Assembly (NCBI RefSeq): GCF_003721435.2
Contig: NZ_CP054585.1
Coordinates: forward strand, 1,860,001-1,924,000
Source of the DNA: Halorubrum sp. CBA1229
Lineage (GTDB): Archaea; Halobacteriota; Halobacteria; Halobacteriales; Haloferacaceae
DNA: 64,000 bases
Direction of reading: 5' to 3'
Shown: positions 1 to 64,000 of the stretch, one piece after another
How the letters are laid out: the number at the start of each line of letters is the position of its first letter
Numbering within the stretch: the stretch's first letter is position 1
The notes under the pieces: generated by a model
The model's input: only the letters and a program-made list of their open reading frames with translations
Database searches by the model: none
Told to the model about the DNA's origin: nothing
Program-made: the position numbers and the translations under genes

Positions 1-615
1 GAGGTTCCCGTCGACGGTACAGATCGCGCCGGCCCGGAGCCCCTTGCGGCGCGCCAGCGCGAAGACGGTCGCGGCCTCCATCTCGATCGCGAGCAGGTTC
101 GCGTCGTTCCAGTCGGCGACGTACGACTCGTCCTCGTTGTAGAACGCGTCGTCGGAGACGATCGGGCCGACGTGGATCTCCTCGTCGTTGGCCTCGGCGG
201 CGCCGACCAGCTCGCGCAGCGCGTCGTAGTCGGGGACCGCGGGGTACTCGACCGACTCGTAGCGCTTGCTCGTCCCCTCCTCCTTGGCGGCGCCCGTCGC
301 GACCACCATGTCGCCGACCTCCATGTCGGCCTGGAGGGCGCCGCAGGTGCCGCACCGGAGGAACGTCTCGACGCCGACCCGCGAGAGCTCCTCGACGGCG
401 ATCGCGGCCGACGGGCAGCCGATCCCGGTCGAGCAGATCGTGAGGTCGGTCCCCTCGTAGCTCGCGTTGACGACCTTGTACTCGCGGTTCTGCGCGACGA
501 GCTCGCTGTCGTCGCACAGATCCGCGATCCGGTCGACGCGGCCCGGGTCGCCGGGGATGACCGCGATCTCGTGGACGTCGCCCTCCTCGACCAGCAGGTG
601 CGGCTGTTTCGCCAT
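1..615 (-). CDS. Nucleoside phosphorylase (PNP/UDP family), 3' end cut by window edge
   Basis: Reading the minus strand from the ATG at 613-615 gives an open frame of 205 residues running off the window edge. It starts MAKQPHLLVEEGDVHEIAVI and contains VIPGDPGRVDRIA, the phosphate-binding GxGCPSA region, RCGTCGALQ and the C-terminal AIEMEA motif that binds the ribose in the PNP_UDP_1 family. The enzyme splits a nucleoside with phosphate to base plus ribose-1-phosphate in the cytoplasm. Sequence alone does not separate uridine, purine and guanosine phosphorylases. In halophilic archaea a guanosine phosphorylase of this family starts the non-carboxylating pentose bisphosphate pathway, and the other four enzyme types lie at 49.8-53.4 kb. 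That link is an inference, since the genes are about 49 kb apart. Confidence 0.88.
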   Translation of the reverse strand, partial: MAKQPHLLVEEGDVHEIAVIPGDPGRVDRIADLCDDSELVAQNREYKVVNASYEGTDLTICSTGIGCPSAAIAVEELSRVGVETFLRCGTCGALQADMEVGDMVVATGAAKEEGTSKRYESVEYPAVPDYDALRELVGAAEANDEEIHVGPIVSDDAFYNEDESYVADWNDANLLAIEMEAATVFALARRKGLRAGAICTVDGNL

Positions 616-804
616 ACGCGCGGAGACAGCCGCCGCGCGCAAAAACGGACCGGTCGGGAGACGGGGGTGAGCGCCGCGAAGATAATTTGATATCGCGGTA
701 TACAATTTATTAGCGGTGCGGACGCTCAATTCACTCCGATACTACGACCGGCCCGACCCTCGGTCGATCGGCCGGTTTATCGCCCGGCCGGGGCAGATCC
801 GGGT

Positions 805-999
805 ATGACCGATTCGAACCCCGACTCGTTCGCTCCGACAATCGGCTCCGTCGTGATCGCCTTCGTGCTCGTCACGCTGGTCACGGGGTACCTGCTCGGG
901 GCAAACTGGACGCAAGCGGTGCTGGTCGGCGGGTTCGCGAGCGTCGTGGCCGCCACGTCGGCGTGGCTGACGGCGCGACGGGAAGCGGGCGGCGAGTGA
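805..999 (+). CDS. Small two-helix membrane protein
   Basis: The frame encodes 64 residues. After a short acidic head (MTDSNPDSFAP) come two hydrophobic segments, roughly residues 13-32 and 38-55, separated by GANWTQ, and a charged tail RREAGGE. It therefore looks like a small integral membrane hairpin. I do not recognise a family. It stands alone between the phosphorylase and the pilin-like gene, 80 bp before the next start. GC content and codon use match the neighbours, so it is probably a real gene. Confidence 0.6.
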   Translation: MTDSNPDSFAPTIGSVVIAFVLVTLVTGYLLGANWTQAVLVGGFASVVAATSAWLTARREAGGE

Positions 1000-1050
1000 G
1001 GTGCGGGGTCGCGGAGACGGTTATCGCGATTGAGACGGCGGGCGGAGGCT

Positions 1051-1058
1051 TTTATACG
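1051..1058 (+). promoter_or_regulatory. TATA box of pilin-like gene
   Basis: TTTATACG lies 30 nt before the ATG at 1081. This is the normal distance for a leaderless haloarchaeal transcript, and it decides for the start at 1081 over an in-frame ATG at 1030 that lies upstream of the box. Confidence 0.65.
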
Positions 1059-1080
1059 TGTCCGGGTCCGATATCTCCTA

Positions 1081-2313
1081 ATGCGATTCAGCCACGACCG
1101 TCGGGGCCAGTCGGTCGTGATCGGGACCGTGATTCTGTTCGGGTTCCTGATCCTCGCGCTTTCGCTGTATCAGGTGCAGGTGGTCCCGCAGCAGAACGCG
1201 CAGACGGAGTTCGAGCACTTCGAGGAGGTCCGAAACGACCTCGTCGAGCTCAGAGCGGGGATTCTGCAAGCTGGGAGTGTCGACCAACCGCAGTATCAGA
1301 CGGTTCGGCTGGGCACCACCTATTCGACCCGCATATTCGCGATTAATCCGCCAGACCCGGCTGGGACCATACGGACGACGGATTCGTACAATATCACGAT
1401 TGAGGGTTCCGGTGAGTCTGTGAACGTCTCTACCCGATTCATCCAGTATCGACCAGGCTACAACGAAATCGACCAGTCGCCGACGTGGTACGACGCCTCC
1501 GTGCTTTACGTCGACGCTCGCGACGAGGGCGGCGGAATCGCGGTGATCGAGGATCAAGAGCTCGTCACCAGTGACGGGGAAGTCCGGGTCGTAGCCCTCC
1601 AGAACGAGTTCCGCCGGAGCGGGGCCGGTCGGGTAACGCTAGAGCTCCGGCCGGCCGACAACGTCACTGAGACGCTTCCTGAGGGCGACCTGACCGTCAC
1701 CGTTCCGACGCGGCTGAGCGAGGACGACTGGAAAAACGAGACCGATCTCCCGACAGATAGCGATATCTACAGAGGTGTTACGGACGATGCGAACGGCGAC
1801 GGCGTCTACAACCTGACGCTCAATACGACTGCCGAGAACCTGACTTTGGATACAGTCGGTGTGGGGGAAGCGCCAGAAGAAGCGGCACAAAACGATAATG
1901 CGGCTATTGGAGGTAGTGACAGGGGTAGCGGAGGCCCTGCAACTGTTAATGTGATTTCGTATATGGGTCTTAAAAATAATGAGCAGATCAACACAAACTT
2001 CGATATTGAAAATTCTGACGGCTCATCGAACGCAATCCAAGTCACTATTAGAGATGATCCCGGCGGGAAAGTAGGTGGTGACTGGAGTCAAAAAACCGTC
2101 GTCATCGACGGAAACACGTTTGAATTGACCACAGAAGCAGCAAATGATATCGGACTCGCGCAGGGAGAGCGCGATCTGTTCGATGCGGCAAGTTATGAAA
2201 GTGCAACTCAATCGGAACTGAACAATCTTCGTGATAGCATTACAACAGAATCCTCGATTGTGAACATACAGCAATCCGGTAAGAGTCTCGATATTCGAAT
2301 CAGATCACGCTAA
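1081..2313 (+). CDS. Secreted protein with archaeal type IV pilin-like N-terminus
   Basis: The product is 410 residues from the TATA-supported ATG. The N-terminus MRFSHDRRGQSVVIGTVILF has a basic head, then QS and a long hydrophobic helix (about residues 11-30). This is the layout of haloarchaeal pilin-like or DUF7289-type proteins that anchor in the membrane and expose a beta-rich domain. The rest is Asn/Thr/Asp-rich with several NxT/NxS sequons and repeated 'VNVST/VRVVALQN' strands, consistent with an extracellular domain. No prepilin peptidase site can be assigned firmly. From about 1840 to the stop the DNA is visibly AT-richer than its surroundings, suggesting a 3' part of different origin or relaxed selection. 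Function is unknown: surface adhesion or assembly is only an inference. Confidence 0.72.
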   Translation: MRFSHDRRGQSVVIGTVILFGFLILALSLYQVQVVPQQNAQTEFEHFEEVRNDLVELRAGILQAGSVDQPQYQTVRLGTTYSTRIFAINPPDPAGTIRTTDSYNITIEGSGESVNVSTRFIQYRPGYNEIDQSPTWYDASVLYVDARDEGGGIAVIEDQELVTSDGEVRVVALQNEFRRSGAGRVTLELRPADNVTETLPEGDLTVTVPTRLSEDDWKNETDLPTDSDIYRGVTDDANGDGVYNLTLNTTAENLTLDTVGVGEAPEEAAQNDNAAIGGSDRGSGGPATVNVISYMGLKNNEQINTNFDIENSDGSSNAIQVTIRDDPGGKVGGDWSQKTVVIDGNTFELTTEAANDIGLAQGERDLFDAASYESATQSELNNLRDSITTESSIVNIQQSGKSLDIRIRSR

Positions 2314-2380
2314 ATCGGTTCCACAATCGACGTAACCCACCATCGACAAAGCCATATGCCCACCTCATGAACAACCGCTC

Positions 2381-3724
2381 ATGACCGAAGTCGGCATCGA
2401 CGCCGTCGAGATCTGGACCGGGAAGCTCAAGCTCGACTTACCGGGCACGTTCGCGCCGGAGAAGGGCGACGACCCGGAGAAGTACACGAAGGGGCTCGGG
2501 CTCAACAACTCCTCGTTCCCGGACGTCTACGAGGACATCGTCACGATGGGCGCGAACGCCGCGAAGGGGCTGATGGACCGGAAGGGGCTGGAGCCGGCGG
2601 ACATCGGCCGGATCGACGTCGCCACCGAGTCGGCGTTCGACCACTCGAAGCCGGTGTCGACGTACATCGCGGGCTGTCTCGAACAGGTATACGACGGCGA
2701 CTTCACCCACGCCAACAAGGGCGAGCGCAAGTTCGCCTGCCTGGCCGGCACGCAGGCCATCGACGACGCGTACAACTGGATCCGCGCCGGGCGGAACCGC
2801 GACCGGCCGGCGATCGTCATCACGACCGACACCGCGCTGTACGCCCGCGGCGACCCCGGTGAGGCGACGCAGGGCGCCGGCGCCGTCGCGATGCTGATCG
2901 ACGAGGACCCCTCCATCGTCGCCCTCTCGACCGATCAGGGGTACGGCTCGAAGGACGAGACGGACTTCCTGAAACCGAACCAGCAGTTCCCGAGCGTCGA
3001 CGGGAAACGCTCCGTGCAGGTGTACCTCTCCCGGATGCGGGAGGCGCTGGAGGACTACGAGTCCGTCACCGACGACATCGAACTCGACGACTTCGCGTAC
3101 GCCCCGTTCCACACGCCGTTCCCGGGAATGGTCCGGAAGGCGGCCCTCTTGGCGTACCGGCACGTCATCCGCGACACGGAGCACGAGGACGAGCTCGCAG
3201 ACGAGATCGGCCGCCAGCCGCGCGAGGCCGACTTCGCCGACCGCGAGGCGTACGAGGCGGCCATTCGCGACTACATGGACGAGCTGAAGACCACCGACCA
3301 GTACCAGACGTGGTACGACACCGTCGTGGAGCCGACGCTGGGGCTCTCCCGGGAGGTCGGCAACTGGTACACGAGTTCGGTCCACATCGCCCGCGTCAGC
3401 GCGCTGCGCGACGCTCTGACGCGCGACCGGTCGTTCGCTGGCGAGACGCTGCTCGTCGCCTCGTACGGCTCCGGCGCACAGGCGGAGATCCACGCGGAGA
3501 CGATCCGCGAGGGATGGCGCGCCGAAATCGAGGGGCTCGACATCGACGACCAGCTCGCCGAGCGATACGACCTCACGTGGGAGGAGTACGAGGACGTCCA
3601 CGACGTCCACGAGTACGACATGGACGTGGAACGCGAGATCGAGGAGTTCACCCAGCCCGACGGGGAGTTCGTCTTCACCGGCTGGGGTCGGATGAACGAG
3701 CGGAAGTACGAGTACGTCGAGTAG
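2381..3724 (+). CDS. hmgB: Hydroxymethylglutaryl-CoA synthase
   Basis: The 447-residue product condenses acetyl-CoA with acetoacetyl-CoA to HMG-CoA, the second step of the mevalonate route to archaeal isoprenoid lipids. The start MTEVGIDAVEIWTGKLKLDL is typical of archaeal HMGS. The catalytic triad can be placed as Glu83 (ATESAFDHSKP), Cys120 (RKFACLAGTQA) and His244 (APFHTPFPGM). The length fits the haloarchaeal family. A TATA-like CATATG lies about 30 nt before the ATG. It is followed by the S19e gene on the same strand after 123 bp with its own promoter, so it is probably monocistronic. Confidence 0.96.
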   Translation: MTEVGIDAVEIWTGKLKLDLPGTFAPEKGDDPEKYTKGLGLNNSSFPDVYEDIVTMGANAAKGLMDRKGLEPADIGRIDVATESAFDHSKPVSTYIAGCLEQVYDGDFTHANKGERKFACLAGTQAIDDAYNWIRAGRNRDRPAIVITTDTALYARGDPGEATQGAGAVAMLIDEDPSIVALSTDQGYGSKDETDFLKPNQQFPSVDGKRSVQVYLSRMREALEDYESVTDDIELDDFAYAPFHTPFPGMVRKAALLAYRHVIRDTEHEDELADEIGRQPREADFADREAYEAAIRDYMDELKTTDQYQTWYDTVVEPTLGLSREVGNWYTSSVHIARVSALRDALTRDRSFAGETLLVASYGSGAQAEIHAETIREGWRAEIEGLDIDDQLAERYDLTWEEYEDVHDVHEYDMDVEREIEEFTQPDGEFVFTGWGRMNERKYEYVE

Positions 3725-3814
3725 CGCTTCCGCCCGCGTTCGCCTCGCCCGAGGTCCCGGTAGAAGCCCGCAACCCCGTGAAAACGGCTAACACGGGGCT
3801 CTCCCGATACGATG

Positions 3815-3822
3815 GTTTTAAA
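3815..3822 (+). promoter_or_regulatory. TATA box of rps19e
   Basis: TTTTAAAC lies about 30 nt before the ATG at 3848. It supports 3848 rather than the upstream in-frame ATG at 3812, which would overlap the promoter and add a tail foreign to the S19e family. Confidence 0.6.
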
Positions 3823-3847
3823 CGACGCTAGGGTGAATCGATACTCA

Positions 3848-4303
3848 ATGGTAACCATCTACGACGTGCCGGCGGACGCCCTCATCGAGGAGGTCGCCGC
3901 ACGACTCGAGGACCGGATCGACGAGCCTGACTGGGTCGAGTTCGCCAAGAGCGGCTCCGGCAAGGAGCTCCCGCCGGAACAGGAGGACTTCTGGTACGTG
4001 CGCTCCGCGAGCCTCCTCCGCAAGGTCGCCCAGAACGAGCCGATCGGCATCGAGCGGCTCGCCACCGAGTACGGCTCGAAGAAGCGCGGCTCGAACCGCT
4101 ACATCGTCCGTCCCGGCCGCCACTCCTCGGGCTCCCGCAAGCTCATCCGCGCGTCGCTGCAGGCGCTCGAGGAGGACGGTCTTGTGACGACCGCCGCCGG
4201 CGAGGGCCGCCGCCTCTCCGACGAGGGCGAGGCGTTCCTCTCCGAGGTCGCCGCCGAGGTCTTCGAGGACCTCGACCGCCCGGAACTCGAACGCTACGCG
4301 TAG
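3848..4303 (+). CDS. rps19e: 30S ribosomal protein S19e
   Basis: The product has 151 residues, the usual length for archaeal S19e. It begins MVTIYDVPADALIEEVAARL and carries the conserved WYVRSASLLRKVA and YGSKKRGSNRYIVRPGRHS segments, then a winged-helix C-terminus ending in the LEEDGLV region. It binds the head of the small subunit and is needed for late 18S/16S-type rRNA maturation in eukaryotes and archaea. It appears to be transcribed from its own promoter. The gene ends before a 400-bp gap. Confidence 0.97.
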   Translation: MVTIYDVPADALIEEVAARLEDRIDEPDWVEFAKSGSGKELPPEQEDFWYVRSASLLRKVAQNEPIGIERLATEYGSKKRGSNRYIVRPGRHSSGSRKLIRASLQALEEDGLVTTAAGEGRRLSDEGEAFLSEVAAEVFEDLDRPELERYA

Positions 4304-4706
4304 ACCGCCGATTCGCTTTTTCTGAACCGTTCGCCCGCTCCAGCCGCGGCTCTCGGTCGCGTCTCCGGCGATTCCGACGCCGATGGCCCCTCCTCCGGTG
4401 GATCCGTCTGAGCGACGCGCTCGCCGTTCTCTCGCGAATATATCTTATACCGCTATATAGAATTCCTACTCAGTAGTCGAGACCGGCGCCTCAACGCGTC
4501 CGTCCGCGGCTCACACGCCCTCGAACGTGGGCGTTGCTCGAAAAGCGCCCTCGGAAAGCGTCTCTGCGCACACTCCTCTCGCGAGCGTACCTACGGGGTC
4601 AAATGGCGGTGATAGCGGATTTAGCGACGGTTTCGGCCCGTTCCGATGTCGTGCGCGGTTCCTCAGCGGCACATATTAGTAGACGCTTGTATAAGCTATA
4701 GTTGAT
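4304..4706. other. Intergenic region before arsR
   Basis: I see no gene in these 403 bp. An AT-rich patch at about 4433-4466 contains clustered TATA-like strings (ATATATCTTATA, CTATATAGAATTC) far from any start. It may be an unassigned promoter or a binding site. The last 35 bp hold the arsR promoter: ACATATTA at 4672-4679 is about 30 nt from the ATG. Confidence 0.5.
4685..4696. promoter_or_regulatory. Candidate ArsR operator
   Basis: GCTT-GTAT-AAGC is a short perfect inverted repeat lying between the TATA box (4672-4679) and the arsR start at 4707. This is the expected place for an autorepressing SmtB/ArsR dimer to block transcription. The assignment rests on position and symmetry only. Confidence 0.4.
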
Positions 4707-5066
4707 ATGAGTGATGGAACGGTCACCGACGAAACCGCGGACGGGACCGTCGCCTGCTGTGCACCGCCCGGAGACGTCGACTCGGACGCCATGGCGACGG
4801 ACCTCCGACTACTGACCGCGATGGCGAACGACACGCGATACGAGCTGCTTCGCCGCGTCGCGACCGCCGACGACGGCGTCTGCGTCTGCGACCTCGAAGC
4901 CGCGGTCGGGGTCAGCCAGAGCGCCGTCAGCCAAGCGCTTTCCCGCCTGTACACCGCGGGACTGGTCACGCGCCGTAAAGAGGGGTCCTGGCGGTACTAC
5001 GAACCGACCGAGGCGACTGCGGTTCTCCTCGAAACGCTCGACGACCTGCGAGGTAGCCGTGAGTAA
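4707..5066 (+). CDS. arsR: ArsR/SmtB-family metalloregulator
   Basis: The 119-residue winged-helix repressor has its DNA-recognition helix at about residues 66-86 (VGVSQSAVSQALSRLYTAGL) and the beta-wing after it (VTRRKEGSWRYYEP). The motif GVCVCDLEAAV gives Cys59 and Cys61, the classic arsenite/antimonite-sensing pair of ArsR. Another Cys17-Cys18 pair lies in the N-terminal tail (VACCAPP). On binding As(III) the protein should leave its operator. Its stop overlaps the start of the methyltransferase gene by 8 bp, so the two are surely co-transcribed and the repressor controls its own operon. Confidence 0.9.
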   Translation: MSDGTVTDETADGTVACCAPPGDVDSDAMATDLRLLTAMANDTRYELLRRVATADDGVCVCDLEAAVGVSQSAVSQALSRLYTAGLVTRRKEGSWRYYEPTEATAVLLETLDDLRGSRE

Positions 5067-5895
5067 CGAGCCGGCGGCCGACGAGCGCGACCCCGAAGAG
5101 ACTCGGAAGATGGTGCGCGAACGCTACGGAGCCATCGCCGCGGGGGGGACGGACTGCTGCGGCGACGTCGGTGTCGACGTCGACGACGGCGGGTGCTGTG
5201 ACGGCAGCGAAGGCGCGACCGGGAGCGAGCGCCTCGGGTACGAGACGGACGACATCGCGTCGGTCGCCGACGGTGCGGACCTCGGTCTCGGGTGCGGGAA
5301 TCCGAAGGCGTTCGCCGAGATGGCGCCCGGCGAGACGGTGCTCGACCTCGGCTCAGGCGCGGGCTTCGACTGCTTTCTCGCCGCGCGGGAGGTCTCCCCG
5401 GGCGGCCGGGTCATCGGCGTCGACATGACCCCGGAGATGGTCTCGAAAGCGAGGGAGAACGTCGCGAAGAACGACGTCGACAACGTCGAGTTCCGGCTCG
5501 GCGAGATCAGTCACCTCCCCGTCGCCGACGCGACCGTCGACGTCGTCATCTCGAACTGCGTCGTCAACCTCGCCCCCGAAAAACAGCCCGTGTTCGACGA
5601 CGCCTATCGCGTCCTCAAACCCGGCGGGCGCGTCGCCGTCTCGGACGTCGTCCGAACCGCGCCGTTCCCCGACGACGTCGAGACGGACCCGGACTCGCTC
5701 ACCGGCTGCGTCGCCGGCGCGTCGACCGTTTCGGATCTCGAAGCGATGCTCGACAGCGCCGGCTTCGAGGCGATCGAGATCGCGCCCAAAGACGAGAGCA
5801 CGGAGTTCATCAGCGATTGGGACGCCGACCGCAACCTCGGTGACTATCTCGTCTCGGCCACTATCGAGGCCCGGAAGCCGCCGCGAGCCCCCTGA
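5059..5895 (+). CDS. arsM: Arsenite S-adenosylmethionine methyltransferase
   Basis: The product has 278 residues from a GTG start inside the end of arsR. SAM motif I is LDLGSGAGF (about 95-103). ArsM signatures are GLGCGNP (Cys79), SNCVVNL (Cys167) and TGCVAGA (Cys217). The 50-residue spacing of the last two equals that of the As(III)-binding cysteines of known ArsM proteins. It methylates arsenite stepwise with SAM, producing volatile or less retained species in the cytoplasm. Two extra Cys pairs (33-34 and 46-47) sit in an acidic N-terminal segment and might help capture metalloid. No arsenite pump or arsenate reductase gene lies nearby. Confidence 0.94.
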   Translation: MSNEPAADERDPEETRKMVRERYGAIAAGGTDCCGDVGVDVDDGGCCDGSEGATGSERLGYETDDIASVADGADLGLGCGNPKAFAEMAPGETVLDLGSGAGFDCFLAAREVSPGGRVIGVDMTPEMVSKARENVAKNDVDNVEFRLGEISHLPVADATVDVVISNCVVNLAPEKQPVFDDAYRVLKPGGRVAVSDVVRTAPFPDDVETDPDSLTGCVAGASTVSDLEAMLDSAGFEAIEIAPKDESTEFISDWDADRNLGDYLVSATIEARKPPRAP

Positions 5896-6067
5896 CTACC
5901 GATCGGTACCGGCGGCCGTCGCCCGGAGTGCAGACGACCGCCCGCACTCCGAGCGGCGACGCCGCCAGTCGGCCCGCGGAATCGCCGAAACGGCCGACGG
6001 AGTCGTTCGGTCGCGAACGGACCCACGTCGTATAAAAGGAGTACCGACGGAACCGCCGTGCGCCCCG

Positions 6068-8770
6068 CTATCCGGTGTTCTTCATCCCGGCGGCGATGCC
6101 GTTGACGGTGAGCCGGAGGGTGCGCTCCTCCTCCTCGGTGCGGTGCGTACGCCCGAGCAGGTTCGCCTGCAGCAGGTTCAGCGGGTCGACGTACGGGTTC
6201 CGACGGTCGAGGCTCTCCTCGAGCCACTCGCGCCGGAGGAGCCCGTCGCGGCCGCTAATCGAGAGGACGAGCTCGCGTCCGCGCTCGTACTCGCCGATCA
6301 GTTCCGGGAAGAAGCGCTCGCGGAGCTCGTCGTCGGCGAGGTCGGCGTACTCGGCGGCGATCTCCGGCTCCGTCCGAGCGAGCGCGAGCCCGGCGTTGTC
6401 GAGCGTGGTGCGGAAGAACGGCCACTCCTCGTACATCTCGCGGAGGGTCTCGAGTCCCGTCTCCTCGCCGACCTCGTCGAGGTAGGCGTCGATGCCGGAG
6501 GCGAGCGAGTACCAGCCGGGGAGGATGAGCCGCGTCTGGGTCCACGAGAACACCCACGGGATCGCGCGCAGGTCCTCGACGGTGCGCTCGCCGGAGCGGG
6601 AAGCGGGCCGCGAGCCGAGATTGAGGTCCTCGACGACGGAGATGGGCGTCGCCTGCCCGAAGTAGTCGACGAACCCGTCCGTGTTCAGCAGGTCGCGGTA
6701 CGTCTCGCGGGCCGCGGGCGCCATCGTCTCCATCGCGTCGACCCACGCCTCGGGGACGTCCTCGGTGGGCTCCTCGTTGGCCTCGTGGCGGGCGCGGATC
6801 TGCGCGTCGAGCATCTGCTCGAGCTCGCGCTCGGCGATCCGCGGGTTGGCGTACTTCTCGGCGATCGCCTCGCCCTGCTCGGTGAACTTCACCTGCCCGG
6901 TGACGGTCTCGTTCGGCAGCGCGAGCAGCGCCTCGTTCATCGGGCCGCCGCCGCGCGAGATGGAGCCGCCGCGGCCGTGGAACAGCCGGAGCGTGACGTC
7001 CTCCTCGCGGCAGAACCGCGCGATCCGGCGCTGGTTCTCGTAGAGGTCCCAGTTCGCGGCGAGGAAGCCGTTCTCCTTGTTGGAGTCGGAGTAGCCGAGC
7101 ATCACCTCCTGCACGTCGTCGCGGACCTCCAGCGCGGTCGCGTACGCCTCGTTGTCGAACAGCGCCCCGAGGATGCGCTCGGCGCCGTTGAGCGCGGACT
7201 CGGTCTCGAGCAGGGGGACGACGTCGAGCCCGCAGTGGTCCGGCAGCGAGACGGCGCCGACCTGGTCGGCCAGGAAGAGCACCTCGAGCACGTGGCTCGG
7301 CTCCTCGGTCATCGAGATGCAGTAGGTGTCGATCGCCTGCTGGCCGTACTCCTCCTGCCAGCCGGCGAGCTCGCTGAACCGCTCGAGCACGCGCTCGGTC
7401 GTCTCGGAGACGTCGCCGGGCTCGTCGGGGTCGATGACGGGGTCGTCCTGCAGGATGGCCTCGGTGAGGAACTCCTCGCGGGCCGCCTCGTCCATCTCGC
7501 GGTAGTCGACCCCCTCGCTCGCGACCGCCTCGGCGACGGCCTCGGTGTGGTTCTCGCGGTGGTCGCGGAGGTCGAGCGAGGCCAGCGTGAAGCCGAACGT
7601 GTCCACCTGCCGGCGGAGCGGCTCGACGAACGACTCGCGGACCGCGTCCTGCCCGTCGGCCCGGAGCGACTCGGCGATCACGTTGAGGTCGGCGAGGAAG
7701 GCGTCGCCGTCGGGGTACTCGCCGGGTCGGACGTCGTCGACGCGGTCGAGCCGCTCGCGCATCAGCCGGAGCTTCTGGCGGTACGGCTCGTCGGGGTAGC
7801 GCTCGCGGGCCTCCTCGACGACGGTCGGGAACCGCTCGGCGTCGTCGGCGAGCGACTCGGTGAGTCGGTCGTCGATCGCGTACCGCTCGCCGTCCTGGCT
7901 CAACACGGCGGAGAGCCGCTTGCACTGGTCGCGGTACTTCTCGATGGCGACCGCTCGCTGGCGCTCGAGCGTCTCGTCGGTGACCTCGGGCGTGACGAAG
8001 GGGTTGCCGTCGCGGTCCGAGCCGGCCCACGAGCGGAACTCGAACAGCTTCGGGCAGTCGACGTCGTCGTACTCGCTCGAGATGGTCTCCTCGAACTCCT
8101 CGTAGGCGTCGCCGACGACGTCGAAGAGGGTGTTCTCCAGGTACCAGCCGACGTTGCGCGCCTCGTCTTCCGGCTCCGGGCGTCGCTGGCGCACCTGTCG
8201 GGTGCCCCAGAGGCTCGTCACCTCGGCGGTGACGTCGCGCCAGATCGCGTTCCGCTCGCGGTCGGTGAGGTTGCGCTCGTCGAGGTCCTCGAGGTGGTTG
8301 GCGATCGACCGCAGCTTCGCCTTCACCGTCGCCCGGCGGGCCTCGGTCGGGTGGGCCGTGAACGTCGGCTCGATGAGCACGTCCTCTAACAGCTCGCGCA
8401 GCTCGTCGGGCTCGACGCCCTGCTCCGCGAACTCCGCGATCGTGGCCTCGAAGGAGTCGTGCAGTGCGCCCTCGTCGTCGGCGTTCCGGATGGCGCGCAC
8501 GCGCTCGCGCTCCTCGGCGAGGTTGATCAGCTCGAAGTAGGTGGTGAACGCGCGGGCGACGATCTCCTCGCGGTTCGACGAGAGCTCGCCGACCGACTCG
8601 TGGAGCCCGGCTCGGCTCTCCGCGTCCCCTCGCCGGTATCGGATCGCCGTGTTCCGCAGCGCTTCCACCGTCTCGTACGCTTCCGTGGAGGCCTGTGCGG
8701 CGAGGACGTCCCCCACGAGCGCGCCGAGCTCCCGGACGTCCGTCCGCACGTCTCGATTGTGCAACTCCAT
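6068..8770 (-). CDS. ppc: Phosphoenolpyruvate carboxylase
   Basis: The 900-residue enzyme adds bicarbonate to PEP, giving oxaloacetate and phosphate, and so refills the TCA cycle. It is the large bacterial-type PEPC, not the short archaeal PpcA. The catalytic His region TFTAHPTEARR (His140), GYSDSNKENGFLAANW (about 555-570), the FHGRGGSISRGGGP loop (about 597-610) and the C-terminal MKNTG end are all present. I take the start at the ATG at 8768-8770 because PEPC homology begins there and a TATA-like CATTTAAC (minus strand, about 8797-8805) lies 30 nt upstream. A much longer open frame continues upstream only because GC-rich DNA lacks stops. The very long plus-strand frame across this gene is a shadow. 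Confidence 0.97.
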   Translation of the reverse strand: MELHNRDVRTDVRELGALVGDVLAAQASTEAYETVEALRNTAIRYRRGDAESRAGLHESVGELSSNREEIVARAFTTYFELINLAEERERVRAIRNADDEGALHDSFEATIAEFAEQGVEPDELRELLEDVLIEPTFTAHPTEARRATVKAKLRSIANHLEDLDERNLTDRERNAIWRDVTAEVTSLWGTRQVRQRRPEPEDEARNVGWYLENTLFDVVGDAYEEFEETISSEYDDVDCPKLFEFRSWAGSDRDGNPFVTPEVTDETLERQRAVAIEKYRDQCKRLSAVLSQDGERYAIDDRLTESLADDAERFPTVVEEARERYPDEPYRQKLRLMRERLDRVDDVRPGEYPDGDAFLADLNVIAESLRADGQDAVRESFVEPLRRQVDTFGFTLASLDLRDHRENHTEAVAEAVASEGVDYREMDEAAREEFLTEAILQDDPVIDPDEPGDVSETTERVLERFSELAGWQEEYGQQAIDTYCISMTEEPSHVLEVLFLADQVGAVSLPDHCGLDVVPLLETESALNGAERILGALFDNEAYATALEVRDDVQEVMLGYSDSNKENGFLAANWDLYENQRRIARFCREEDVTLRLFHGRGGSISRGGGPMNEALLALPNETVTGQVKFTEQGEAIAEKYANPRIAERELEQMLDAQIRARHEANEEPTEDVPEAWVDAMETMAPAARETYRDLLNTDGFVDYFGQATPISVVEDLNLGSRPASRSGERTVEDLRAIPWVFSWTQTRLILPGWYSLASGIDAYLDEVGEETGLETLREMYEEWPFFRTTLDNAGLALARTEPEIAAEYADLADDELRERFFPELIGEYERGRELVLSISGRDGLLRREWLEESLDRRNPYVDPLNLLQANLLGRTHRTEEEERTLRLTVNGIAAGMKNTG

Positions 8771-8992
8771 ACCACAGTGACACCCGTCGCCGCGGGTTAA
8801 ATGCGATGTCTGAACGAATGTTTGCCTCGGTATCGAGTGAATATCCCGATCGATCGTGCGTCGATCGGAGGCTCGGTCACCGCTCTCCGTCACGGGGGAG
8901 CCGAATCGGTCGGCTTCGTCCGATTCCGGTCGGCCGACCCCTCGGGTGGCGGGTTCGTCACCCTTTTTACCGATCCATCCCGAACCACGCGT

Positions 8993-9835
8993 ATGAGTAA
9001 GTCCGACAAGTATCCGGCCGAGTCCGGTCGGCGGCGCTTCGTCAAGGGCGTCGTCGGGGGCGCGGCCCTCGCGGGCGTCGGGGCGATGGGTTCGGCGACC
9101 GTGAACACGCTGACGACCGCCGGTGGGGTCGGCGGCGGGGCGACGGTCGCCACGACGATCAGGCAGACCGGCGGTCCGGCGCCGCGCGGGCTCCCGCAGA
9201 TTCCCCTGCAGGTGACCGACGACGGGTTCATCGAGGGGATCTGGCCCGAGACGCAGACCGAAACCCAGGAGGGACAGGAAGTCCAAGTGGCGAAAGAGCA
9301 GCTGGGCGGGAAAACCTACACCGGCGCGTGGTTCCAGTACTGCGGCGTCGAGTCCCAAGAGAACATCGCGCCGGAGTTCGAGTCGGACAACCTGTTCCGC
9401 GCCGCCCCCGGGAAGTACGACTGGCAGGACGAGACGTACGACGCGGGCGAGCGGATCCACGTCGACGACTTCGCCAACTACGACACGTGGGGCAACGGGA
9501 TCGGCGACGACGGCGTCGGGAAGCCGGCGTCCGTCACGTGGCGGTCCGAGGACGCCGAGACCAACCTGAACGCCATCGTCATCCGGTCGCCGCGGATCGA
9601 GGAGGCCGTCGCGAACTCGGACAACGAGTGGCTCGAGGCCTCCACCGATCAGGGGTTCATCGCGTACCTCAACGTCTGTACGCACTTCTGCTGTATTCCC
9701 GACTACAAGGTGTTAGAGGAGTCCGCCCGGTACGACGCCGAGAACGGGACCTACTGCGTCTGCCACCAGTCGACGTACGACCCGTTCACGCTCGAAGAGG
9801 CGCTGTTCATCGCCCGCCCGCGGCCGAGCGAGTAA
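8993..9835 (+). CDS. Rieske [2Fe-2S] protein, Tat-exported, orphan
   Basis: The product has 280 residues. The N-terminus has GRRRFVKGVVGGAALAGVGA, a twin-arginine signal with one membrane segment. The C-terminal Rieske fold carries NVCTHFCC (ligands Cys229 and His231) and YCVCHQS (ligands Cys255 and His258). Cys234 and Cys257 are placed for the usual disulfide. It resembles the iron-sulfur subunit of bc-type quinol oxidising complexes and should face the outside of the membrane. No cytochrome b gene is adjacent here, so its partner must be encoded elsewhere. CTTTTTAC at 8963-8970 is a likely TATA box, which favours this start over an upstream ATG at 8801. Confidence 0.9.
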   Translation: MSKSDKYPAESGRRRFVKGVVGGAALAGVGAMGSATVNTLTTAGGVGGGATVATTIRQTGGPAPRGLPQIPLQVTDDGFIEGIWPETQTETQEGQEVQVAKEQLGGKTYTGAWFQYCGVESQENIAPEFESDNLFRAAPGKYDWQDETYDAGERIHVDDFANYDTWGNGIGDDGVGKPASVTWRSEDAETNLNAIVIRSPRIEEAVANSDNEWLEASTDQGFIAYLNVCTHFCCIPDYKVLEESARYDAENGTYCVCHQSTYDPFTLEEALFIARPRPSE

Positions 9836-9935
9836 CGCCGGCCGCCCCGCGGTTCCGTCCGTCGCGACGCTGTGAGTTCCCGATTTTCCCCGCGCGAACG
9901 CCGCGCTTTTGCGTCGGCTCCGCGTACGGTTGTTC

Positions 9936-10310
9936 ATGAGCGACGACGACGCGACGGCCGCTGACGGGTCTCCTTCCAACGACGGCGAGTCCGCCGCCGG
10001 CGAGACCCCCGACGAGGGGGAGTTCGCCGCCAAGCTCGCCCGCGCCCGAGACCTCCTCGACAGCGACGATATCGAGGCGCTACAGGTCGGTATTATCCGC
10101 GACGGTGAGGTCGACACGACGTTCGCACAGCGGGCGGAAGACGAGCCCGAGGGCGAGGGGCTCCGCGCGATCGCGCTGCTCGCGGCGCACGTCCGACTGG
10201 TTTCGAACGTGGCCGGCGTCGAGCCCTCCACGGTCGCCGGCGACGCGGCGACACTCGCCGGGCAGGTGGAGCGGATTCCCGCCAGCTCGGACGACCTGCC
10301 GGAGGAGTGA
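9936..10310 (+). CDS. Conserved acidic haloarchaeal protein, function unknown
   Basis: The product has 124 residues. It has an acidic, disordered-looking N-terminal third followed by a compact predicted helical domain: FAAKLARARDLL, a short strand IEALQVGIIRDGEVD, then GLRAIALLAAHVRLVSNVAG and two more helices. There are no Cys residues, transmembrane segments or recognisable catalytic motifs. The start at 9936 is preferred to an in-frame one at 9909, because the extra nine residues are basic and unlike the rest. It follows the Rieske gene after 100 bp but shows no clear link to it. Confidence 0.6.
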   Translation: MSDDDATAADGSPSNDGESAAGETPDEGEFAAKLARARDLLDSDDIEALQVGIIRDGEVDTTFAQRAEDEPEGEGLRAIALLAAHVRLVSNVAGVEPSTVAGDAATLAGQVERIPASSDDLPEE

Positions 10311-10371
10311 GGCGTCGCGGCGGCGCGCGTTCGACCTGCCGTCCCGGCACGTATTCCACCTGCCGCCCCGA

Positions 10372-10836
10372 CTACTCGTTCGCGCGGATGCGGGTGAGCT
10401 GGTGGGCCACGCCGGCGAGCGCGACGAGGAGTATCGCGAGGTTGAACGTCGCCAGCGCGATCGGCTGGTAGGCCGGGTCGAGCCACGTCCGGATCGCGGC
10501 GCCGGTCTGACTGTAGAACCCCCACCCGGCGATCAGCGCGAGCAGGACCAGCGCGGCGAGGCCGACCCGATCGAGGATGCCGCGGAGGCGGTCGGTGGAG
10601 AGCCGGTCGATCCCGCTGTCCGCCGATCGGTCGCGATCGCCGCCGGTCGGTTCGGCGGCCGATTCGGCGGCCGCGGTCGGTTCGCCCGTCTCGGTCGTGT
10701 CTGCGTCGGTGTCGGTCATGGGTTGGGTCGCGGGTCGGTCGGGTTCGGTCGCGGGTCGGTCGGGTTGGGTCGCGGGTCGGTCGGGTTCGGAGTCGGTCGT
10801 CCGTCCGTTCGCCTCCGGCCGGTCGTCGCCCGTCAT
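10372..10836 (-). CDS. Membrane protein with two C-terminal helices and acidic repeat tail
   Basis: The product has 154 residues. The N-terminal half is acidic and low in complexity, with a three-fold repeat (PDRPATQ/E) written in a 21-bp DNA repeat at about 10729-10795. The C-terminal half has two hydrophobic helices: VGLAALVLLALIAGWGF and IALATFNLAILLVALAGVA. Its ATG overlaps the stop of the upstream surface-protein gene by 4 bp (ATGA), so both are in one operon. A second start at 10717 would omit the repeat. The family is unknown to me. A role in membrane anchoring together with the upstream protein is a guess from context. Confidence 0.6.
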   Translation of the reverse strand: MTGDDRPEANGRTTDSEPDRPATQPDRPATEPDRPATQPMTDTDADTTETGEPTAAAESAAEPTGGDRDRSADSGIDRLSTDRLRGILDRVGLAALVLLALIAGWGFYSQTGAAIRTWLDPAYQPIALATFNLAILLVALAGVAHQLTRIRANE

Positions 10837-11855
10837 GGTCGCCTCCGGGCGTACAGCGCCGCGGCGAGGAGCGCGGCGAGCGCGACGACCGGCCCGAACC
10901 CGGGCGTGCCGTCGGCGGTGCTGCCGTCGCCGGGGGGCCGCTCGCCGTCGGCCGCGTCGTCGCCTGAGCCGCCCGCGCCGTCGCCGCCCGCGAAGTCCTC
11001 GACGGAGAACTCCACCTCCTCGACGCTCTCGTCGGCCGAGATCGTCTCCCGCGGGTTCAGGTTGGCGACGCCCTGCGTCTCGTCGATGAGGACGTCGTCG
11101 CTCCACAGCGCCGCGTCGACGTAGTAGTTGTACTCGGCGGGCACCTCGACGGTCGTCGTCACCGTGTCCGTCCGCCCGGGGCGGACCGACCCGACGGTCT
11201 CGCGGGCCTCGTCGGCGATCACGTTGGACTCGGCCTGCCGCATCAGCAGTCGGAGGTCGAGGGGCTCGGACGCCGTGTCACCGCGGTTGGTCACGGAGAC
11301 GGAGACCGACAGCGTCGCGGTCCGGTTGTCCGCTTCGCTCACGCTGACCGCGACGGTCGGCCAGACGTTCCCGTCCGTGAATCCCACCCGCGAGTCGGCG
11401 TAGTCGGGCGTGAGCGCGGCCACGCCGCCGACGCGGGTCGTCCGGCTCTCTCGGCGCTCGCCGTCGACGAAGACGACGGTCTCGATCCGGTAGCCGCCCG
11501 AGCGCTCCACGTCGACGGCGCCGTCGATCGTCCGCTCGCCGCCGCCGTCGACGGTGCCGACGTCGACCGTCGTCTCGTCGACGAGCAGGCCCGAGTCGGC
11601 GCCGATCGCGCGGTGGCGCACGGTGACGTTCTCGACGGCCGAGCCGCGGTGTCGGAGGTCGAGGCCGAGCCGGAGCTCCGCGGTCTCGCCGCGCACCTCG
11701 CCCGGCGAGACGACCATGCCGGCGACGTCGACGCGGCCGGGGCGTTCGGGCTCCTCGCGGGGGTCGTCGAGCGCGTCCGGCGCGGCGACGACCCCGACCG
11801 CGCTCACGACGAGCACCGCGGCCGCGGCCGCCAGGAGGGCAGTTCGCGTGTCCAT
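10833..11855 (-). CDS. Secreted surface protein with PGF-CTERM anchor
   Basis: The product has 340 residues. A signal-like hydrophobic N-terminus (TALLAAAAAVLVVSAVGVVA) is followed by beta-sandwich segments of the CARDB/DUF7490 kind (VTVRHRAIG, VSVTNRGDTASEPLDLRLL) and then a Gly/Asp-rich linker. It ends PGFGPVVALAALLAAALYAR plus a basic tail. This tripartite end (PGF, hydrophobic helix, Arg cluster) is the archaeosortase A sorting signal, so the protein is probably lipid-anchored to the cell surface beside the S-layer. A TATA box on the minus strand (11875-11885) is 27 nt from the ATG at 11855 and decides the start. It forms an operon with the next gene. Confidence 0.8.
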   Translation of the reverse strand: MDTRTALLAAAAAVLVVSAVGVVAAPDALDDPREEPERPGRVDVAGMVVSPGEVRGETAELRLGLDLRHRGSAVENVTVRHRAIGADSGLLVDETTVDVGTVDGGGERTIDGAVDVERSGGYRIETVVFVDGERRESRTTRVGGVAALTPDYADSRVGFTDGNVWPTVAVSVSEADNRTATLSVSVSVTNRGDTASEPLDLRLLMRQAESNVIADEARETVGSVRPGRTDTVTTTVEVPAEYNYYVDAALWSDDVLIDETQGVANLNPRETISADESVEEVEFSVEDFAGGDGAGGSGDDAADGERPPGDGSTADGTPGFGPVVALAALLAAALYARRRP

Positions 11856-11951
11856 ACGTCGCACGTCAAACCGACAATATAAGTGCTTTGTCGGATTTCG
11901 ATGCGATCCGGGGACGGGACGCAGTCGGCCGCAGCCGAGTCGAGGGCCGGC

Positions 11952-12482
11952 TCAGAGCACCCTGTACCGCCCCCGCGACTCGGAGAGCTCGCCCCGCCGC
12001 GTGAGCTTCGTCAGGATCTCGCGGGCCGCGTCGGCCGGGACGCCGTGCTCGCTCGCGCGGGCGACGACGTTCCGCTCGGTCGGCTCGTCGGCGGCGTCGA
12101 CCGCGTCGCGGACGATCTCGGTCCGGGTGCGCGAGGCCGACCCGCCGCCCTCCGCGCGGGCGCCGGCCTCGTCGACGGCGTCGGCGTCGACCCCGCCGGC
12201 CTCGAGGTACTCGCGGTCGTCGATCCCGGCGTCCTCGACGGCGCGTTCGAGCTCCGAGACGTGGTCCACCTCGGCGAACGCGGCGCTCTCGTCCCGCTTC
12301 TTCGCGAGCAGCGCCGCGCGGGCCTCCCGGGCCGCCTCGCGGTCCTCCGACTCGAAGAACCGCTTGAGCTTCGCCGTCCGATGCGTCTTCCCGCAGCGCG
12401 GGCAGGTCGCGCTGTCGCTGGTCCGGGGGTCCGAGAGGAGCCACATGGCCGCGCACTCGTTGCAGCCGACGACCGCGTACAT
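11952..12482 (-). CDS. DUF5817-type zinc-ribbon protein with winged-helix-like C-terminus
   Basis: The product has 176 residues. The N-terminal ribbon MYAVVGCNECAAMWLL...SATCPRCGKTHR has two CxxC pairs that should bind one zinc. The middle is a charged helical stretch (FFESEDREAAREARAALLAKKRDE). The C-terminal part (about 115-176) reads like a small winged helix (IVRDAVDAADEPTERNVV...AREILTKLTRRGEL). I recognise it as the haloarchaeal DUF5817 family, of unknown role. Such ribbon plus helix-turn-helix proteins often bind nucleic acid. A longer frame to 12668 is rejected because its extra residues are translations of the 57-bp non-coding repeat. TTCAAATC on the minus strand near 12505-12512 may be its TATA box. 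Confidence 0.78.
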   Translation of the reverse strand: MYAVVGCNECAAMWLLSDPRTSDSATCPRCGKTHRTAKLKRFFESEDREAAREARAALLAKKRDESAAFAEVDHVSELERAVEDAGIDDREYLEAGGVDADAVDEAGARAEGGGSASRTRTEIVRDAVDAADEPTERNVVARASEHGVPADAAREILTKLTRRGELSESRGRYRVL

Positions 12483-12518
12483 GTGGCGGGGTTCGGTGGG
12501 ATCGGATTTGAACCCTCG

Positions 12519-12921
12519 GCTATACGTCGCTTCCGAGGCGGTGAACACTTCCAAAGCCCCAGCCGCTCGGGTGTACGTCGTTGCTGACGGATCGACGGCG
12601 AACACTCCCAAAGCCCCAGCCGCTCGGGTGTACGTCGTTGCTGACGGATCGACGGCGAACACTCCCAAAGCCCCAGCCGCGAGGACGGCGCACGCTCGCT
12701 GCGCTCCTCAGTCGCTCGTTTCACTCGCTCCCTGCGGTGCTTACGTCGCCTGCGCCGTCCTCGCGACTGCCCCTTTGAGTCCCACCCGACCGCACCGCCC
12801 CGCACCTCACTCCTCCCCAGCCTCGTCGGACCGGCGCGGTCGCGCCGGTCCGACTCCCTCGCGCGCGCTGCTCGGCCGCGAATGCGGCCTCGCAGGCACG
12901 CGCCACCGCATTCATTTATAA
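12519..12921 (+). repeat. Interspersed structured element, copy 1
   Basis: Read on the plus strand, three tandem units carry CCAAAGCCCCAG at 12551, 12608 and 12665, exactly 57 bp apart. The first has a TATA-like CTATACG about 30 nt before it. Then come a perfect 15-bp long-range stem (12678-12692 pairing with 12751-12765) enclosing a variable part, the invariant CTGCCCCTTTGAGTCC box (about 12768-12783) and a 30-nt palindrome at 12825-12854 with one central mismatch. A terminal hairpin GGCCGC-GAAT-GCGGCC lies at 12874-12889 and ATTTATAA at 12914-12921. No coding pattern is kept between copies. It fills the gap between the zinc-ribbon gene and the monophosphatase gene. See the element findings. 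Confidence 0.85.
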
Positions 12922-12931
12922 CCAATCTCGC

Positions 12932-13729
12932 TCAGTCCAACTCCTCGATCTCGCGCGCGGCGGCGAGCACCTCGTCGTGAAGGGCGCCGTTCGAGGCGAC
13001 GAGCCCGGTCGAGTCGTGTCGCCAGCGGTTCCCCTCCAGGTCGGTGACGCGCCCGCCGGCCTGTCGGATCATGAACACGCCGCCGACGGAGTCCCACGGG
13101 TTCGCCCGGAGGTTCGAGATCGTGCCCTCCAGCCCGCCGGCCGCGACGGTCGGGAGCGTGACCTGCGCGGCGCCGAATCGGCGCATGTCGGCGAACCGCC
13201 GGACGATCGCCTCGCAGGCGGCGGCGTACTCGTCGCGGGCGTCGAGATCCCACCACAGCGTCGGGTCGACGGCGGCCCGGTGCGGGTCGGCGACGTCGTT
13301 GACCGCGATCCGGTCGCCGTTCCGGTACGCGCCGTCGGCGTCGGCGGTGTACACGTCGCAGAGCGCGGGACAGACGGTGGCGGCCGCGACCGGCTCGCCG
13401 TCGACGACGGCCGCGACCGCGGTGCCCCACACGCGGATGTCCCGGACGTAGTTATGCGTGCCGTCGATGGGGTCGATCACCCACGCCGCGCCGTCCTCGG
13501 GGACGGTCTTGCGCTCGTCTTCCTCCTCCCCGACGATCACGTCGTCCGGGAACCGCTCCCGAATCGACTCGATCACGGTGCGCTGGGCGGCCCGGTCGGC
13601 CGCCGTCACCACGTCGATCTCCCCCTTGGTCTCGACGGCGATGTCGCTTCGGAAGCGGTCGTGCGCCACGCGGCCGCCCGCTCGCGCCGCGCGCTCCGCG
13701 ACGGCCGCGCGCTCGTCTACGTCGGTCAT
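12932..13729 (-). CDS. suhB: Inositol monophosphatase / fructose-1,6-bisphosphatase family enzyme
   Basis: The product has 265 residues. The metal-binding signatures of the family are present in order: VGEEEDE, then WVIDPIDGTHNYV (about 83-95), and ANPWDSVGG near the C-terminus. These bind Mg ions and the phosphate of inositol-1-phosphate or a sugar bisphosphate. In archaea the family often has both inositol monophosphatase and fructose-bisphosphatase activity, so the substrate is open. It is monocistronic on the minus strand. Element copy 1 starts 10 bp after its stop codon. Confidence 0.9.
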   Translation of the reverse strand: MTDVDERAAVAERAARAGGRVAHDRFRSDIAVETKGEIDVVTAADRAAQRTVIESIRERFPDDVIVGEEEDERKTVPEDGAAWVIDPIDGTHNYVRDIRVWGTAVAAVVDGEPVAAATVCPALCDVYTADADGAYRNGDRIAVNDVADPHRAAVDPTLWWDLDARDEYAAACEAIVRRFADMRRFGAAQVTLPTVAAGGLEGTISNLRANPWDSVGGVFMIRQAGGRVTDLEGNRWRHDSTGLVASNGALHDEVLAAAREIEELD

Positions 13730-13857
13730 GGACGTTCTGCGGCGCGCCGACGCGTATATACGTCGATCGCCGACCCCCTTTCCGCGACCCCGCAGCCGGC
13801 TCCGCCCCCGCAGTCGGGCCCTCGCTGCGGAAGTATTAACTCAATTCCGAATCCGAG

Positions 13858-13865
13858 TATACTTA
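13858..13865 (+). promoter_or_regulatory. TATA box of 13892 gene
   Basis: TATACTTA lies about 30 nt before the ATG at 13892. It supports a leaderless short gene there rather than the long upstream open frame in the same phase. Confidence 0.6.
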
Positions 13866-13891
13866 AGTGCGGAGAGGTCCAGCGTTCGCGT

Positions 13892-14149
13892 ATGGAACCC
13901 CAGGAAGCGGTCCGACAGCTCGAGTACGCCATCGACGCCTCCCTCGACCAGACCGGACAGCGCGCGGCCGCCGGCTACCGACCGACGTTCGAGCGCGTCG
14001 CCGAGCGCGCCGACGGCGCGGCCGTGTACGACCTCGCCTGCGACCTCGCCGACGAGGTCGGCGGCGGCGACTGCCCCACCCCCGCCGAGGCGAACGCGAC
14101 CGCCGACCGCGTGCTCGACGACTGGGCGTACACCGACGGCGGCGAGTAG
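13892..14149 (+). CDS. Small conserved haloarchaeal protein, unknown function
   Basis: The 85-residue acidic, helical protein starts MEPQEAVRQLEYAIDASLDQ and ends DRVLDDWAYTDGGE. It has a single Cys, no membrane segment and no motif known to me. The pattern of heptad-like hydrophobics (LEYAIDASL, VYDLACDLADEV) suggests a small helical bundle. It is divergent from the monophosphatase gene with a 160-bp promoter region between. TATA spacing and normal codon use make a real gene likely. Confidence 0.6.
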   Translation: MEPQEAVRQLEYAIDASLDQTGQRAAAGYRPTFERVAERADGAAVYDLACDLADEVGGGDCPTPAEANATADRVLDDWAYTDGGE

Positions 14150-14333
14150 TCGACCCGTCGGTCCCCCTCCCGGCTCCCCGCCCGAGGCGTCTGCCCCCTC
14201 TCCTCGACTCGACCGCTCCGCGAGCCGTCGCTCCGCGAGCCGTCGTCCCGTGTGCCGCCCGCCTCGCTCTGTCCGACTCGCATCGCCTGCCTCGCACCGC
14301 CCGACTCGTCCCGCCTAAATCGCCCAGACGCGG

Positions 14334-15962
14334 TCACCGCGGCGCGCGCCGGACCAGGACCAGCGTCGCGAGGACGATCGCGACGAGCGCCGCGAGCCCC
14401 GCGAAGTCGGCGAGGTCGAGGGTCGACAGCTCCGTTCCCGCCTCCCCGTCGCCCGTCGCTCCCGCTCCGTCCCCGTCGCCCGCCCGTCCCTCCCCGGCGT
14501 CGTCGCTGTCGCCTCCGTCGCCCCCGCCGCCCGCGTCGTCACCCACGCGCGGCTCGGTCCCGGCCCCGTCGTCTCCCGCGCCGTCCGCGCGCTCCGTCAC
14601 GGTGACGGACCCGAGGCTCGGCTCCCCCTCGCCCGCCGTCTCCGCGACCGCGTCGCCCGCGAGGACGAGGTCGTACTCCCCGGGCTCGTCGAACCGGACC
14701 GTCACCGATTCGGTCGCCGTCGCGCCCGGGTCCGCGTCGACCGCGACCGCCTCGTCGCTCGCGACCGCGCTCCCGCCGGCGGTCTCGACCCGGACCGTCT
14801 CGTCGCTCGCGGGGGCCGGCCCGCGGTTCTCGACGTCGACCGCGACCGTCAGGGGCTCGCCCGGCGCGACCCGGTCGTCGGAGAGGCTCGCCTCGGTCGG
14901 GGCCAGCGACGGGCGCTCGGCCGCGACCGCGAACGCGGAGAACCCCTCGGTGGCGGCCCGGAGCCTGACCGTCTCGCTCCCCTCGTCGACGACGCGCATC
15001 TCGGCGCGCTCCCAGCCCGCGTCGGTCTCGCGGTAGACGGCGAGGCGCTCGGGGGCGACCCCGGCCGCGGCGAGCCGGTCGCGGTCCACCGCGATCTCGG
15101 CGGTCGCCTCCGCGATCGGCTGGCCGGGCTCCGCGAATTCGACCGCGTAGTACCCCAGGGGGTCAACGCCGGGCGGTGGCGGCGGCGCCTCCGCGGGCCG
15201 GTCGCTCAGCCCCCGCACCGCGAACTCGACGTCGCCGGGCGACTCCCGGACGAACGTCAGCCGGTCGAGCAGGATCGCGGGGTCGCCGACGCGGAGCCCC
15301 CGCAGGTCGACCGCGGTCTCCTCGCCGCCGCCGACCGATCGGAGCGTCACCTCTCGGACGCTCGGGGACGGGCGATCGACGGAGACGATCGGGCCGGTGG
15401 TGGGGCTCGGGTCGTCGTCTTCGTCGCCGTCGTCGCTCGGACCCTCCCCGCCGGGCGGTTCCTCCGGCTCCGCGACTCTGGCGTGGACCGAGATCTCGTC
15501 GATGAGTCGGTCGCCCGGTACGACCCCGGCGACGCGGGTGTCGATCCGGACGCCGACCGGGACGGCGTCGTCCTCGGGCGTGAGCCGCGCCGCCCGCTCG
15601 GGGCTCTCGACCGGCTCGCCGTCGACGACGAAGGTGACGCCCGTGCCCTCGTGTTCGATCCACGCCTCGGCGGTCGCGTTCCCGTCGTAGGTGATATAGA
15701 ACAGCGCCTCCTGGGCGGCGAACGCGTCGACGTTAACCCCCTCGGCGTCGATCCGGGGGTTGTCTTCGGTGACGTCGATCGCGAGTTCGCCGTCCTCGTC
15801 GAGGTAGGCGTAGGGGTTGTCGCCGGGTTGGAGGGCGACGTCGTCGGTGATGGGATCGGCGGGCTGGTCGAGGACGACAGCGCCGGTGGAGATCACAAGG
15901 AATAGCACGAACCCTAGAACCGCTGCGGTAGACGCGATCCCAGAACCACGGACCCGCGGCAT
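14334..15962 (-). CDS. Large secreted protein: DUF1102 domain, PGF-pre-PGF/CARDB domains, C-terminal helix
   Basis: The product has 542 residues. There is a signal helix at about 8-32 and a DUF1102-like segment (NPYAYLDEDGELAIDVTEDN, about 50-70). The middle region has a Pro/Asp-rich linker and GYYAVEF...EGFSAFAVAAE, typical of the PGF-pre-PGF domain. A CARDB-like Ig domain (VDVENRGPAPASDETVRV) follows, then a long Gly/Asp linker and a final helix LAGLAALVAIVLATLVLVRR. It is therefore a surface-exposed, membrane-anchored protein. It heads a set of DUF1102-type genes (to 19395) and probably works in or on the cell envelope. Function is unknown. Confidence 0.75.
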   Translation of the reverse strand: MPRVRGSGIASTAAVLGFVLFLVISTGAVVLDQPADPITDDVALQPGDNPYAYLDEDGELAIDVTEDNPRIDAEGVNVDAFAAQEALFYITYDGNATAEAWIEHEGTGVTFVVDGEPVESPERAARLTPEDDAVPVGVRIDTRVAGVVPGDRLIDEISVHARVAEPEEPPGGEGPSDDGDEDDDPSPTTGPIVSVDRPSPSVREVTLRSVGGGEETAVDLRGLRVGDPAILLDRLTFVRESPGDVEFAVRGLSDRPAEAPPPPPGVDPLGYYAVEFAEPGQPIAEATAEIAVDRDRLAAAGVAPERLAVYRETDAGWERAEMRVVDEGSETVRLRAATEGFSAFAVAAERPSLAPTEASLSDDRVAPGEPLTVAVDVENRGPAPASDETVRVETAGGSAVASDEAVAVDADPGATATESVTVRFDEPGEYDLVLAGDAVAETAGEGEPSLGSVTVTERADGAGDDGAGTEPRVGDDAGGGGDGGDSDDAGEGRAGDGDGAGATGDGEAGTELSTLDLADFAGLAALVAIVLATLVLVRRAPR

Positions 15963-16104
15963 CGTAGCATATATGTAGGTATTAATTTATAAACAATCGG
16001 CACACACACCGGTATTGAGGACTGCTTGATGCTTCAGTTATGATATAAAATATGGTTGTCTGAATAGTACTTGTGGTTCACATCGGATGTAATCTAACAA
16101 TTGA

Positions 16105-16236
16105 TTACTCGTCAGTTAGACTTTCCTCATCGTCAGTACGTAAAGTCGCTATCGCAGCGTTGACTCGGTTCTTTTCATCCGAGCTAATCGGGATCTCTTC
16201 ACCGATGTTTTTGCAGTCGTCTAATTCAAGTGTCAT
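16105..16236 (-). CDS. Tiny acidic protein downstream of DUF1102 gene
   Basis: On the minus strand an ATG at 16234-16236 opens a 43-residue frame: MTLELDDCKNIGEEIPISSD, then a helical stretch EKNRVNAAIATLRTDDEESL, then TDE and TAA. It starts one base after the stop codon of the DUF1102 gene, the arrangement of a translationally coupled operon partner. Composition is acidic and haloarchaeal although the DNA is AT-richer than average. No family is known to me, and the small size leaves some doubt. Confidence 0.5.
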   Translation of the reverse strand: MTLELDDCKNIGEEIPISSDEKNRVNAAIATLRTDDEESLTDE

Positions 16237-16237
16237 T

Positions 16238-16776
16238 TTATATTGCCTCCGCTGAGACGGTTATTTTTTGATCGATATCTAAGCCTGCATTCCCGCTACC
16301 GTCAACAAAAGCAACAATCCCGTACGTCTCGGCTTCACCGACTGCGAGCTGGACTATTGGGAAATTTGATTGCGGAGTCGTCTCAGGGACGATAACGAAG
16401 AGGAGAGTATCGTCTCCGTCAGTTCTTACAAACGCCAGCGGCGAGGGCGTTACCTCCACTGCTTGTGACCCCGAGTTCTGAATCTCAAACACCGCCTCAG
16501 CGACAAAGAACGAATTGGGATTCAATCCGTTCCCAGCAAGGTTCTTGTTATTGCTCGTCAAGTCGATATGAAATAGGCCGTTGCTATTGTTAATATATCT
16601 CCCATTATCAGGGCCAGGAACCAACGAAAGGTATCCCTCTGAGTCTGACTCAACGTCGATTGTTACGCTACGATTCACAGACCACTAGTAAATGCGCCGG
16701 TTCCAGTAGCAATCGCCCCACTAGAGACTGTAGTACCTACAACTGCCAGCATTTTCCGACGAGTAGATTGTTCCAT
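16238..16776 (-). pseudogene. DUF1102/SipW-type secreted protein gene with a frameshift
   Basis: The ATG at 16774-16776 encodes MEQSTRRKMLAVVGTTVSSG then AIATGTGAFTS, a SipW-type Tat-like signal almost identical in style to that of the next gene (ATGTGAFTS). The frame then hits TGA at 16675-16677. In another phase the coding continues from NRSVTIDVESDSEGYLSL to the end at 16238 without stops. Inserting one base in the GG before TCTGTG (about 16684) would join them as FTSGSVNRSVTIDV, the expected junction. So one base is missing: a recent frameshift, a sequencing error or, less likely, a slippage site. The 146-residue domain is otherwise intact and has a paralogue at 16821. Confidence 0.8.
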
Positions 16777-16820
16777 AGTATAATATTTGGTCTTTCTACG
16801 CTAGCCGTTTGACGATTAGG

Positions 16821-17468
16821 TTAGTTGGCGTCGCCCTTGATAATCACACTCCCACTGTAGTTGCTGTTTGGATCATTACTGGTTGCGATGGCGAAGTTCA
16901 ATCTGACTGACTCACCAGGTGCGAGCGTATTGTTGCTCTGAGGCGCCACTTCGACGACGGGTCCACCAAAGTTATCCGCCTCATTAAGGGTTGGATCAGG
17001 GTCGCTACCTGCACTAAGGCCCCTAATTTTTGCAGGATTGGCACCCGTACCATTCTCACCATCAACACTGACGTCAATAGTCTGTGGACCTTGGTTAGTC
17101 ACCGTAATAAGATCGTCAAATTCGTACACAGCGTTCTTATTAAGGCCACCACCGTAGTCGCTACTACTTCCTTCTATAGCCGTGTTATTTTGGTCCGACT
17201 GTAGATTATTCTGAATTCCATTAAATTGGATAATAAGCACGTCATCATTAGTATTAGTAGCCTCGTTCTCCGGACCCTGTAGCCGAGCGTACGCATCCCC
17301 GTTAGCAGTATCAGCTGGCTGAGGGCTGAGGTAACCCTGAACGTCGTCTTCAACGTCGACAGTGACCTGTCGGTCAACCTCTGCGCTCGTAAACGCACCA
17401 GTCCCCGTTGCAGCTGCCCCGCCGGCAGCGAGCGATCCGAGTCCGATCACGAACTTGCGCCGTTCCAT
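16821..17468 (-). CDS. DUF1102 / SipW-dependent-type secreted protein
   Basis: The product has 215 residues from MERRKFVIGLGSLAAGGAAA, with the signal ending GTGAFTSAEVDRQVTVDVED. The twin-Arg-like RRKFVIGLG and the ATGTGAFTS box are shared with the frameshifted gene downstream. The mature domain begins with the DUF1102 hallmark VTVDVEDDVQGYLSP, rich in Asn, and ends with beta strands SVRLNFAIATS and YSGSVIIKGDAN. Such proteins resemble TasA/camelysin-like secreted matrix proteins. The extracellular role is unknown. The DNA is clearly AT-richer than flanking genes, which suggests acquisition by transfer. It is in one direction with 16776 and 16236, probably as one unit. Confidence 0.78.
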   Translation of the reverse strand: MERRKFVIGLGSLAAGGAAATGTGAFTSAEVDRQVTVDVEDDVQGYLSPQPADTANGDAYARLQGPENEATNTNDDVLIIQFNGIQNNLQSDQNNTAIEGSSSDYGGGLNKNAVYEFDDLITVTNQGPQTIDVSVDGENGTGANPAKIRGLSAGSDPDPTLNEADNFGGPVVEVAPQSNNTLAPGESVRLNFAIATSNDPNSNYSGSVIIKGDAN

Positions 17469-17917
17469 GTCGTATCTCACCTGTGTTCACGCACCCCGCA
17501 GCCCGGGCATCCGGGCCGGGAGCGCTCGGATAACCCATACGGGGCATGGTACTTCGTTATGAAATTCTCGACACGATCACGCGCCGGGCTCGATAACGCG
17601 ACGTGAGCGCCTCGATACGGGTCGACCGCTCCTCGCGGCCCGTATCGAGCCGTCCTTGAACCCGACGTGGAGACGCTGAAGCCCGCGCCTGAATCGCCCG
17701 CCGCGTCTCAACGACTCCCTGAAAACCCGTGAGGACCCCGCTCCGCGGCTCAATCGCCTCTCGAGGAACTAACGAGCCGAACGTGTTTTCATCATATTTC
17801 TTAATTTAACAGGTTAATTATCCAACCTATTTATGGTAGACACAATCACACATTACGAGCGAAAATCGCCGGTTCGAGGAGGGGGATCCGCCGGCGCAGA
17901 ACCAGGTGGTCACATCG
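17469..17917. other. Divergent intergenic region with an 11-bp stem
   Basis: This roughly 450-bp gap lies between the minus-strand DUF1102 gene and the plus-strand regulator. It contains an imperfect GC hairpin near 17501-17520 and a perfect inverted repeat at 17611-17649 (CTCGATACGGG ... CCCGTATCGAG, 17-nt loop). An AT-rich stretch at about 17790-17835 ends in CTATTTATGG, likely the promoter of the regulator gene. No gene is seen inside. Confidence 0.5.
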
Positions 17918-18508
17918 ATGCTCTCTACAGCGACAACGACATACGGGGCGGGGCGAAACGGCGGCGGCGAACTGTCCGAAGACGAGATCTTCAAACTGCT
18001 GTCGAACAGGCGCCGCCGGTTCGTCATCCACGCGCTCAAGCGCGCGGAGGAGCCAGTCGCCGTCTCCGAGCTCTCCACGCGCGTCACCGCGTGGGAGCGC
18101 GACGTCGACCCGGACGAGGTACAGTACGAGGACCGCCGGAACGTGTACAGCACCCTCCAGCGTACGCACTTACCGAAGCTGGAGGAGAAGAACGTGGTGA
18201 CGGTCCACGAGGAGGAGAACCTCGTCGAGCCGACGGACGAGCTGGAAGAGCTCGACATCTACGTCGAGGTCCTCCGGAGCACGGAGATCCCGTGGAGCCT
18301 CTACTACGTCGGGCTCGCGGGCCTCGCCGTCTCCCTCACGGTCGCCGTCGCCACCGGGACGCCGGGGTTCGCCTGGCTCGAAGCGCTCGACGTGGGGGTG
18401 TTCACCGCCACCGCCTTCGGGCTCTCCTCGGCCGCGCACCACGTCATCGGACGCCGGACGCGCCTCGGCAACACCGAGAAACCGCCAGAGCTCCGCAAGC
18501 GCAGATGA
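17918..18508 (+). CDS. Winged-helix regulator with two membrane helices (DUF7344-type)
   Basis: The product has 196 residues from the ATG at 17918. A GTG at 17906 would add four residues and cannot be excluded. The N-terminal domain LSEDEIFKLLSNRRRRFVIH...LSTRVTAWERD...NVYSTLQRTHLPKLEEKNVV is the haloarchaeal DUF7344 winged helix. It is followed by IPWSLYYVGLAGLAVSLTVAVA and VGVFTATAFGLSSAAHHV, two membrane segments. It is therefore a membrane-tethered DNA-binding protein. Its stop overlaps the start of the next gene by 4 bp. Lying between DUF1102 gene groups it may control them, which is an inference from position. Confidence 0.75.
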   Translation: MLSTATTTYGAGRNGGGELSEDEIFKLLSNRRRRFVIHALKRAEEPVAVSELSTRVTAWERDVDPDEVQYEDRRNVYSTLQRTHLPKLEEKNVVTVHEEENLVEPTDELEELDIYVEVLRSTEIPWSLYYVGLAGLAVSLTVAVATGTPGFAWLEALDVGVFTATAFGLSSAAHHVIGRRTRLGNTEKPPELRKRR

Positions 18509-19395
18509 GCACCGCGACCCGGTCGCCGCCGGCCCGGATGCGCGCCCTGCGTACGCTGAGCCTCGTGCTCGCGTTCACGGCCGCGGTCGGGCTGATCTTC
18601 GGCACCGCCGGGTTCACCGCGATGGAGGCCGACCGCGGGCTCGCGGTCAACGTCACCAACGACACGAGCGCGTACCTCGGTTACGAGCCGCTGACCGACG
18701 AGGTCCACGACGGGGAGTCCACGCCCGTCGTCGAGTACCGCAACCAGTTCGGGAGCGACCTCGACGAGTTCGACGTCAACGTCTCTATCGCGGACACCGG
18801 AGCGACAGCGGCGACGATCGAGTCGGTCGAGACGCCCTCGTCGCTCGATCGGGGAGCCGCCCTCCCGGTCAACGTCACCCTGCACTGCTCGGAGGAGGAG
18901 CCGGTCCCGCTCCTGTTCGAGGCCGACGGGAGCGGCGGCGGCGTCAGCGTCTCGCTGGACCGCACCCACACCGTGACGTGCGTGCCGAAGGGACCGACGG
19001 TGACGGGGGTCGAATTCAACGACGGGGCGAACGGGAACGTCACGGTCCAGAGCGCGAACGGATTCGTCGATGCGACCGTGTGGATCGCTGAGAATCCCGC
19101 CGACGGCGTCGACGAGCTCGGGAAGGTGACGACGTTCGACGGAGATGACCGGCTCGACACCGCCGAGAAGATTCGGTCGCAGGTCGACGACCCGCCGGAG
19201 AACTGGAAGATCGCCGCCGTCGAGTTCCCCGGACAAGGCGTCACCTACGTCCACCCGGGCTGGGACGCCGGCGACTACGAGAATCCCTCCTCGGGTGACG
19301 GCGTCGAGTACGAGGGGGCCGTCGACGAGGAGTTCCTGCTGAACGCCTCGGTCGATGGCAACGAGGTCGTCGCCGAGAGCGGGGACGGCGACTGA
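18505..19395 (+). CDS. Secreted DUF1102-like protein coupled to regulator
   Basis: The product has 296 residues and an ATGA overlap with the regulator gene. The N-terminal signal helix LRTLSLVLAFTAAVGLIFGT is followed by AGFTAMEADRGLAVNVTNDT and AYLGYEP, which resemble the GAFTS-VTVDVE-YLSL pattern of the two DUF1102 proteins across the divergent promoter. The body is beta-rich with NVT sequons and one Cys pair (Cys131 and Cys157 region, LHCSEEE and HTVTCVP). No C-terminal anchor is evident. It is probably secreted or surface-associated. It ends 23 bp before the convergent nuclease gene. Confidence 0.72.
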   Translation: MSTATRSPPARMRALRTLSLVLAFTAAVGLIFGTAGFTAMEADRGLAVNVTNDTSAYLGYEPLTDEVHDGESTPVVEYRNQFGSDLDEFDVNVSIADTGATAATIESVETPSSLDRGAALPVNVTLHCSEEEPVPLLFEADGSGGGVSVSLDRTHTVTCVPKGPTVTGVEFNDGANGNVTVQSANGFVDATVWIAENPADGVDELGKVTTFDGDDRLDTAEKIRSQVDDPPENWKIAAVEFPGQGVTYVHPGWDAGDYENPSSGDGVEYEGAVDEEFLLNASVDGNEVVAESGDGD

Positions 19396-19418
19396 CCCCC
19401 ACTCCCGGTTCGCTCCTT

Positions 19419-20663
19419 TTATACATCGATCCGCTCGCCGATCGCGGGCGCGCTCGCCGCGAACCCGTCCTCACGCAAGTCCTCGGCGAACGCCTCGCAG
19501 CGGTCGCCGTGGTTCACCAGCACGCGCGCCCCCCGATACGAGTTCAAGAACGACTCCAACCCCTCGCGGTCGGCGTGCGCGGAGAAGTCGTACGACTCCA
19601 CTCGGGCGCTGACGGGGCGCACCTGCCCGTTTATCGCCAGCCGCCCGTGCTCCTGGAGCTCGCGGCCGGGCGTCCCCTCGACCTGGTACCCCGTCAGCGT
19701 CACGAGGTTCGTCGGGCTCCCCCGGATCTTCGGGAGGTACGAGTGGACCGGGCCGCCCGCGAGCATCCCCGAGGTGGTGATTATCAGCTCGTTGTCGGCG
19801 GCGATCCGCTCGCGCTGGCCGTCGCGGCCGGTGACGAAGCGCGCGGCGCCCTTCGCCCGGCGGAGCGCCTCGGGGTCGCGCAGGAACTCGGGGTGCCGCC
19901 GAACGATCCGCGTCACCTCGATCCCCATCCCGTCGACGTACGGGGTGATGTCGTTCGCGTCGGCGACGAGCATGAGCTCCTGGGTCCGCCCGATAGCGAA
20001 GGCGGGCGCGACGACGGTCCCGCCCTCCCAGATCGTCGTCTTCGCGCTCTCGGCCCAGCGGTCCTCCACGGCGCGGCGGTCCTCGTGGGTCACGTCCGCG
20101 TACGTCGCCTCGCAGATCACGGCGTCGGCGTCGGGCCGCGCTGTCGTCCCCGAGACGAGCCGCTGGTCGTCGGTGTGGAAGTCGCCGGTGTACAGCAGGC
20201 GAGTCTCGCCGTCGTCGACGAGGACGTGCGCGGACCCGGGGATGTGCCCGGCGTTGCGAAGCGTCACCTCGTACTCCGTCCCGCCGGCTTCGACGGCGAA
20301 CGGCTCCCCGTAGGCGCGGCACTCCTCGACCTCGCCGAGCCGCGCGACGTGCTCCTCCGAGAAGAGACACAGCGGGCTGTTCCCGTGCAGCTTGAGCGTG
20401 TCGCGCGCCAGTGTCCGCGTCAGGTCCGCGGTGGGCGGGGTCCAGTGAATCGCCGGCCGCCGGTCGCCTTTTAAAAGCGCGGGCACCGCGCCGGCGTGGT
20501 CGAGGTGGCCGTGCGAGACGACGACCGCGTCGGGCTCGGGGTCGCGGACCGGGTACTGCGGCGGGTCCGCGGTCAACAGGCCGTAGTCCAAGAGCAGCGC
20601 GCCGTCGACGAGGACCGCGCTCCGACCGACCTCGCGGGCGCCGCCGAGGAACTCGACCTCCAT
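19419..20663 (-). CDS. Beta-CASP metallo-beta-lactamase ribonuclease (aCPSF2-like)
   Basis: The product has 414 residues. The metallo-beta-lactamase core shows SHGHLDHAG (His51, His53, Asp55, His56), HIPGSAHVL and YTGDFHTDD, which bind two zinc ions. The beta-CASP cap follows, with ICEATYAD, PAFAIGRTQELML, TTSGMLAGGPVHSYL and SAHADREGLESFL, the last His being motif C. Archaeal enzymes of this type cut and/or degrade RNA and relate to the mRNA 3'-end factor CPSF-73. There are no N-terminal KH domains, so it is the shorter aCPSF2/RNase J-like class, not the termination factor aCPSF1. It is the last gene of a minus-strand group beginning at the primase. Confidence 0.9.
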   Translation of the reverse strand: MEVEFLGGAREVGRSAVLVDGALLLDYGLLTADPPQYPVRDPEPDAVVVSHGHLDHAGAVPALLKGDRRPAIHWTPPTADLTRTLARDTLKLHGNSPLCLFSEEHVARLGEVEECRAYGEPFAVEAGGTEYEVTLRNAGHIPGSAHVLVDDGETRLLYTGDFHTDDQRLVSGTTARPDADAVICEATYADVTHEDRRAVEDRWAESAKTTIWEGGTVVAPAFAIGRTQELMLVADANDITPYVDGMGIEVTRIVRRHPEFLRDPEALRRAKGAARFVTGRDGQRERIAADNELIITTSGMLAGGPVHSYLPKIRGSPTNLVTLTGYQVEGTPGRELQEHGRLAINGQVRPVSARVESYDFSAHADREGLESFLNSYRGARVLVNHGDRCEAFAEDLREDGFAASAPAIGERIDV

Positions 20664-20688
20664 TACCGGGCCGTAGCCGCCCGCGGCG

Positions 20689-21369
20689 TTAGTGCTCGTC
20701 GGTCCCGGACCCGTCGCTCCCGCCTCCGTCGCTCCCGCCTCCGTCGCTCCCGCCTCCGTCGAGCCGCGTCGCGACCGCCTCGAGGACCGGTGCCGGCCCG
20801 AGGAGCCACACCCACGCGGCGAGGAAGAGCGCGCCCGGCAACTCCGGCAGCGCGAGCCCCGTCACCGGCCACCACCCCGCGACGAACGTCGCCCACACCG
20901 CGACGTGGGCCGGGACGAACGCGAGGGCGATCCGCCCCGTCGCCCTCCCCTTACGGACGACCCCGTCGACGGCGGCGGCGACTGTGACCAGGGCGTAGAA
21001 GCCGACGGCGGACGGGCCGTGGAGCGGCTCCGTGAGATCGAAGGCGCCGACCCCCGCCATCGCGGCCATCGCGAGCCCGAGGGCGACCGCGCGGAGCGCG
21101 CCGGCCCGGGAGTCGAACACTCGCCCGAGTTCGACCGCGTACCCCACGCCGGCCGCGCCACCGAGGATCAGCCCCCAGTTGAAGACGGGCGCGCTCGGCT
21201 CGCGGACCCCCAGATCGGAGAGCGCGTCGCTCGTCCACGAGAACGTCGGGTCGAGGAGAATCGCGGCCGCGATGCCGCCGAGCGCGAGGACCGTGGCCGC
21301 CGCGCCGAGGGTCCGTGCTCGTCGGGTCGCCGCCGCGTCCGGCCCCCTCGCCGCGGCGTCGGCGCCCAT
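20689..21369 (-). CDS. DUF998 multi-pass membrane protein
   Basis: The product has 226 residues and about six hydrophobic segments. They include LGAAATVLALGGIAAAILLD, VFNWGLILGGAAGVGYAVEL, AVALGLAMAAMAGVGAFDLT and IALAFVPAHVAVWATFVAGW. The FSWTSDALSDLG motif after the first helix is the DUF998 hallmark. The C-terminus has a 15-bp DNA repeat (20707-20763) that spells GGGSD repeatedly. The role is unknown. It lies 9 bp downstream of the GINS gene, so it is read through from the replication operon. Confidence 0.82.
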   Translation of the reverse strand: MGADAAARGPDAAATRRARTLGAAATVLALGGIAAAILLDPTFSWTSDALSDLGVREPSAPVFNWGLILGGAAGVGYAVELGRVFDSRAGALRAVALGLAMAAMAGVGAFDLTEPLHGPSAVGFYALVTVAAAVDGVVRKGRATGRIALAFVPAHVAVWATFVAGWWPVTGLALPELPGALFLAAWVWLLGPAPVLEAVATRLDGGGSDGGGSDGGGSDGSGTDEH

Positions 21370-21378
21370 CGACGGGGG

Positions 21379-22458
21379 TCAGTCGAGCCGCTCAGCGGCG
21401 TTCCGCTCGACCAGGGGCTTCGCGTTCTCGACGGGGAGGGTCACGACGTCCTCGCTCGCGAGGTCGTACTCCCGCTCGTCGACGCCGAAGATGGCGCCGA
21501 CGTCGCGGGTGATCCGGACGGTCGCGCGGTCGTCGATTCCAGAGTCGGGCTCGGCGCCGGTCTCGGTGGGCGCGCCGGCGCCGTCGCTCGCGCCACCGGC
21601 CGAGTCAGTGTCGCTCGCGGCCCCTGGGTCGTCGATCCCGGGCGCGCCGGGCGGCGCGGACTCCGGCGGGACCGCGGTCGGGCCGCCGTCGGTTGTGGCG
21701 CCGCCCGGGGTACTCTCCGCGGTGCCCTCGCCAGCCTCGCGGCCCGACGCGTCGGTCGGCGGGGGCGCGTCCGACCCCTCCGCGGTCCCGTCACGGGCCG
21801 CGTCCAGCGCGTCGGCGACCCCGTCGTCCGCGCCGCCCATGGCGCCGGCGAGCGCGTCGGCGACCTCGTCGCCTCCGGCCTCGGCGGCGGTCGTCTCGTC
21901 CGCGGTCTCCGGCTCGGGCGCGGGCGGGACCGGGTCCTCGCGGGAGTCCGCCGCGACTCCCTCCGTCGGGTCCCCTCCCTCCGCGATCCCGTCAGTCGTC
22001 GACTCGGATACGGGCGGCGAGTCGGACTCGGGGACGGGCGTCGGGTCGGACGCGGACTCGTCCACCGACACCTCGCCGGAGAGCACGTCGAGCACGCTCG
22101 ATTTGTTCGCCTTGATCCGCTCGACGAGGTCGTCGAACAGCCGGCGCTCCTCGGTCGTCATGCCGTCGGCGTCGACCGACATGTCGGCCGCCGCGAACGA
22201 CGCGAGCTTGACGACCTTGCCGACGCGGCGCTCGTACAGCGCCTCCGCGACCTCCTCGGCCGTCTCGACCTCGTCGGAGAGGCGGCGGACGTCGTCGTCG
22301 GAGAACGGCTTGTCGACCTGCTCGGCGCGGCGGTCGCGGGCCGCGCGCAGGTCGGCGACGTAGGCCGCCACGTCGTCGTAGAAGGAGTCCCGCAGGTGCT
22401 GGAGGCTGTCCTTGCGGCGTTCCTTCGCCTGGGCCGATCTGAGCTCGTCGAGGTTCAT
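21379..22458 (-). CDS. GINS complex subunit (Gins15/Sld5-Psf1 type)
   Basis: The product has 359 residues. The N-terminal helical A domain starts [20 protein letters not shown] and runs through KVVKLASFAAADMSVD and MTTEERRLFDDLVERIKANK. A very long acidic, disordered linker (about 140-300) leads to a small C-terminal B domain, VRITRDVGAIFGVDEREYDL then VVTLPVENAKPLVERNAAER. GINS bridges MCM and the GAN/Cdc45 nuclease in the archaeal CMG-like helicase. The linker is much longer than in other archaea, which is a halophile feature. Its ATG overlaps the stop of priS by one base, and GINS-primase pairing is a conserved archaeal neighbourhood. Confidence 0.9.
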   Translation of the reverse strand: MNLDELRSAQAKERRKDSLQHLRDSFYDDVAAYVADLRAARDRRAEQVDKPFSDDDVRRLSDEVETAEEVAEALYERRVGKVVKLASFAAADMSVDADGMTTEERRLFDDLVERIKANKSSVLDVLSGEVSVDESASDPTPVPESDSPPVSESTTDGIAEGGDPTEGVAADSREDPVPPAPEPETADETTAAEAGGDEVADALAGAMGGADDGVADALDAARDGTAEGSDAPPPTDASGREAGEGTAESTPGGATTDGGPTAVPPESAPPGAPGIDDPGAASDTDSAGGASDGAGAPTETGAEPDSGIDDRATVRITRDVGAIFGVDEREYDLASEDVVTLPVENAKPLVERNAAERLD

Positions 22459-23618
22459 TATTCGGGTGCCTTCCGCGCCTCGCCGCGGGCCATCAGGAAG
22501 ACCCCGGCGAACTCGGGCACGGTGTTTCTACCGGATTCAACTCTAACGCGCTCGCCGTTTAATTCTACCGTCCGATCGGCGTCGCTCTCGATCCGGATCT
22601 CCCGGCCGACGAATCGGTCCGGCACCGCGTCCCGCAGCGGGTCGAAGTCAGCGAGCTCGTCGCGCTCGATCGGCGTGACGACGAGCCCGGAGCCGCCGTG
22701 GAGGGTGCCCGGGAGCCGGATGAGCCGCCGCGTGTCCGTGGTCACCGGCTCGTCGATCGGCGCCGTGTCGGTCGCGGCCACGCGCGAGGCCAGCGCGGAG
22801 ACGAGCCGGCGCACGCCCGGCCCCCCGGCCTCGACGTTGCCCTCGCGGACCGCGGTCGGGTTCCGGTCGAACGCGCCGAGGATCGTCTCCGCGCGCCCCT
22901 CGCCGATCCCCTCTAACTCCATCAGGCGCTCGCGGGCGTCGTCCTCGTCCATGTCGCGGAGGTCGTCGGCGTATTCGACGAGCGCCTCGTGGACCCGGGC
23001 GCCCCACCCGCCCTCGGTGCGGAGCACGCGCTTCGTCGTGCCGCGCTCGGAGACGGTCCGGATCAGGCCCTCGGTGTCGAGGTCGATCGCGCGGACGTAG
23101 TCGACGATCTCCCGGCGCGCCTCGCTGTCGAGCTCCCGCACGCTCTCGTCGCGGACGTGGACGTGGTAGCCGCGCCCGCCGGAGAAGACGACGGTGAGGT
23201 CGTCGAAGGCGAAGTCGTCGTCGAGGAAGTCCAGCAGGCGCAGGAGGGCGTCTTTACACTCCGCCAGCATCTCGGGGTACGAGGTCGCCTCCGGGTCCAC
23301 GCCGGGGAGGTGGTCGGCGTCGAGGTCGAAGATCAGGTCGGCGGAGCGCCACCCCTTCCGCGACATCGTCGAGGCGCCGGGGTCGTCGTAGCGCGCGGCC
23401 GAGAAGTAGGCGTGCCGGGGCGCGTTGTCCGCGAAGAACGTGTCGACGTCGCCTAAATCGTACAGCGACTGGTGGCGGACCATCGTCGTTCCGGAGCCGG
23501 GCGTCCACGGGATGTGGCCCCACTCGCGGAGGTTCGCGTCCGGCGGGAGCGACGGCGACGCGCGGCGGTAGTAGTCGCCGAACCGCCCCTTCAGGTACTC
23601 GCGCGTCCGGTCGTCCAT
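22458..23618 (-). CDS. priS: DNA primase small (catalytic) subunit
   Basis: The product has 386 residues. The catalytic carboxylates are in [12 protein letters not shown] (Asp98, Asp100), and the nucleotide-binding [10 protein letters not shown] is at about 146-155. A third carboxylate region lies in [14 protein letters not shown]. With PriL it makes RNA/DNA primers at the fork. The ATG at 23616-23618 is chosen because [20 protein letters not shown] is the family N-terminus. The frame continuing upstream is a translation of element copy 2. It is the first gene of priS-gins-DUF998 and reads toward the beta-CASP gene. Confidence 0.95.
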
Positions 23619-23702
23619 CGTCTCATCGGGTACCGGCGGTCGACGTATCAACGTATCGTTCGCGGGCGACCTCGGGCGACCTCGGGCGGCCGAACAGCGA
23701 CG

Positions 23703-24030
23703 ATTTATAAATAAACAGGGCGGTGGCGCGCGCCTCCGAGCGGCCGGAAGGCCGCGCGGAGCGCGTGCGAGGGAGTCGGACCGGCGCGGCCGCGCCGGTC
23801 CGACGAGGCTGGGGAGGTGTGAGGTGCGGTTGCGGTGCGGGCGGGACTCAAAGGGGCAGTCGCGAGGGCGAAGCACGCCGCAGCAAGCACTGGAAGGAGC
23901 GAACGAAGTGAGCGACTGAAGCGCGCAGCAAGGCGCGCGAGCCGTCGCGGCTGGGGCTTTGGAGGTCTTCACAGTCGATCCGCAGTCAGCTATTTATAAA
24001 CGAGGAGCTGGGGCTTTGGACGTATTCCCC
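23703..24030 (-). repeat. Interspersed structured element, copy 2
   Basis: The element reads on the minus strand. CCAAAGCCCCAG units end at 24019 and 23962, 57 bp apart. TTTATAAA at 23993-24000 is correctly placed upstream of the inner unit. Then come the variable region, the inverse of CTGCCCCTTTGAGTCC (about 23844-23859), a perfect 30-nt palindrome at 23775-23804, the terminal hairpin GCGGCC-GGAA-GGCCGC at 23740-23755, and ATTTATAAA at 23703-23711. The last box is 85 bp upstream of priS and could serve it. It occupies the divergent space between priS and the 48-residue gene. Confidence 0.85.
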
Positions 24031-24104
24031 GCCGATCCGCATCACGCCTCGTGCACGTCGTCCTCGGCCACAACCCTATCCGGGCACGCACCGTACCCGC
24101 GTCC

Positions 24105-24251
24105 ATGCGCTCCGAAGACGAGATCCGCGAGCAGTACGAGTTTCTCCGCGAACAGCTCGACGACGAGGAGATGTCTCACCGTGGCGTCGAAGAGCTGTTC
24201 ACTCACTACAAGCGCGCGCTCGGCTGGGTGCTAGAGGAGGAGCACATGTGA
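24105..24251 (+). CDS. Small helical haloarchaeal protein (48 aa)
   Basis: The protein MRSEDEIREQYEFLREQLDD...YKRALGWVLEEEHM is highly charged and probably two helices. There is no Cys and no membrane segment. The ATG at 24105 is chosen over an upstream one at 24051 because the extra residues lack haloarchaeal composition. The 57-bp units of element copy 2 end about 85 bp upstream. I recall similar short proteins in haloarchaea but know no function. Confidence 0.6.
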   Translation: MRSEDEIREQYEFLREQLDDEEMSHRGVEELFTHYKRALGWVLEEEHM

Positions 24252-24280
24252 GTCGGACCGCCTGTCAGTAACCTACGACT

Positions 24281-24295
24281 GAAGCCGTGGGCTTC
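24281..24295. mobile_element. Possible IS200/IS605-family end remnant
   Basis: GAAGCC-GTG-GGCTTC, within CGACTGAAGCCGTGGGCTTC, is the kind of short hairpin that forms the transposase-recognised ends of IS200/IS605 elements in haloarchaea. No TnpA or TnpB frame remains nearby. It may be a solo end or a fragment of a guide-RNA-bearing 3' end. The call rests on this one motif. Confidence 0.35.
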
Positions 24296-24413
24296 CTCCT
24301 TGTTCCTCTGTGACAGCCCCGCCACACAGTTTCGACCCCCGTAACATGTTGTCGATAGAACACCTGTGGCGGTCCCTCGTTAGCTTTATCAATCCGAACC
24401 CTGTACTGTCAGG

Positions 24414-24490
24414 TGACGCTTCGTCTGGAGGGCCGAAGCGTCAGCGGGGACCAATCGGCCGCCCGACGCGGCTTTTTTCCGCGTCGGGCG
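24414..24490 (+). other. Two adjacent strong hairpins
   Basis: A perfect 10-bp stem TGACGCTTCG/CGAAGCGTCA (24414-24443) is followed 16 nt later by a perfect 12-bp stem CGCCCGACGCGG/CCGCGTCGGGCG whose loop contains six T residues (24460-24490). They could be part of a small RNA or a terminator-like structure. No gene end is close enough to explain a terminator on the plus strand except the 24251 stop, 160 bp away. Confidence 0.5.
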
Positions 24491-24781
24491 CGCCGGCTTT
24501 CTGCTTCCGACACGCCCGCACGTCGCGAGCGACGCGACCGATCCGACTGACGCGATTGACTCGATCGATCTGACCGACCCGGGAGACGGGTCTCCGTGTC
24601 GACCTATCAGTTTCCGGACGTTCGGTCAGGGACGCGATTCGGCCCGAATTGCGTCGCCATAGTTGATCTACTGACAGAACCGAACCGAAGAAATCGGCTG
24701 ATTACACGGGTTGGAGCGCGGATCGAGGTCGTTTGTAACGGTATATTTATTTATTTAGAACAGGAATGTACGAGCAGTTGC

Positions 24782-25057
24782 ATGTACGACCTCACGGGTT
24801 TTCAGCGTGACCTGCTCTACGTGATCGCCGGTCTGGACGAGCCGCACGGGCTCGCGATCAAAGAGGAGCTGGAGGACTACTACGAAAAGGAGATCCACCA
24901 CGGCCGGCTTTACCCCAACCTCGACACGCTCGTGGAGAAGGGACTCGTGGAGAAGGGCCAGCGCGACCGCCGCACGAACTACTACACGCTCACCCGCCGC
25001 GGCCGACGCGAGATCGAGGCCCGCACCGAGTGGGAGACGCAGTACGTCGACCACTGA
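24782..25057 (+). CDS. PadR-family transcriptional regulator
   Basis: The product has 91 residues from ATG 24782: MYDLTGFQRDLLYVIAGLDE, then PHGLAIKEELEDYY, HHGRLYPNLDTLVEKGLVEK and a wing RRTNYYTLTRRGRREIEAR. This is the small haloarchaeal PadR-like winged helix (as PhiH1/Lrp-like immunity-type repressors and chromosomal PadR), lacking the long C-terminal dimer domain. The target is unknown. The AT-rich stretch around 24741-24757 holds its TATA box. Nothing flanks it in an operon. Upstream lies the hairpin region, downstream a minisatellite. Confidence 0.85.
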   Translation: MYDLTGFQRDLLYVIAGLDEPHGLAIKEELEDYYEKEIHHGRLYPNLDTLVEKGLVEKGQRDRRTNYYTLTRRGRREIEARTEWETQYVDH

Positions 25058-25134
25058 CCGGTCGGTAGCGTCGTCGGTCTCGGTTCTCGCTCCTCTCCAC
25101 CGCCCGCTCTCTTCGTTCTCCCCTGCCCCTCACT

Positions 25135-25330
25135 GCCTCTCGCCCTCTTCTCAGCCTCTCGCCCTCTTCTCAGCCTCTCGCCCTCTTCTCAGCCTCTCGC
25201 CCTCTTCTCAGCCTCTCGCCCTCTTCTCAGCCTCTCGCCCTCTTCTCAGCCTCTCGCCCTCTTCTCAGCCTCTCGCCCTCTTCTCAGCCTCTCGCCCTCT
25301 TCTCAGCCTCTCGCCCTCTTCTCCGCCTCC
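25135..25330. repeat. 19-bp minisatellite, about ten units
   Basis: The unit CGCCCTCTTCTCAGCCTCT repeats head to tail from 25141 with identical copies to 25311, then a last diverged unit (CTCCGCCTC). One strand is almost entirely pyrimidine. It fills most of the 360-bp gap between padR and the aminotransferase gene (25058-25418) and ends about 60 bp before the latter's promoter (CTTTATTCC at 25389-25397). Confidence 0.95.
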
Positions 25331-25418
25331 CGTCGCGTCTCGCGAACTGCAGTTGGAGGTTTCTCCAACGACCGAGCGATCGCCTCGGCTTTATTCCGCG
25401 GGCGTGCGACGCGTCACC

Positions 25419-26759
25419 ATGGATCGCCACACGGCCACGCCCGACGTCACGGACCTCCCGGGCGATCGCGCGCGAGAGTGGGTCGACTACCACCACGAGT
25501 CGGCCGCGCCGAGCACGTACGTCTACGAGTTCGTCTGGGACCGCACCGCGCCCGCCGAGGGCCCCTTCTGCACCGACGTCGACGGCAACGTCCTCATGGA
25601 CTTCACGAGCCACGTCGCCGCCGCGCCGCTCGGCTACAACAACCCGTTGATTATGGAGCCGCTCTCCGAGTTCGACCTCGTCGACCCGCTGAAGATCGCG
25701 GGCCAGGACTTCTACGTCGCCGGCGGCGAGTCGCCCGGCGACGGGCTCCCGGGGTCGTCCGGGCTGATGGAGCGGCTCACCGAGGTCACCGCCCACTACG
25801 ACATGGACACGGTCTTCCTCTCGAACTCCGGGGCGGAGGCGGTCGAGAACGCGATCAAGATCGCGTACGACGACTCCGGCGGCGCCAAGCACGCGATCAC
25901 GTTCGACGGCGCGTTCCACGGGCGGACGCTCGGAGCGCTCTCGCTCAACCGCTCCAAGTCCGTCTACCGCCGGGAGTTCCCGGAGATCAGCGGCGTCCAC
26001 GACGCCCCGTTCTGCGAGGACCGGTCCTGCACCCCCGAGACCTGCTCGTGCGGCTTCTTCGCGGGCGGCGTCTCCCGGCTCCGCGAGAAGCTCGACCCCG
26101 AACGCGGTCACGTCGACCCCGACGACGTGGCGTACCTCATCCTCGAACCGATCCAGGGCGAGGGCGGCTACCGGTTCCCCTCCGACGCGTTCACCGACGA
26201 GATCGCGGCCTTGGTCGACGAGCACGACATCACGCTGATCGCCGACGAGATCCAGTCCGGGGTCGGCCGCACCGGGGAGCTGTGGGGCGCCGACCACTAC
26301 GCGCTCGAACCGGACGTGATCTCCAGCGCGAAGGGGCTCCGCGTCGGCGCGACGATCTCCCGCGAAGACGTGTTCCCCGAGGAGACGAGCCGGCTCTCGT
26401 CGACGTGGGGCGCCGGCGACGTGCTCGCCTCCGCACAGGGCGCGCTCACGCTCGACGCCATCCGCGAGCACGACCTCATGGACAACGCCACCGTCCGGGG
26501 TCGACAGTTCAAAGAGACGATGCGCGACGCCGACCTCCCGGGCGTGACCGACGTCCGCGGGAAGGGACTGATGCTCGCGGTCCAGTTCGACTCGACGGAG
26601 CGCCGCGACGCGGTCCTGACGGGGGCGTTCTCCCGCGGGCTGCTCACGCTGGCGGCCGGTCACGACGTGCTCCGGGTCCTCCCGCCCCTCGACGTCACCG
26701 AACGCGAGATCGAACTCGGCTGCGACCTGTTGACCGCCGCCATCGCCGACGCGGCCTGA
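25419..26759 (+). CDS. Class III (omega) aminotransferase
   Basis: The product has 446 residues. It has PLP fold type I motifs: SNSGAEAVENAIKIA (about 135-149), AFHGRT, LILEPIQGEGG (about 240-250), IADEIQSGVGRTG with Asp276, and the Schiff-base lysine in ISSAKGLRVGA (Lys305). Class III enzymes move an amino group between an omega-amine, such as 4-aminobutyrate or ornithine derivatives, and 2-oxoglutarate. The exact substrate is open. An unusual cluster FCEDRSCTPETCSCGFF (Cys199, 204, 209, 211) follows the HGRT region and could bind a metal. The start at 25419 is supported by a TATA-like box 27 nt upstream. Confidence 0.88.
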   Translation: MDRHTATPDVTDLPGDRAREWVDYHHESAAPSTYVYEFVWDRTAPAEGPFCTDVDGNVLMDFTSHVAAAPLGYNNPLIMEPLSEFDLVDPLKIAGQDFYVAGGESPGDGLPGSSGLMERLTEVTAHYDMDTVFLSNSGAEAVENAIKIAYDDSGGAKHAITFDGAFHGRTLGALSLNRSKSVYRREFPEISGVHDAPFCEDRSCTPETCSCGFFAGGVSRLREKLDPERGHVDPDDVAYLILEPIQGEGGYRFPSDAFTDEIAALVDEHDITLIADEIQSGVGRTGELWGADHYALEPDVISSAKGLRVGATISREDVFPEETSRLSSTWGAGDVLASAQGALTLDAIREHDLMDNATVRGRQFKETMRDADLPGVTDVRGKGLMLAVQFDSTERRDAVLTGAFSRGLLTLAAGHDVLRVLPPLDVTEREIELGCDLLTAAIADAA

Positions 26760-26780
26760 GGGGACGCCCGAGCGGCCACC

Positions 26781-27434
26781 TCACCGCTCCGCGTACCACT
26801 CCGCGAACTTCTCCAAGGCGCGGCCGCGGTGCGACACCGCGTTCTTCCGGTCGGTGTCCATCTCGGCGAACGTCTCGCCGTCGTGCTCGAAGATCGGGTC
26901 GTAGCCGAAGCCGCCCCCGCCGCGCGGCGCGACGATCCGGCCGGGGACGTACCCTTCGAACAGCTTGACGGGGAGAGGCTCGGCGTCGTCGCGCTCGCCG
27001 GCCGCGTCCGCGTCGCCGTCCGCGTCCGGACCCGCCGCGGCGGCCGCGTTCCGGTCCCCGCGGTCGACCGGGTCCGGGCTCGCGGCGAACTCGTCGCCGT
27101 CGCAGTAGCCGAGCACGCAGCGGAACGCGGCCCGGCGGTCGTCGAGGTCGGCCGCGATCTCGTGGACCCGCTCGATCCCGAGCGTCTCCTCGACGTACGA
27201 GGAGTACGGGCCGGGGAAGCCGTCGAGCCCCTCGACGAACAGCCCCGCGTCGTCGACGAGCACCGCCCCGCCCGCGTGGCGGTACGCCTCCCGAGCGCCG
27301 CGGGCGGCTATCGGTCCGAGCTCCGCGGCCTGTATCTCCGGGTAGTCGAAGTCGAGCCGCTCCACCGAGCCGTCCGGGAGGTAGCGCTCCGCCTCGCGCA
27401 CCTTCCCCGGATTCGTCGTCACGTATCTGAGCAC
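26781..27434 (-). CDS. rdgB: XTP/dITP pyrophosphatase (HAM1/RdgB family)
   Basis: The product has 217 residues. The N-terminus MLRYVTTNPGKVREAERYLP has the TxNxxK nucleotide-binding motif. VLVDDAGLFVEGLDGFPGPYSSYV contains the catalytic acid pair, and GGGGFGYDPIFEHDG and AVSHRGRALEKF complete the family pattern. It removes pyrophosphate from non-canonical purine triphosphates (ITP, XTP) and so cleans the nucleotide pool. An acidic Ala/Asp-rich insert of about 35 residues interrupts the family core in the middle, absent from most homologues. It is convergent with the aminotransferase gene. Confidence 0.92.
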   Translation of the reverse strand: MLRYVTTNPGKVREAERYLPDGSVERLDFDYPEIQAAELGPIAARGAREAYRHAGGAVLVDDAGLFVEGLDGFPGPYSSYVEETLGIERVHEIAADLDDRRAAFRCVLGYCDGDEFAASPDPVDRGDRNAAAAAGPDADGDADAAGERDDAEPLPVKLFEGYVPGRIVAPRGGGGFGYDPIFEHDGETFAEMDTDRKNAVSHRGRALEKFAEWYAER

Positions 27435-27551
27435 GGATCCGCGTGGGAGCGGCCGGAACGAATAGCCGTCGGTCGCGGTCGCCGCCGCGGTCGACCCGAT
27501 CGACGGACCGCCGGCAGTACGTTTTTGGTGATTCGTCGAAATCCCCCGCGT

Positions 27552-27968
27552 ATGTCCCTCCCGACGTTCGAGAAAAATCGGCTGATAGGGCTCGTTGCGG
27601 TCCTCTCGTTCGGGCTCACCTCGTTGTTCGCCGTCCTCCTCCCGGGGGCGCTGGGGCCGCTGATCCCCGCCACGTTCATCCTCGGCTTCTTCGTGATCAT
27701 CCCGCTGGTGGCGCTGCTCGGCGAGGACTTCCCGCTCGTCGAGTCCGGGGAAGCGGCCGGTGAGTCGGTCTCGGCGCCCGCGACGACCGGGGATCCCCTG
27801 GAGACGCTCCGTGAGCGGTACGCGACCGGCGAGATCGGCGAGGAGGAGTTCGAGCGCCGACTCGACCGACTGCTGGAGACCGAGGAGTTGGAGGGGCGAA
27901 TCGACGCCACCGCCGCGGACCGACGCGAGTCCCGCGACCGCCGCGAGCGCGAGACGGAACTGGAGTAG
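27552..27968 (+). CDS. Membrane protein with C-terminal SHOCT domain
   Basis: The product has 138 residues. Two hydrophobic helices (LIGLVAVLSFGLTSLFAVLL and LGPLIPATFILGFFVIIPLV) are followed by an acidic linker and the SHOCT domain DPLETLRERYATGEIGEEEFERRLDRLLE (about 82-110), then a charged tail. SHOCT (short C-terminal) domains are common in haloarchaeal membrane proteins and probably mediate oligomerisation. The role is unknown. It is divergent from rdgB, with 117 bp between the starts. Confidence 0.85.
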   Translation: MSLPTFEKNRLIGLVAVLSFGLTSLFAVLLPGALGPLIPATFILGFFVIIPLVALLGEDFPLVESGEAAGESVSAPATTGDPLETLRERYATGEIGEEEFERRLDRLLETEELEGRIDATAADRRESRDRRERETELE

Positions 27969-28093
27969 CGGACGGGAGAGCGCGGGGTCGGTGACGGAGC
28001 GCGGCGTCCGCGTCGCGGGCAGCCGACCCGCCCGCCCGCCGCCGCCTCGCGAGGGACACCCTCTTAAGAGGCGACCGTTAGGAACGGACGGAC

Positions 28094-29452
28094 ATGCTGA
28101 TCGCCGGAACCGTCATCGCCGACCCCGCGACCGTCGTCCCCGACGGCGCGGTCGTCGTCGAGGGCGCGACGATCGCCGCGGTCGGCGACGCCGCCGCCCT
28201 CCGCGAGGAGTATCCCGACCACGAGCGCCGCGAGGTCGACATCGTCGCGCCCGGCCTGATCGGCGGCCACGTGCACTCGGTGCAGTCGCTCGGACGCGGG
28301 ATCGCCGACGACGCCTCCCTCCTCGACTGGCTGTTCGACGCCGTGCTCCCGATGGAGGCCGCGATGGACGCCGAGGCGACCCGCGCCGCCGCCGAGCTGG
28401 GCTACCTGGAGTGCCTCGAATCGGGGACGACGACCGTCGTCGACCACCTCTCGGTCAATCACGCGGAGCAGGCGTTCGAGGCCGCGATCGAGACCGGGAT
28501 CCGCGCGCGGCTCGGGAAGGTGCTGATGGACCGCGACTCGCCGGACGGCCTGCTGGAGGGCACCGACGCCGCGCTCGCCGAGAGCGAGGCGCTCATCGAG
28601 GAGTACCACGGCGCCGCCGGCGGGCGGGTGCGCTACGCGGTCACGCCCCGCTTCGCCGTCACCTGCAGCGAGGCGTGTCTGCGGGGCTGCCGCGAGCTCG
28701 CCGACCGCCACGAGGGCGTGACGATCCACACTCACGCCAGCGAGAACGAAGAGGAAATCAGGGCGGTGGAGGCCGACACGGGGATGCGGAACGTCCTGTG
28801 GCTCGACGAGGTCGGGCTCACCGGACCGGACGTGACCCTCGCGCACTGCGTGCACACGGACGAGCGCGAGCGCGAGGTGCTCGCCGAGACGGACACGGTC
28901 GTCACCCACTGCCCCTCCTCGAACATGAAACTCGCCTCCGGGGTCGCCCCGGTCCACGACTACCTCGACCGGGGGATCGCGGTCGCGCTCGGCAACGACG
29001 GGCCGCCCTGCAACAACACGCTCGACCCCTTCACCGAGATGCGGCAGGCGAGCCTCCTCGGGAAGGTTGACGCTCGCGACCCGACCCGGCTCCCGGCCGC
29101 GACCGTGCTGGAGATGGCGACCACGAACGGCGCGCGCGCCGCCGGCTTCGACCGCCTCGGCACCCTCCGCGAGGGCCAGCGCGCGGACGTGATCGGGCTC
29201 ACCGCCGACCGCACGCGCGCCACGCCGGTCCACGACCCGCGCTCCCACCTCGTGTACGCCGCCCACGGCGACGACGTGGTCTTCACCATGGTCGACGGCG
29301 ACGTCCGGTATGACGACGGCGAGCACGTCGGGATCGACGCCGACGCCGTCCGCGAGCGCGCCACCCGAGAGGCGAAGCGCGTGGTCGAGGCGGCCGGCAT
29401 CGACGCGGCCGAATCGTCGCTCCTCGCGGGCGACGCCGCCGACCGTTTATAA
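28094..29452 (+). CDS. Amidohydrolase: SAH/MTA deaminase or related aminohydrolase
   Basis: The product has 452 residues. Zinc-site motifs of the AtzB/TrzA-MtaD group are GGHVHSVQS (His59, His61), IHTHASENEEE, LAHCVHTDE and LGNDGPPCNN, the last holding the catalytic Asp. A metallo-dependent hydrolase barrel is flanked by the beta-sandwich formed by the N- and C-terminal ends (MLIAGTVIADP and VFTMVDGDVRYDD). Likely substrates are S-adenosylhomocysteine, 5'-methylthioadenosine or 5'-deoxyadenosine, recycled by deamination in archaea, but a cytosine/guanine-type substrate is not excluded. The stop codon lies in TTTATAAAC, which could also be a promoter box for the next gene. Confidence 0.85.
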   Translation: MLIAGTVIADPATVVPDGAVVVEGATIAAVGDAAALREEYPDHERREVDIVAPGLIGGHVHSVQSLGRGIADDASLLDWLFDAVLPMEAAMDAEATRAAAELGYLECLESGTTTVVDHLSVNHAEQAFEAAIETGIRARLGKVLMDRDSPDGLLEGTDAALAESEALIEEYHGAAGGRVRYAVTPRFAVTCSEACLRGCRELADRHEGVTIHTHASENEEEIRAVEADTGMRNVLWLDEVGLTGPDVTLAHCVHTDEREREVLAETDTVVTHCPSSNMKLASGVAPVHDYLDRGIAVALGNDGPPCNNTLDPFTEMRQASLLGKVDARDPTRLPAATVLEMATTNGARAAGFDRLGTLREGQRADVIGLTADRTRATPVHDPRSHLVYAAHGDDVVFTMVDGDVRYDDGEHVGIDADAVRERATREAKRVVEAAGIDAAESSLLAGDAADRL

Positions 29453-29514
29453 ACGAACGCGGCTGGCGCCCGCAAAACGGGCTTGATCCGCGCAAACTCG
29501 GACTGAGGATCTCC

Positions 29515-29523
29515 CTTTTATAC
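29515..29523 (+). promoter_or_regulatory. Promoter of DUF4382 gene, duplicated at 36.1 kb
   Basis: CTTTTATAC is the TATA box about 33 nt before the ATG at 29552. The 50 bp in front of it, including AAAACGGGCTT at about 29474, recur with few changes in front of the receiver gene (36094-36144). This indicates one ancestral promoter. Confidence 0.65.
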
Positions 29524-29551
29524 CCGTGCGGGGCGCCTTCGGTGACTCACC

Positions 29552-30649
29552 ATGACGGACCCATCGCGGACGACAGGCGGCGACCGATCTCAGGGCACTC
29601 CCACCGACGGCTTCGGGCGACGGGAGTTCGTGGCGCTCGGCGCGGGCGTGGGCGCGACGATGCTCGCGGGCTGTGCCGGCGACGGGGGACTCGCGTCCGA
29701 CGGCTCGGACGGTTCGGACGGCTCGGACGGTTCGGACGGCTCGGACGGCTCCCAGACGCTCACCGGGAACTTCCGGCTCCTCATCAGCGACGCGCCGGCC
29801 GACATCGCCGACTTCGATGAGCTGAACGTCACGCTCGACGAGGCGCGGATCTTCGAGGCTCGGGACGACGAGGAAGAGGATGACGAGGAGGACGACGCGG
29901 AGACGGACGACGAGAACGACGCGGAGACGGACGACGAGAACGACGCGGAGACGGATGAAACGGACGACGCGGAGACCGACGACGGGTCGGATCAGACCGG
30001 CAACGAGACCGAGGTGGAGAGCGACTCCCCCAACGGGACCGCGGAGGAGGACGAGGAGACGGACGACGAGGACGAGGAGAACGAAGAGGACGCGGACGAC
30101 GAGGACGCGGATGACGAGGACGACCGCGGCTTCACCGTCGTCGACCTCGGCGGCGAGACCGTCGACCTCACGCAGGTGATCGGAGACGACGCGACGGCCG
30201 TGTTCGACGACGAGATCCCGGCGGGGAGCTACGAGAAGGTCGAGCTCGAGGTCTCCGCGGTCGAAGGGATCGTCGAGGGCGAGGCGGTCGACGTGAAGCT
30301 CCCGAGCGAGAAGCTCCAGATCACGAACGGGTTCGAGGTCACGCCCGACGAGCCCGTCAGCTTCGTCTTCGACATCAACGTCGTCAAGCGCGGCAAGAAC
30401 AACGGCTACATCCTCAAGCCGGTGATCTCCGGCAGCGGGGTCGCGGGCCGAGACGTCGACGTCAACGAGATCGACGACGATGCGGACGGGGACGACGAGG
30501 GTGATGACGGCGACGACGAGAGTGACGAGGACGAGAGTGACGAGGACGATTCCGACGAAGACGCGAACGAAACGGCGGACTCGGAGGACGACGGCGACGG
30601 AGCCACCGGAAACGAGACCGACGACGCCGAGAACGAGACCGCCGCCTGA
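29552..30649 (+). CDS. Tat lipoprotein with DUF4382 domain and long acidic runs
   Basis: The product has 365 residues. The signal GRREFVALGAGVGATMLAGC has twin Arg and a lipobox with Cys47, so it is exported folded and lipid-anchored outside. A six-fold GSD repeat follows. The DUF4382 domain begins GNFRLLISDAPADIADFDEL and resumes after an inserted acidic region of about 95 residues (Asp/Glu tandem repeats such as DDENDAET) at FTVVDLGGETVDLTQVIGDD. It ends FVFDINVVKRGKNNGYILKP. A second acidic tail of about 60 residues closes the protein. DUF4382 proteins are secreted with an unknown function, and the huge negative charge may bind cations. Confidence 0.9.
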   Translation: MTDPSRTTGGDRSQGTPTDGFGRREFVALGAGVGATMLAGCAGDGGLASDGSDGSDGSDGSDGSDGSQTLTGNFRLLISDAPADIADFDELNVTLDEARIFEARDDEEEDDEEDDAETDDENDAETDDENDAETDETDDAETDDGSDQTGNETEVESDSPNGTAEEDEETDDEDEENEEDADDEDADDEDDRGFTVVDLGGETVDLTQVIGDDATAVFDDEIPAGSYEKVELEVSAVEGIVEGEAVDVKLPSEKLQITNGFEVTPDEPVSFVFDINVVKRGKNNGYILKPVISGSGVAGRDVDVNEIDDDADGDDEGDDGDDESDEDESDEDDSDEDANETADSEDDGDGATGNETDDAENETAA

Positions 30650-30734
30650 AGCGACGACCGACCGCGAGAGGGTGACCCGCGTCCCCACTCGCCGACCGAC
30701 TCGCGCCTACTTTTCAAACGCGCCGCGATCCCGC

Positions 30735-31136
30735 CTACGACGAGGTCTCGACGGACGGCGCGGCCGTCGACGGGCACTTCGCCCACCGCAGCGCGGCGTC
30801 GTCGTCGTTGAACGCCTCGGTGTCGATCCCGTCGACGTCGATTGTCCGCTTGAGGTAGCGGCGCTTCGAGCGCTCGCCGACGACGGCGAACCGGTCCACG
30901 CCCCGGGCGACGGCGATCTGCGCGGACTCGCGGAGCGCGCGCCGTCCCGCGTCGGAGCAGGGACGGCTCGTCTTCACGACGATCACCACGGCGTCGACCG
31001 CGCGGTCGGCGGTGACGGTCCGCCACCGATCGAGCAGCGCCTCGCCGTCGGCGGGGCTGAGCCCCGTCCCGTGCGGGAACTCGACGACTAACGCCTCGCC
31101 GTCGGTCCGCAGCGTCCAGCGCTCGCTCGGTTGCAT
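30735..31136 (-). CDS. Conserved haloarchaeal protein with STAS-like fold, unknown role
   Basis: The product has 133 residues from MQPSERWTLRTDGEALVVEF. Alternating strands and helices (ALVVEFPHGTGLSPADGEALLDRW, DAVVIVVKTSRPCSDAGRRALRES, RFAVVGERSKRRYLKRTI) resemble a STAS/SpoIIAA-like domain. The resemblance is only by secondary-structure pattern. The longer frame to 31241 crosses an AT-rich promoter region and is not preferred. It stands alone between the DUF4382 gene and hemD. Confidence 0.6.
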   Translation of the reverse strand: MQPSERWTLRTDGEALVVEFPHGTGLSPADGEALLDRWRTVTADRAVDAVVIVVKTSRPCSDAGRRALRESAQIAVARGVDRFAVVGERSKRRYLKRTIDVDGIDTEAFNDDDAALRWAKCPSTAAPSVETSS

Positions 31137-31298
31137 AACAGTACACCACACCTGTCGGTTGATAAATACACGGCTCCAGTTATCTAGGTTGATAACCATT
31201 CTATCGGGAGGCTGAGCCGAAACGTTCCAAGCATCCTCCAAACCCGTGCTTAAGGGTCGCCCCCCGTTTTGGCGAAAACGAGATATCTCAGTTGAAAA

Positions 31299-32066
31299 CT
31301 AACGGTTCGGTGAGGTGTCGTCGCCCGCCTCGCCGCCGTCCACCGCCTCGACGACCGATTCGGCGAGGGCCGCGAAGTCGGCGTCCTCCGGGACGACGTC
31401 GACGTCGATCCCGTGGTCCATCGCCGTCTCCGCGGTCGGCGGACCGATGGCGCCGACGACCGCGTCGGTCAGGCCCGCGACCGCCGCCTCGCGGAGTCCC
31501 CGCTCCTCGGCGGCGTCGAGGAAGTGGGTCACCGTGAGCGACGAGGTGAACGCGGCGGCGTCGAGGTCGCCCGCGGCGGCCAACTCCGCGGACTCGCCCG
31601 CGCCCTCCGGCCGCGTCAGGCGGTAGAGCACCGTCTCGTTCACCGTCGCGCCGGCCTCGCGGAGCCCGTCTACGAGCACGTCGCTGCCGTGGTCCGAGCG
31701 CGCCACCTCGACGCGCTCGCCGTCGACGCGGCCCGAGAGCGCCTCGACCAGCCCCGCCGAGGTGTACTCGTCGGGGACGATGTCGACGGTCCAACCCGCC
31801 TCCCGGGCCGCGTCGGCGGTGGCGGGGCCGATGGCGGCGAGCGTCGCGTCGCCCGGCTCCCAGCCCGCCTTGGCCGCGAGCTCGACGCCGGTCTTGCTCG
31901 TGAGGACGACGTACGGCGCCGCGGCCGGCACCGCGCCCGTCGGCTCGACCGCGAGCATCGGGTCCGCGACCGGGTCGGCGCCGAGCGACTCCAGCAGCGC
32001 CGCGGCGTCGTCGATCCGCTCGTCGGCCGGGCGGAAGACGGCGACGCGGGGAGCGGGGTCGCTCAC
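31299..32066 (-). CDS. hemD: Uroporphyrinogen-III synthase
   Basis: The product has 255 residues. The two-domain HemD pattern is visible although the family is weakly conserved: AVFRPADERIDDAAALLESL at the start, YVVLTSKTGVELAAKAG, the linker TVDIVPDEYTSAGLVEAL, then AAFTSSLTVTHFLDAAEERG and IGPPTAETAMDHGIDVDVVP. It cyclises hydroxymethylbilane with inversion of ring D. The identity is secured by its place: its ATG overlaps the end of the methyltransferase gene by 4 bp in the hemC-cobA-hemD operon. Confidence 0.93.
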   Translation of the reverse strand: MSDPAPRVAVFRPADERIDDAAALLESLGADPVADPMLAVEPTGAVPAAAPYVVLTSKTGVELAAKAGWEPGDATLAAIGPATADAAREAGWTVDIVPDEYTSAGLVEALSGRVDGERVEVARSDHGSDVLVDGLREAGATVNETVLYRLTRPEGAGESAELAAAGDLDAAAFTSSLTVTHFLDAAEERGLREAAVAGLTDAVVGAIGPPTAETAMDHGIDVDVVPEDADFAALAESVVEAVDGGEAGDDTSPNR

Positions 32067-32875
32067 GCCTCCTCACCTCGCTCGCGGTCGTTCCGGAGGA
32101 ACTCGACGACGCGGTCCCGAGTCGCCGCCACGTCGCCGATGACGGTGATCGCGGGCGGCTCGATCTCGGCCTCGTCGCGGACCTCGACGATGGTATCGAG
32201 GGTGCCGGTCGCGACGCGCATCTCCGGCCACGTCGCGCGCTCGACCAGCGCGACCGGGGTGTCGCCGTCGAGCCCGGCGTCGCGGAGCTCGGCGGTGTAC
32301 GCGGGCAGCTTGCCGACGCCCATCAGCACGACGATCGTCCCGCCGGTCGCGGCGAGCGCGTCCCAGTCGACCGCCGACTCCTCTTTCGTCGGGTCCTCGT
32401 GGCCCGTGACGAAGGAGACGGAGGAGGCGTGGTCGCGGTGCGTCACGGGGATCCCGGCGACCGCGGGCCCCGCGATCGCGGAGGTGACGCCCGGGACGAC
32501 CTCGAAGGGGATCCCGGCCTCAGCGAGGTGTTCGGCCTCCTCGCCGCCGCGGCCGAACACGAACGGGTCGCCGCCCTTGAGCCGGACGACCGACTTCCCC
32601 TCGCGCGCCAGTTCGACCAGCCGTCGGTTCGTGTACTCCTGCGGGGTCCACTCGCCGCCGGCGCGCTTGCCGACGTCCTCGCGCTTCGCTTCGGGGATCT
32701 CCCCGAGGATCTCCGGGCCCGGGAGCTTGTCGTGGAGGACCACGTCGGCCGACTCGATCAGCCGGGCGGCCTTCACGGTCATGAGGTCCGGGTCGCCCGG
32801 GCCGGAGCCGACGAGGTAGACGGTGCCGGGCTCGGTCGATTCCCTGCCGTCGCCCTCGCTCTCCCCCTCACTCAT
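32063..32875 (-). CDS. cobA: Uroporphyrinogen-III C-methyltransferase (SUMT)
   Basis: The product has 270 residues. Signatures are VYLVGSGPGDPDLMTVKA near the N-terminus, VVRLKGGDPFVFGRGGEEAE (about 108-127) and VVPGVTSAIAGPAVAGIPVT. It transfers two methyl groups from SAM to uroporphyrinogen III, giving precorrin-2, the branch to siroheme, cobalamin and the alternative heme route used by archaea. It overlaps hemC by 8 bp and hemD by 4 bp, so the three are translated from one message. Confidence 0.96.
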   Translation of the reverse strand: MSEGESEGDGRESTEPGTVYLVGSGPGDPDLMTVKAARLIESADVVLHDKLPGPEILGEIPEAKREDVGKRAGGEWTPQEYTNRRLVELAREGKSVVRLKGGDPFVFGRGGEEAEHLAEAGIPFEVVPGVTSAIAGPAVAGIPVTHRDHASSVSFVTGHEDPTKEESAVDWDALAATGGTIVVLMGVGKLPAYTAELRDAGLDGDTPVALVERATWPEMRVATGTLDTIVEVRDEAEIEPPAITVIGDVAATRDRVVEFLRNDRERGEEA

Positions 32876-34061
32876 CGGCCGCCTCCTGTCGGGTCCCCTC
32901 GTCGACCTCGGCCGCCTCGCGGGCGGCCGCGATCAGGTCGTCGGCGCCCCGGTCCGCTAAGTCCGCCGCGAACGACTCGGCGGCCTTCGCGTGCGACCGG
33001 ATCGGGAGGTCGCGGGTGTCGGCCACCTCCTCGGTGCCGTCGGTCGAGAGGACCCGGACGCGCGTGTGGACGTGCTCGCCCTGCACGAGCGCCGAGACGC
33101 CGATCGGCGCGACGCAGCCGCCGTTGAGCTCGCCGAGGATCGTGCGCTCGACGGTGACCGCCACCCGGGTCCGGGGGTGGTCGACCGCGGAGCGCACGTC
33201 CTCGATCACCTCGGGGTCAGTCGCGGTCACCGCGATGGCGCCCTGGCCGGCCGCGGGGACGAACTCCTCGCGCGGGAGCCGGGTCGTCGGGACGTCGTGG
33301 AACAGGTCGGAGCGCCGGAGCCCCGCCTCCGCGAGGACGATGGCGTCGTACTCCGTCTCCACCTTCCGCTCCATCGCCGAGCGCTCCAGGTCGGAGAGGG
33401 AGTCGAACCACTCCTCGACGGTGGTCTCGAACTCCTCGTCGACCTCGGGCTCGCCGCTCTCGGCGTCCGCGTCGGTCTCGCCGCTCTCGGCGTCGCCCTC
33501 GTCGCCCGCACCGCCCTCCTCGGCGGTCATCGCGCTGGCCTCGCCCGAGGCGATCAGCCGGCGCTCGTGTTCCGCCTGGAGGCCTGGCGCGAGCAGCTTC
33601 TCGATCCGAGTGTCGACGTTCCCCCGTAACGGCTCGACGACCAGGTCCGGGCGCGTGGCCTTGATCTGGGCGGTCCGCCGGAGCGAGCCGGTTCCCACGA
33701 CGGAGCCCGAGGGGAGGTCCTCGATCCCGAGCCCGTCGGGGTGGACGAACACGTCGCCGGAGGGCGCGCGCTCGGGGACGCCGGCGACCACCATATCGTC
33801 CATCTCCTCGGTCGGCACGTCCTTCAGCGAGTGGACGGCGAGGTCGGCGTCGCCGGCGAGCACCTCCTCGTCGAGCGAGCGGACGAAGGCGCCGGTCTTC
33901 CCGAGCCGGTGGATCAGCTCGTCGGGGATCTGGTCGCCGCGGGTCTCGACGCGGCGGAGCTCCACGTCGCGTCGGCGGCTCGACAGCGCGTCGCGGACGG
34001 TCCCGGCCTGCCGGAGGGCCAGGTCCGACCCGCGCGTGGCGAGCCTGAGCGTATCGGTCAT
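32868..34061 (-). CDS. hemC: Hydroxymethylbilane synthase (porphobilinogen deaminase)
   Basis: The product has 397 residues from MTDTLRLATRGSDLALRQAG. The conserved HSLKDVPTEE, GTGSLRRTAQIKATRPDL and RGNVDTRIEKL segments are present. LNGGCVAPIG carries the cysteine that binds the dipyrromethane cofactor. It joins four porphobilinogens into hydroxymethylbilane. An acidic insert of about 60 residues (AMTAEEGGAGDEGD onward, about 175-235) makes it longer than the usual roughly 310 residues. The start is set by family homology. TTCAAAAG about 25 nt upstream is a possible TATA box. First gene of the operon. Confidence 0.95.
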   Translation of the reverse strand: MTDTLRLATRGSDLALRQAGTVRDALSSRRRDVELRRVETRGDQIPDELIHRLGKTGAFVRSLDEEVLAGDADLAVHSLKDVPTEEMDDMVVAGVPERAPSGDVFVHPDGLGIEDLPSGSVVGTGSLRRTAQIKATRPDLVVEPLRGNVDTRIEKLLAPGLQAEHERRLIASGEASAMTAEEGGAGDEGDAESGETDADAESGEPEVDEEFETTVEEWFDSLSDLERSAMERKVETEYDAIVLAEAGLRRSDLFHDVPTTRLPREEFVPAAGQGAIAVTATDPEVIEDVRSAVDHPRTRVAVTVERTILGELNGGCVAPIGVSALVQGEHVHTRVRVLSTDGTEEVADTRDLPIRSHAKAAESFAADLADRGADDLIAAAREAAEVDEGTRQEAADE

Positions 34062-34146
34062 ACCCGACCGGAGGTCCCCCGCGTTCAAAAGGGCATTAGT
34101 TCGGGCGTCGCACCGGAACGCGGAGAACGAAACGTCTCGACGTGAG

Positions 34147-34606
34147 TATTTATAAACAACCCCGGCGTGCGCCTGCGAGCGGCCGTCAGGCCGCGAGCCA
34201 GCCCGCGAGGGAGTCGGACCGGCGCGGCCGCGCCGGTCCGACGAGGCTGGGGAGGCGTGAGGTGCGGTTGCTGTGCGGGGCGGGACTCAAAGGGGCAGCC
34301 GCGAGGGCGAAGCACACCGACGCAAGGACCGCAGGGAGCGAGCGGAGAGGGACCGGAGGTCCCTCTAGCAGCCGGCGCGAAGCGCCGGCGACACCGCGAG
34401 CGACTGAGGACCGCAGCGAGGTGCGCGAGCCGTCGCGGCTGGGGCTTTGGCGGTGTTCGTCGCACCGTCGACAGCAACGACGTATTGCCGAGCGGCTGGG
34501 GCTTTGGCGGTGTTCGTCGTACCGTCGACAGCAACGACGTATTGCCGAGCGGCTGGGGATTTGGAGGCGGTCACTCTGCTGACGACAGCGACCATTTATA
34601 TACACC
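34147..34606 (-). repeat. Interspersed structured element, copy 3
   Basis: The element reads on the minus strand and has three tandem units, with plus-strand CTGGGG motifs at 34439, 34496 and 34553, each 57 bp apart. The outermost has one T-for-C change (CCAAATCCCCAG) and a clear TATA box at about 34595-34603. The variable region carries two perfect hairpins, at 34346-34366 and 34371-34389 (GCCGGCGC-GAA-GCGCCGGC). Then come the CTGCCCCTTTGAGTCC box, a 30-nt perfect palindrome at 34213-34242, the terminal hairpin GCGGCC-GTCA-GGCCGC at 34179-34194, and TATTTATAAA at 34147-34156. It lies between the divergent hemC and sufS genes. Confidence 0.85.
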
Positions 34607-34679
34607 AGTTTCGATCCGAGCTATCCACAACACCTGCCGAACCGAAGACGTGTTAGTGCTCGGGGCCCAACTCGGCGTA

Positions 34680-35957
34680 ATGGGAGTTCAGGAGCAGTAC
34701 TCGTTCGACGTGGAGGCGCTCCGGGCCGATTTCCCCGTCCTCGACCGGAAGGTCGGCGGGGATCCGGAGTCGCCGGGTGAGGGGCCGGGCGACGACACCC
34801 CGCTCGTCTACCTCGACAACGCGGCGACCTCGCACACGCCGGACCAAGTCGTCGACGCGATCGCCGACTACTACCGGAGCTACAACGCCAACGTCCACCG
34901 CGGCATCCACCAGCTGAGCCAGGAAGCCTCCGTCGCCTACGAGGAGGCCCACGACACGGTCGCGGACTTCGTCGGCGCCGCGGGCCGCGAGGAGATCGTC
35001 TTCACCAAGAACACGACCGAGGCGATGAACCTCGTCGCCTACGCGTGGGGCCTCGAAGAGCTCGGCCCCGGGGACAACGTCGTCCTCACCGAGATGGAGC
35101 ACCACGCCTCGCTCGTCACGTGGCAGCAGATCGGCAAGCGGACCGGCGCCGACGTGCGCTTCATCGACGTCACCGACGAGGGGCGGCTCGACATGGACGA
35201 CGCCGCCGAACTGATCGACGACGACACGCAGATGGTGTCGGCGGTCCACGTCTCGAACACGCTCGGCACCATTAATCCGATAGCCGACCTCGCGGACCTC
35301 GCGCACGACCACGACGCGCTCATTTTCGCCGACGGCGCGCAGTCGGTGCCGAACCGCGCAGTCGACGTGAAAGCGCTCGGCGTCGACTTCTTCGCCTTCT
35401 CCGCGCACAAGATGTGCGGGCCGACCGGGATCGGCGCGCTGTACGGTCGCGAGGAACTCCTCGACTCCATGCAGCCGTACCTCTACGGCGGCGACATGAT
35501 CCGGCGCGTCTCCTTCCAGGACTCCACCTGGGAGGACCTGCCGTGGAAGTTCGAGGCCGGCACGCCCTCGATCGCGCAGGGGATCGGCTTCGCGGCGGCG
35601 ATCGAGTACTTAGAGGCGGTCGGGATGGACCGGGTCGAGGCCCACGAGGACCTGCTCGCCGAGTACGCGTACGACGAGCTGCAGGCGCTCGGCGGCGTGG
35701 AGATCTACGGGCCGCCCGGCGACGACCGCGGCGGGCTCGTCGCGTTCAACGTCGAGGGCGTCCACGCGCACGACCTCTCCAGCATCCTCAACGACTACGG
35801 GATCGCGATCCGCGCCGGCGACCACTGCACCCAGCCGCTCCACGACGAGCTGGGGGTCGCCGCCACCGCGCGCGCCTCCTTCTACCTCTACAACACCGTC
35901 GAGGAGGTCGACGCCCTCGTCGAGGCCGTCGGCGAGGCGCGCGACCTGTTCGCCTGA
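34680..35957 (+). CDS. sufS: Cysteine desulfurase SufS
   Basis: The product has 425 residues from MGVQEQYSFDVEALRADFPV. PLP motifs are YLDNAATSHTP, LTEMEHHASLVTW, FADGAQSVPN and the Schiff-base lysine in FSAHKMCGPTG (Lys244). Cys383 in RAGDHCTQPLH is the residue that takes the persulfide, in the short-loop group II (SufS) setting. It frees sulfur from cysteine for Fe-S assembly, with the scaffold encoded 1 kb downstream. The open frame upstream to 34167 is element copy 3 and is not part of the protein. The nearest strong TATA (in the element's outer unit) is about 80 bp upstream, so sufS may be transcribed from the element's edge. Confidence 0.95.
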   Translation: MGVQEQYSFDVEALRADFPVLDRKVGGDPESPGEGPGDDTPLVYLDNAATSHTPDQVVDAIADYYRSYNANVHRGIHQLSQEASVAYEEAHDTVADFVGAAGREEIVFTKNTTEAMNLVAYAWGLEELGPGDNVVLTEMEHHASLVTWQQIGKRTGADVRFIDVTDEGRLDMDDAAELIDDDTQMVSAVHVSNTLGTINPIADLADLAHDHDALIFADGAQSVPNRAVDVKALGVDFFAFSAHKMCGPTGIGALYGREELLDSMQPYLYGGDMIRRVSFQDSTWEDLPWKFEAGTPSIAQGIGFAAAIEYLEAVGMDRVEAHEDLLAEYAYDELQALGGVEIYGPPGDDRGGLVAFNVEGVHAHDLSSILNDYGIAIRAGDHCTQPLHDELGVAATARASFYLYNTVEEVDALVEAVGEARDLFA

Positions 35958-36093
35958 CCCCCGCCGCGCGCGCCGCGGCGGGCGGAGCGCGTCGCCGAGG
36001 TGGCGAGCGCCGACGCGGCCGGGTCGACACCGTCGGCGGCGCGATCGTCGGCGCGGTCGTCGATAGCATATAACTGACGGCGACACTCGACGT

Positions 36094-36310
36094 TAAAACG
36101 GGCTTAATCCGGGAAAATTCGGGCTGAGCATCTCCATTTTATACCCGTACGGAGCGCGTCCGATGAGTCACTACGACGGACTGATCGCGGGAGACCTGCG
36201 GCGACCGCTCTCGGGACGCCCCCGCCGACTACCGCTCTCGGGACGCCTCCGCCGACGGCCTCCGGCGCCCGGCGTTCGCGACGCTCGGCGAGAGCGTGAC
36301 CCGAATCCGT
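36094..36310 (+). pseudogene. Decayed duplicate of DUF4382 gene promoter and 5' end
   Basis: The promoter block (AAAACGGGCTTAATCC, then ATCTCCATTTTATACCCGTA) matches 29474-29527 with scattered changes. The following bases match the DUF4382 start region, but its ATG has become ACG (CACTACGACGGA against CACCATGACGGA). The segment CGACCGCTCTCGGGACGCC is present twice. Farther on, GCGTTCGCGACGCTCGGCG matches the twin-Arg signal region (GAGTTCGTGGCGCTCGGCG). The rest of the gene is gone. The surviving TATA (36137-36144) may now drive the receiver gene. This fills most of the 400-bp gap 35958-36354. Confidence 0.75.
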
Positions 36311-36354
36311 CCGCCGTCAACGCCCGACGACGTCGCGTCGGAATATCCAAGCCT

Positions 36355-36879
36355 ATGACAGATTTCACACGATCTCCGACCGCTTCCGATGCCCAGACAG
36401 ACGCACACACCGCCGGCGGCGACCCGACGGAAGACGATGGGTCCGTCGTCCTGCTTCACGTCGAGCCGGACGCGCGCTCCGCGGAGCTGCTGGCGGCCTT
36501 CGCGGAGCGGTTCGCCGACGGGTTCGCGGTCCTCTCGGTCGACGGGATGGGAGCGGCGCTCGACGCGGTCGGCGCGGTCGACTGCGTCGTGACCGAACAG
36601 CGGCTCCCGGACGGCTCCGGCGTCGAGCTGGTCGAGCGGCTCCGGGAGCGGGGCAGCGACGTGCCGGTCGCGTTCCACACCACCTGCCGCGAGCGCGAGA
36701 CGGAATCGCGGGCGCTCGACGCCGGCGCGGACGCCTACTTCTCCAAGCGCCCGGAACGAGGTCAGTACGACCGCATCCTCGAGCGGCTCCGCGGACTCGT
36801 CGGCGACGACGCCGGGAACGTCCGCCCGGCGACGACGGTCGCTCCGAGCGCGGCGGAGTCGTCCGCGTCCGAGGAGTAG
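36355..36879 (+). CDS. Receiver-domain protein with Glu at the phosphorylation site
   Basis: The product has 174 residues. A receiver fold is seen: SVVLLHVEPDARSAELLAAF, DCVVTEQRLPDGSGVELVER, VPVAFHTTCRERETE, and DAGADAYFSKRP with the conserved Lys. The usual phosphoacceptor Asp (as in VVSDYxMP) is Glu in VVTEQRLP, so normal phosphorylation is unlikely and the protein may be locked in an active-like state. There is no output domain. Ser/Ala-rich tails flank it. Start 36355 is preferred, since the in-frame region upstream is the decayed DUF4382 duplicate. It lies between sufS and the scaffold gene. Confidence 0.75.
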   Translation: MTDFTRSPTASDAQTDAHTAGGDPTEDDGSVVLLHVEPDARSAELLAAFAERFADGFAVLSVDGMGAALDAVGAVDCVVTEQRLPDGSGVELVERLRERGSDVPVAFHTTCRERETESRALDAGADAYFSKRPERGQYDRILERLRGLVGDDAGNVRPATTVAPSAAESSASEE

Positions 36880-36936
36880 CCGCTCGCCCGCCCCGACGGA
36901 ACCCTTTTGACCCGCACCGGCCTATCTGAGACCGAT

Positions 36937-37359
36937 ATGGGACTGGGCTCGGACATGTACCGGCAGCAGATCCTCGACCACTACAAGAACCCGCGCAACT
37001 ACGGGGAACTCGAGGAGCCGGACTTCACGCACGTCGGCGAGAACCCCTCCTGCGGCGACACGATCCGGATGGACGTCGACCTCGACGAGGCGGGCGAGAC
37101 GATCGAGGCGGTGCGCTTTACCGGCGACGGCTGCGCCATCTCGATGGCCTCCGCGAGCATGCTCTCGGAGCGGCTCCACGGGATGGCGGTCGAGGAGCTC
37201 CACGAGATGGACACCGACGACGTCACGGAGATGCTCGGCGTCGACATCTCCCCGATGCGGGTGAAGTGCGCGGTGCTCGGCCGCCAGGTCGCGCAGGACG
37301 GCTCGAAGATCCACCGCGGCGAGCTCGACGAGGACGACCGCACGATCACCGAGGAGTAG
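36937..37359 (+). CDS. Fe-S cluster assembly scaffold, IscU/SufU type
   Basis: The product has 140 residues. Cluster ligands are Cys39 and Asp41 (NPSCGD), Cys66 (GDGCAISMASASM) and Cys111 (RVKCAVLG). The C-terminal RVKCAVL and SMASASM segments are SufU-like, but the insertion of about 18 residues that separates SufU from IscU between the second and third Cys is missing (45-residue spacing). It assembles a [2Fe-2S] cluster from sulfur supplied by SufS. ACCCTTTTGACC 30 nt upstream is its likely promoter. Confidence 0.92.
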   Translation: MGLGSDMYRQQILDHYKNPRNYGELEEPDFTHVGENPSCGDTIRMDVDLDEAGETIEAVRFTGDGCAISMASASMLSERLHGMAVEELHEMDTDDVTEMLGVDISPMRVKCAVLGRQVAQDGSKIHRGELDEDDRTITEE

Positions 37360-37464
37360 ACGCCCCGACGGGAGCGCTCGCTCCTCGTCGGCGACGATAG
37401 CTTCTCTGTGCGCAGCCGTCCCGAGCCCATCGGACTTTTCCTCCTCAACCACGTTCGTCCGCCC

Positions 37465-38211
37465 ATGAGCGACGGGTTCGACAAGGAGGCCGAACGGGAG
37501 AAGCTCCGCGAGAAGCTCGCGGACGACGAGGAGAAGCGCGAGCACACTCAGCGGATGTCCGAGCTCCTCCTGCAGGGGGCGACGATGACGAACCGCCACT
37601 GCGACGACTGCGGCGACCCCATCTTCCGGAAGGACGGGCAGGAGTTCTGTCCGACCTGCCACACGGTGGACGCCGCAGACGCCGCGGAGACTGCGGACGC
37701 CGCGGAGGCTGCGGACGCCGCGGACCTCGCAGGCGCCGCGGACGCCGACTCGACCACCGCCGGGCAGTCGGCGCCGCCGCCGGCCGGCGGGGAGTCGCCC
37801 CCGGCAGCGGGCGGGAAGTCGTCCGCGGCGGCCGGCGAGAACGGGGCAGCCGGAGTGCGGCGGGCCGACCGGGGGCCGGCGGGGACCGGTCCCGAGCCGG
37901 CCGCCGAAGCGCCCGATCAGTCGGTCGCCGAAACGCCGGATCCGTCGGCCGCCGACGCGCCCGACTCGTCGCCCGGCGCGTCCGGATCGCCGGCGACCGG
38001 GCCGACCCCGAGCGCGGCTGCGCCCGGGGACGGCACCGCGACGTCGACGAGCGCCGGGCCCGAGAGCGTCGCCGACGCCCGGGCGTCGCTCGTGCGGACG
38101 CTGAACAGGTTCTCCGCCGCGGCCGAGGAGACGGACGATCCCCGACGGGCCCGCGACCACCTGCGGGCGGCCCGCGAGGCGGCCGAGGCCCTCGCGGCGC
38201 TCGACCGATAG
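37465..38211 (+). CDS. SSSCA1/autoantigen p27-type zinc-ribbon protein
   Basis: The product has 248 residues. The N-terminal 70 residues match the Sjogren's syndrome/scleroderma autoantigen 1 family: helix REKLREKLADDEEKREHTQR, then MSELLLQGATMTNRHCDDCG and DPIFRKDGQEFCPTC, with zinc ligands Cys46, Cys49, Cys62 and Cys65. A low-complexity Ala/Pro/Asp linker of about 130 residues follows, beginning with an AADAAETADAAEAADAAD repeat. The end is a helical segment (ARASLVRTLNRFSAAAEETD...LRAAREAAEALAAL). The role in archaea is unknown. The long linker is unusual. Confidence 0.82.
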   Translation: MSDGFDKEAEREKLREKLADDEEKREHTQRMSELLLQGATMTNRHCDDCGDPIFRKDGQEFCPTCHTVDAADAAETADAAEAADAADLAGAADADSTTAGQSAPPPAGGESPPAAGGKSSAAAGENGAAGVRRADRGPAGTGPEPAAEAPDQSVAETPDPSAADAPDSSPGASGSPATGPTPSAAAPGDGTATSTSAGPESVADARASLVRTLNRFSAAAEETDDPRRARDHLRAAREAAEALAALDR

Positions 38212-38339
38212 CGGGAGACGCGGGCGGAAGCAGCGCACGGAAAAACGGCGAGAAGAACGACGGAATAAAAACGACGAGAGAGATTCGGGCGACCGCAGAT
38301 TACGTTCTTTCGGGGATCGCCGTTACTTCGACCGCGTCG

Positions 38340-38627
38340 TCAGGCACCCGCCTGCTTGGCGGGCTCCATCTCCTCCCAGCTCGGGCGCCGGTCGCTCAAC
38401 AGCGACCGGACGATCCGGACGACGGCGTCGGTCCCGCCGCAGCAGTCGACCTCGCCGCGCTCGACGCTCCGGACGAACCGGTCTAGGTCTCCGAGCGTTA
38501 CCGCTCCCGACGCGACGGCGCCGGTGATCGTCTCCGTCTCGCTCTCCATCACCCGCACCAGATCGGTCGGTGCGGTCGAACTCCGCTGGTTACCGCGCGA
38601 TGCGACGCCGGACTGCGTTGCGTCCAT
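38340..38627 (-). CDS. Small haloarchaeal protein, unknown
   Basis: The product has 95 residues. A Ser/Thr-rich start is followed by a helical core ITGAVASGAVTLGDLDRFVRS then VERGEVDCCGGTDAVVRIVR with a Cys-Cys pair. I do not recognise it. An AT-rich promoter GTAATATATTAAC (minus strand, about 38653-38665) sits 30 nt before the ATG, so it is transcribed. It is convergent with the zinc-ribbon gene. Confidence 0.58.
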   Translation of the reverse strand: MDATQSGVASRGNQRSSTAPTDLVRVMESETETITGAVASGAVTLGDLDRFVRSVERGEVDCCGGTDAVVRIVRSLLSDRRPSWEEMEPAKQAGA

Positions 38628-38798
38628 GTCGATTATTACTACAACCTGAGTTAATATATTACTACCGATAGCTGTCGGGAGTCTGTCAGCTATTCGCCGT
38701 CGCGGTCTCAGTCGCCGCGACCGGCCGAGAGCGCGGTGTACCCGTGTGAGAATCGCGGCTCAGAGAAATCGATTTCGGGGGACGAGTCGCCCGCGCTC

Positions 38799-40160
38799 CT
38801 ACCGCCCGCTCTCGACGGCGACCAGCATGTCCGTCGCGAGCTGCTCGGCGCGGTCGGCCTCGGCTGACTCGGCGTAGATCCGGATCTTCGGCTCCGTCCC
38901 GGACGGCCGCACGAGCACCCACGCGTCGCCGTAGTCGAGCCGGTAGCCGTCCGTGGTGTTCGGCGCCGCGTCGGCGGTCTCCACGTACGCCCGCGCCGCC
39001 GAGAGCATGTCGTCGCGCTCGTCGCCGTCCGCGTACTCGACGTTCCGGCGCACGAAGTGGTAGTCGGCGTACGGCGCGACGACCTCGCTGACCGGGTCGC
39101 CGGCGGCCGCGAGCAGTTCGAGGAAGCGCGCGCCGATGTACGCGCCGTCCCGCGAGAGCCGGTACGGCGGGAAGAACACCCCGCCGTTCCCCTCGCCCGC
39201 GATGGGGACGTTCACCCCCTCCTCGTGGAGCTCGCGCGTCCGGGTGATGATGTTGGTCGCGCCGATGGGCGTCAGCTCGAGGTCGGCGTCGTTCGCGTCG
39301 CAGACGTCGACGAGCCGCTGGGAGACGTTCACCGCGCTGACGACGGCGTCGTCGGGCTCCAGACAGGCGTCGGCCATCGCCGCGAAGGAGGTGTCGCCGT
39401 CGACGAACCCGCCGTTCTCGTCGACGAAGACGGCGCGGTCCGCGTCGCCGTCGTGGGCGATCCCCACGTCGGCGTCGGAGGTCGCGACGAGCCGGGAGAG
39501 CGCCTCGAGGTTCTCCGGTACCGGCTCCGAGTCGCGGCCGGGGAAGTGACCGTCCGGCGTTGCGTTCACCGTCAGCACCTCGCAGCCCAGCTCGCGGTAC
39601 GTCCGCGGCGACGAGACGGACGCCGCGCCGTGGCCGGGGTCGACCGCGACCGTCAGGCCGGCGTCGGCGATCGCCTCGCGGTCGACCGCGTCGAGCAGCT
39701 GGGTCACGTAGTCGTCGACGGCGCCCTCGACGGCGGTCGTCTCGCCGGCGGTCCGCCAGTCGGCGAGGTCGTAGTCGTCGTCGAGGACGCGGCGCTCGAC
39801 GCGCTCCAAGACGTCGACCGAGAGCTCGACGCCGTCGTCGCCGACGAGCTTGATCCCGTTGAACTCCGGCGGGTTGTGCGAGGCGGTGACGAGCACGGCG
39901 GGGACCCCCTCCGACTCGCAGTAGTTACCGACCGCCGGCGTCGGCACGACGCCGAGCCGGTCGACGTCGCAGCCGACCGCGGCCAGCCCGCTCGCGGCGG
40001 CGTTGGCGAACAGCTCGCCGGTGGTGCGGGTGTCGCGCGCGACGGCGACCCGGTCGGCGTCCCACACCGATCCGGCCGCCTTCGCGATGTCGAGGACGAG
40101 CTCCGGCGTGAGGTACCGCAGCGCGACCCCGCGAATGCCGCTGGATCCGAACAGCTCCAT
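38799..40160 (-). CDS. glmM: Phosphohexomutase (phosphoglucosamine mutase / phosphomannomutase family)
   Basis: The product has 453 residues from MELFGSSGIRGVALRYLTPE. The phosphoserine loop is TASHNPPEFNG (Ser94). The metal loop is DGDADRAVF, the sugar-specificity loop is GEGNGGVFFP, and the phosphate-binding loop is RPSGTEPKIRIYAES. It shifts phosphate between C1 and C6 of a hexose. GEGNGG rather than GEMSGH points to the archaeal GlmM-like group, but mannose or glucose specificity is open. The frame extending to 40586 beyond the start is antisense to the lipoprotein gene and is ignored. Confidence 0.9.
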   Translation of the reverse strand: MELFGSSGIRGVALRYLTPELVLDIAKAAGSVWDADRVAVARDTRTTGELFANAAASGLAAVGCDVDRLGVVPTPAVGNYCESEGVPAVLVTASHNPPEFNGIKLVGDDGVELSVDVLERVERRVLDDDYDLADWRTAGETTAVEGAVDDYVTQLLDAVDREAIADAGLTVAVDPGHGAASVSSPRTYRELGCEVLTVNATPDGHFPGRDSEPVPENLEALSRLVATSDADVGIAHDGDADRAVFVDENGGFVDGDTSFAAMADACLEPDDAVVSAVNVSQRLVDVCDANDADLELTPIGATNIITRTRELHEEGVNVPIAGEGNGGVFFPPYRLSRDGAYIGARFLELLAAAGDPVSEVVAPYADYHFVRRNVEYADGDERDDMLSAARAYVETADAAPNTTDGYRLDYGDAWVLVRPSGTEPKIRIYAESAEADRAEQLATDMLVAVESGR

Positions 40161-40293
40161 GGACGGCCATGCGCCGGCCGACGGGAAAGCGGTTCCGAAC
40201 GCGGGACGGAGCGAGGCGGCCCGCGGGCGGGACGGAGAGAGAGAGCCGGTCTGAACGCGTGTAGTTGAAACCGGTCCCGCCCCTACGGTTCGT

Positions 40294-40890
40294 ATGGAGC
40301 GCACGCGACGCGACCTGTTGGCGCGGACCGGGGCGACGCTGGCCGCCGCGGGGGCGGCCGGCGTCGCCGGCTGTCTCGACTTCGCCGCCGGCGACGGTCC
40401 GCAGGGACCGGAGGGGGTCCCGGAGACCCTGACCTGCGAGGACGACGAGTTCGTCCGGCTCGCGCAACCGTTCGAGCGGGAGGTCGAGGGGACGCTCGTC
40501 GAGACGGCCGGGACGACGCTCGAGCTCTCTTCGGAGGGGAACTCGGAGACGTACGGACAGCCGATCCGACTCGTGTTGCGGAACACCGGCGACGAGCCGG
40601 TGACCGCCCTCGGTCGACACGCCTACTCGATCCAGCGGGAGACCGGGGCGGGGTGGCTCGACGTCCGCGGGTCGCCCGCGGGCGAGTCGGTCGACCTCCC
40701 GCGGTCCGAGGAGTCGTTCGACGGCACGTACAGCTGGTCGATCGACCTCGAGGAGGAGGCGATCGCGTCGGCGGTCCCAGACCTCGACCTGGCCGTCTGC
40801 CCGCCGCTCGGGTCCGGGACCTACCGGTTCGTCTACTGGGGGATCGTCGACGCGCCGCCGCTGGGAGCGCAGTTCGAGCTGATCGGGTAG
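40294..40890 (+). CDS. Tat-exported lipoprotein with Ig-like domain
   Basis: The product has 198 residues. The signal TRRDLLARTGATLAAAGAAG ends VAGCLD, a twin-Arg signal with lipobox Cys27. The mature domain has GQPIRLVLRNTGDEPVTALG, AGWLDVRG and CPPLGSGTYRFVYWGI, a beta-sandwich like the C-terminal domain of the lipoprotein at 53500 (CPDLVPGRYRFVFWGA). They are paralogues. The extracellular role is unknown. It is divergent from glmM. Confidence 0.8.
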   Translation: MERTRRDLLARTGATLAAAGAAGVAGCLDFAAGDGPQGPEGVPETLTCEDDEFVRLAQPFEREVEGTLVETAGTTLELSSEGNSETYGQPIRLVLRNTGDEPVTALGRHAYSIQRETGAGWLDVRGSPAGESVDLPRSEESFDGTYSWSIDLEEEAIASAVPDLDLAVCPPLGSGTYRFVYWGIVDAPPLGAQFELIG

Positions 40891-40918
40891 GAGAGAGCGT
40901 CGCCGTCGCCGTCGCCGG

Positions 40919-41527
40919 CTAGAATTCGGTCCACTCGGAGGGGCCGCCCACCCGCCCGCGGACGCGGAACTCGCGGTCGTCGTCCTCTACGCGCGTCTCG
41001 ACGACGACCTCGAACGGCTCGTGGAGGGTGTGAACCACCTGCTCGTCGTGCGCCGTCGACCCGACGACGCCGACGAAGGGCCACCCCTCGCCCGACGTCT
41101 GCGAGGTCATCACGCGGGTGAACCGGTAGATGCGCTCGGGGTCCCAGTACATCAACAGCTGGGAGAGCGAGTAGACCCCGACCGCGCGGTCGCGGCCGGT
41201 CGAGGACTCGACGACGTCGGTGAACTTGATCCCGATGTCGGTGAGGTTCCCGGCGCTGGCGACGTACTTCGTCGTCGGCGTGTCGTCGCGCTTGTCCCCC
41301 TGCTCGTGAGTGACGCAGTCGATGACGATCACGTCGTCGCCGTCCCGTCCCGTGATCGTCTCGTAGTCGTCGCGCACCTTCTCCGCGGTGCGACCGGTCG
41401 AGATGACGACCGGCGCGTCGGTCCACTCGGCGAGCAGCCGGTTGAACAGGTCGTACTTCCCGCTCATCGGGGGGCCGCTGACGAGCACGCTGTCGGCGTC
41501 GCGGACAGCGTCGGGAAGTACCGTCAT
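40919..41527 (-). CDS. KaiC/RecA-like ATPase domain protein (DUF7504/HTR-like)
   Basis: The product has 202 residues. Walker A is VLVSGPPMSGKYDLFNRLL (about 15-33), a Walker B-like VIVIDCV is at about 66-72, and AVGVYSLSQLLMYWDPERIY follows. It is a compact relative of KaiC ATPases, as in haloarchaeal HTR-like proteins, without helix-turn-helix or sensor domains. Such proteins accompany signalling and taxis genes in Halobacteria. It is read in the same direction as the next two genes and cheW, and the group is probably co-regulated. Confidence 0.75.
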   Translation of the reverse strand: MTVLPDAVRDADSVLVSGPPMSGKYDLFNRLLAEWTDAPVVISTGRTAEKVRDDYETITGRDGDDVIVIDCVTHEQGDKRDDTPTTKYVASAGNLTDIGIKFTDVVESSTGRDRAVGVYSLSQLLMYWDPERIYRFTRVMTSQTSGEGWPFVGVVGSTAHDEQVVHTLHEPFEVVVETRVEDDDREFRVRGRVGGPSEWTEF

Positions 41528-41570
41528 GTGTCTGGGTTGAGGCGGTATTGCGTAAAACCCTTCCGAGGGA

Positions 41571-41957
41571 TCACTTCCGGAGCATCGACGGGAAGTCGAG
41601 CGAGGACGGGGGGCCTTCTCTGGGCGAGCGCGTCAGTGTCAGATCCGTTATCGCTCCGGGCAGCGCGGCCCGAACGGGCGGCTCGCGCGGGGCGCCCGCC
41701 TCGTCGACGAGCGCGTTCCACACCTCCCTCGGCTCGTCGGCCTCGGCGGCGGCGTCGAGCGCCTTGGTCCGGCCCTCGTCGTACGCCAGCTCGACGAGGC
41801 TCTGGTCGTACGCGCTCGGGAACGCCTCCATCACGCGATCGAGCTCCTCGGGCCGGCGGTTCCCCACGCCCTCGGCGACGCCGAGCGCGAACGCCCGGCG
41901 GACCGCCTCCTCGCGGGTGAGCTCGTTCCACTCCGTGCCGAAGATCCGGTCGTACAT
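41571..41957 (-). CDS. Conserved protein co-encoded with KaiC-like ATPase
   Basis: The product is a 128-residue helical protein: MYDRIFGTEWNELTREEAVR, AFALGVAEGVGNRRPEELDR, YDQSLVELAYDEGRTKALDA, and a basic, Pro-rich C-terminus. There is no catalytic motif. Its start overlaps the stop of the KaiC-like gene by one base, so they are translationally coupled and the product may bind that ATPase. Function unknown. Confidence 0.65.
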   Translation of the reverse strand: MYDRIFGTEWNELTREEAVRRAFALGVAEGVGNRRPEELDRVMEAFPSAYDQSLVELAYDEGRTKALDAAAEADEPREVWNALVDEAGAPREPPVRAALPGAITDLTLTRSPREGPPSSLDFPSMLRK

Positions 41958-42652
41958 CAGTGCGTCACCGTCGCGGCGGCGCCGACGCGGAGGCCGCCAT
42001 CCGTGAACTCGACGTCTTGGATGTCGGTGTCGATGTCGGTCCCGCGCATCTTCAGCACCTGGATCCCGCGCTGCATCCCGTCGTCCTCGAGGTAGTTGTG
42101 CATGAAGACGACGCCGTGCGCGAGGTAGTGCTCCTCCGAGTAGGCGCTCGGGTCGGTCATCTCGGAGATGAGCAGCGTCGTCGCGTCGGTCCGCTTCAGC
42201 GACGAGAGCAGCTGGATCATCGTGTCCTCGTCGTCGTCGAGGAGGAACCGCAGCAGCATGGTGGAGTCGAAGACGACGCGGTCGATGTCGCGGGAGTTGA
42301 TGAAGCCGGTGAGGCGGTTCGTCACCCCGGAGTGGTCCCGGCGCTCGCCGGGGAGGCCGAAGAACCGGCGGCCGTCCGAGGAGAAGGAGTCGAGGAAGGT
42401 GACCCGGTCAGTGTCGAGCGCCCGGTCGAAGCCGAAGTCGTACCCGCTCATGTCGCGGCGGATCCCCTCTTTGGTCTCGTGCATGCTGATGTACAGCACG
42501 TCCTCGCCGTTGCGGGCGCCCTGCGCGGCGAACTGGGAGCAGAACGTCGTTTTCCCGCTGCCGGGAGGGCCGCTGACAACGTACAGGCGGTTCTCCGGGA
42601 AGCCACCGCCGACGAGGTCGTCGAACCCGGGAACGCCGCTTGTGGCGCGCAT
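41957..42652 (-). CDS. KaiC-family RecA-like ATPase
   Basis: The product has 231 residues from MRATSGVPGFDDLVGGGFPE. Walker A is VVSGPPGSGKTTFCSQF (about 26-42), followed by LYISMHETKEGIRRDM, a Walker B-like VVFDSTMLLRFLL, and the KaiC-type C-terminus HGVVFMHNYLEDDG...LKMRGTDIDTDIQ. A single ATPase domain is present, as in archaeal KaiC-like regulators of signalling and motility. The alternative start at 42673 adds seven residues. It sits upstream of the 41957 partner and beside the chemotaxis genes. Confidence 0.85.
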   Translation of the reverse strand: MRATSGVPGFDDLVGGGFPENRLYVVSGPPGSGKTTFCSQFAAQGARNGEDVLYISMHETKEGIRRDMSGYDFGFDRALDTDRVTFLDSFSSDGRRFFGLPGERRDHSGVTNRLTGFINSRDIDRVVFDSTMLLRFLLDDDEDTMIQLLSSLKRTDATTLLISEMTDPSAYSEEHYLAHGVVFMHNYLEDDGMQRGIQVLKMRGTDIDTDIQDVEFTDGGLRVGAAATVTH

Positions 42653-42775
42653 ACGGGGAGACTCGCCGGTCACCGCATAAGGGTTGGCTCCCGTTTCTCA
42701 GGGGTGAGAACGGTCGCGCTCGGGGAGACGCGGTCGTCGGAGCGATCGGCTCCTGCCGCTACGCCTCGCCGGACG

Positions 42776-43240
42776 CTACGCCTCGGCGTCTTCGACCACG
42801 TCGGCGGCGACGTCCTCGACGTCGGGCGAGACCCAGACGACGAAGCGGTCGTCGGATTTGACGATCCCGCGGAGCCCCTCGTCGTCGACGGTCGTGCTCT
42901 GGTCGACGTCCTCGGGCGCGACGTCGCGGACCTGGAACACCTCGTCGACCATCCAGCCGACGGTGCCGCCCTCGTCGATCTCGTCGTCGTCGAACACGAC
43001 GATGCGCTCGCGCGGCCCCTCCTCCGCGATGTCGAAGAGCGTCTTCGGGTCGACGATCGTCGTCGTCCGTCCGCGCAGGTCCATCACGCCCTCGACGTGG
43101 GCCGGCGAGTTGGGGATGCGGGTGAGCTCGCCGGCGTCGACGATCTCGTCGATGACGCCGATGTCCAGACAGTACGTCCCGTCGCCCAGCCCGAACTCCA
43201 ACACCTTCGTCGGTTCGGCCTCCGTCTCGGTGGCTGCCAT
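42776..43240 (-). CDS. cheW: Chemotaxis coupling protein CheW
   Basis: The product has 154 residues and a single CheW domain: VLEFGLGDGTYCLDIGVIDE, RIPNSPAHVEGVMDLRGRTT (the hallmark VxGxxxLRG), GWMVDEVFQV and GIVKSDDRFVVWVS. It links transducers to CheA at the membrane. It is divergent from cheB, with 102 bp between them that hold a symmetrical hairpin (43276-43293) and a TATA box on each side. Confidence 0.95.
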   Translation of the reverse strand: MAATETEAEPTKVLEFGLGDGTYCLDIGVIDEIVDAGELTRIPNSPAHVEGVMDLRGRTTTIVDPKTLFDIAEEGPRERIVVFDDDEIDEGGTVGWMVDEVFQVRDVAPEDVDQSTTVDDEGLRGIVKSDDRFVVWVSPDVEDVAADVVEDAEA

Positions 43241-43275
43241 GGGCTATCCTGCGATGAAGTCACCAATAACCGTGT

Positions 43276-43293
43276 CCCCTGAATTATCAGGGG
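43276..43293. promoter_or_regulatory. Inverted repeat between cheW and cheB promoters
   Basis: CCCCTGA-ATTA-TCAGGGG is a perfect 7-bp inverted repeat. It lies 18 nt upstream of the cheB TATA box (CATTTATGC, 43311-43319) and just upstream of a cheW TATA-like GGTTATT (minus strand, about 43265-43271). A dimeric regulator bound here could control both directions of the taxis genes. This is an inference from symmetry and place. Confidence 0.45.
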
Positions 43294-43342
43294 TGATTCC
43301 TGGGTCCGTGCATTTATGCTCATTCTGGTTCCGGTTTCGCAC

Positions 43343-44455
43343 ATGAGTAGGACGACGGATCGGCGGGGCGGTCGCGACGACTCCTTGCGGGTCGTTGTCG
43401 TCGACGACTCGCCGTTTATGCGAGGGCTGATCGCCGATCTCCTGACGGACGCCGGAGTGGCGGTGGTCGGCGAGGCCGGCGACGGCGCCGAGGCGCTGTC
43501 GGTGGTCGCCGAGACGCGCCCGGACGTGGTGACGATGGACGTCGAGATGCCGGGGATGGGGGGACTGGAGGCCGTCGAGCGGCTGATGGACGAGACGCCG
43601 ACGCCGGTCCTGATGCTGTCCGCCCACACCGCCGAGGGCGCGGCGGTGACCTTCGAGGCGCTCGAGCGCGGCGCGGTCGACTTCTTCTCGAAGCCCGGCG
43701 GCGAGGTGTCGACCGGCGTCTCTCGCGAGTCCGACCGGCTCGTCGAGGCGGTCAAGTCGGTCGCGGACGCCGACCTCGACGCGGCGACGCGCGACCGGCG
43801 CGAGCGCGACCGCGCCGACGCGGCCGGTGCGGCCGACTCGGCGGGCGGCTCGATCGGTTCGTCGGGCGACGGGACGGTCGACGTCGACGCCCCGCTGACG
43901 GTCGTGATCGGTGCGTCCACCGGCGGCCCGAACGCGGTCGAACGCGTGATGTCGGCGCTGCCGATGGGGGACTGCCGGGTCGTCATCGTCCAGCACATGC
44001 CGGAGGCGTTCACTTCGCGGTTCGCCGACCGGCTCGACGCGGCCTCGGCGTACGACGTGCGCGAGGCGAGCGACGGGGCGCGGATCGGGGCGGGGGAGGC
44101 GGTCGTCGCCCGCGGCGGGAGCCACACCCGGATCGACGGCTACCGCGCGGGACGGCTCCGCGTCAAGCTCGACGAGGACGACTCGCAGTCGGTGACGCCG
44201 GCCGCCGACGTGACGATGCGCTCGGCGGCCCAAGTGATCGACGATCCGCTCGTCGGCGTCGTATTGACGGGGATGGGCGCCGACGCCGCCGAGGGGATCC
44301 GGGCGATGGCCGACGCCGGCGCGCGGACGATCGCGCAGAGCGAGGACACCTGCGTCATCTACGGGATGCCGAAGCGCGCGGTGGAGACGGGCGGCGTCGA
44401 CGAGGTGTGCGACCTCGACGACGTCGCCGGCGCGATCGTGGGGGGTGAGGCCTGA
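43343..44455 (+). CDS. cheB: Chemotaxis methylesterase/response regulator CheB
   Basis: The product has 370 residues. The receiver domain (about 15-130) has the acid pair Asp21-Asp22 and phosphoacceptor Asp66 in VVTMDVEMPGMGG. An acidic linker follows. The methylesterase domain (about 185-365) has the catalytic triad Ser192 (GASTGGPN), His218 (VQHMPE) and Asp314 (LTGMGADAAEG). It removes methyl groups from transducer glutamates in response to CheA phosphorylation. Start 43343 is supported by the TATA box about 30 nt upstream. It overlaps cheA by one base. Confidence 0.97.
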   Translation: MSRTTDRRGGRDDSLRVVVVDDSPFMRGLIADLLTDAGVAVVGEAGDGAEALSVVAETRPDVVTMDVEMPGMGGLEAVERLMDETPTPVLMLSAHTAEGAAVTFEALERGAVDFFSKPGGEVSTGVSRESDRLVEAVKSVADADLDAATRDRRERDRADAAGAADSAGGSIGSSGDGTVDVDAPLTVVIGASTGGPNAVERVMSALPMGDCRVVIVQHMPEAFTSRFADRLDAASAYDVREASDGARIGAGEAVVARGGSHTRIDGYRAGRLRVKLDEDDSQSVTPAADVTMRSAAQVIDDPLVGVVLTGMGADAAEGIRAMADAGARTIAQSEDTCVIYGMPKRAVETGGVDEVCDLDDVAGAIVGGEA

Positions 44456-46761
44456 TGGACTCCCACCGCGCCGCGTTCGTCGCCGAGGCCGAGGACGGGA
44501 TCACAGACCTCAACAACGCCCTGCTCGCCCTCGAGGCGGATCCCGAGGACGCCGAGGCGATGGACGACGTGTTCCGCGTCGCCCACACGCTGAAGGGGAA
44601 CGCCGCGGCGATGGGGTACGACGACGTCTCCGACTTCGGGCACGCCTTAGAGGACTTACTCGACGCGGTCCGGCAGGGCGACCGCGAGGTGACGCCGGAG
44701 CTGATGGACCTCTTGTTCGAGGGCGTCGACACCGTCGAAGCGATGGTCGCGGAGATCGCCGATACCGGCGAGGTGTCGACCGACCCGTCGGATCTGGAGG
44801 GCCGCCTCCGCGAGATGGAGGAGCACGGAACCGTCGGTGGCGACTCGGCGGACGACGGGTCCGCTGGAGACACCGAGGACGAGACGACCGACGGCGAGGG
44901 GGGCGCCGCCGCCGACAGTAACGACGAGCCTGACGCCGCCGACACAGCGGACGAGCCCGACGCCGATGTCTCCGTCCCCGACCTCCCCGCGGCCGCCGCG
45001 GCGCTCGACGCCCCGGTCGTGTACGCCGACGTGACGGTCGGCGAGACGGCGATGGCCGGCGTCGACGCCGCGCTCGTCCTCCAGGCGCTCGACGGGCAGT
45101 TCGACGGCCACGTCACCGATCCGGACCCGGACGCGCTGGAGGACGGCGAGTACGACGAGGGGTTCGACGCCTTCGTCTCCGGCGCCGACCCCGACGTGGT
45201 CGCGGAGGGACTCGGCGCGCTCACGCAGGTCGAGTCGATCGCGACGGCGCTCGTCGGTGACGACGGGGAGTCGTCCGACGCGTCCGACGAGAGCGCCGCT
45301 GCTGATGAGGAACCGGACGCGGGGAGCGAGGGCGAGGAGCCGGACTCCGTCGAGGAACGGGCCGAGGAGTTCGAGCCCGCTGACCCGGAGGCTGTCGAGG
45401 AGGACGGCGCCGAGGACGACGAGACCGAGCCGGACGAGACCGATTCGGAGAGCCCCGACGAGGCCGATTCGGAGAGCCCCGACAACCAGTCAGGCTCGCC
45501 GTCCGGGAAGGGCGACCGCGACGAGATCAAGTCGATCCGGGTCGACGTCGACCAGGTCGACGAGCTGTACGGGCTCGTCGAGCAGCTGGTGACGAGCCGG
45601 ATCAAGCTCCGTCGGGAGCTGGAGGAGGCGGACGCCGAGTCGGACGCCTTAGACGAGCTCGACAAGCTCGCCTCCAGCCTGCAGGACACCGCGATGGACA
45701 TGCGGCTCATCCCGTTCTCGCAGGTGTCCGACTCCTTCCCGCGGCTCGTCCGCGACATCTCGCGGGACCTCGACAAGCGGATCGACTTCGAGATCGAGGG
45801 CGACGACGTCGAGCTCGACCGGACGATCCTGACGGAGATGCGCGACCCGCTCGTGCACGTCCTGCGGAACGCGGTCGACCATGGGATCGAATCGCCCGAG
45901 GAGCGCGAGGCCGCCGGTAAGGACCCGACCGGGCACGTCAGGCTCACGGCCGAGCGCGAGCGCGACCATGTGATCATCGAGGTCGCCGACGACGGCGGCG
46001 GGCTCGACCCGGACCAGCTCCGCGAGAAGGCGGTCGACGAGGGCGTCAAGAGCCGCGAGGCCGTCGAGGCGATGGAGGACGACGAGGTGTACGACCTCGT
46101 CTTCCACCCCGGCTTCTCCACCGCGGAGGAGGTCACCGACGTCTCCGGGCGCGGCGTCGGGATGGACGTTGTCAGGACCACCGCCCGCGACCTCGACGGC
46201 TCCGTCGCGGTCGAGAGCGAGCCGGGCGAGGGGACCACGGTGCGGTTCCGGCTCCCGGTCACCGTCGCCATCGTGAAGGTGATGTTCGTCGACGTCGGCG
46301 GCACGGAGTACGGCATCCCGATCAAGTCGATCGCGGAGGTCGCCCGCGCCGACGACGTGGAGGAGGTCCACGGCGACGAGATCGTCCGCCACGAGGACGA
46401 CCTGTACCCCGTGATCCGGCTGAACGAACGGCTCGCGGAGAGCGACGCCGCGGCGGCCGGGTCGGGCGTCGGCGGATCCGCGGAAGGCGACGCCGCCGCC
46501 GGCGACGCCGCCCCGGAGGGCGCCTCGCCGCCCGACGCCGAGGCCGCGACGACCGACGGCGGCGTCGCCGACGAGGGGATGCTCGTGCGGATCCGCGAAG
46601 AGACGCGCCAGGTCGCGCTCCACTGCGACGCCGTCCTCGATCAGGAGGAAGTGGTGGTGAAACCGCTCGACGGCCCGCTGTCGGGGACGCCGGGACTCAG
46701 CGGCACGGCCGTCCTCGGCGACGGCGACGTCGTGGCCGTGCTCGACGTGGTGAGCCTATGA
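44455..46761 (+). CDS. cheA: Chemotaxis histidine kinase CheA
   Basis: The product has 768 residues. The N-terminal Hpt domain has His44 in VAHTLKGNAAAMGY. There is a P2-like region (about 180-265), then a long acidic linker that includes the DNA-repeat segment DEADSESPD. The dimerisation helices are KSIRVDVDQVDELYGLVEQL onward. The HATPase has LRNAVDHGIESPEER (N box), ADDGGGLD (G1) and GRGVGMDVV (G2). The CheW-like P5 domain runs from about 600 with an Ala/Gly/Asp insert in its middle. It phosphorylates CheB and CheY. No cheY gene is in the window. It is coupled to cheR by a 4-bp overlap. Confidence 0.97.
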   Translation: MDSHRAAFVAEAEDGITDLNNALLALEADPEDAEAMDDVFRVAHTLKGNAAAMGYDDVSDFGHALEDLLDAVRQGDREVTPELMDLLFEGVDTVEAMVAEIADTGEVSTDPSDLEGRLREMEEHGTVGGDSADDGSAGDTEDETTDGEGGAAADSNDEPDAADTADEPDADVSVPDLPAAAAALDAPVVYADVTVGETAMAGVDAALVLQALDGQFDGHVTDPDPDALEDGEYDEGFDAFVSGADPDVVAEGLGALTQVESIATALVGDDGESSDASDESAAADEEPDAGSEGEEPDSVEERAEEFEPADPEAVEEDGAEDDETEPDETDSESPDEADSESPDNQSGSPSGKGDRDEIKSIRVDVDQVDELYGLVEQLVTSRIKLRRELEEADAESDALDELDKLASSLQDTAMDMRLIPFSQVSDSFPRLVRDISRDLDKRIDFEIEGDDVELDRTILTEMRDPLVHVLRNAVDHGIESPEEREAAGKDPTGHVRLTAERERDHVIIEVADDGGGLDPDQLREKAVDEGVKSREAVEAMEDDEVYDLVFHPGFSTAEEVTDVSGRGVGMDVVRTTARDLDGSVAVESEPGEGTTVRFRLPVTVAIVKVMFVDVGGTEYGIPIKSIAEVARADDVEEVHGDEIVRHEDDLYPVIRLNERLAESDAAAAGSGVGGSAEGDAAAGDAAPEGASPPDAEAATTDGGVADEGMLVRIREETRQVALHCDAVLDQEEVVVKPLDGPLSGTPGLSGTAVLGDGDVVAVLDVVSL

Positions 46762-47561
46762 GCGGCGAGACCGCCTTCGAAGGGGTCCTCCGACAGATCG
46801 ACGACACCGTCCCGTTCGAGCCCGGGTACTACAACGAGTCGTACCTCGACCGGCGGATCACGGCACGGATGCGCCGCCGCGACACCGAGTCGCACGCGGA
46901 GTACGAGCGGCTGCTCCGCGAGGACGACGACGAGCGGCAGGCGCTGATGGACGCGCTCACGATCAACGTGACGGAGTTCTTCCGCAACCCCGAGATGTGG
47001 GACGTGCTCCGCGACGTGCTCCGCGAGCGGACGAGCGAGCAGCGCCGGGTCCGCGTCTGGTCGGCCCCTTCGGCGGACGGTCGCGAGCCGTACTCGGTCG
47101 CGATGCTCGCCTGCGACGACCCCGAGATCGACGAGTCGCGAGTCGAGGTGCTCGGCTCCGACATCAGCGAGGAAGCGCTCGAGAACGCCCGCACCGGCGT
47201 CTACCACACGACCCGGACGACGGACATCGCCGAGGAGCTCGAGCCGCTCTCGGACCCCGACCGCTACGTCGACCGCGACGGCGACACGTTCCGTGTTCGT
47301 CCGGCGGTCCAGCGCCTCGTCGACTTCGAGACGCACGACCTGATCCGCGACGGCGCGCGCGACCCCTTCGACGTCGTGTTGTGCCGCAACCTGTTGATCT
47401 ACATCGACGTCGACCACAAGACGGCGCTGTTCGACACGCTCGAGGCGTCGCTCGCCGAGGACGGGGTGCTCGTGCTCGGTATGACGGAGAGCGTCCCGCC
47501 GGACCGCTCCGACAGGTACGAACCGATCGACAAGCGTCGACGGGTGTTCGGGAGGGTCTGA
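46758..47561 (+). CDS. cheR: Chemotaxis protein methyltransferase CheR
   Basis: The product has 267 residues. The N-terminal helical domain includes YLDRRITARMRRRDTESHAE, and NVTEFFRNPEMW is a CheR hallmark. The SAM domain has VRVWSAPSADGREPYSVAML, EVLGSDISEEALENAR and DVVLCRNLLIYIDV. It methylates glutamates of the signalling transducers. It overlaps cheA by 4 bp and the HEAT gene by one base, all in one operon. Confidence 0.96.
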   Translation: MSGETAFEGVLRQIDDTVPFEPGYYNESYLDRRITARMRRRDTESHAEYERLLREDDDERQALMDALTINVTEFFRNPEMWDVLRDVLRERTSEQRRVRVWSAPSADGREPYSVAMLACDDPEIDESRVEVLGSDISEEALENARTGVYHTTRTTDIAEELEPLSDPDRYVDRDGDTFRVRPAVQRLVDFETHDLIRDGARDPFDVVLCRNLLIYIDVDHKTALFDTLEASLAEDGVLVLGMTESVPPDRSDRYEPIDKRRRVFGRV

Positions 47562-48772
47562 TGTCGCTGTACCAGTACGCCCGAGACGGGAACGCGGAAC
47601 GGCTCAGGGACGCGCTGGGCAGCGACAGCGCCGCGGTCCGGCGCCGGGCGGCCGAGTTCCTCGGCGAGATCGGCGACGCCGACGATCAGGCGACGGTCGA
47701 CGGGCTCCTCCGCGCGGCGACGAGCGACGACGACGCCGCGGTCCGCGGGGCCGCCGTCGACGCGCTTGACGAGCTCGGGCAGGCGGCGCTCGAACAGCTG
47801 CTTCAGGAGCTCACCGGCACCAGCGGCTCCGAGGCGGAGTGGGTCACCGCCCGCAAGTTCGCACGCGCGCTCAAGGCCGACCGCCCGGAGCTCCGGATGG
47901 CGGCCGCGAACGCGCTCGGTCGACTCGACGACGCGAGCGGCCTCCAGCACCTCGTCGAGGCGCTCGACGACGAGGACTCACGGGTCAGGCTGCGCGCCTG
48001 TCAGGCGTGCGGGACGTTCGCGGACCCGCGGTCGGTGCCGGCGCTGACGGAGCGATTGGACGACGACGACCCGCGGGTCAGGCGAGCCGCGGCGAACGCG
48101 CTCGGGAACGTCGGGACGGACCAGGCGCTCGCCCCTCTGCTCGACCTCCTCGACGACGGCGACGAGTCGCTCCGACGGATCGCCGCCGGCGCGCTCGGGA
48201 AGGCGAATAACCCCGAGCCGGTGGAGCCGCTGGCGCGGGCGCTCGGCGACGAGAGCGCGGTCGTCCGCAACGCCGCGGTGTACTCGGTCATCGAGCTGCT
48301 GTCGAACGTGCCGACCCAACAGAGCCACGCGGTCCGCGACCGCGTCGTCTCCGAGCTGAAGTCGGCCGACGACGCCACGGTCGTCGAGCCGCTCGTCGAG
48401 ATCCTCACGGACGGCCAACAGGACCGTCAGCGGCGGAACGCGGCGTGGATCCTCGGCCGCGTCGCGGAGCCGGAGTCGGCGATCGCGGTCGAGGCGCTCG
48501 CGGACGCGCTCGCCGACGAGGACCCGCAGACCGCGCAGTTCGCGGCCACGAGCCTCAAGAGCCTCGGCGGCCCGATCGTCGAGGACCGACTGCTCGACCG
48601 GCTCGGTACCGAACACCCGGAGGACGCCCGGGCGAAGGCGGTGTTCGTCCTCGGACAAGTCGGCGGGCAGGAGACGCTGAATCGGCTCGAAGAGCTCACC
48701 GACGACGAGAGCTCCGCGGTCCGGAAGCGGGTGTTCTCGGCGGTGTCCAAGCTCCGGGCGGGGGGACCGTAA
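47561..48772 (+). CDS. HEAT-repeat protein of the taxis cluster
   Basis: The product has 403 residues made of about ten HEAT/PBS-lyase-type repeats, each of about 31 residues with the pattern VRRxAAxALGxxG (for example VRRRAAEFLGEIGDADD, RVRRAAANALGNVGTD, LRRIAAGALGKANNPE). There is no catalytic residue. In Halobacterium the equivalent gene sits beside cheF and its product binds Che proteins and is needed for taxis. The same gene order here supports the same role as an adaptor between Che signalling and the archaellum motor. Confidence 0.88.
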   Translation: MSLYQYARDGNAERLRDALGSDSAAVRRRAAEFLGEIGDADDQATVDGLLRAATSDDDAAVRGAAVDALDELGQAALEQLLQELTGTSGSEAEWVTARKFARALKADRPELRMAAANALGRLDDASGLQHLVEALDDEDSRVRLRACQACGTFADPRSVPALTERLDDDDPRVRRAAANALGNVGTDQALAPLLDLLDDGDESLRRIAAGALGKANNPEPVEPLARALGDESAVVRNAAVYSVIELLSNVPTQQSHAVRDRVVSELKSADDATVVEPLVEILTDGQQDRQRRNAAWILGRVAEPESAIAVEALADALADEDPQTAQFAATSLKSLGGPIVEDRLLDRLGTEHPEDARAKAVFVLGQVGGQETLNRLEELTDDESSAVRKRVFSAVSKLRAGGP

Positions 48773-49645
48773 ATGTCCAACGGCGGCGGCGAGTACAAGG
48801 TGACGGATACCCAGGGACGCTTCGCGGTCGCCGTCCGCGAGGGACGGAAGGTGAGCGACGTCTCGTGGACGCCCGGCCGGGTGCTCCTCTCGAACCGGCG
48901 GCTGATCTTGGCCGGCAACGACGGGAAGCGCACGATTCCCCTCTCGGAGCTCCGGGGACTGGGCGGGCGACACGACGCCAACCAGTCGGTCGCGCGCGTC
49001 TCCAACTACGTGAGCTTCGATCTCGGCGACCAGGTGCTGTTGGTCACCGCGTCCGACCACGAGTCGTTCGAGCGCGACGTCTACCGGGCGCTGCTCGACC
49101 AGCGGACGGTGATGGCGAAACACCCCGCGATCGAGGGGGGCGTCGTCCAGGAGACCGAGTGGGAACAGGCCCGCGTGAAGATCGACGAGAACGGGCTCAA
49201 CGCCGCCTTGGAGAGCGGCGCGTTCGTGAAGTTCGACCTGGACGACATCAGCGGTCTCGACGCGGCCAAACGCACCGTCAAGGGCGAGAAGAAGCCCGTC
49301 ATCGAGGTGTCCCACACCGACGACGAGGGAACCAGCATCGAGACGCACGTCGCGGGCGACCCCAACCGGATGCGGTTCGTCGAGGCGTGGCTCCGGAAGG
49401 GCGAGGAGCGGAGCTCGACGAACGTCGACCTCTCCAGCCGCGACCGAGAGGTGTTGATGGCGCTGTACTCCGGCGTCTCGCCGTTCGAGATCCCATCGTT
49501 CCTCGGGATGGACGTCGACGCGGTCGAGGAGACGTTCGAGCGGCTCGTCGAGCTCGACGTGGTCGAGGAGGTTCGGGTGCGCCGCGAGGTGGCGCTCAAC
49601 TCCCGCGGCCGCAACATCGCCAGCGAGGCGATGAACGAGCAGTAG
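48773..49645 (+). CDS. cheF: Taxis protein CheF (DUF439 family)
   Basis: The product has 290 residues. The N-terminal PH-like part VSWTPGRVLLSNRRLILAGN then KRTIPLSELRGLGGRHDANQ and YVSFDLGDQVLLVTAS is typical of DUF439. A second similar domain follows (KHPAIEGGVVQETEWEQARV). The C-terminus is a winged-helix-like segment LSSRDREVLMALYSGVSPFE, SFLGMDVDAVEETFERLVEL. CheF links phosphorylated CheY to the archaellum switch complex (ArlCDE) in haloarchaea. It begins directly after the HEAT gene stop and closes the operon. Confidence 0.93.
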   Translation: MSNGGGEYKVTDTQGRFAVAVREGRKVSDVSWTPGRVLLSNRRLILAGNDGKRTIPLSELRGLGGRHDANQSVARVSNYVSFDLGDQVLLVTASDHESFERDVYRALLDQRTVMAKHPAIEGGVVQETEWEQARVKIDENGLNAALESGAFVKFDLDDISGLDAAKRTVKGEKKPVIEVSHTDDEGTSIETHVAGDPNRMRFVEAWLRKGEERSSTNVDLSSRDREVLMALYSGVSPFEIPSFLGMDVDAVEETFERLVELDVVEEVRVRREVALNSRGRNIASEAMNEQ

Positions 49646-49846
49646 GCGCGCCGTCAGGTTTACTCGCGACTGTGGACATAGCGAACAGCCGGCGCAGCTT
49701 CCCTCCGCGACGGTGCGCCGGGCTCCCGCCTCGGCCGCCGCGGGCGGTCGATCAGCTCACGGACGCGTTGGCCGCGGCATCGCTCATAAACGGACGGAGC
49801 GTCGGCGTCGAACCATATTTAAGTCGCCGCCCGGCCGAGTGAGGCC

Positions 49847-50560
49847 ATGAGCTACGAGGCGGTGTGCTTCGACCTCGACAACACCTTGTACCCGTACGCG
49901 CCGTGCAACGAGGCGGGCAAGCGGGCGGCGCTCGCGGCGTTCCGCGAGCACGGATACGAGATGGACCGGGCGACGTTCGACGAGCTGTACGCGACCGCGC
50001 GGCGGGAGGCGAAACGGGAGACCCGCGAGACCGCCGCCTCCCACGACCGGCACATCTACTTCAAGCGCGCGCTGCGCCGCCACGCCGGGGAGCGTGACGC
50101 CGCGACCGCACTCGCGCTCGGCGACGCCTACTGGGAGGGGTACGCGAGCGCGATGGAGCTGTGCGACGGGGTCGAACCCGTCTTCGACGCCCTGGCGGAG
50201 TCGGGGACCGACGTCGCGGTCGTGACGAACCTCACGACCCGCGTCCAGCTGCAGAAGCTCGCGCGACTGGAGATCGACGACCGGATCGACCGGCTCGTCA
50301 CCTCTGAGGAAGTGGGTCGCGAGAAGCCGAGCGCGCTCCCCTTCACGACCGCGCTCGCGGCGTTCGACTGCCGCCCGAGCGAGGCGCTGATGGTCGGCGA
50401 CAACGTCGAGGCCGACGTCGCCGGCGCGAACGCGGTCGGGATGGACACCGCGTTGTTCGTCGCCGACGGCGACACGGCCGCCGCCGCGGAGCTCTCCGAG
50501 GAGCGGCGCCCGGACCACCGTCTCGGCGACTTCGCCGACCTGACGGAGGTGGTGGCGTGA
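49847..50560 (+). CDS. HAD-superfamily phosphatase, candidate ribulose-1,5-bisphosphate phosphatase
   Basis: The product has 237 residues. HAD motif I is [11 protein letters not shown] (Asp9 nucleophile, Asp11), motif II VVTNLTT, motif [13 protein letters not shown] (Lys) and motif [16 protein letters not shown] helical cap of subclass I lies at about 15-100. By family it is a small-molecule phosphatase. It is coupled by a 4-bp overlap to a class II aldolase gene, and the isomerase and kinase genes follow. This is the gene set reported for the non-carboxylating pentose bisphosphate pathway of halophilic archaea, in which a HAD enzyme turns RuBP into ribulose-1-phosphate. The substrate is inferred from this context. 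CATATTTAAG 30 nt upstream is the promoter. Confidence 0.8.
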
Positions 50561-51231
50561 GCCGGGACGCGACGGACCCCGACCCGGAGCTGCTCCGCGA
50601 GGCCCGCGAGGCGGTCGTCGAGTACGCCCCGGCGCTCGCCGCCCTGACGCCCGGTCGGACCGGGAACCTCAGCGTCCGCGACGGCGACGCGGTCGCGGTG
50701 ACGCCGACGGGGGTCCCGTACGACTCGTTCGACGCCGACGACGTGCCGGTCGTCGGCCTCGACGGCGAGCGGCTGGCCGGCCGGATGGCGCCGTCGAGCG
50801 AGGTGCCGATGCATACGGGCATTTATAAACACGACCGGCCGGGCGCGGTCGTCCACACCCACTCGCCGTGGGCGACGACGATGGCGACGCTCGGTCGGAA
50901 GCTGCCGCCCGTCCACTACATGATCGTCTCGGTGGGCCGCGAGGTGCCGCTCGCCGACTACGCGCCGTACGGCACCGAGGAGCTGGCCGCGAACGTCGTC
51001 GCCGCGATGGCCGAGGCCGACTCCGACGCGGCGATCCTCGCGAACCACGGGCTCGTGGTGACCGGGCCGGACTTAGAGACCGCCGTGGAGAACACCCACC
51101 ACGTCGAGGACCTCTGCCGGCTCTATCTCCGGGCGTCGGCGGTCGGCGAGCCGAACGTCCTCACCGACGACCAGCTGGTGACCGTCGAGGAGCGGTTCGA
51201 GAGCTACGGGCAGCAGCCGGACGCGGAGTGA
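50557..51231 (+). CDS. Class II aldolase, candidate ribulose-1-phosphate aldolase
   Basis: The product has 224 residues from a GTG start overlapping the HAD gene (GTGA). Class II aldolase motifs are [38 protein letters not shown] (Ser-Ser-Glu binding substrate phosphate) and [10 protein letters not shown] (His100 and His102, zinc ligands). ANHGLVVTG carries the third zinc His. It is the fuculose-1-phosphate aldolase type. In the halophile pathway the aldolase splits ribulose-1-phosphate into glycolaldehyde and dihydroxyacetone phosphate. The family fits well, and the substrate is taken from context. Confidence 0.85.
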
Positions 51232-51257
51232 GCCCCGATTCCGTGACAGTCGCCCGG

Positions 51258-51269
51258 TTTTATAAATAG
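51258..51269 (+). promoter_or_regulatory. TATA box of isomerase-kinase unit
   Basis: TTTTATAAATAG lies about 28 nt before the ATG at 51291, in the 59-bp gap after the aldolase gene. The four pathway genes are thus two transcription units placed head to tail, which may be regulated separately. Confidence 0.7.
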
Positions 51270-51290
51270 CCGGACGGCTACCGGATCGAT

Positions 51291-52262
51291 ATGACCGAGC
51301 ACGAGCCGGCGGTCCCGGTGCGCGAGACCGCCGAGGAGATCGCGACGATGGAGGTCCGCGGGGCGGCGACCATCGCGTCCGCGGCGGCCGAGGCGCTCGC
51401 CGAACAGGCGCGAGCGGCCGCGAGCGAGGGGCCGACCGCGAGCGATCCCGACGCGTTCCGCGCGTCGATGCGCGCCGCGGCCCGGGCCCTCCGCGAGACG
51501 CGCCCGACGGCCGTCTCGCTGCCGAACGCCCTCCGCTACGTCCTCCAGCGGATGGAGGGCGACGACGTCGACGAGCTCCGACGGAGCGTGGTCGACGCGA
51601 GCGACGCGTTCGTCCGCCAGCTCGACCGCGCGCGGGAGGACCTCGGACGGGTGGGGGCGAACCGCCTCGCCGACGGCGACACGGTGATGACCCACTGCCA
51701 CTCGACGGACGCGCTCGCGTGCATCGAGGCGGCCGTCGAGCAGGGGAAGTCGATCTCGGCGGTCGTCAAGGAGACGCGCCCGCGCCAGCAGGGCCACATC
51801 ACCGCCGAGCAGCTCCGCGACGCCGGCGTCCCGGTCACTCTCATCGTCGACTCCGCGGCGCGCCGCTACCTCGACGAAGTCGACCACGTCGTCGTCGGCG
51901 CCGACTCCATCGCGGCCGACGGCGGCGTGATCAACAAGATCGGCACCTCGGGGCTCGCGGTCAACGCCCGCGAGCGGGGCGTGCCGATCATGACCGCGGC
52001 CCAGACGATCAAGCTCCACCCGGAGACGCTGACGGGCCACACCGTCGAGATCGAGATGCGGTCGGAGAGCGAGGTGATCGGGCCGGCGGCCCGCGAGGAG
52101 ATCGGCGAGATCGCGGTCGAGAACCCCGCCTTCGATGTGACGCCGCCGCGGTACATGGACGCGATCGTCACCGAGCACGGGCAGTTCCCGCCCGAGAGCA
52201 TCGTGACGCTGATGCGGGAGCTGTTCGGCGAGGGCGCCGCGGAGCCGTGGGCGGAGCCATGA
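51291..52262 (+). CDS. Ribose-1,5-bisphosphate isomerase
   Basis: The product has 323 residues of the eIF2B-alpha/MtnA fold. The catalytic residues known for archaeal R15P isomerase can be placed: Cys136 in VMTHCHSTDALA and Asp205 in VVGADSIAADGG. Their spacing of 69 equals that of the characterised Thermococcus enzyme (133 and 202). KETRPRQQGH and INKIGTSGLA are the phosphate-binding segments. It converts ribose-1,5-bisphosphate to ribulose-1,5-bisphosphate. There is no RuBisCO gene in the window. Next to an HAD phosphatase and an aldolase the product is more likely dephosphorylated than carboxylated. It overlaps the kinase gene by 4 bp. Confidence 0.93.
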   Translation: MTEHEPAVPVRETAEEIATMEVRGAATIASAAAEALAEQARAAASEGPTASDPDAFRASMRAAARALRETRPTAVSLPNALRYVLQRMEGDDVDELRRSVVDASDAFVRQLDRAREDLGRVGANRLADGDTVMTHCHSTDALACIEAAVEQGKSISAVVKETRPRQQGHITAEQLRDAGVPVTLIVDSAARRYLDEVDHVVVGADSIAADGGVINKIGTSGLAVNARERGVPIMTAAQTIKLHPETLTGHTVEIEMRSESEVIGPAAREEIGEIAVENPAFDVTPPRYMDAIVTEHGQFPPESIVTLMRELFGEGAAEPWAEP

Positions 52263-53371
52263 GCGGGCGCGACGCCGGCGACTGGGAGGAGGAGGTCGCG
52301 GAGTGGGACGAGGAGGTCTCCGAGTGGGAGGGGTCGAACGCCGCCGACGACCCCGACACCGCCGACGACTCCGGTCCCGTCGAGGAGGACCCCGACCTCG
52401 CGCCCGAGGAGTCGAGCCGCGTGCCGAAGGTGATCGCCGCCGGCCACATCAACTGGGACGTGACGATCCACGTCGACCGGCTCCCCGAGCCGGACGGAGA
52501 GACCCGGATCGAGCGGCTCGAGCAGTCCGGGGGTGGCAGCGCCGCGAACGTCGCGGTCGGGCTCGTCGACCTCGGCGGCCAGTCGGTCGTTTACGGGAGC
52601 GTCGGCGGCGACGAGTCGGGCGCGCTCGCGCTCCGCGAGCTGGCGAGCGCCGGCGTGGACCCCGGACAGGTGCTCGTCGACGCCGGCGAGCCCACCTCGG
52701 TGAAGTACGTGATCGTCGACGGCGGCGGCGAGCTCCTCATGCTCGCCAACGACGGCGCCAACGAGTCGTTCACCGCGGCCGGGCTCGACCGCGACACCCT
52801 GACGGCGGCCGACCACCTCCACCTCACTGGTCAGCAGCCGGAGACGGCGGCAGCGCTGGCGACCGCGGCGGGGGAGGCGGGCGCGACCCGCAGCTTCGAC
52901 CCCGGCCGGCGCGTCGGCGACCGGGAGTTCGACGCCGCGCTCCACGCGACCGACGTGCTCTTTCTAAACTCTCGCGAGGCCGACGCCCTCGCGGACTCGA
53001 CCGACATCGACCCGTGGGAGCCCGAGGACCGCGTCGTCGCGATCAAGCTCGGGAGCGAGGGCGCGACGATCCGAACCCCCCACGGCGACGTCTCTCACCC
53101 CGGCTTCGACGTCGATCCCGTCGACACGGCCGGCGCGGGCGACGCGTTCGCGGCCGGGTTCCTCGGCGCGGCCCTCCGCGAGCCCGAGATCGTCGACGGC
53201 GGGTTCTCGCACGACCCGCGCGACTACCAGGTCCCGCTGCTCGTCGGCAACGCCTGCGGCGCGATCGCGGCCGAGACGGTGACCGCCCGCGCGGACCTCT
53301 CGTGGGACCGGATCCGCGAGACGATGGGCGAGTCGCCCGAGACGGACCTGCTGATCGAAGTCCGCGTGTAG
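52259..53371 (+). CDS. PfkB-family sugar kinase, candidate ribose-1-phosphate kinase
   Basis: The product has 370 residues. After an acidic N-terminal extension of about 57 residues, the PfkB fold starts at KVIAAGHINWDVTIHVDRLP. SGGGSAANVAVGLVDLGGQS is signature 1, and DTAGAGDAFAAGFLGA carries the anion hole and catalytic Asp. By context it phosphorylates ribose-1-phosphate to ribose-1,5-bisphosphate for the isomerase. Other nucleoside or sugar substrates are possible from sequence alone. The last residues IEVRV and the stop lie in the first unit of an 18-bp tandem repeat that copies the stop codon. Confidence 0.87.
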   Translation: MSGRDAGDWEEEVAEWDEEVSEWEGSNAADDPDTADDSGPVEEDPDLAPEESSRVPKVIAAGHINWDVTIHVDRLPEPDGETRIERLEQSGGGSAANVAVGLVDLGGQSVVYGSVGGDESGALALRELASAGVDPGQVLVDAGEPTSVKYVIVDGGGELLMLANDGANESFTAAGLDRDTLTAADHLHLTGQQPETAAALATAAGEAGATRSFDPGRRVGDREFDAALHATDVLFLNSREADALADSTDIDPWEPEDRVVAIKLGSEGATIRTPHGDVSHPGFDVDPVDTAGAGDAFAAGFLGAALREPEIVDGGFSHDPRDYQVPLLVGNACGAIAAETVTARADLSWDRIRETMGESPETDLLIEVRV

Positions 53372-53479
53372 GTCGAAGTCCGCGTGTAGGTCGAAGTCCG
53401 CGTGTAGGTCGAAGTCCGCGTGTAGGTCGAAGTCCGCGTGTAGGTCGAAGTCCGCGTGTAGGTCGAAGTCCGCGTGTAG
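53355..53479 (+). repeat. 18-bp tandem repeat of the kinase gene's end, seven copies
   Basis: TCGAAGTCCGCGTGTAG recurs seven times at 18-bp spacing (starts 53355, 53373, 53391 and so on to 53463). The first copy encodes the C-terminus of the kinase with its TAG. Because 18 is a multiple of three, all seven TAG stops are in the kinase frame. It fills the space to the convergent lipoprotein gene. Confidence 0.95.
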
Positions 53480-53499
53480 GCGTTCGGACCGGCCCGCGA

Positions 53500-54657
53500 C
53501 TATCCGACGTAGTCGAACGCGACCGCGAGGTCGTCGGCGCCCCAGAAGACGAACCGGTACCGGCCCGGCACGAGGTCGGGACAGACCCGCAGCGCGTCGG
53601 CGTGGGGACCGCCCTCGACTAGCCCGGACTCGGTCAGTTCGAACTCCCAGGAGAGCGTCTCGCCCGGCCGGACGCCGATCGCCTCGTCGGTGTAGTCGAA
53701 CGTCGTTCCCTCCTCAGCGCCGCGGATCTCGGTCCATCCCGCCTCGGTCCGCAGTTCGAGGTTGTACTTCCCCTGGTTGCCGACGTAGGCCTCGTGCCCC
53801 GAGGCGTTCGTCAGCTCGACCCGGACCCTGTCGCCGCGCTCGAACGCGGCGGCCTCGCTCCCACCGTCGCCGTCCGGGTCCACGACGCGGAGCTCGAGGC
53901 CGCGGCCGTCCCCGCCGACTCCGCCGCCGGAGCCCCACGACACGCCGCCCTCGTAGACGGCGGGGTGGCGCTCGAAGTCGGCCGCCTCGCAGTCGAATCC
54001 GGCAGGGACCGTCTCGGGGTCGCCGTCGGGCCGGACGTATCCGTCGAGCCGCTCGGGGTCGAGCACGCCGTCGGCGCCGTTCAGCTCGCTCGTCTCGCCC
54101 CAGCCGTCCGTGACCGACGCCCGGATCGCGTCGGGACGGGCCTCGGCCGTCACGCGGAGGAAGGCCCCGGAGAAGGTGATCGCCTCCCCGCAGGCGACGT
54201 CGTCGTCGCCGGGGCCGCGAACGCTCGCGCTCGCGACGAGCGTCCCGTCCTCGACGGCGACGTCGGCGAACGAAATCGCGTTGTGACAGGTCGTCGGCCC
54301 GACCGACTCGACGTACGCGAGCACCGACTCGTCGAAGTCGGTCGCCTCGACAAATGCGCGCGTCTCCGCGGGGGCGTCCCGGAGCAGCCAGGCGGCGCCG
54401 CTCTCCTCCGTGAACAGCGCGCAGAAGCCGCGCCGTTCCTCGCGGTTCCACGCCGGCCCGGAGAGCGCGCCGCCGACCTGATGGGCCTCGGTCTCGGGCG
54501 CGGCGTCGCTTCCGCCGTCGCCGTCCGTGCCGTCGGTTCCGTCGCCGCCGTCGCCGTCGTCGCCCCCCGGACCGCCATCGCTCGCGCAGCCGGCGAGCGC
54601 AGCGAGGCTCCCGGCGCCGAGACCGTAGAGGATCGCTCGGCGCGTGAGTCGGGTCAT
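53500..54657 (-). CDS. Tat-exported lipoprotein with two domains
   Basis: The product has 385 residues. The signal LTRRAILYGLGAGSLAALAG then CASDGG gives twin Arg and lipobox Cys24, followed by a Gly/Asp linker. The N-terminal domain (about 65-240) includes WLLRDAPAETRAFVEATDFD and GPTTCHNAISFADVAVEDGT. The C-terminal Ig-like domain (about 265-385) has GDRVRVELTNASGHEAYVGN, AGWTEIRG and CPDLVPGRYRFVFWGA, paralogous to the lipoprotein at 40294. It is extracellular, with unknown function. Confidence 0.82.
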   Translation of the reverse strand: MTRLTRRAILYGLGAGSLAALAGCASDGGPGGDDGDGGDGTDGTDGDGGSDAAPETEAHQVGGALSGPAWNREERRGFCALFTEESGAAWLLRDAPAETRAFVEATDFDESVLAYVESVGPTTCHNAISFADVAVEDGTLVASASVRGPGDDDVACGEAITFSGAFLRVTAEARPDAIRASVTDGWGETSELNGADGVLDPERLDGYVRPDGDPETVPAGFDCEAADFERHPAVYEGGVSWGSGGGVGGDGRGLELRVVDPDGDGGSEAAAFERGDRVRVELTNASGHEAYVGNQGKYNLELRTEAGWTEIRGAEEGTTFDYTDEAIGVRPGETLSWEFELTESGLVEGGPHADALRVCPDLVPGRYRFVFWGADDLAVAFDYVG

Positions 54658-54721
54658 GACTGTCGCTACGCGAGGTGTCTATAAGTGCCTCGTGTAGGCG
54701 CAAACGGCTCCCTGTGTTATC

Positions 54722-55807
54722 TCACTCCGCGTCCGGCGTCGCGAAGAGGTCTGCGAGGTCGTCGGCGTCGCCGTCCGTTCCCCCGTCGTCGAGGTCGGCC
54801 GCGAGTCCGAGCGCGAGCGCAATTCGGGCCTTCGACGCCGGGAGCGGGCCGGCGAACGTCACGCCGTGCTCCGCCAGCGTGACCGCGCCGCCGGGCGTGC
54901 CGTACACCGGCTCGGTCGGGCCGGCCGGAGGGCGGCCGGCGACGACGACGGGCGTCTCCGGGAGGGTGTCACCCACGGCGTCGCCGATCGCGGCGGTCGC
55001 GTTCCCGAGGCCGGTCCCCTCGATCACGAGCCCGCCGACGCCCGCGTCGACCGCGCGCTCGACGGCCCCGGCGCCGACGCCCGTCCCGGAGTGGATCACG
55101 GGAACCTCCGGGACGTCGTCGGCGCTCCCGATGGCGTCTGCGAGCGGATCGACGTCGACCCCGCGCCGGGGCTCGCGGACGAGCCGCGACCCGGCGCGGG
55201 TGAACGTCGCGATCGGACCGGTCCCCGGCGAGGCCATCGTCGAGAGCGCGTTGCTGTGGCCCTTGACGACGTCGCGGGCGGCGTGGAGCTCGTCGTCGAA
55301 CGCGACGTGGACCCCGGGCGCGAACCGCGAGTCCGCGGCGGCCCGGACCGCGAGCGTCAGGTTCGCGGGCGCGTCGCTGGAGGGCTCGTCGAGCCGGCGC
55401 TGGGCCCCCGTGACGACGACCGGCGCGTCGAGGTCGGTGAGCAGGTCGAGCGCGAACGCGGTGTCGGCGAGCGTGTCGGTGCCGTGCGTAACGACGACGC
55501 CGTCGGCGCCGTCCGCGACCGCCTCGCGCGCGGCCGCCGCGGTCGCGAGCACGTCGCGCCACCGCACGTCGAACCCCGGCTGCGAGCAGACCTCGCGGGC
55601 GCTCACGGTCGCGTACCGCTCCACGTCCGGGACCGCCGCGACGAGGTCGTCGCCGGTCTTCGCCGGCGCCGCCCCGCCGTCGTCCGGTTCGGACGCGATG
55701 GTCCCGCCGCAGGCGACGACCGCGACGCGCGGGTCCCTCCCGCCGTCGGTCGCGCCTCGTCGCTCCTCGCGCGCCTCGCGGTCCGCCGTCGGCTCGGTCT
55801 CCGTCAT
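54722..55807 (-). CDS. L-asparaginase (type I/II fold)
   Basis: The product has 361 residues. The first catalytic Thr is in VVACGGTIASE (Thr36). The second signature VVTHGTDTLADTAFAL holds the Thr-Asp pair. The C-terminal part has GGLVIEGTGLGNATAAIGDA, typical of asparaginases. It hydrolyses asparagine to aspartate and ammonia in the cytoplasm (no signal peptide). The GatD subunit of Glu-tRNA(Gln) amidotransferase is related, but it carries a longer N-terminal domain not seen here and usually lies with gatE. The acidic ends are halophilic extensions. Confidence 0.88.
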   Translation of the reverse strand: MTETEPTADREAREERRGATDGGRDPRVAVVACGGTIASEPDDGGAAPAKTGDDLVAAVPDVERYATVSAREVCSQPGFDVRWRDVLATAAAAREAVADGADGVVVTHGTDTLADTAFALDLLTDLDAPVVVTGAQRRLDEPSSDAPANLTLAVRAAADSRFAPGVHVAFDDELHAARDVVKGHSNALSTMASPGTGPIATFTRAGSRLVREPRRGVDVDPLADAIGSADDVPEVPVIHSGTGVGAGAVERAVDAGVGGLVIEGTGLGNATAAIGDAVGDTLPETPVVVAGRPPAGPTEPVYGTPGGAVTLAEHGVTFAGPLPASKARIALALGLAADLDDGGTDGDADDLADLFATPDAE

Positions 55808-56133
55808 ACCCTCCGGTTCTCCCGAAGGACCAAAGCGGTTGGTCCCGCGGCAGCCGCGCGTCCCGCCGGCGAACCGCGGAGCCGACGTCGACCGGCGCGA
55901 TCCGCTGTCGATCGGCGCGATCCGATGACGAGGAGCGAGACCCGACGACGAGGGGCGACGATCGGAGCGGCTCGACGGAGATCGACTGACTTCCCTAAAA
56001 AAGGATGAGAGGACCCGGTAAACGATTAAAACGTTTCTGAGGCGTTTTTAAAACGTCGGAGCAGACCGGGAAAACGAGGTGAAAATCCCCGAACCCTCTA
56101 CCGGCTATATGGGGTCCCCCGTCATACGGAGAA
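55808..56133. other. Intergenic region with AT-rich inverted repeat
   Basis: No gene is seen in these 326 bp. A GC-rich half with CGGCGCGATCCG-type short repeats is followed by TTAAAACG at about 56025 and CGTTTTTAA at about 56042, an imperfect inverted repeat. GGCTATATGGG (about 56103-56113) is the TATA box of the next gene. Confidence 0.45.
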
Positions 56134-56139
56134 GTGTCC

Positions 56140-56361
56140 ATGTCAATCCCCGCCCCCACGCGCCTCGCCTCCGGCCGACAGGTCGCCGGGCTGATGACCG
56201 GCACGATGAAAGCCGCCGCCTTCTGGGCCGCGATCGCCATCCCGGCCACGTACCCCGTCCTCCTGTACATGGGGCTCGACGGCGGCACCGGGCTGCTGTT
56301 CGTCGGCCTGCTGTTCGCGAACGCGCTGGCGCTCTCGCTCGGCCACGACTACAAGCGTTGA
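56140..56361 (+). CDS. Small haloarchaeal membrane protein
   Basis: The product has 73 residues. A Pro/Ser head is followed by two hydrophobic segments, AAAFWAAIAIPATYPVLLYM and TGLLFVGLLFANALALSLGH, and the tail DYKR. A GTG two codons upstream (56134) is 27 nt from the TATA box and could be the true start. Two-helix proteins of this kind are widespread in haloarchaea, with no known role. Confidence 0.65.
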   Translation: MSIPAPTRLASGRQVAGLMTGTMKAAAFWAAIAIPATYPVLLYMGLDGGTGLLFVGLLFANALALSLGHDYKR

Positions 56362-56528
56362 CCGGCGGACCGCCGGACCGAGGCGCCGCCCTCCGGAGGC
56401 ACTGACCCGTTCGATCACGCCCTCCCTCCCGATTCTCTCGGTCTCCTCCTCCAAGCTAGCCGTTCCGGTCCCCGCCGCCCTCCCGCCCGTCTCGAAGCGC
56501 TTACCCACGGGCCGACCGGACTGTCGGT

Positions 56529-58187
56529 ATGACCGACGAGACGCACGTCGAGTGGCGCGACTGGGGGCCCGAGGCGTTCGCCGAGGCCGACGAGCGGGAC
56601 CGCCCGGTGCTCCTCTCGCTGTCCGCCACGTGGTGCGAGGGCTGTCACGAGATGGACGCCGTCACGTACGCCGAGCCCCGCGTCGCCGCCAACGTCAACG
56701 AGGGGTTCGTCCCGGTCCGCGTCGACGTCGACCGTCGCCCGCGCGTCCGGGAGCGGTACAACATGGGCGGGTTCCCGACCACCGCGTTCCTCACGCCGGA
56801 CGGCGAGCTGCTCACCGGCGCGGGCTACCTCGACGTCGACGGGATGCGGCAGGTGCTCGAGTCCGTGCGGCAGATGTGGGCCGACAAGGGACGGTCGGCG
56901 GGGCGGGTCCCCCGCGCGCTCGACGCCGACCTCCCGCCGCGCGCGGAGCTGACCGACGCGATCGAGAGCCACCTCGCCGGGCAGGTGGAGGTGAAGTACG
57001 ACGAGGAGTACGCCGGCTGGGGGACGGACGCGAAGTTCCCGCTTCCCCGCACCGTCGAGTTCGCGCTGAAGCGCGACCGCGACCGCGCCCTCCGGACGCT
57101 CGACGCGGTGCGCGACCACCTCGCCGACGACGTCGCCGGCGGCTTCTTCCGGTTCGCGGGGACCCGCGACTGGGGTGACGTCGCCTACGAGAAGCCGATC
57201 GACACGAACGCGGCGGTCACGCGCGCGTTCGCGAACGCCTACCTCTACACCGGCGACGAGGCGTACTTGGCGCCCGCGACCGACGCGGTCGAGTTCCTCA
57301 CCGACGACCTCTGGACCGGCTACGGCGTCGGCGGGAGCCTCGGGCCCGGACTCGGCCGCGCCTACTACGCCGCGCCCGCAGACGACCGCGCGGAGCTCGA
57401 CTCGCCCCGCCGCGATCTGACCGTCTTCGCGGGCGGGAACGCGCTCGCGGCCGACGCGCTGCTCGCGGTCGCCGCGTACACCGACGACGAGCGCGCCCGC
57501 GAGTACGCCGACCGGATCCTCGACGAGCTCGAACGCGACCTGATCGACGCCGACTCCGGCGCGGTGACCCACTACCGCGGCAGCGACGAAGTCGGCGAGT
57601 CGGACCTGCTGGACGACGTCGCCCGCGTCGTGAGCGCGTACGTACGAGCCGCCGGCGTCCTCGGCGAGGGCGCCGACGTCGCCCGCGCGGTCGCGGACCG
57701 AGCGATCGACCGACTCCACGTCGACGGCTCCTTCGTGGACGGGCCGCGGTCGGGCCCGGGGCTGCTCGACCGCCCGTTCCGGCCGCTCGACGGCAACGTC
57801 GAGATGGCGACCGCGCTGCTCGACCTGTCGGCGCTGACCGGCGAGGACCGCTACCGCGGGGTCGCCCGCGAGACCGCGGCAGCGTTCGCGGGGGCCACGG
57901 AGCGGCTCGGCGTGCAGGTCGCCGGCTACGGGAGCCTCGTCGGGCGGCTCCTCCGCGGCACCACCGTCATCGCGGTCGGCGACGAGCCGGGCAGCGACCT
58001 CCACCGCGCGGCGTGGCGGGTCGCGGACCACGAGAAGGTCGTCGCCCCGAACGCCCATCTGGAGGGGTCGCCGGCGCCGCGGTCGGTCCCGGCGGGCTCG
58101 GCGGTCGTGCTCGCCGGGGACGCGATCTCGGAGCCCGCGGAAACGCCGGACGAGTTGATGCGGCGGGTCGCCGAGACCGCGGAGTAG
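56529..58187 (+). CDS. Thioredoxin-fold DUF255 protein with barrel domain, YyaL-like
   Basis: The product has 552 residues. The N-terminal thioredoxin domain (about 5-115) has RPVLLSLSATWCEGCHEMDA with Cys36-Cys39 and the cis-Pro loop GGFPTTAFLTPDG. The larger part is an (alpha/alpha) barrel like that of glycosidase-like proteins: AKFPLPRTVEFALKR, GGFFRFAGTRDWGDVAYEKP, FAGGNALAADALLAVA, GNVEMATALLDL. The family (DUF255, spermatogenesis-associated 20 relatives) has unknown enzymatic activity. It is shorter than the bacterial members of about 680-700 residues, lacking some C-terminal parts. It appears monocistronic. Confidence 0.85.
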   Translation: MTDETHVEWRDWGPEAFAEADERDRPVLLSLSATWCEGCHEMDAVTYAEPRVAANVNEGFVPVRVDVDRRPRVRERYNMGGFPTTAFLTPDGELLTGAGYLDVDGMRQVLESVRQMWADKGRSAGRVPRALDADLPPRAELTDAIESHLAGQVEVKYDEEYAGWGTDAKFPLPRTVEFALKRDRDRALRTLDAVRDHLADDVAGGFFRFAGTRDWGDVAYEKPIDTNAAVTRAFANAYLYTGDEAYLAPATDAVEFLTDDLWTGYGVGGSLGPGLGRAYYAAPADDRAELDSPRRDLTVFAGGNALAADALLAVAAYTDDERAREYADRILDELERDLIDADSGAVTHYRGSDEVGESDLLDDVARVVSAYVRAAGVLGEGADVARAVADRAIDRLHVDGSFVDGPRSGPGLLDRPFRPLDGNVEMATALLDLSALTGEDRYRGVARETAAAFAGATERLGVQVAGYGSLVGRLLRGTTVIAVGDEPGSDLHRAAWRVADHEKVVAPNAHLEGSPAPRSVPAGSAVVLAGDAISEPAETPDELMRRVAETAE

Positions 58188-58330
58188 GCCGCGGCGTCCG
58201 AAGCGTTCGACCGCTTTCGGTCGTCTGTGACGGTCCGGGCGATCGCCACGCGGAGCCGACTCGCGTCTCACCACCGCACTCGCGTGTAAACCGGCGACGT
58301 GTTTATACCGATGCCACGTGATCGGACGGT

Positions 58331-59137
58331 ATGGCATCTCTCCGGGATCTGGGGCTCTCCGAGTACGAGGCGCGCGCCTATCGAGCGCTGCTGCGCACCG
58401 GGCCGACGACGGCGAAGGACCTCTCGCGAGCCAGCGAGGTTCCCATGGGGCGGGTGTACGACGTGCTCAACAGCTTAGAGCAGCACAACCTCGTCCGGAG
58501 TCAGGCCGCCAGCCGGCCGAAGAAGTACGCCGCGGTCGAGCCCGACGCCGCGCTCGACCGGCTGCTCGACGAGAAGAAGCGGGAGCTGGAGACGCAAGCG
58601 GAGCAGTACGAGGAGGTGGTCGCCGACCTCTCGACGGAGCTCGACGCGGGGGAGCCGGTCGACGGCCAGTTCTGGACGGCGGCAGTCGGCGCGGAGGAGG
58701 CCACGGACCTCCTCTTGGAGCGAATCGCGGCGGCCGAGCGCCGGATGGTCGTCGTCGTCGGGGCGCCGGCGACCGGCTTCGACCTCGGAACGATCGGCGA
58801 GCAGGTCGCCGCGGAGCTGGAGTCGGCGCTCGAACGCGGCGTCGAGATCCGGGTGTTGCTGTCGCCGGAGACGGTGGACGCGCTGCCGCGGAGCGTCGGT
58901 CGACGGTACACCGCGGAGTTATCAGACATGGAGGGGTTCGAAGTCCGGACGACCGCGGGCGTCGACGGGACGTTCAACGTGTTCGACGGGATCGAGGTGT
59001 GCATCGAGGTGCCGCACCCGCTGTCGGGCGACGAGCCGTTCGCGATGATCGACGTGAAGGACGCGGAGTTCGCGACGAGCGTGAGCGAGGAGTTCGAGCC
59101 GCGGTGGGCGGACGCGGAGACGCTGTCGTTCGGGTGA
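58331..59137 (+). CDS. TrmB-family transcriptional regulator
   Basis: The product has 268 residues. The winged helix LRDLGLSEYEARAYRALLRT then PTTAKDLSRASEVPMGRVYD and LNSLEQHNLVRSQ is the TrmB signature. A coiled coil follows (LDRLLDEKKRELETQAEQYE). The C-terminal effector domain of the PLD-like TrmB type is ERRMVVVVGAPATGF...RGVEIRVLLSPETVDALPR. Such regulators usually respond to sugars or central metabolites. A TATA box (TGTTTATACC, 58300-58309) lies 28 nt before the start. No operon partner reveals the target. Confidence 0.9.
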   Translation: MASLRDLGLSEYEARAYRALLRTGPTTAKDLSRASEVPMGRVYDVLNSLEQHNLVRSQAASRPKKYAAVEPDAALDRLLDEKKRELETQAEQYEEVVADLSTELDAGEPVDGQFWTAAVGAEEATDLLLERIAAAERRMVVVVGAPATGFDLGTIGEQVAAELESALERGVEIRVLLSPETVDALPRSVGRRYTAELSDMEGFEVRTTAGVDGTFNVFDGIEVCIEVPHPLSGDEPFAMIDVKDAEFATSVSEEFEPRWADAETLSFG

Positions 59138-59186
59138 ATCAGACAACCCGGGTAAACCCGGCGAGAAGAGGGAATCCGCGCTCCGT

Positions 59187-60116
59187 TCAGCGGACGTTCA
59201 GCTCGGTCCGCAGGTCGCCCATCGTGACCTCGCGCTCGGCGTGGGCGTTGTGCTGGTGGATCGACTCGTCGTTCGACTGTTTCATGCGGATCACGGCGTC
59301 GTCCGGCAGGTGGTCGAACTCCTCGACCGTCCCCTCGGCGAGGGCGCGGACGCAGTCCTCGACGAACTTCGCGTCGGCGTGGGCCTCGTAGGTCATGTGG
59401 TCCTCGTCGGGCCGCTTCGCCATGTTGTAGATCCGGGCGCTCATCGAGTCGCGGGCGACGTCGATCAGATCGCGGAGGTCGAGGTCGGGGTGGCCGTCGG
59501 TGGTGACGGTGAGCGTCGCGTGGCCGCGCTGGGAGTGGCCCGGCTGCGGGACGGCGTCGAGGAACTCCTCCGTCGTCTCCTCGTCGACGCCGAGCTCGGC
59601 GAGCTTCTCGCGGGCGCGGGACTCGCTCATCCCCTGCGAGCAGGGGCAGACGGTCATGCCGGTGACCTCCGCGCCGATCTCCTCGCGGGTGCCCTCCTCG
59701 GTCGCGGTCGCGCTGGCGATGATCGTCGACGTGCTCTGCGTCTCGATGCCGGACGCCGGCGTGTCCTCGCGGGTGACCAGCTCCGCGGTCATCGACACCT
59801 CGGCGGTGGTGGTGTAGTCGTGCTTCTCTAAGAGTCGCTCGGCGGCGTCACCGCAGACGTCCTCGACGCGGTACGCCTCCTCGCGGGTGATCTCCTCTAA
59901 GATCTCGTCGATCGTCGCGAGGTTCCGCGACATGTCGATCCCCTTGCGCCCGCTCGGCAGGTCGACGAACACCTCGAACTCGGCCATGAGGACGATGGGG
60001 CGTTTGTCCCCGCGGGCGAGTTTGACGAGCTTCTCCACGCCGGTGACGCCGACCTGCGAGAGCCCGACGGTGACGTCGGGCGCCGACGCCTGTACGTCCG
60101 GCAGCTGATGGCTCAT
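59187..60116 (-). CDS. mptA: GTP cyclohydrolase MptA
   Basis: The product has 309 residues. The family start [20 protein letters not shown] and the metal-binding [16 protein letters not shown] and [15 protein letters not shown] are present. HQHNAHAE near the C-terminus completes the active site. It converts GTP to 7,8-dihydroneopterin 2',3'-cyclic phosphate, the first step of tetrahydrofolate/methanopterin-type pterin synthesis in archaea (Fe-dependent, FolE2 relative). It is divergent from L21e. Confidence 0.94.
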
Positions 60117-60260
60117 TATAAACGCGTTAGGGAACTCGCGTGATTAGCACTTTCGATAGGGGGTGTTGCATAGGGTAGTTTCGACGCCCGTGCCCGGGGA
60201 TATCGTCCGGCGTCGCCTCGCGGTGTGGTAGCCGCTCTCGGGCGGCGCCCGTAACGCACC

Positions 60261-60269
60261 ATTTATACC
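60261..60269 (+). promoter_or_regulatory. TATA box of rpl21e-rpoF operon
   Basis: ATTTATACC lies about 30 nt before the ATG at 60297, the usual leaderless spacing. Confidence 0.65.
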
Positions 60270-60296
60270 TGCGGCAGCGGAACGTAGCCCAAGACC

Positions 60297-60590
60297 ATGC
60301 CGAGTTCTAATGGGCCTCAGAAGGCGACCCGCGACAAGCTCTCGAACAAACCGCGCAACCGCGGCACGTCGCCGCCGCAGCGAGCCATCCAGGAGTTCGA
60401 GACGGGCTCGCAGGTCCACCTCAAGATCGACCCCAGCGTGCAGGAGGGTCGCTTCCACCCCCGCTTCGACGGCCGGACCGGCACCGTCGTGGGCAAGCAG
60501 GGCGCAGCGTTCAAAGTCGAGATTCCGGACGGCGGGAAGACGAAGACGCTCATCGTCCGCGCCGCCCACATGAGCGCCCAGCAGAACTGA
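60297..60590 (+). CDS. rpl21e: 50S ribosomal protein L21e
   Basis: The product has 97 residues, the normal archaeal length. [60 protein letters not shown] and [14 protein letters not shown] match the family. It is a large-subunit protein. One base separates its stop from the rpoF start, the classic archaeal L21e-RpoF pair. Confidence 0.97.
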
Positions 60591-60591
60591 G

Positions 60592-60948
60592 ATGACGATC
60601 TTCAAAGAGAAGGTCGACGAGGAGTACGTCACCGTCTCCGAGGCGAAGGAGGTCCTCGTGGACATCGAGGCGGAGCGCGCCGAGGACGAGGACCGCGACC
60701 TCCGCTACGAGCTCGCCCGCGCGATCGAGCACGTCAACCGGTTCGCCCGGCTCGACGCAGACGAGTCTCGCGAGCTCGTCGAGGAGCTGACGGAGCTCGA
60801 GCAGATCGACATCCCGACCGCGGTGAAGATCGCCGACCTCCTCCCGGAGGACCGCACCGAGCTGCGCTCGGTATTCGCTCAGGAGCGCTACTCGCTGGAC
60901 GGCGACGAGCTCGACGACGTCCTTGACGTCGTCGCGAAGTACGCCTAG
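60592..60948 (+). CDS. rpoF: RNA polymerase subunit RpoF (Rpb4)
   Basis: The product has 118 residues. The start TIFKEKVDEEYVTVSEAKEV and the HRDC-like helical end LTELEQIDIPTAVKIADLLP then RSVFAQERYSLDGDELDDVL are typical. With RpoE it forms the stalk of RNA polymerase. In many haloarchaea a DUF655 gene and ksgA follow it. Here element copy 4 begins 70 bp after the stop, and an unrelated gene follows. Confidence 0.95.
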   Translation: MTIFKEKVDEEYVTVSEAKEVLVDIEAERAEDEDRDLRYELARAIEHVNRFARLDADESRELVEELTELEQIDIPTAVKIADLLPEDRTELRSVFAQERYSLDGDELDDVLDVVAKYA

Positions 60949-61017
60949 ATCGTACGAAACGCGTCTTTTTAGTTGCGTATCGGTTCGTTCGTCGGACCAC
61001 CGCTCTGTCCGTTCGTT

Positions 61018-61411
61018 TATAAGTCGTTGCTGTCGGTGACGTAGAGACCACCTCCAAAGCCCCAGTCGCTCGGTTATAAACGATTGAATACAGATCGGCG
61101 GTGAATACCTCCAAAGCCCCAGTCGCGAGGACTCGCGTGACTCGCTGCGCTCCTCGGTCGCTCACTCCGTTCGCTCTCTGCGGTGTCGCCGGCGGCTTTG
61201 CCGCCGGCTGCCCGTGGCGCGTAGCGCCACGCTGCTTGCGTCGTCAGGCTTCGTCCTCGCGACTGCCCCTTTGAGTCCCACCCGACTGCACCGCACAGCA
61301 CCTCACACCTCCCCAGCCTCGTCGGACCGGCGCGGCCGCGCCGGTCCGACTCCCTCGCGCGCACTCCTCGCGCCCTGCGGGCGCTCGGAGGCGCGCGCCA
61401 ACCGCATTATT
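61018..61411 (+). repeat. Interspersed structured element, copy 4
   Basis: The element reads on the plus strand. Two units have TTTATAAG/TTATAAAC boxes at 61018 and 61075, each 36 nt before CCAAAGCCCCAG at 61054 and 61111, so the whole unit repeats at 57 bp. Then come a 9-bp long-range stem (61124-61132 with 61253-61261), two perfect variable hairpins, GCCGGCGGC-TTT-GCCGCCGGC (61188-61208) and GTGGCGC-GTA-GCGCCAC (61214-61230), and the CTGCCCCTTTGAGTCC box at 61263. A perfect 30-nt palindrome at 61321-61350 and the terminal hairpin GCGCCC-TGC-GGGCGC at 61370-61384 follow. The distal TATA of the other copies is degraded here (TTATTCGG). It sits between rpoF and the eIF2B-like gene. Confidence 0.85.
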
Positions 61412-61468
61412 CGGTCCGACCGACGGGACCCCGGAACCCCTTTGAACGGCCGCGACGACGATATCGGT

Positions 61469-62311
61469 ATGATCGATGAGACCGTCGCCGAGATCCGGGC
61501 GATGCGGACCCACAGCACGTCGGCGGTGGCAGTGAAGGCGACGCGGGCGCTCGCGGAGCTGCTCGACCGCGACTACAGGACGGTCGACGAGTTCGAGCGC
61601 GACCTCGAACACAACGCCGGCGTGTTGCGCCGGTCGAACCCCTCGCACGCCGCGCTCCACAACGCGATGCGTGACGTCGAGCGCTCGATCATCGGCGAGC
61701 CGACGAGCGTCGAGGACGCCAAACAGCTCCTCGAAGACACGATCGACCGAGTCGCCGACGACATCGAGACGGCGAAGGGAGAGGCCGCCGCCAACGCGGC
61801 CGAACACATCGAGGACGGCGACACGCTGCTGGTCCACGACTACTCGACGACGGTGCTGGAGTCCATCGAGAACGCCGCCCGCGGCGGCGCGCACCTGACC
61901 GTCTACGTCACCGAGGCGCGGCCGCGCACCCTGGGCCGGAAGACGGCGCGCGTGCTCGCCGGGATGTCCCGCGTCGACGTCCACATGGTCGTCGACAGCG
62001 CGATGGGGTACGCCCTCCGCGACTGCGACCGCGTCCTCCTCGGGATCACCTGTATCACCGGCGGCACCTACTACAACCGGATCGGTACCTTCCCGCTGGT
62101 CGTCACCGCGCGCGACCTCGGGGTCCCGGTGACCGCGGTCGGCTCGGGCGCGAAGACGATCGAGGAGTTCCGCTTCGAGAACGAGTTCCGCGACGCCGTC
62201 GAGGTGATGCGCGAGCCCGTCGAGGACGTCGAGATCGAGAACCCGAGCTACGACGCGACCCCGATCGGGATGATCGACACCGTGATCACCGACGACGGCG
62301 TCGTCGAGTAG
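61469..62311 (+). CDS. eIF2B-alpha/IF2B-like protein without isomerase residues
   Basis: The product has 280 residues from MIDETVAEIRAMRTHSTSAV. It shares the fold of the isomerase at 51291 (LLVHDYSTTVLESIENAA, VYVTEARPRTLGRKTA, YYNRIGTFPLVVTARDLGVP). The catalytic Cys is replaced (HDYST where the isomerase has HCHST), and the Asp of VVGADS is missing (LLGITC). So it is not an R15P isomerase or MtnA, but belongs to the aIF2B-like group of unclear function in archaea. The frame extending upstream to 61214 is element copy 4. CCCCTTTGAACG about 25 nt upstream may be its promoter. Confidence 0.85.
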   Translation: MIDETVAEIRAMRTHSTSAVAVKATRALAELLDRDYRTVDEFERDLEHNAGVLRRSNPSHAALHNAMRDVERSIIGEPTSVEDAKQLLEDTIDRVADDIETAKGEAAANAAEHIEDGDTLLVHDYSTTVLESIENAARGGAHLTVYVTEARPRTLGRKTARVLAGMSRVDVHMVVDSAMGYALRDCDRVLLGITCITGGTYYNRIGTFPLVVTARDLGVPVTAVGSGAKTIEEFRFENEFRDAVEVMREPVEDVEIENPSYDATPIGMIDTVITDDGVVE

Positions 62312-62517
62312 CCGCCCGGCCCCGTCGGCCGCCTCGCGGAGGCGTCGTCGCGAACCCCCTGACCACCGGACGGAGTCGCCAGCACCCTCCGCCGAACTCG
62401 ACCGCAACCCCCGCCGAACTCGGCCGCGCGGTCGATCGCCTTCTCCTGCGGGATATCTTTCTTTACGCCGAAAAACGGACGTAAGTGCTTTGTGTATGTA
62501 CCGTGTTAACGGATGTA

Positions 62518-63477
62518 ATGAGTATGTATTCGAGCTCCGCCAACGCCTTCCGGATCCCCGGCACGGATCCGGTGGCGATGGAGGAGTGCACGGCCCTATC
62601 GTGTGAGGTCGGAACGGCGGCGACCGAACCGACCGTCGTCGTCGCGGCGGTCGTTGTCGGCCTCGCGGCGTTCCTCGCGTTCGCACACGTCCGGGACGCG
62701 GTCGACGCCGGGCGGGGCGAGCGGCGGCGCGTCCTCGCCGAGCGCGACGCGTTCGAGGAGTTCGCCGACCGCGTCGACGCGCTCGATCCGGCGCCGACCG
62801 GGTCGACGGCGGGGGGATTCGACGGGTCGATGGTCGCGATCCGCGCGGTCGACAGCGTCGGGAGCGACGGCGACGTCAGGCTCAGGCGCGTGTTGGCGGC
62901 GTACCGCGACACCGTGATGTCGGTCCCCCACTACCGGGAGGAGTACGACGAGACGATCCCGGAGAGCCTCGCCGCCGAGCTCGGACCCGACACGGCGGCC
63001 GCGCTGGCGTCGAACGGCACCCTTTCCGCCGCGGCGCAGTCGGCGCTCGTCGGCCGGAGCCGACAGGCGGCCGAGGCGCGCTCGTCGCTCGCCGACGCGA
63101 TCGGCGAGGAGATCGACGCGCTGCGGGCGTTCGAAAGCGACCTCTCGGGCGTCGACCGGCGGCGGCGACGGCTCCTCGAACACCTCGACGGCGTCTCCGG
63201 GAGCGGGGCCGACGCGGCGATCGACGTCTGGGAGCGACTCGAGGACCTCGAACGCGAATGCGACGAGATCGCGGCGGAGCGGCAGGAGTCGCTCGCCGAC
63301 CCGCCGATGACGCCGGGTCCCGCGGTGGACGTCGAGGGGGACCGCGCCTTCTACGACTACCTGTACGCCCCGACGGACGGCCCCCGGCACCCCGTGTTGG
63401 CGCAGGTGTCGGAGCTCGCGGAGCGGATACGCGCCGACCGCGACCGCGTCGCGAGCCGTCTGGCCGGCGGCCGGTAG
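62518..63477 (+). CDS. DUF7260-like membrane-anchored haloarchaeal protein
   Basis: The product has 319 residues. After a short N-terminal domain comes one hydrophobic segment (VVVAAVVVGLAAFLAFAHVR). The rest is a long helical, probably coiled-coil cytoplasmic region (RRRVLAERDAFEEFADRVDA, LRRVLAAYRDTVMSVPHYRE, DLERECDEIAAERQESLADP). The pattern MSVPHYREEYDETIPESLAAEL is shared by the DUF7260 family of Halobacteria, with unknown function. A second ATG two codons on (62524) is possible. Confidence 0.7.
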   Translation: MSMYSSSANAFRIPGTDPVAMEECTALSCEVGTAATEPTVVVAAVVVGLAAFLAFAHVRDAVDAGRGERRRVLAERDAFEEFADRVDALDPAPTGSTAGGFDGSMVAIRAVDSVGSDGDVRLRRVLAAYRDTVMSVPHYREEYDETIPESLAAELGPDTAAALASNGTLSAAAQSALVGRSRQAAEARSSLADAIGEEIDALRAFESDLSGVDRRRRRLLEHLDGVSGSGADAAIDVWERLEDLERECDEIAAERQESLADPPMTPGPAVDVEGDRAFYDYLYAPTDGPRHPVLAQVSELAERIRADRDRVASRLAGGR

Positions 63478-63813
63478 TCACGGGAGGTTTATAAGTGCAG
63501 GCGGCCACGCTCGTGATGGTGGCCATGACGACGTGTTACCCCCACTGAGCCCCTTGTGACGAGGGTTTTCCACCGAGCCACCACTTCCGCCCGCCGAGCC
63601 GCGGCTCCGTCTCGCGACCGGTCGGGCCGGTCGTCTCGGCCGGGCCGGTCGTCTCGGCCGGGATCGGAACCGCGGTGAAAGTGTTCATACGGGACCGGTT
63701 CCCTCCGCAGTCGTGCGGTCTCGACGCGAAAAAGGCGGGTTCCGACGCGGGGACGGTCCCCTCTGGAGGACAACCGAAAGCGGTCGGTTCGAGACGACCG
63801 GGATCGGGGCGGC
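63478..63813. other. Intergenic region with promoter-like box and short direct repeat
   Basis: No certain gene lies in these 336 bp. TTTATAAG at about 63488 precedes a ten-codon frame (63517-63549, MVAMTTCYPH then TGA). A direct repeat of GGGCCGGTCGTCTCGGCC occurs twice at about 63625-63661. A CCCCTTGTGACGAGGG hairpin lies near 63551-63566. Confidence 0.4.
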
Positions 63814-64000
63814 TCAGTACGACGCGGCGCGCTTGTCGAGGCCGGCGGCCTCGATGTCCTCGCCGTCGACGGAGGTCCGGAGGACGTCCATCCCGTCGTC
63901 GCGGTCGATGTCGAAGTTCCGCGCGTACAGCTCGTCGACGCGCTCGTACTCGGTCTCGGAGAGCGGCGGCACGCCCGCCGCGCTCCACTCCGCGATGTCG
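63814..64000 (-). CDS. C-terminal fragment of an unidentified protein, cut by window edge
   Basis: On the minus strand a frame enters from the window edge and ends at TGA 63814-63816. The visible 61 residues include IAEWSAAGVPPLSETEYERV, DELYARNFDIDRDDGMDVLR and DIEAAGLDKRAASY. Acidic haloarchaeal composition and sustained coding character make it real. The end of a metabolic enzyme is plausible, but I cannot name a family from this part. Confidence 0.6.
   Translation of the reverse strand, partial: DIAEWSAAGVPPLSETEYERVDELYARNFDIDRDDGMDVLRTSVDGEDIEAAGLDKRAASY

Follow-up and report, generated by a model that had tools for sequence, protein, structure and literature searches.

We describe here a family of intergenic elements found across the haloarchaeal class; its members are modular, structured, and multicopy, and we lean towards regarding them as a mobile, multicopy structured RNA. 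Four copies of the element, which is noncoding and ~250 to 300 nt long, are present in the window analyzed, a stretch of 64,000 nucleotides from Halorubrum sp. CBA1229. The family was previously unnamed, and selection clearly acts on a folded RNA or a folded single DNA strand. Its hairpin arms tolerate almost any sequence provided that they pair, and it is the sense strand that is selected to fold. Between species, copies appear and disappear, and entire hairpins are swapped in orthologous copies.

Architecture and distribution of the element

In Halorubrum, a full copy consists of three hairpin domains (P1/P2, P3, and P4) placed around strictly conserved, unpaired, purine-rich motifs (Table 1). 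On the sense strand, defined as the strand reading GGGACTCAAAGGGGC, the 5' part comprises a TATA-like box, P1/P2, GAGGGA, P3, and GAGGCTGGGGAGGYGTGAGG, and this is followed by a 3' part with a G/T-rich linker (TGCGGT units), the P4 domain, and a tail of ~57 nt that is often tandem. P1/P2 follows the pattern GCGCGYGCC TSC GAG [P2] GAG SAGCRCGCGC, and P4 has the general form GGGACTCAAAG-GGG-CAGYCGCGAGG ... CCTCGCGRCTG-GGG-CTTTGG, which in copy 3 reads GGGACTCAAAG-GGG-CAGCCGCGAGG ... TCGCGGCTG-GGG-CTTTGG and includes a GGG/GGG internal loop. All four copies in the window share a single P3 type (GTCGGACCGGCGC), and an upstream TATA box is not clear in copy 4. Hairpins are located near both ends of the element, the ends themselves being defined only approximately.

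Table 1. Coordinates of the four copies and their parts within the window
Feature	Position	Strand	Basis
Copy 3, TATA-like box TTTATAAA, upstream of element	34149..34156	+	sequence
Copy 3, P1/P2 hairpin domain	34164..34206	+	sequence; cis vs trans pairing
Copy 3, terminal hairpin GCGGCC-GTCA-GGCCGC, within P1/P2	34179-34194	+	
Copy 3, P3 hairpin GTCGGACCGGCGC-GGCC-GCGCCGGTCCGAC	34213..34242	+	sequence; cis vs trans pairing
Copy 3, conserved unpaired motif GAGGCTGGGGAGGYGTGAGG	34243..34262	+	pattern search of class
Copy 3, P4 domain	34282..34450	+	covariance model and alignments
Copy 3, double-hairpin cassette C1, inside P4 interior	34346..34392	+	sequence
Copy 3, tail, ~57-nt units (GCGGCTGGGGCTTTGG ...) repeated past P4 3' strand	34435..34605	+	repeat family D9
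Copy 1, entire element	12551..12921	-	
Copy 1, TATA-like box	12914-12921	-	
Copy 1, P2 tip GGCCGC-ATTC-GCGGCC (loop GAAT on +)	12874	-	
Copy 1, P3	12825-12854	-	
Copy 1, core	12805-12824	-	
Copy 1, P4	12665-12783	-	
Copy 1, tail units	to 12551	-	
Copy 2, entire element	23704..24019	+	
Copy 2, TATA-like box	23704-23711	+	
Copy 2, P2 tip GCGGCC-GGAA-GGCCGC	23740	+	
Copy 2, P3	23775-23804	+	
Copy 2, core	23805-23824	+	
Copy 2, P4	23843-23962	+	
Copy 2, tail box	23993-23999	+	
Copy 4, entire element	61054..61396	-	
Copy 4, P2 tip GCGCCC-GCA-GGGCGC (loop TGC on +)	61370	-	
Copy 4, P3	61321-61350	-	
Copy 4, core	61301-61320	-	
Copy 4, P4	61111-61279	-	
Copy 4, double-hairpin cassette C1, P4 interior	61188..61231	-	sequence
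Copy 4, single tail unit	61054-61071	-	

An earlier note on this DNA had described four terminal hairpins that differ from one another and are each perfectly paired. All of the quoted stems were confirmed from the sequence, and the four terminal hairpins represent the P2 tips of a longer element; the interval discussed there, 34179-34389, is a fragment of copy 3, which spans ~34149-34605. A long-range closing stem that the note had attributed to copies 1 and 4 is real and corresponds to P4, but it is not limited to those copies, as all four have P4. The variable-region stems at 34346-34389 and 61188-61230 are perfect, as had been stated, but not unrelated: both are variants of the same double-hairpin insert, cassette C1, which is built from a hairpin A, a GCAG-type linker, and CCGGCG..CGCCGG (CGTGGCGC-TAC-GCGCCACG-GGCA-GCCGGCGGC-AAA-GCCGCCGGC in copy 4).

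At least four other cassette types recur. Within 464 kb of chromosome, C1 and C4 were located exclusively within or near elements. The positions of C3 to C5 are fixed (P4, the linker, and the 5' domain after P3), and C1 is found in P4 as well as in the 5' domain; the search seed for C2 was too short to be informative. C1-like cassettes without the element were found on plasmids of Natrinema, Haloterrigena, and strain DL31. A C3-type double-hairpin cassette was also seen at L276:3115-3171 and L273:1994-2058, where it lies in what appears to be the 3' region of an IS605 element and immediately past a TnpA gene; this supports the view that cassettes are independent palindromic insertions. The 57-nt tail units (34435-34605, 12551-12709, and 61042-61098), which begin with GCGGCTGGGGCTTTGG, are near-identical inside an array, often have a TATA-like box at their end, and resemble either elements with a deleted core or duplications of a minisatellite. 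Where the tail has a TATA-like box (36 copies), it is located exactly 30 nt past GGGGCTTTGG in 29.

In other genera (L133-L136, L141-L145), 3' modules other than P4, for example, one ending in GGCAGTAGCTAGC, come after the 5' module (P1-P3 plus GAGGCTGGGGAGG). Head-to-head P4 doublets were observed at L164, L172, L212, L214, L286, L296, L300, L309, L331, L337, and L340, with a spacer of 23 to 35 nt that often contains a GGYTGGYCA-like semi-palindrome. Several doublets outside Halorubrum are closed on the outside by AACAGCCAGAAAGCCCC / GGGGCTTTCTGGCTGTT, and no target duplication is visible at these; MITEs, by comparison, have terminal inverted repeats in common with a transposon and usually a target duplication.

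The Halorubrum sp. CBA1229 genome (G000) contains about 95 copies. The core pattern matched 92 times, compared with 0 matches for the reversed control, and the P4 covariance model matched 96 times at E <= 0.001, with one weak match on the second contig. All 92 pattern matches are located on the 3.2-Mb main contig and none on the 364-kb second contig, where 10.4 were expected. The core is present in 48 of 52 Halorubrum genomes, with up to 178 copies, and three of the four apparently negative genomes have one or two divergent P4-model matches each. Across the class, GAGGCTGGGGAGGYGTGAGG was found in 60/292 genomes and 14/77 genera (reversed-pattern controls near zero), and a core relaxed to GGGACTSAAAGGGGCNGNCG was found in 169/292 genomes and 51/77 genera (reversed controls at or near zero). 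The model of P4, the 3' hairpin domain, had matches in 47 of 53 sampled Halobacteria and none in other archaea of the phylum in a 295-genome search. When 84,980 species were scanned, the 80 records among the matches listed were all from haloarchaea. Viral contigs contained no exact match to the element, and phage records contained no match. Halorubrum plasmids carried one degraded copy, and the class-wide form, which is the form of other genera, was present on 29 haloarchaeal plasmids, mostly non-Halorubrum. In species of one Haloferax-like genus of the same family (L125, L126, L127, and L132), a P4 copy occupies a conserved syntenic site, with one gene ending before it and another starting after it.

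Among ~90 copies, the commonest location is the convergent intergenic region (31 copies), the copies are oriented almost randomly with respect to upstream genes, and the neighboring genes follow no simple rule. Along the chromosome, the copies show neither regular spacing nor a strand pattern, and their distribution is random. Insertion into and replacement of promoters was considered and rejected, as just 32 of the ~90 copies have a co-oriented downstream gene.

Selection for pairing and the strand that folds

In this genome, the two halves of a hairpin fit each other far better than they fit the halves of other copies. Joining a 5' half and a 3' half from different copies cost 8 to 10 kcal/mol (0/60 permutations), and the comparison of cis and trans pairing gave z = -17.6 for P1/P2 (62 distinct segments) and z = -17.5 for P3 (58 distinct segments); for the outer P1 arms alone, cis pairing was also better than trans pairing (z = -5.5). 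In a class-wide alignment of 42 sequences with the structure given by RNAalifold, 94.9% of cells were paired, compared with 74.4% after shuffling and 33 to 42% after sliding, and double changes were found at 19 of 24 pairs. The covariation score was 0.504 versus 0.159 and was not reached in 500 shuffles. A home-made, R-scape-like test with a tree-aware null was applied to 114 P4 sequences; the top 7 of ~7,000 column pairs all fell inside the predicted structure, three of them at E <= 0.05, although this test assumes a single tree, which is violated by recombination between copies. The other three pairing tests are tree-free. Among 108 elements outside Halorubrum, 1,231 of 1,404 cells were paired, compared with an expectation of 586 based on the columns by themselves, and of the first 12 stem positions, most showed all four Watson-Crick types.

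The mismatches identify the strand that folds. G.U outnumbered A.C by 74 to 24 in the 114 mostly Halorubrum sequences and by 60 to 9 in the 108 sequences from outside Halorubrum (expected, 139 to 123; P = 3e-9); the two sets share a few non-Halorubrum sequences. One strand, in the sense direction, is therefore selected to fold, and a cruciform or double-stranded signal is disfavored because it would have no cause to prefer one strand. Conserved non-pairs point the same way, namely, to a selected fold of a single strand. In the P4 stem, GGG opposite GGG is intact in 105/108 and 99/108 elements, tandem G.A pairs are found in one class of copies, and a central A.A or A.C mismatch lies inside a covarying interior stem. 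The retention of such non-pairs (GGG/GGG, tandem G.A, and A.A) argues against blind palindrome correction. The difference in folding energy between the sense and antisense strands (-23.5 kcal/mol in favor of sense; 66/66) was dropped as strand evidence, because dinucleotide shuffles gave a difference of -23.1 and composition hence accounts for all of the advantage.

Turnover of copies and exchange of hairpins between sister species

Genome G000 was compared with that of a sister species (G009) over 400 kb, with flanks that are mostly 84 to 96% identical. The element is shared at 8 of 14 syntenic sites and lacking in G009 at the remaining 6, one of which has a terminal remnant. Target duplication is not evident at the syntenic sites, and TTTATAA is lacking at the empty ones. 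Of the 8 shared sites, one has an identical P1/P2, one a nearly identical P1/P2, and the others a clearly different one; P3 is outright replaced at 7 and has a flipped loop at the remaining one (TTATAT versus ATATAA). At the site at 34180, the G009 orthologue carries different P1/P2 and P3 hairpins. Nearly all of the hairpins compared at the shared sites form full stems in both species. Since orthologous hairpins are unrelated yet well paired, they were exchanged as entire modules, and most of the change was not stepwise. Presumably, the exchange occurs by conversion between paralogues, with pairing being kept by selection.

At one orthologous site, G009 has a 55-bp C3 cassette that G000 lacks, with only 2 bp of microhomology and without a target duplication. 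The P4 interior is inverted in three copies (L037, L107, and L119). In a single copy (L088), GGG was changed to CCC, by which the GGG/GGG mismatch was lost and a perfect stem was formed; this is the product expected of palindrome correction, and it is conspicuously rare.

Whether the folded molecule is RNA or DNA, hairpins are replaced entire at orthologous sites of sister species with pairing retained. Covariation in this family is thus a product of module exchange and selection, not of compensation step by step, which bears on the reading of covariation elsewhere. The earlier note had viewed the changes as compensatory and the retained pairing as the mark of a selected RNA or single-strand DNA structure. 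That pairing is under selection is supported by the G.U excess over A.C, the conserved non-pairs, and the wider alignment, in which, together with the covariation analysis, stems were not broken at the chance rate. Much of the apparent compensation, however, arises from module exchange filtered by selection and less from paired point changes; the single strand is borne out, but RNA and single-stranded DNA are not separated by these results.

RNA, mobile DNA, and known repeat families

Between RNA and single-stranded DNA, the excess of G.U wobble pairs and the promoter-like sequences favor RNA but do not prove it. A TATA-like box is located at most 40 nt upstream of 61 of 80 copies (76%; background, 2%); of the 30 copies between convergent genes, 21 have it at most 30 nt upstream. 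As the box is kept between convergent genes, where a gene promoter is not expected, it is probably the element's own. It lies ~18 nt from GGTGGCG. Archaeal transcription usually starts ~25 to 30 nt downstream of the TATA box, and with this spacing, the predicted start would lie within the P1 5' arm, so that the outer P1 arm would be cut off. The box was rejected as a marker of intact copies, since copies with and without it are equally well paired; this, like the spacing, weighs against a simple RNA gene.

In the explanation towards which we lean, the folded molecule would be RNA, and the copies would together constitute structured noncoding RNAs of one family, or RNA-like parasites, spread via duplication or mobilization. 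Homogenizing exchange among the ~100 paralogues would swap hairpins, and selection would remove unpaired products, with a putative protein or partner RNA recognizing the fold by its shape and G-tract loop. Few structured RNA families of any archaeon would then be as abundant as this one, which would be class-wide and missing from the RNA catalogue, and the ~100 variants per genome would constitute a natural experiment.

The changes in presence and absence, the head-to-head doublets, and the cassette insertions would fit mobile DNA as well. The main alternative, possible though in our estimate unlikely, is that the element is non-autonomous mobile DNA of the IS200/IS605 or PATE type, with single-stranded hairpins of one strand recognized in trans by a Y1 transposase. 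TTTATAA-like boxes would then be target or end sequences, and the 57-nt tail units would be core-deleted, "terminal-only" forms. The intergenic location, the 6 of 14 syntenic sites that are empty in the sister species with no evident target duplication, and the C3-like cassettes seen at TnpA and apparent IS605 loci agree with this. So do the PATEs of Haloquadratum walsbyi, which lack target duplications, include a 390-bp element core-deleted to 52 bp, and have palindromes into which small palindromic repeats insert (PMC3119063). However, 10 of 51 Halorubrum genomes lack the Y1 transposase (PF01797), including G015 (89 copies), G029 (79), G001 (66), and G009 (47), and three pattern-negative genomes have it. 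A BLAST comparison of the 92 copies with ten TnpA-bearing loci gave 28 hits, and those inspected, in two loci, stemmed only from inserted C3 and C5 cassettes; of the element's own motifs, a lone GGGGCTTTC was found at the ten loci. Also counting against mobile DNA, known TnpA hairpins have a fixed stem sequence, which the element's arms do not, the empty sites lack TTTATAA, and phage records are without a match and Halorubrum plasmids almost so. If the element is nonetheless mobile single-stranded DNA, it would represent a repeat family recognized through shape and not sequence.

More doubtful is an RNA-based modular repertoire at up to nearly 200 loci per genome, in which interchangeable hairpins around the invariant G-tract core would be, for example, shape variants sharing one protein partner; the family would then be neither a single-copy RNA nor an ordinary transposon. 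We consider it improbable that the element is a chromosomal DNA site, protein binding or cruciform forming in the manner of REP/BIME sequences, with a role in termination, insulation, or nucleoid structure. The frequency of convergent intergenic locations, the lack of pattern matches on the second contig, and the head-to-head doublets are consistent with such a site, but the strand-specific G.U excess is unexpected for double-stranded DNA or a cruciform. The near-random orientation to upstream genes, the lack of a strand pattern on the chromosome, the one weak model copy on the small contig, and the class-wide form on plasmids, mostly of other genera, also speak against it. It is highly improbable that the complementarity of the arms is maintained without selection, purely through gene conversion and quasipalindrome correction (DNA template switching at inverted repeats). 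While the flipped P4 interiors and P3 loop, the perfect stem of L088, and the exchange of entire hairpins at orthologous sites would suit this, correction would remove mismatches, and GGG/GGG, tandem G.A, and central A.A/A.C persist in the majority of copies in different genera; it would also be expected to yield perfect Watson-Crick stems without a preferred strand, contrary to the 60-to-9 ratio of G.U to A.C, and sequence beyond the arms is strictly conserved in 51 genera. A viral origin was rejected on the missing matches in viral contigs and phage records, as was a retroelement, since the reverse transcriptase domain PF00078 (RVT_1) was found in 0/51 Halorubrum genomes and control genomes were positive.

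The element has the architecture of a structured RNA and the spread of a repeat. No Rfam family matches it above the gathering score, and among the papers found on haloarchaeal repeats, structured RNAs, and sRNAs, which were studies of PATEs and SMRs and general surveys of sRNAs, none described it or printed the core sequence. With bacterial REP, BIME, and REPIN sequences, it shares ~100 intergenic copies per genome, imperfect palindromes, and single as well as inverted double forms. REPs are 20 to 40 bp long, carry a GTAG- or CGTC-type tag, and often have a RAYT partner, whereas the element is a fold of 250 to 300 nt with variable arms and no known partner, and no such tag was seen at the hairpins of the copies read. 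Similar to candidate noncoding RNAs from comparative genomics, it is intergenic and absent from Rfam and has covarying helices and conserved internal loops; these candidates usually have one to few copies per genome, in contrast to up to 178 for the element, whose hairpin modules are, in addition, swapped between orthologues.

The closest described sequences are haloarchaeal PATEs and small mobile repeats, and the element is not assigned to any named family. Like PATEs and IS605-type elements (PMC3119063), it is noncoding, multicopy, and palindromic, with no target duplication seen, and like PATEs, it has what look like shortened, terminal-only forms of 50 to 60 bp and is a target of small palindromic insertions. 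PATEs can also be expressed as noncoding RNA, and one is strongly expressed in the Halorubrum virus HRTV-DL1 (PMC10544981). Unlike in these elements, neither IS605-like ends nor a link to TnpA was found at ten TnpA loci, the arm sequence is not conserved and the GGG/GGG loop is, there are three domains, and phage records have no match. The cassettes resemble SMR-A of Haloquadratum in that they enter palindromes of other elements without target duplication (PMC3119063), but they consist of two adjacent hairpins of ~45 to 60 bp in all, and SMR-A is ~110 bp long with terminal inverted repeats. A halite-community metatranscriptome includes 22 unassigned intergenic RNAs common to several Halobacteria (PMC7002113).

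The window also contains an intergenic tandem array of ~15 units of 19 bp at 25071-25355 (repeat family D2) and, at or just past the end of a gene, an array of the 18-bp unit TCGAAGTCCGCGTGTAGG at 53337-53498 with 7 registered copies (repeat family D4).

Follow-up and report, generated by a model that had tools for sequence, protein, structure and literature searches.

The 30-nt palindrome that occurs four times in the window (the whole 64,000-nt stretch of Halorubrum sp. CBA1229 DNA analysed here) is one interchangeable cassette, or allele, of a variable hairpin, H2, in a non-coding dispersed element present in about 100 copies per chromosome. The element is about 250-450 nt long and intergenic, and consists of three hairpins with covarying stems, connected by near-invariant linkers. 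Comparison with related species shows that it holds its site and orientation, the hairpins evidently being replaced whole and independently of each other. In our estimation there is a probability of about 55% that this dispersed element is selected as a strand-specific single-stranded fold, probably RNA, whose arms are swapped by ectopic recombination.

Results

The palindrome and its alleles

As the initial annotation had described, the palindrome is exact at 23775-23804, 34213-34242 and 61321-61350 and carries a single, central mismatch at 12825-12854. These four matches compare with none in each of 100 dinucleotide-preserving shuffles of the window. The flanks reported for it, which read CCCCAGCCTC and TCCCTCGC on the plus strand in the 12.8- and 61.3-kb copies, correspond to the linkers GAGGCTGGGG and GCGAGGGA in reverse complement, and these linkers flank the palindrome at all four window copies. 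Across the genome, which comprises 3.58 Mb in two contigs, it was found at 12 places with up to three mismatches, all on contig 1, and direct reading of the H2 slot gave a 13th copy with a loop that differs by four bases. The genome-wide check for palindromes outside the element, which had been suggested earlier, found an element linker adjoining every one of the 13 copies.

The 26 stem bases are identical in the 13 copies, that is, the 13-bp stem is invariant, and all differences are confined to the central four bases, which take seven forms (GGCC in six copies, AGCC in two, and CGCG, AACC, GGTC, GACC and ACTT in one each). As the stem is fixed and the centre variable, the perfect symmetry stems from loop sequences that happen to be self-complementary, and what this allele conserves is a stem of 13 bp capped by a 4-nt loop, with a predicted RNA folding energy of -29 kcal/mol. 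The palindrome had been considered the best-conserved part of the element; in fact it is carried by 13 of the 93 readable elements of this genome, and the conserved part is the adjoining linkers. Bounded by GAGGGA and GAGGYTGGGGAGGNNTGAGG, the H2 slot holds hairpins of unrelated sequence in other copies, such as GTCGGTGGTCC..GGACCACCGAC, GTCGCTGGCGCC..GGCGCCAGCGAC and CGCGGTGAGCGC..GCGCGAACCGC, among others, which retain a stem. One further H2 cassette, GTCGGCCGGCGCTTATAAGCGCCGGCCGAC, seen in two other species (loci L375 and L376), has TTATAA at its centre.

Copies with the palindrome are clustered, being found in 7 of 12 elements between 1.72 and 1.97 Mb against 6 of 81 elsewhere (Fisher p = 1e-4, the region having been picked post hoc). 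When every group of similar cassettes was counted, near pairs were only modestly in excess (43 against 30.2 expected, matched in 71 of 5000 permutations), and without the palindrome cassettes it was not significant (25 against 22.3). Local spreading of cassettes as a general rule was thus dropped.

Architecture of the element

The element runs in the order TATA-like motif, H1, GAGGGA, H2, 20-nt linker, spacer, H3 and tail units. In the 34.2-kb copy, on the plus strand, the TATA-like motif TTTATA is at 34149-34154 of the 5' edge, and H1 is at 34164-34206, bounds that are approximate and derive from the family alignment A1 and pair counts. The H1/H2 junction GAGGGA (34207-34212) does not vary among the 60 A1 rows, which were picked partly by GAGGGA, and is followed by H2 (34213-34242, loop GGCC) and by the conserved linker GAGGCTGGGGAGGCGTGAGG (34243-34262), the signature of the element. 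The 5' side of H3, GGGACTCAAAGGGGC, lies at 34282-34296, with its CAAAG paired to CTTTG; the long-range H3 stem, closed by GGCTGGGGCTTTGG, spans 34294-34450 and in this copy contains extra inserted hairpins. The tail (34435-34605) has three 57-nt units, the last ending near TTTATA.

The 23.8-kb copy, also on the plus strand, has H1 at 23722-23768, the palindrome at 23775-23804, the linker at 23805-23824, the H3 block at 23843-23857 and the tail at 23947-24003. Two copies are on the minus strand: one has H1 at 12861-12907, H2 at 12825-12854 (loop GACC on the element strand), the linker at 12805-12824, the block at 12769-12783 and the tail at 12539-12680; the other has H1 at 61357-61403, H2 at 61321-61350, the linker at 61301-61320, the block at 61265-61279 and a tail from about 61042.

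H1 is built of an outer helix, a bulge, a 4-bp inner helix, a tandem GA/GA internal loop (present in 57 and 56 of 60 alignment rows at its two positions) and an apical helix. H3 is opened by CAAAG-GGG-C and closed by G-GGG-CTTTG, a partner having been found for 62 of 73 blocks. Among the 85 tail unit spacings listed, 69 are of 57 nt and 11 of 54 nt, in arrays of one to five units. Extra hairpins are inserted into the H1, H2 or H3 arms of some copies. The TATA-like motif begins about 17 nt before H1 and is enriched (60 of the 71 elements with a readable H1 start, out of 98, against 36 of 665 background 45-mers). TTTATA motifs are found at both element edges, where the available empty site is not clean enough to separate a target duplication from element sequence.

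The window contains other repeats as well: a tandem array of 10.3 copies of the 19-nt unit GCCTCTCGCCCTCTTCTCA at 25135-25329 (99% matches), near which the alignment to the sister species breaks; seven perfect copies of the 18-nt unit TCGAAGTCCGCGTGTAGG at 53355-53480; and a repetitive GAC/GAG-rich stretch at 29836-30650 that by eye would read as an Asp-/Glu-rich protein.

Copy number and genomic setting

The linker GAGGYTGGGGAGGNNTGAGG has 106 matches in the genome at up to three mismatches (65 forward and 41 reverse), against four for a reversed-pattern control, and all of the 100 places listed are on contig 1. The H3 block has 91 matches, again all on contig 1; this contig makes up 89.8% of the genome, and the probability that contig 2 would have no H3 block by chance is about 6e-5. 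All 96 copies of the H3 block for which gene context was called lie in gaps between genes predicted by a simple gene caller, and none inside a gene. Convergent gaps make up 33 of 97 element gaps and 11 of 133 element-free gaps of the same fetched stretches (p = 1e-6), and divergent gaps are avoided. Between tandem genes the element has the same orientation as its neighbours in 19 cases and the opposite in 27, with no fixed relation. A replication-strand bias of orientation was rejected, with 61 elements on the plus and 37 on the minus strand (n = 98) falling into 47 runs, compared with 47.1 expected by chance.

Covariation and strand asymmetry

From 119 distinct H1-to-linker sequences of this genome and one relative, the 60 simple-hairpin sequences were aligned (A1), longer or unreadable ones being excluded. 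Predicted pairs were formed in 88.3% of cells, against 74.9% in shuffled and 23-49% in slid controls, and double changes were seen in 181 cells against 65 in shuffles, none of 500 shuffles being as high. A second alignment (A2) of 72 matches from 87 loci, other genera included, gave 93.3% paired cells against 69.3% shuffled and 354 double-change cells against 96; it was made with the A1-derived model and so leans towards it. In H3, 785 of 930 cells were Watson-Crick pairs, the shuffle maximum being 624. Of the seven pairs in the apparent H1 outer helix, no more than one or two show double changes.

The two strands are not equivalent. Stem mismatches were G.T in 50 cases and A.C in six (11 against 3 when distinct sequence contexts were counted once each, p = 0.057), and across genera GU and AC in 51 and 15. 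Loops of 3-5 nt were G..A in 69 cases and T..C in 10, many being of GNA and GNNA and few of GNRA or UNCG type. The element folds better than its shuffles both as RNA (z = -5.6) and as DNA (z = -4.0). The excess of G.T over A.C and of G..A over T..C indicates that one of the two strands acts in single-stranded form, which would fit RNA or single-stranded DNA alike. Single-stranded DNA, too, tolerates G.T better than A.C, and GNA and GNNA loops suit DNA hairpins at least as well as RNA.

Sites are kept and hairpins are exchanged

The 98 elements of this genome were compared with 72 fetched from a sister species (76 linker matches there), whose DNA is about 87% identical in the best syntenic stretch. 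After two neighbour cross-matches had been dropped, 52 of the 98 had a sister partner with both flanks matching and in the same orientation. H2 was readable in 41 of these same-site pairs: five were alike (edit distance up to 0.15) and 33 differed by more than 0.3, with a mean distance of 0.39 against 0.42 for random pairs. In 36 of the 41 pairs the H2 of a paralogue in the same genome was closer than that of the orthologue, and all four window palindromes were replaced in the sister species. The difference of H2 at 33 of 41 shared sites suggests that cassettes are exchanged among loci. Single sites show the independence of the arms: the element at 616744 had an H1 distance of 0.01 and an H2 distance of 0.37, and that at 976441 an H2 distance of 0.03 and an H1 distance of 0.32. 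H3 is absent from the 34.2-kb-site copies in Halorubrum sp. Boch-26 (where a window protein has a 96% identical counterpart) and, judged by an alignment gap, in the sister species.

At one further site, examined in 15 other species, seven had a full element between the same flanks, one a remnant and seven none, with six of the 15 counted as empty sites; two of the seven with a full element (genomes G198 and G227) had H2 in common and not H1. Filled and empty versions of this site thus occur between species, with flanks too diverged to fix the junction. At a site that is filled in other species (L372), a stretch of about 620 nt in the close relative lacks a full element and, by eye, apparently holds a small reading frame.

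Distribution in haloarchaea

The H3 block had 7 to 178 matches in 43 of 46 Halorubrum genomes, and one weak match each in 4 of 345 other genomes of the class. With a covariance model (E <= 1e-4, at most 10 candidates being scored per genome) the family was detected in all 46 Halorubrum genomes and in 51 of the 345 others. A deeper search of 12 of these 51, from nine genera, gave one genome with 52 matches at E <= 1e-5, and 30 loci read from other genera had the same linker pattern. The Halorubrum salinarum plasmid NZ_CP053942.1 has a match to the H1-H2-linker region at 45159-45297, indicating that within Halorubrum the element is not strictly chromosomal.

A viral or plasmid origin was considered and rejected: no matches were found in 50,697 phage records, no viral contig had the linker or the palindrome stem, and haloarchaeal plasmid matches were weak.

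Discussion

Three functions had been proposed for the palindrome, a terminator-like stem, a site for a dimeric protein and a site of cruciform extrusion, and only the stem-loop itself, with its invariant 13-bp stem and variation limited to the loop, was borne out. That the hairpin acts as an intrinsic terminator or in 3'-end processing for the neighbouring genes is very unlikely. Its stability and the enrichment in convergent gaps would suit this role; however, the sequence directly after the H2 stem is GAGGCTGGGG, which has no T-run and hence is not an intrinsic terminator, a search for a stem plus T-run found no match in 33900-34800, and orientation relative to tandem neighbours is not fixed. 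Even less probable is that the palindrome is bound as DNA by a dimeric protein. Seven of the 13 copies (six with GGCC and one with CGCG) have perfect two-fold symmetry, but the centre varies freely and asymmetrically, and the slot is filled by unrelated hairpins both elsewhere in this genome and at the corresponding sites of the sister species, which makes a sequence-specific dimer site unlikely. Cruciform extrusion alone leaves the strand asymmetry unexplained, and hairpins in single-stranded DNA are still compatible with the data. A Shine-Dalgarno decoy, suggested by GGAGGYG in the linker and GGAGGTG in the tail, was rejected, as the Y position varies and the tail motif is missing in other genera. 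A G-quadruplex, suggested by repeated GGGG runs, was also set aside; in two copies (143155 and 830837) one of these runs is replaced by CCCC, and the sequences tested in a G-quadruplex paper were from Hadesarchaea.

More serious alternatives concern what kind of single strand is folded and whether the host benefits from it. The fold could work as single-stranded DNA, for example in the lagging-strand template, in which case the element would be structured DNA, or DNA that was once mobile, comparable to PATE or REP. The many GNA and GNNA loops in G..A orientation, the DNA fold that beats its shuffles, the preference for convergent gaps and the existence of one Y1 transposase gene in the genome agree with this idea. 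We nevertheless regard it as rather unlikely, considering that the single TnpA locus compared (L363) had no blastn match to the 98 elements at E 1e-3, that orientation along the chromosome has no run structure, and that positions are retained across species. The sole Y1 (IS200-type, Pfam PF01797) match in the genome is on contig 1 at 1024074-1024436, about 4 kb from an element. It is possible, though we would not call it probable, that the element is the selfish remnant of a non-autonomous repeat, which spread in the past, does nothing for the host, and now persists and stays homogeneous solely through recombination among its copies; such a relic could fold as RNA or as DNA. The widely varying copy number in Halorubrum, the empty sites and the preference for convergent over divergent gaps are all in line with such a history, while the compensatory stem changes across genera and the almost invariant linker exceed what neutral decay would leave. 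About equally tentative is the proposal that the copies constitute a haloarchaeal family of genes for structured non-coding RNA, numbering about 100 per chromosome in the genus, in which fold and linkers would be selected and arms diversified by shuffling between fixed loci, each locus having its own combination.

In the reading that we prefer, selection would act on a strand-specific fold of a single strand, most probably RNA; the linkers would be the part that is recognised, and the stems would serve as spacers or as a scaffold. The short linker homology may let arms be copied between loci, either by conversion or by template switching at forks stalled at hairpins. The weakest step would be that the RNA serves as a scaffold or decoy for a putative protein binding the GGYTGGGGAGGNNNGAGG linker. 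A weak point is also found at the 5' edge: archaeal transcription usually starts about 26 nt downstream of the TATA centre, so with this motif about 17 nt before H1 the usual start would fall inside the H1 5' arm, a spacing at odds with transcription from a point before H1. The likeness of linkers within one genome could result from conversion-driven homogenisation without selection; their conservation across genera argues against homogenisation alone.

The element resembles several known repeats in lifestyle, but lacks or does not clearly show the tested features that define them. REP sequences are likewise high-copy palindromes outside genes, and reportedly have a tetranucleotide tag, GTAG or CGTC, constant at one palindrome end. 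In contrast, H2 alleles start with GTC, CGC, GCC or GGC, among others, with no common tag, and the haloarchaeal element is far longer and has three hairpins. Repeats of organelles, such as the RHE of sponges and the palindromic repeats of Volvox, also form hairpins and are said to spread apparently as selfish DNA; here, however, the hairpins occupy fixed slots of a conserved larger fold. The haloarchaeal palindrome-associated transposable elements (PATE) are described as too short to encode a transposase (PMC3119063), with palindromes near both termini that are related to IS605-type ends, and with strain-specific insertions that indicate mobility. According to the same text they are likewise non-coding, of similar length, heterogeneous in their many copies and palindromic, with extra repeats inserted into hairpins and core deletions between direct repeats (PMC3119063). 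Unlike PATE as described there, our element has internal, swapped palindromes, keeps its positions between species and has stems that covary across genera. The BOX repeats of Streptococcus pneumoniae are also small, dispersed and extensively structured, have a low current insertion rate and are sometimes transcribed (PMC3049150); they differ in belonging to another domain of life, and in the haloarchaeal element hairpin arms are exchanged between loci. The multi-helix fold with covariation is what Rfam structured RNAs show, yet none of 4227 Rfam families scored above its gathering score in the 64-kb window, and at five element loci matches were far below that score only.

Dispersed structured repeats are common, but for one that keeps its place and orientation while whole hairpins swap we found no description in the literature searched. 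This search took in few subscription papers and parts of PMC7002113, PMC2841640, PMC7565180, PMC11078007, PMC10544981, PMC3119063, PMC10927574 and PMC2864571.

Taken as a set, the elements are a natural experiment on hairpin recombination in an archaeon that is polyploid. The covariance model finds the family in 25 of the 86 haloarchaeal genera sampled, 24 of them besides Halorubrum. If transcribed, the elements would make up a structured RNA family of very high copy number in these cells, and one that represents a gap in Rfam.
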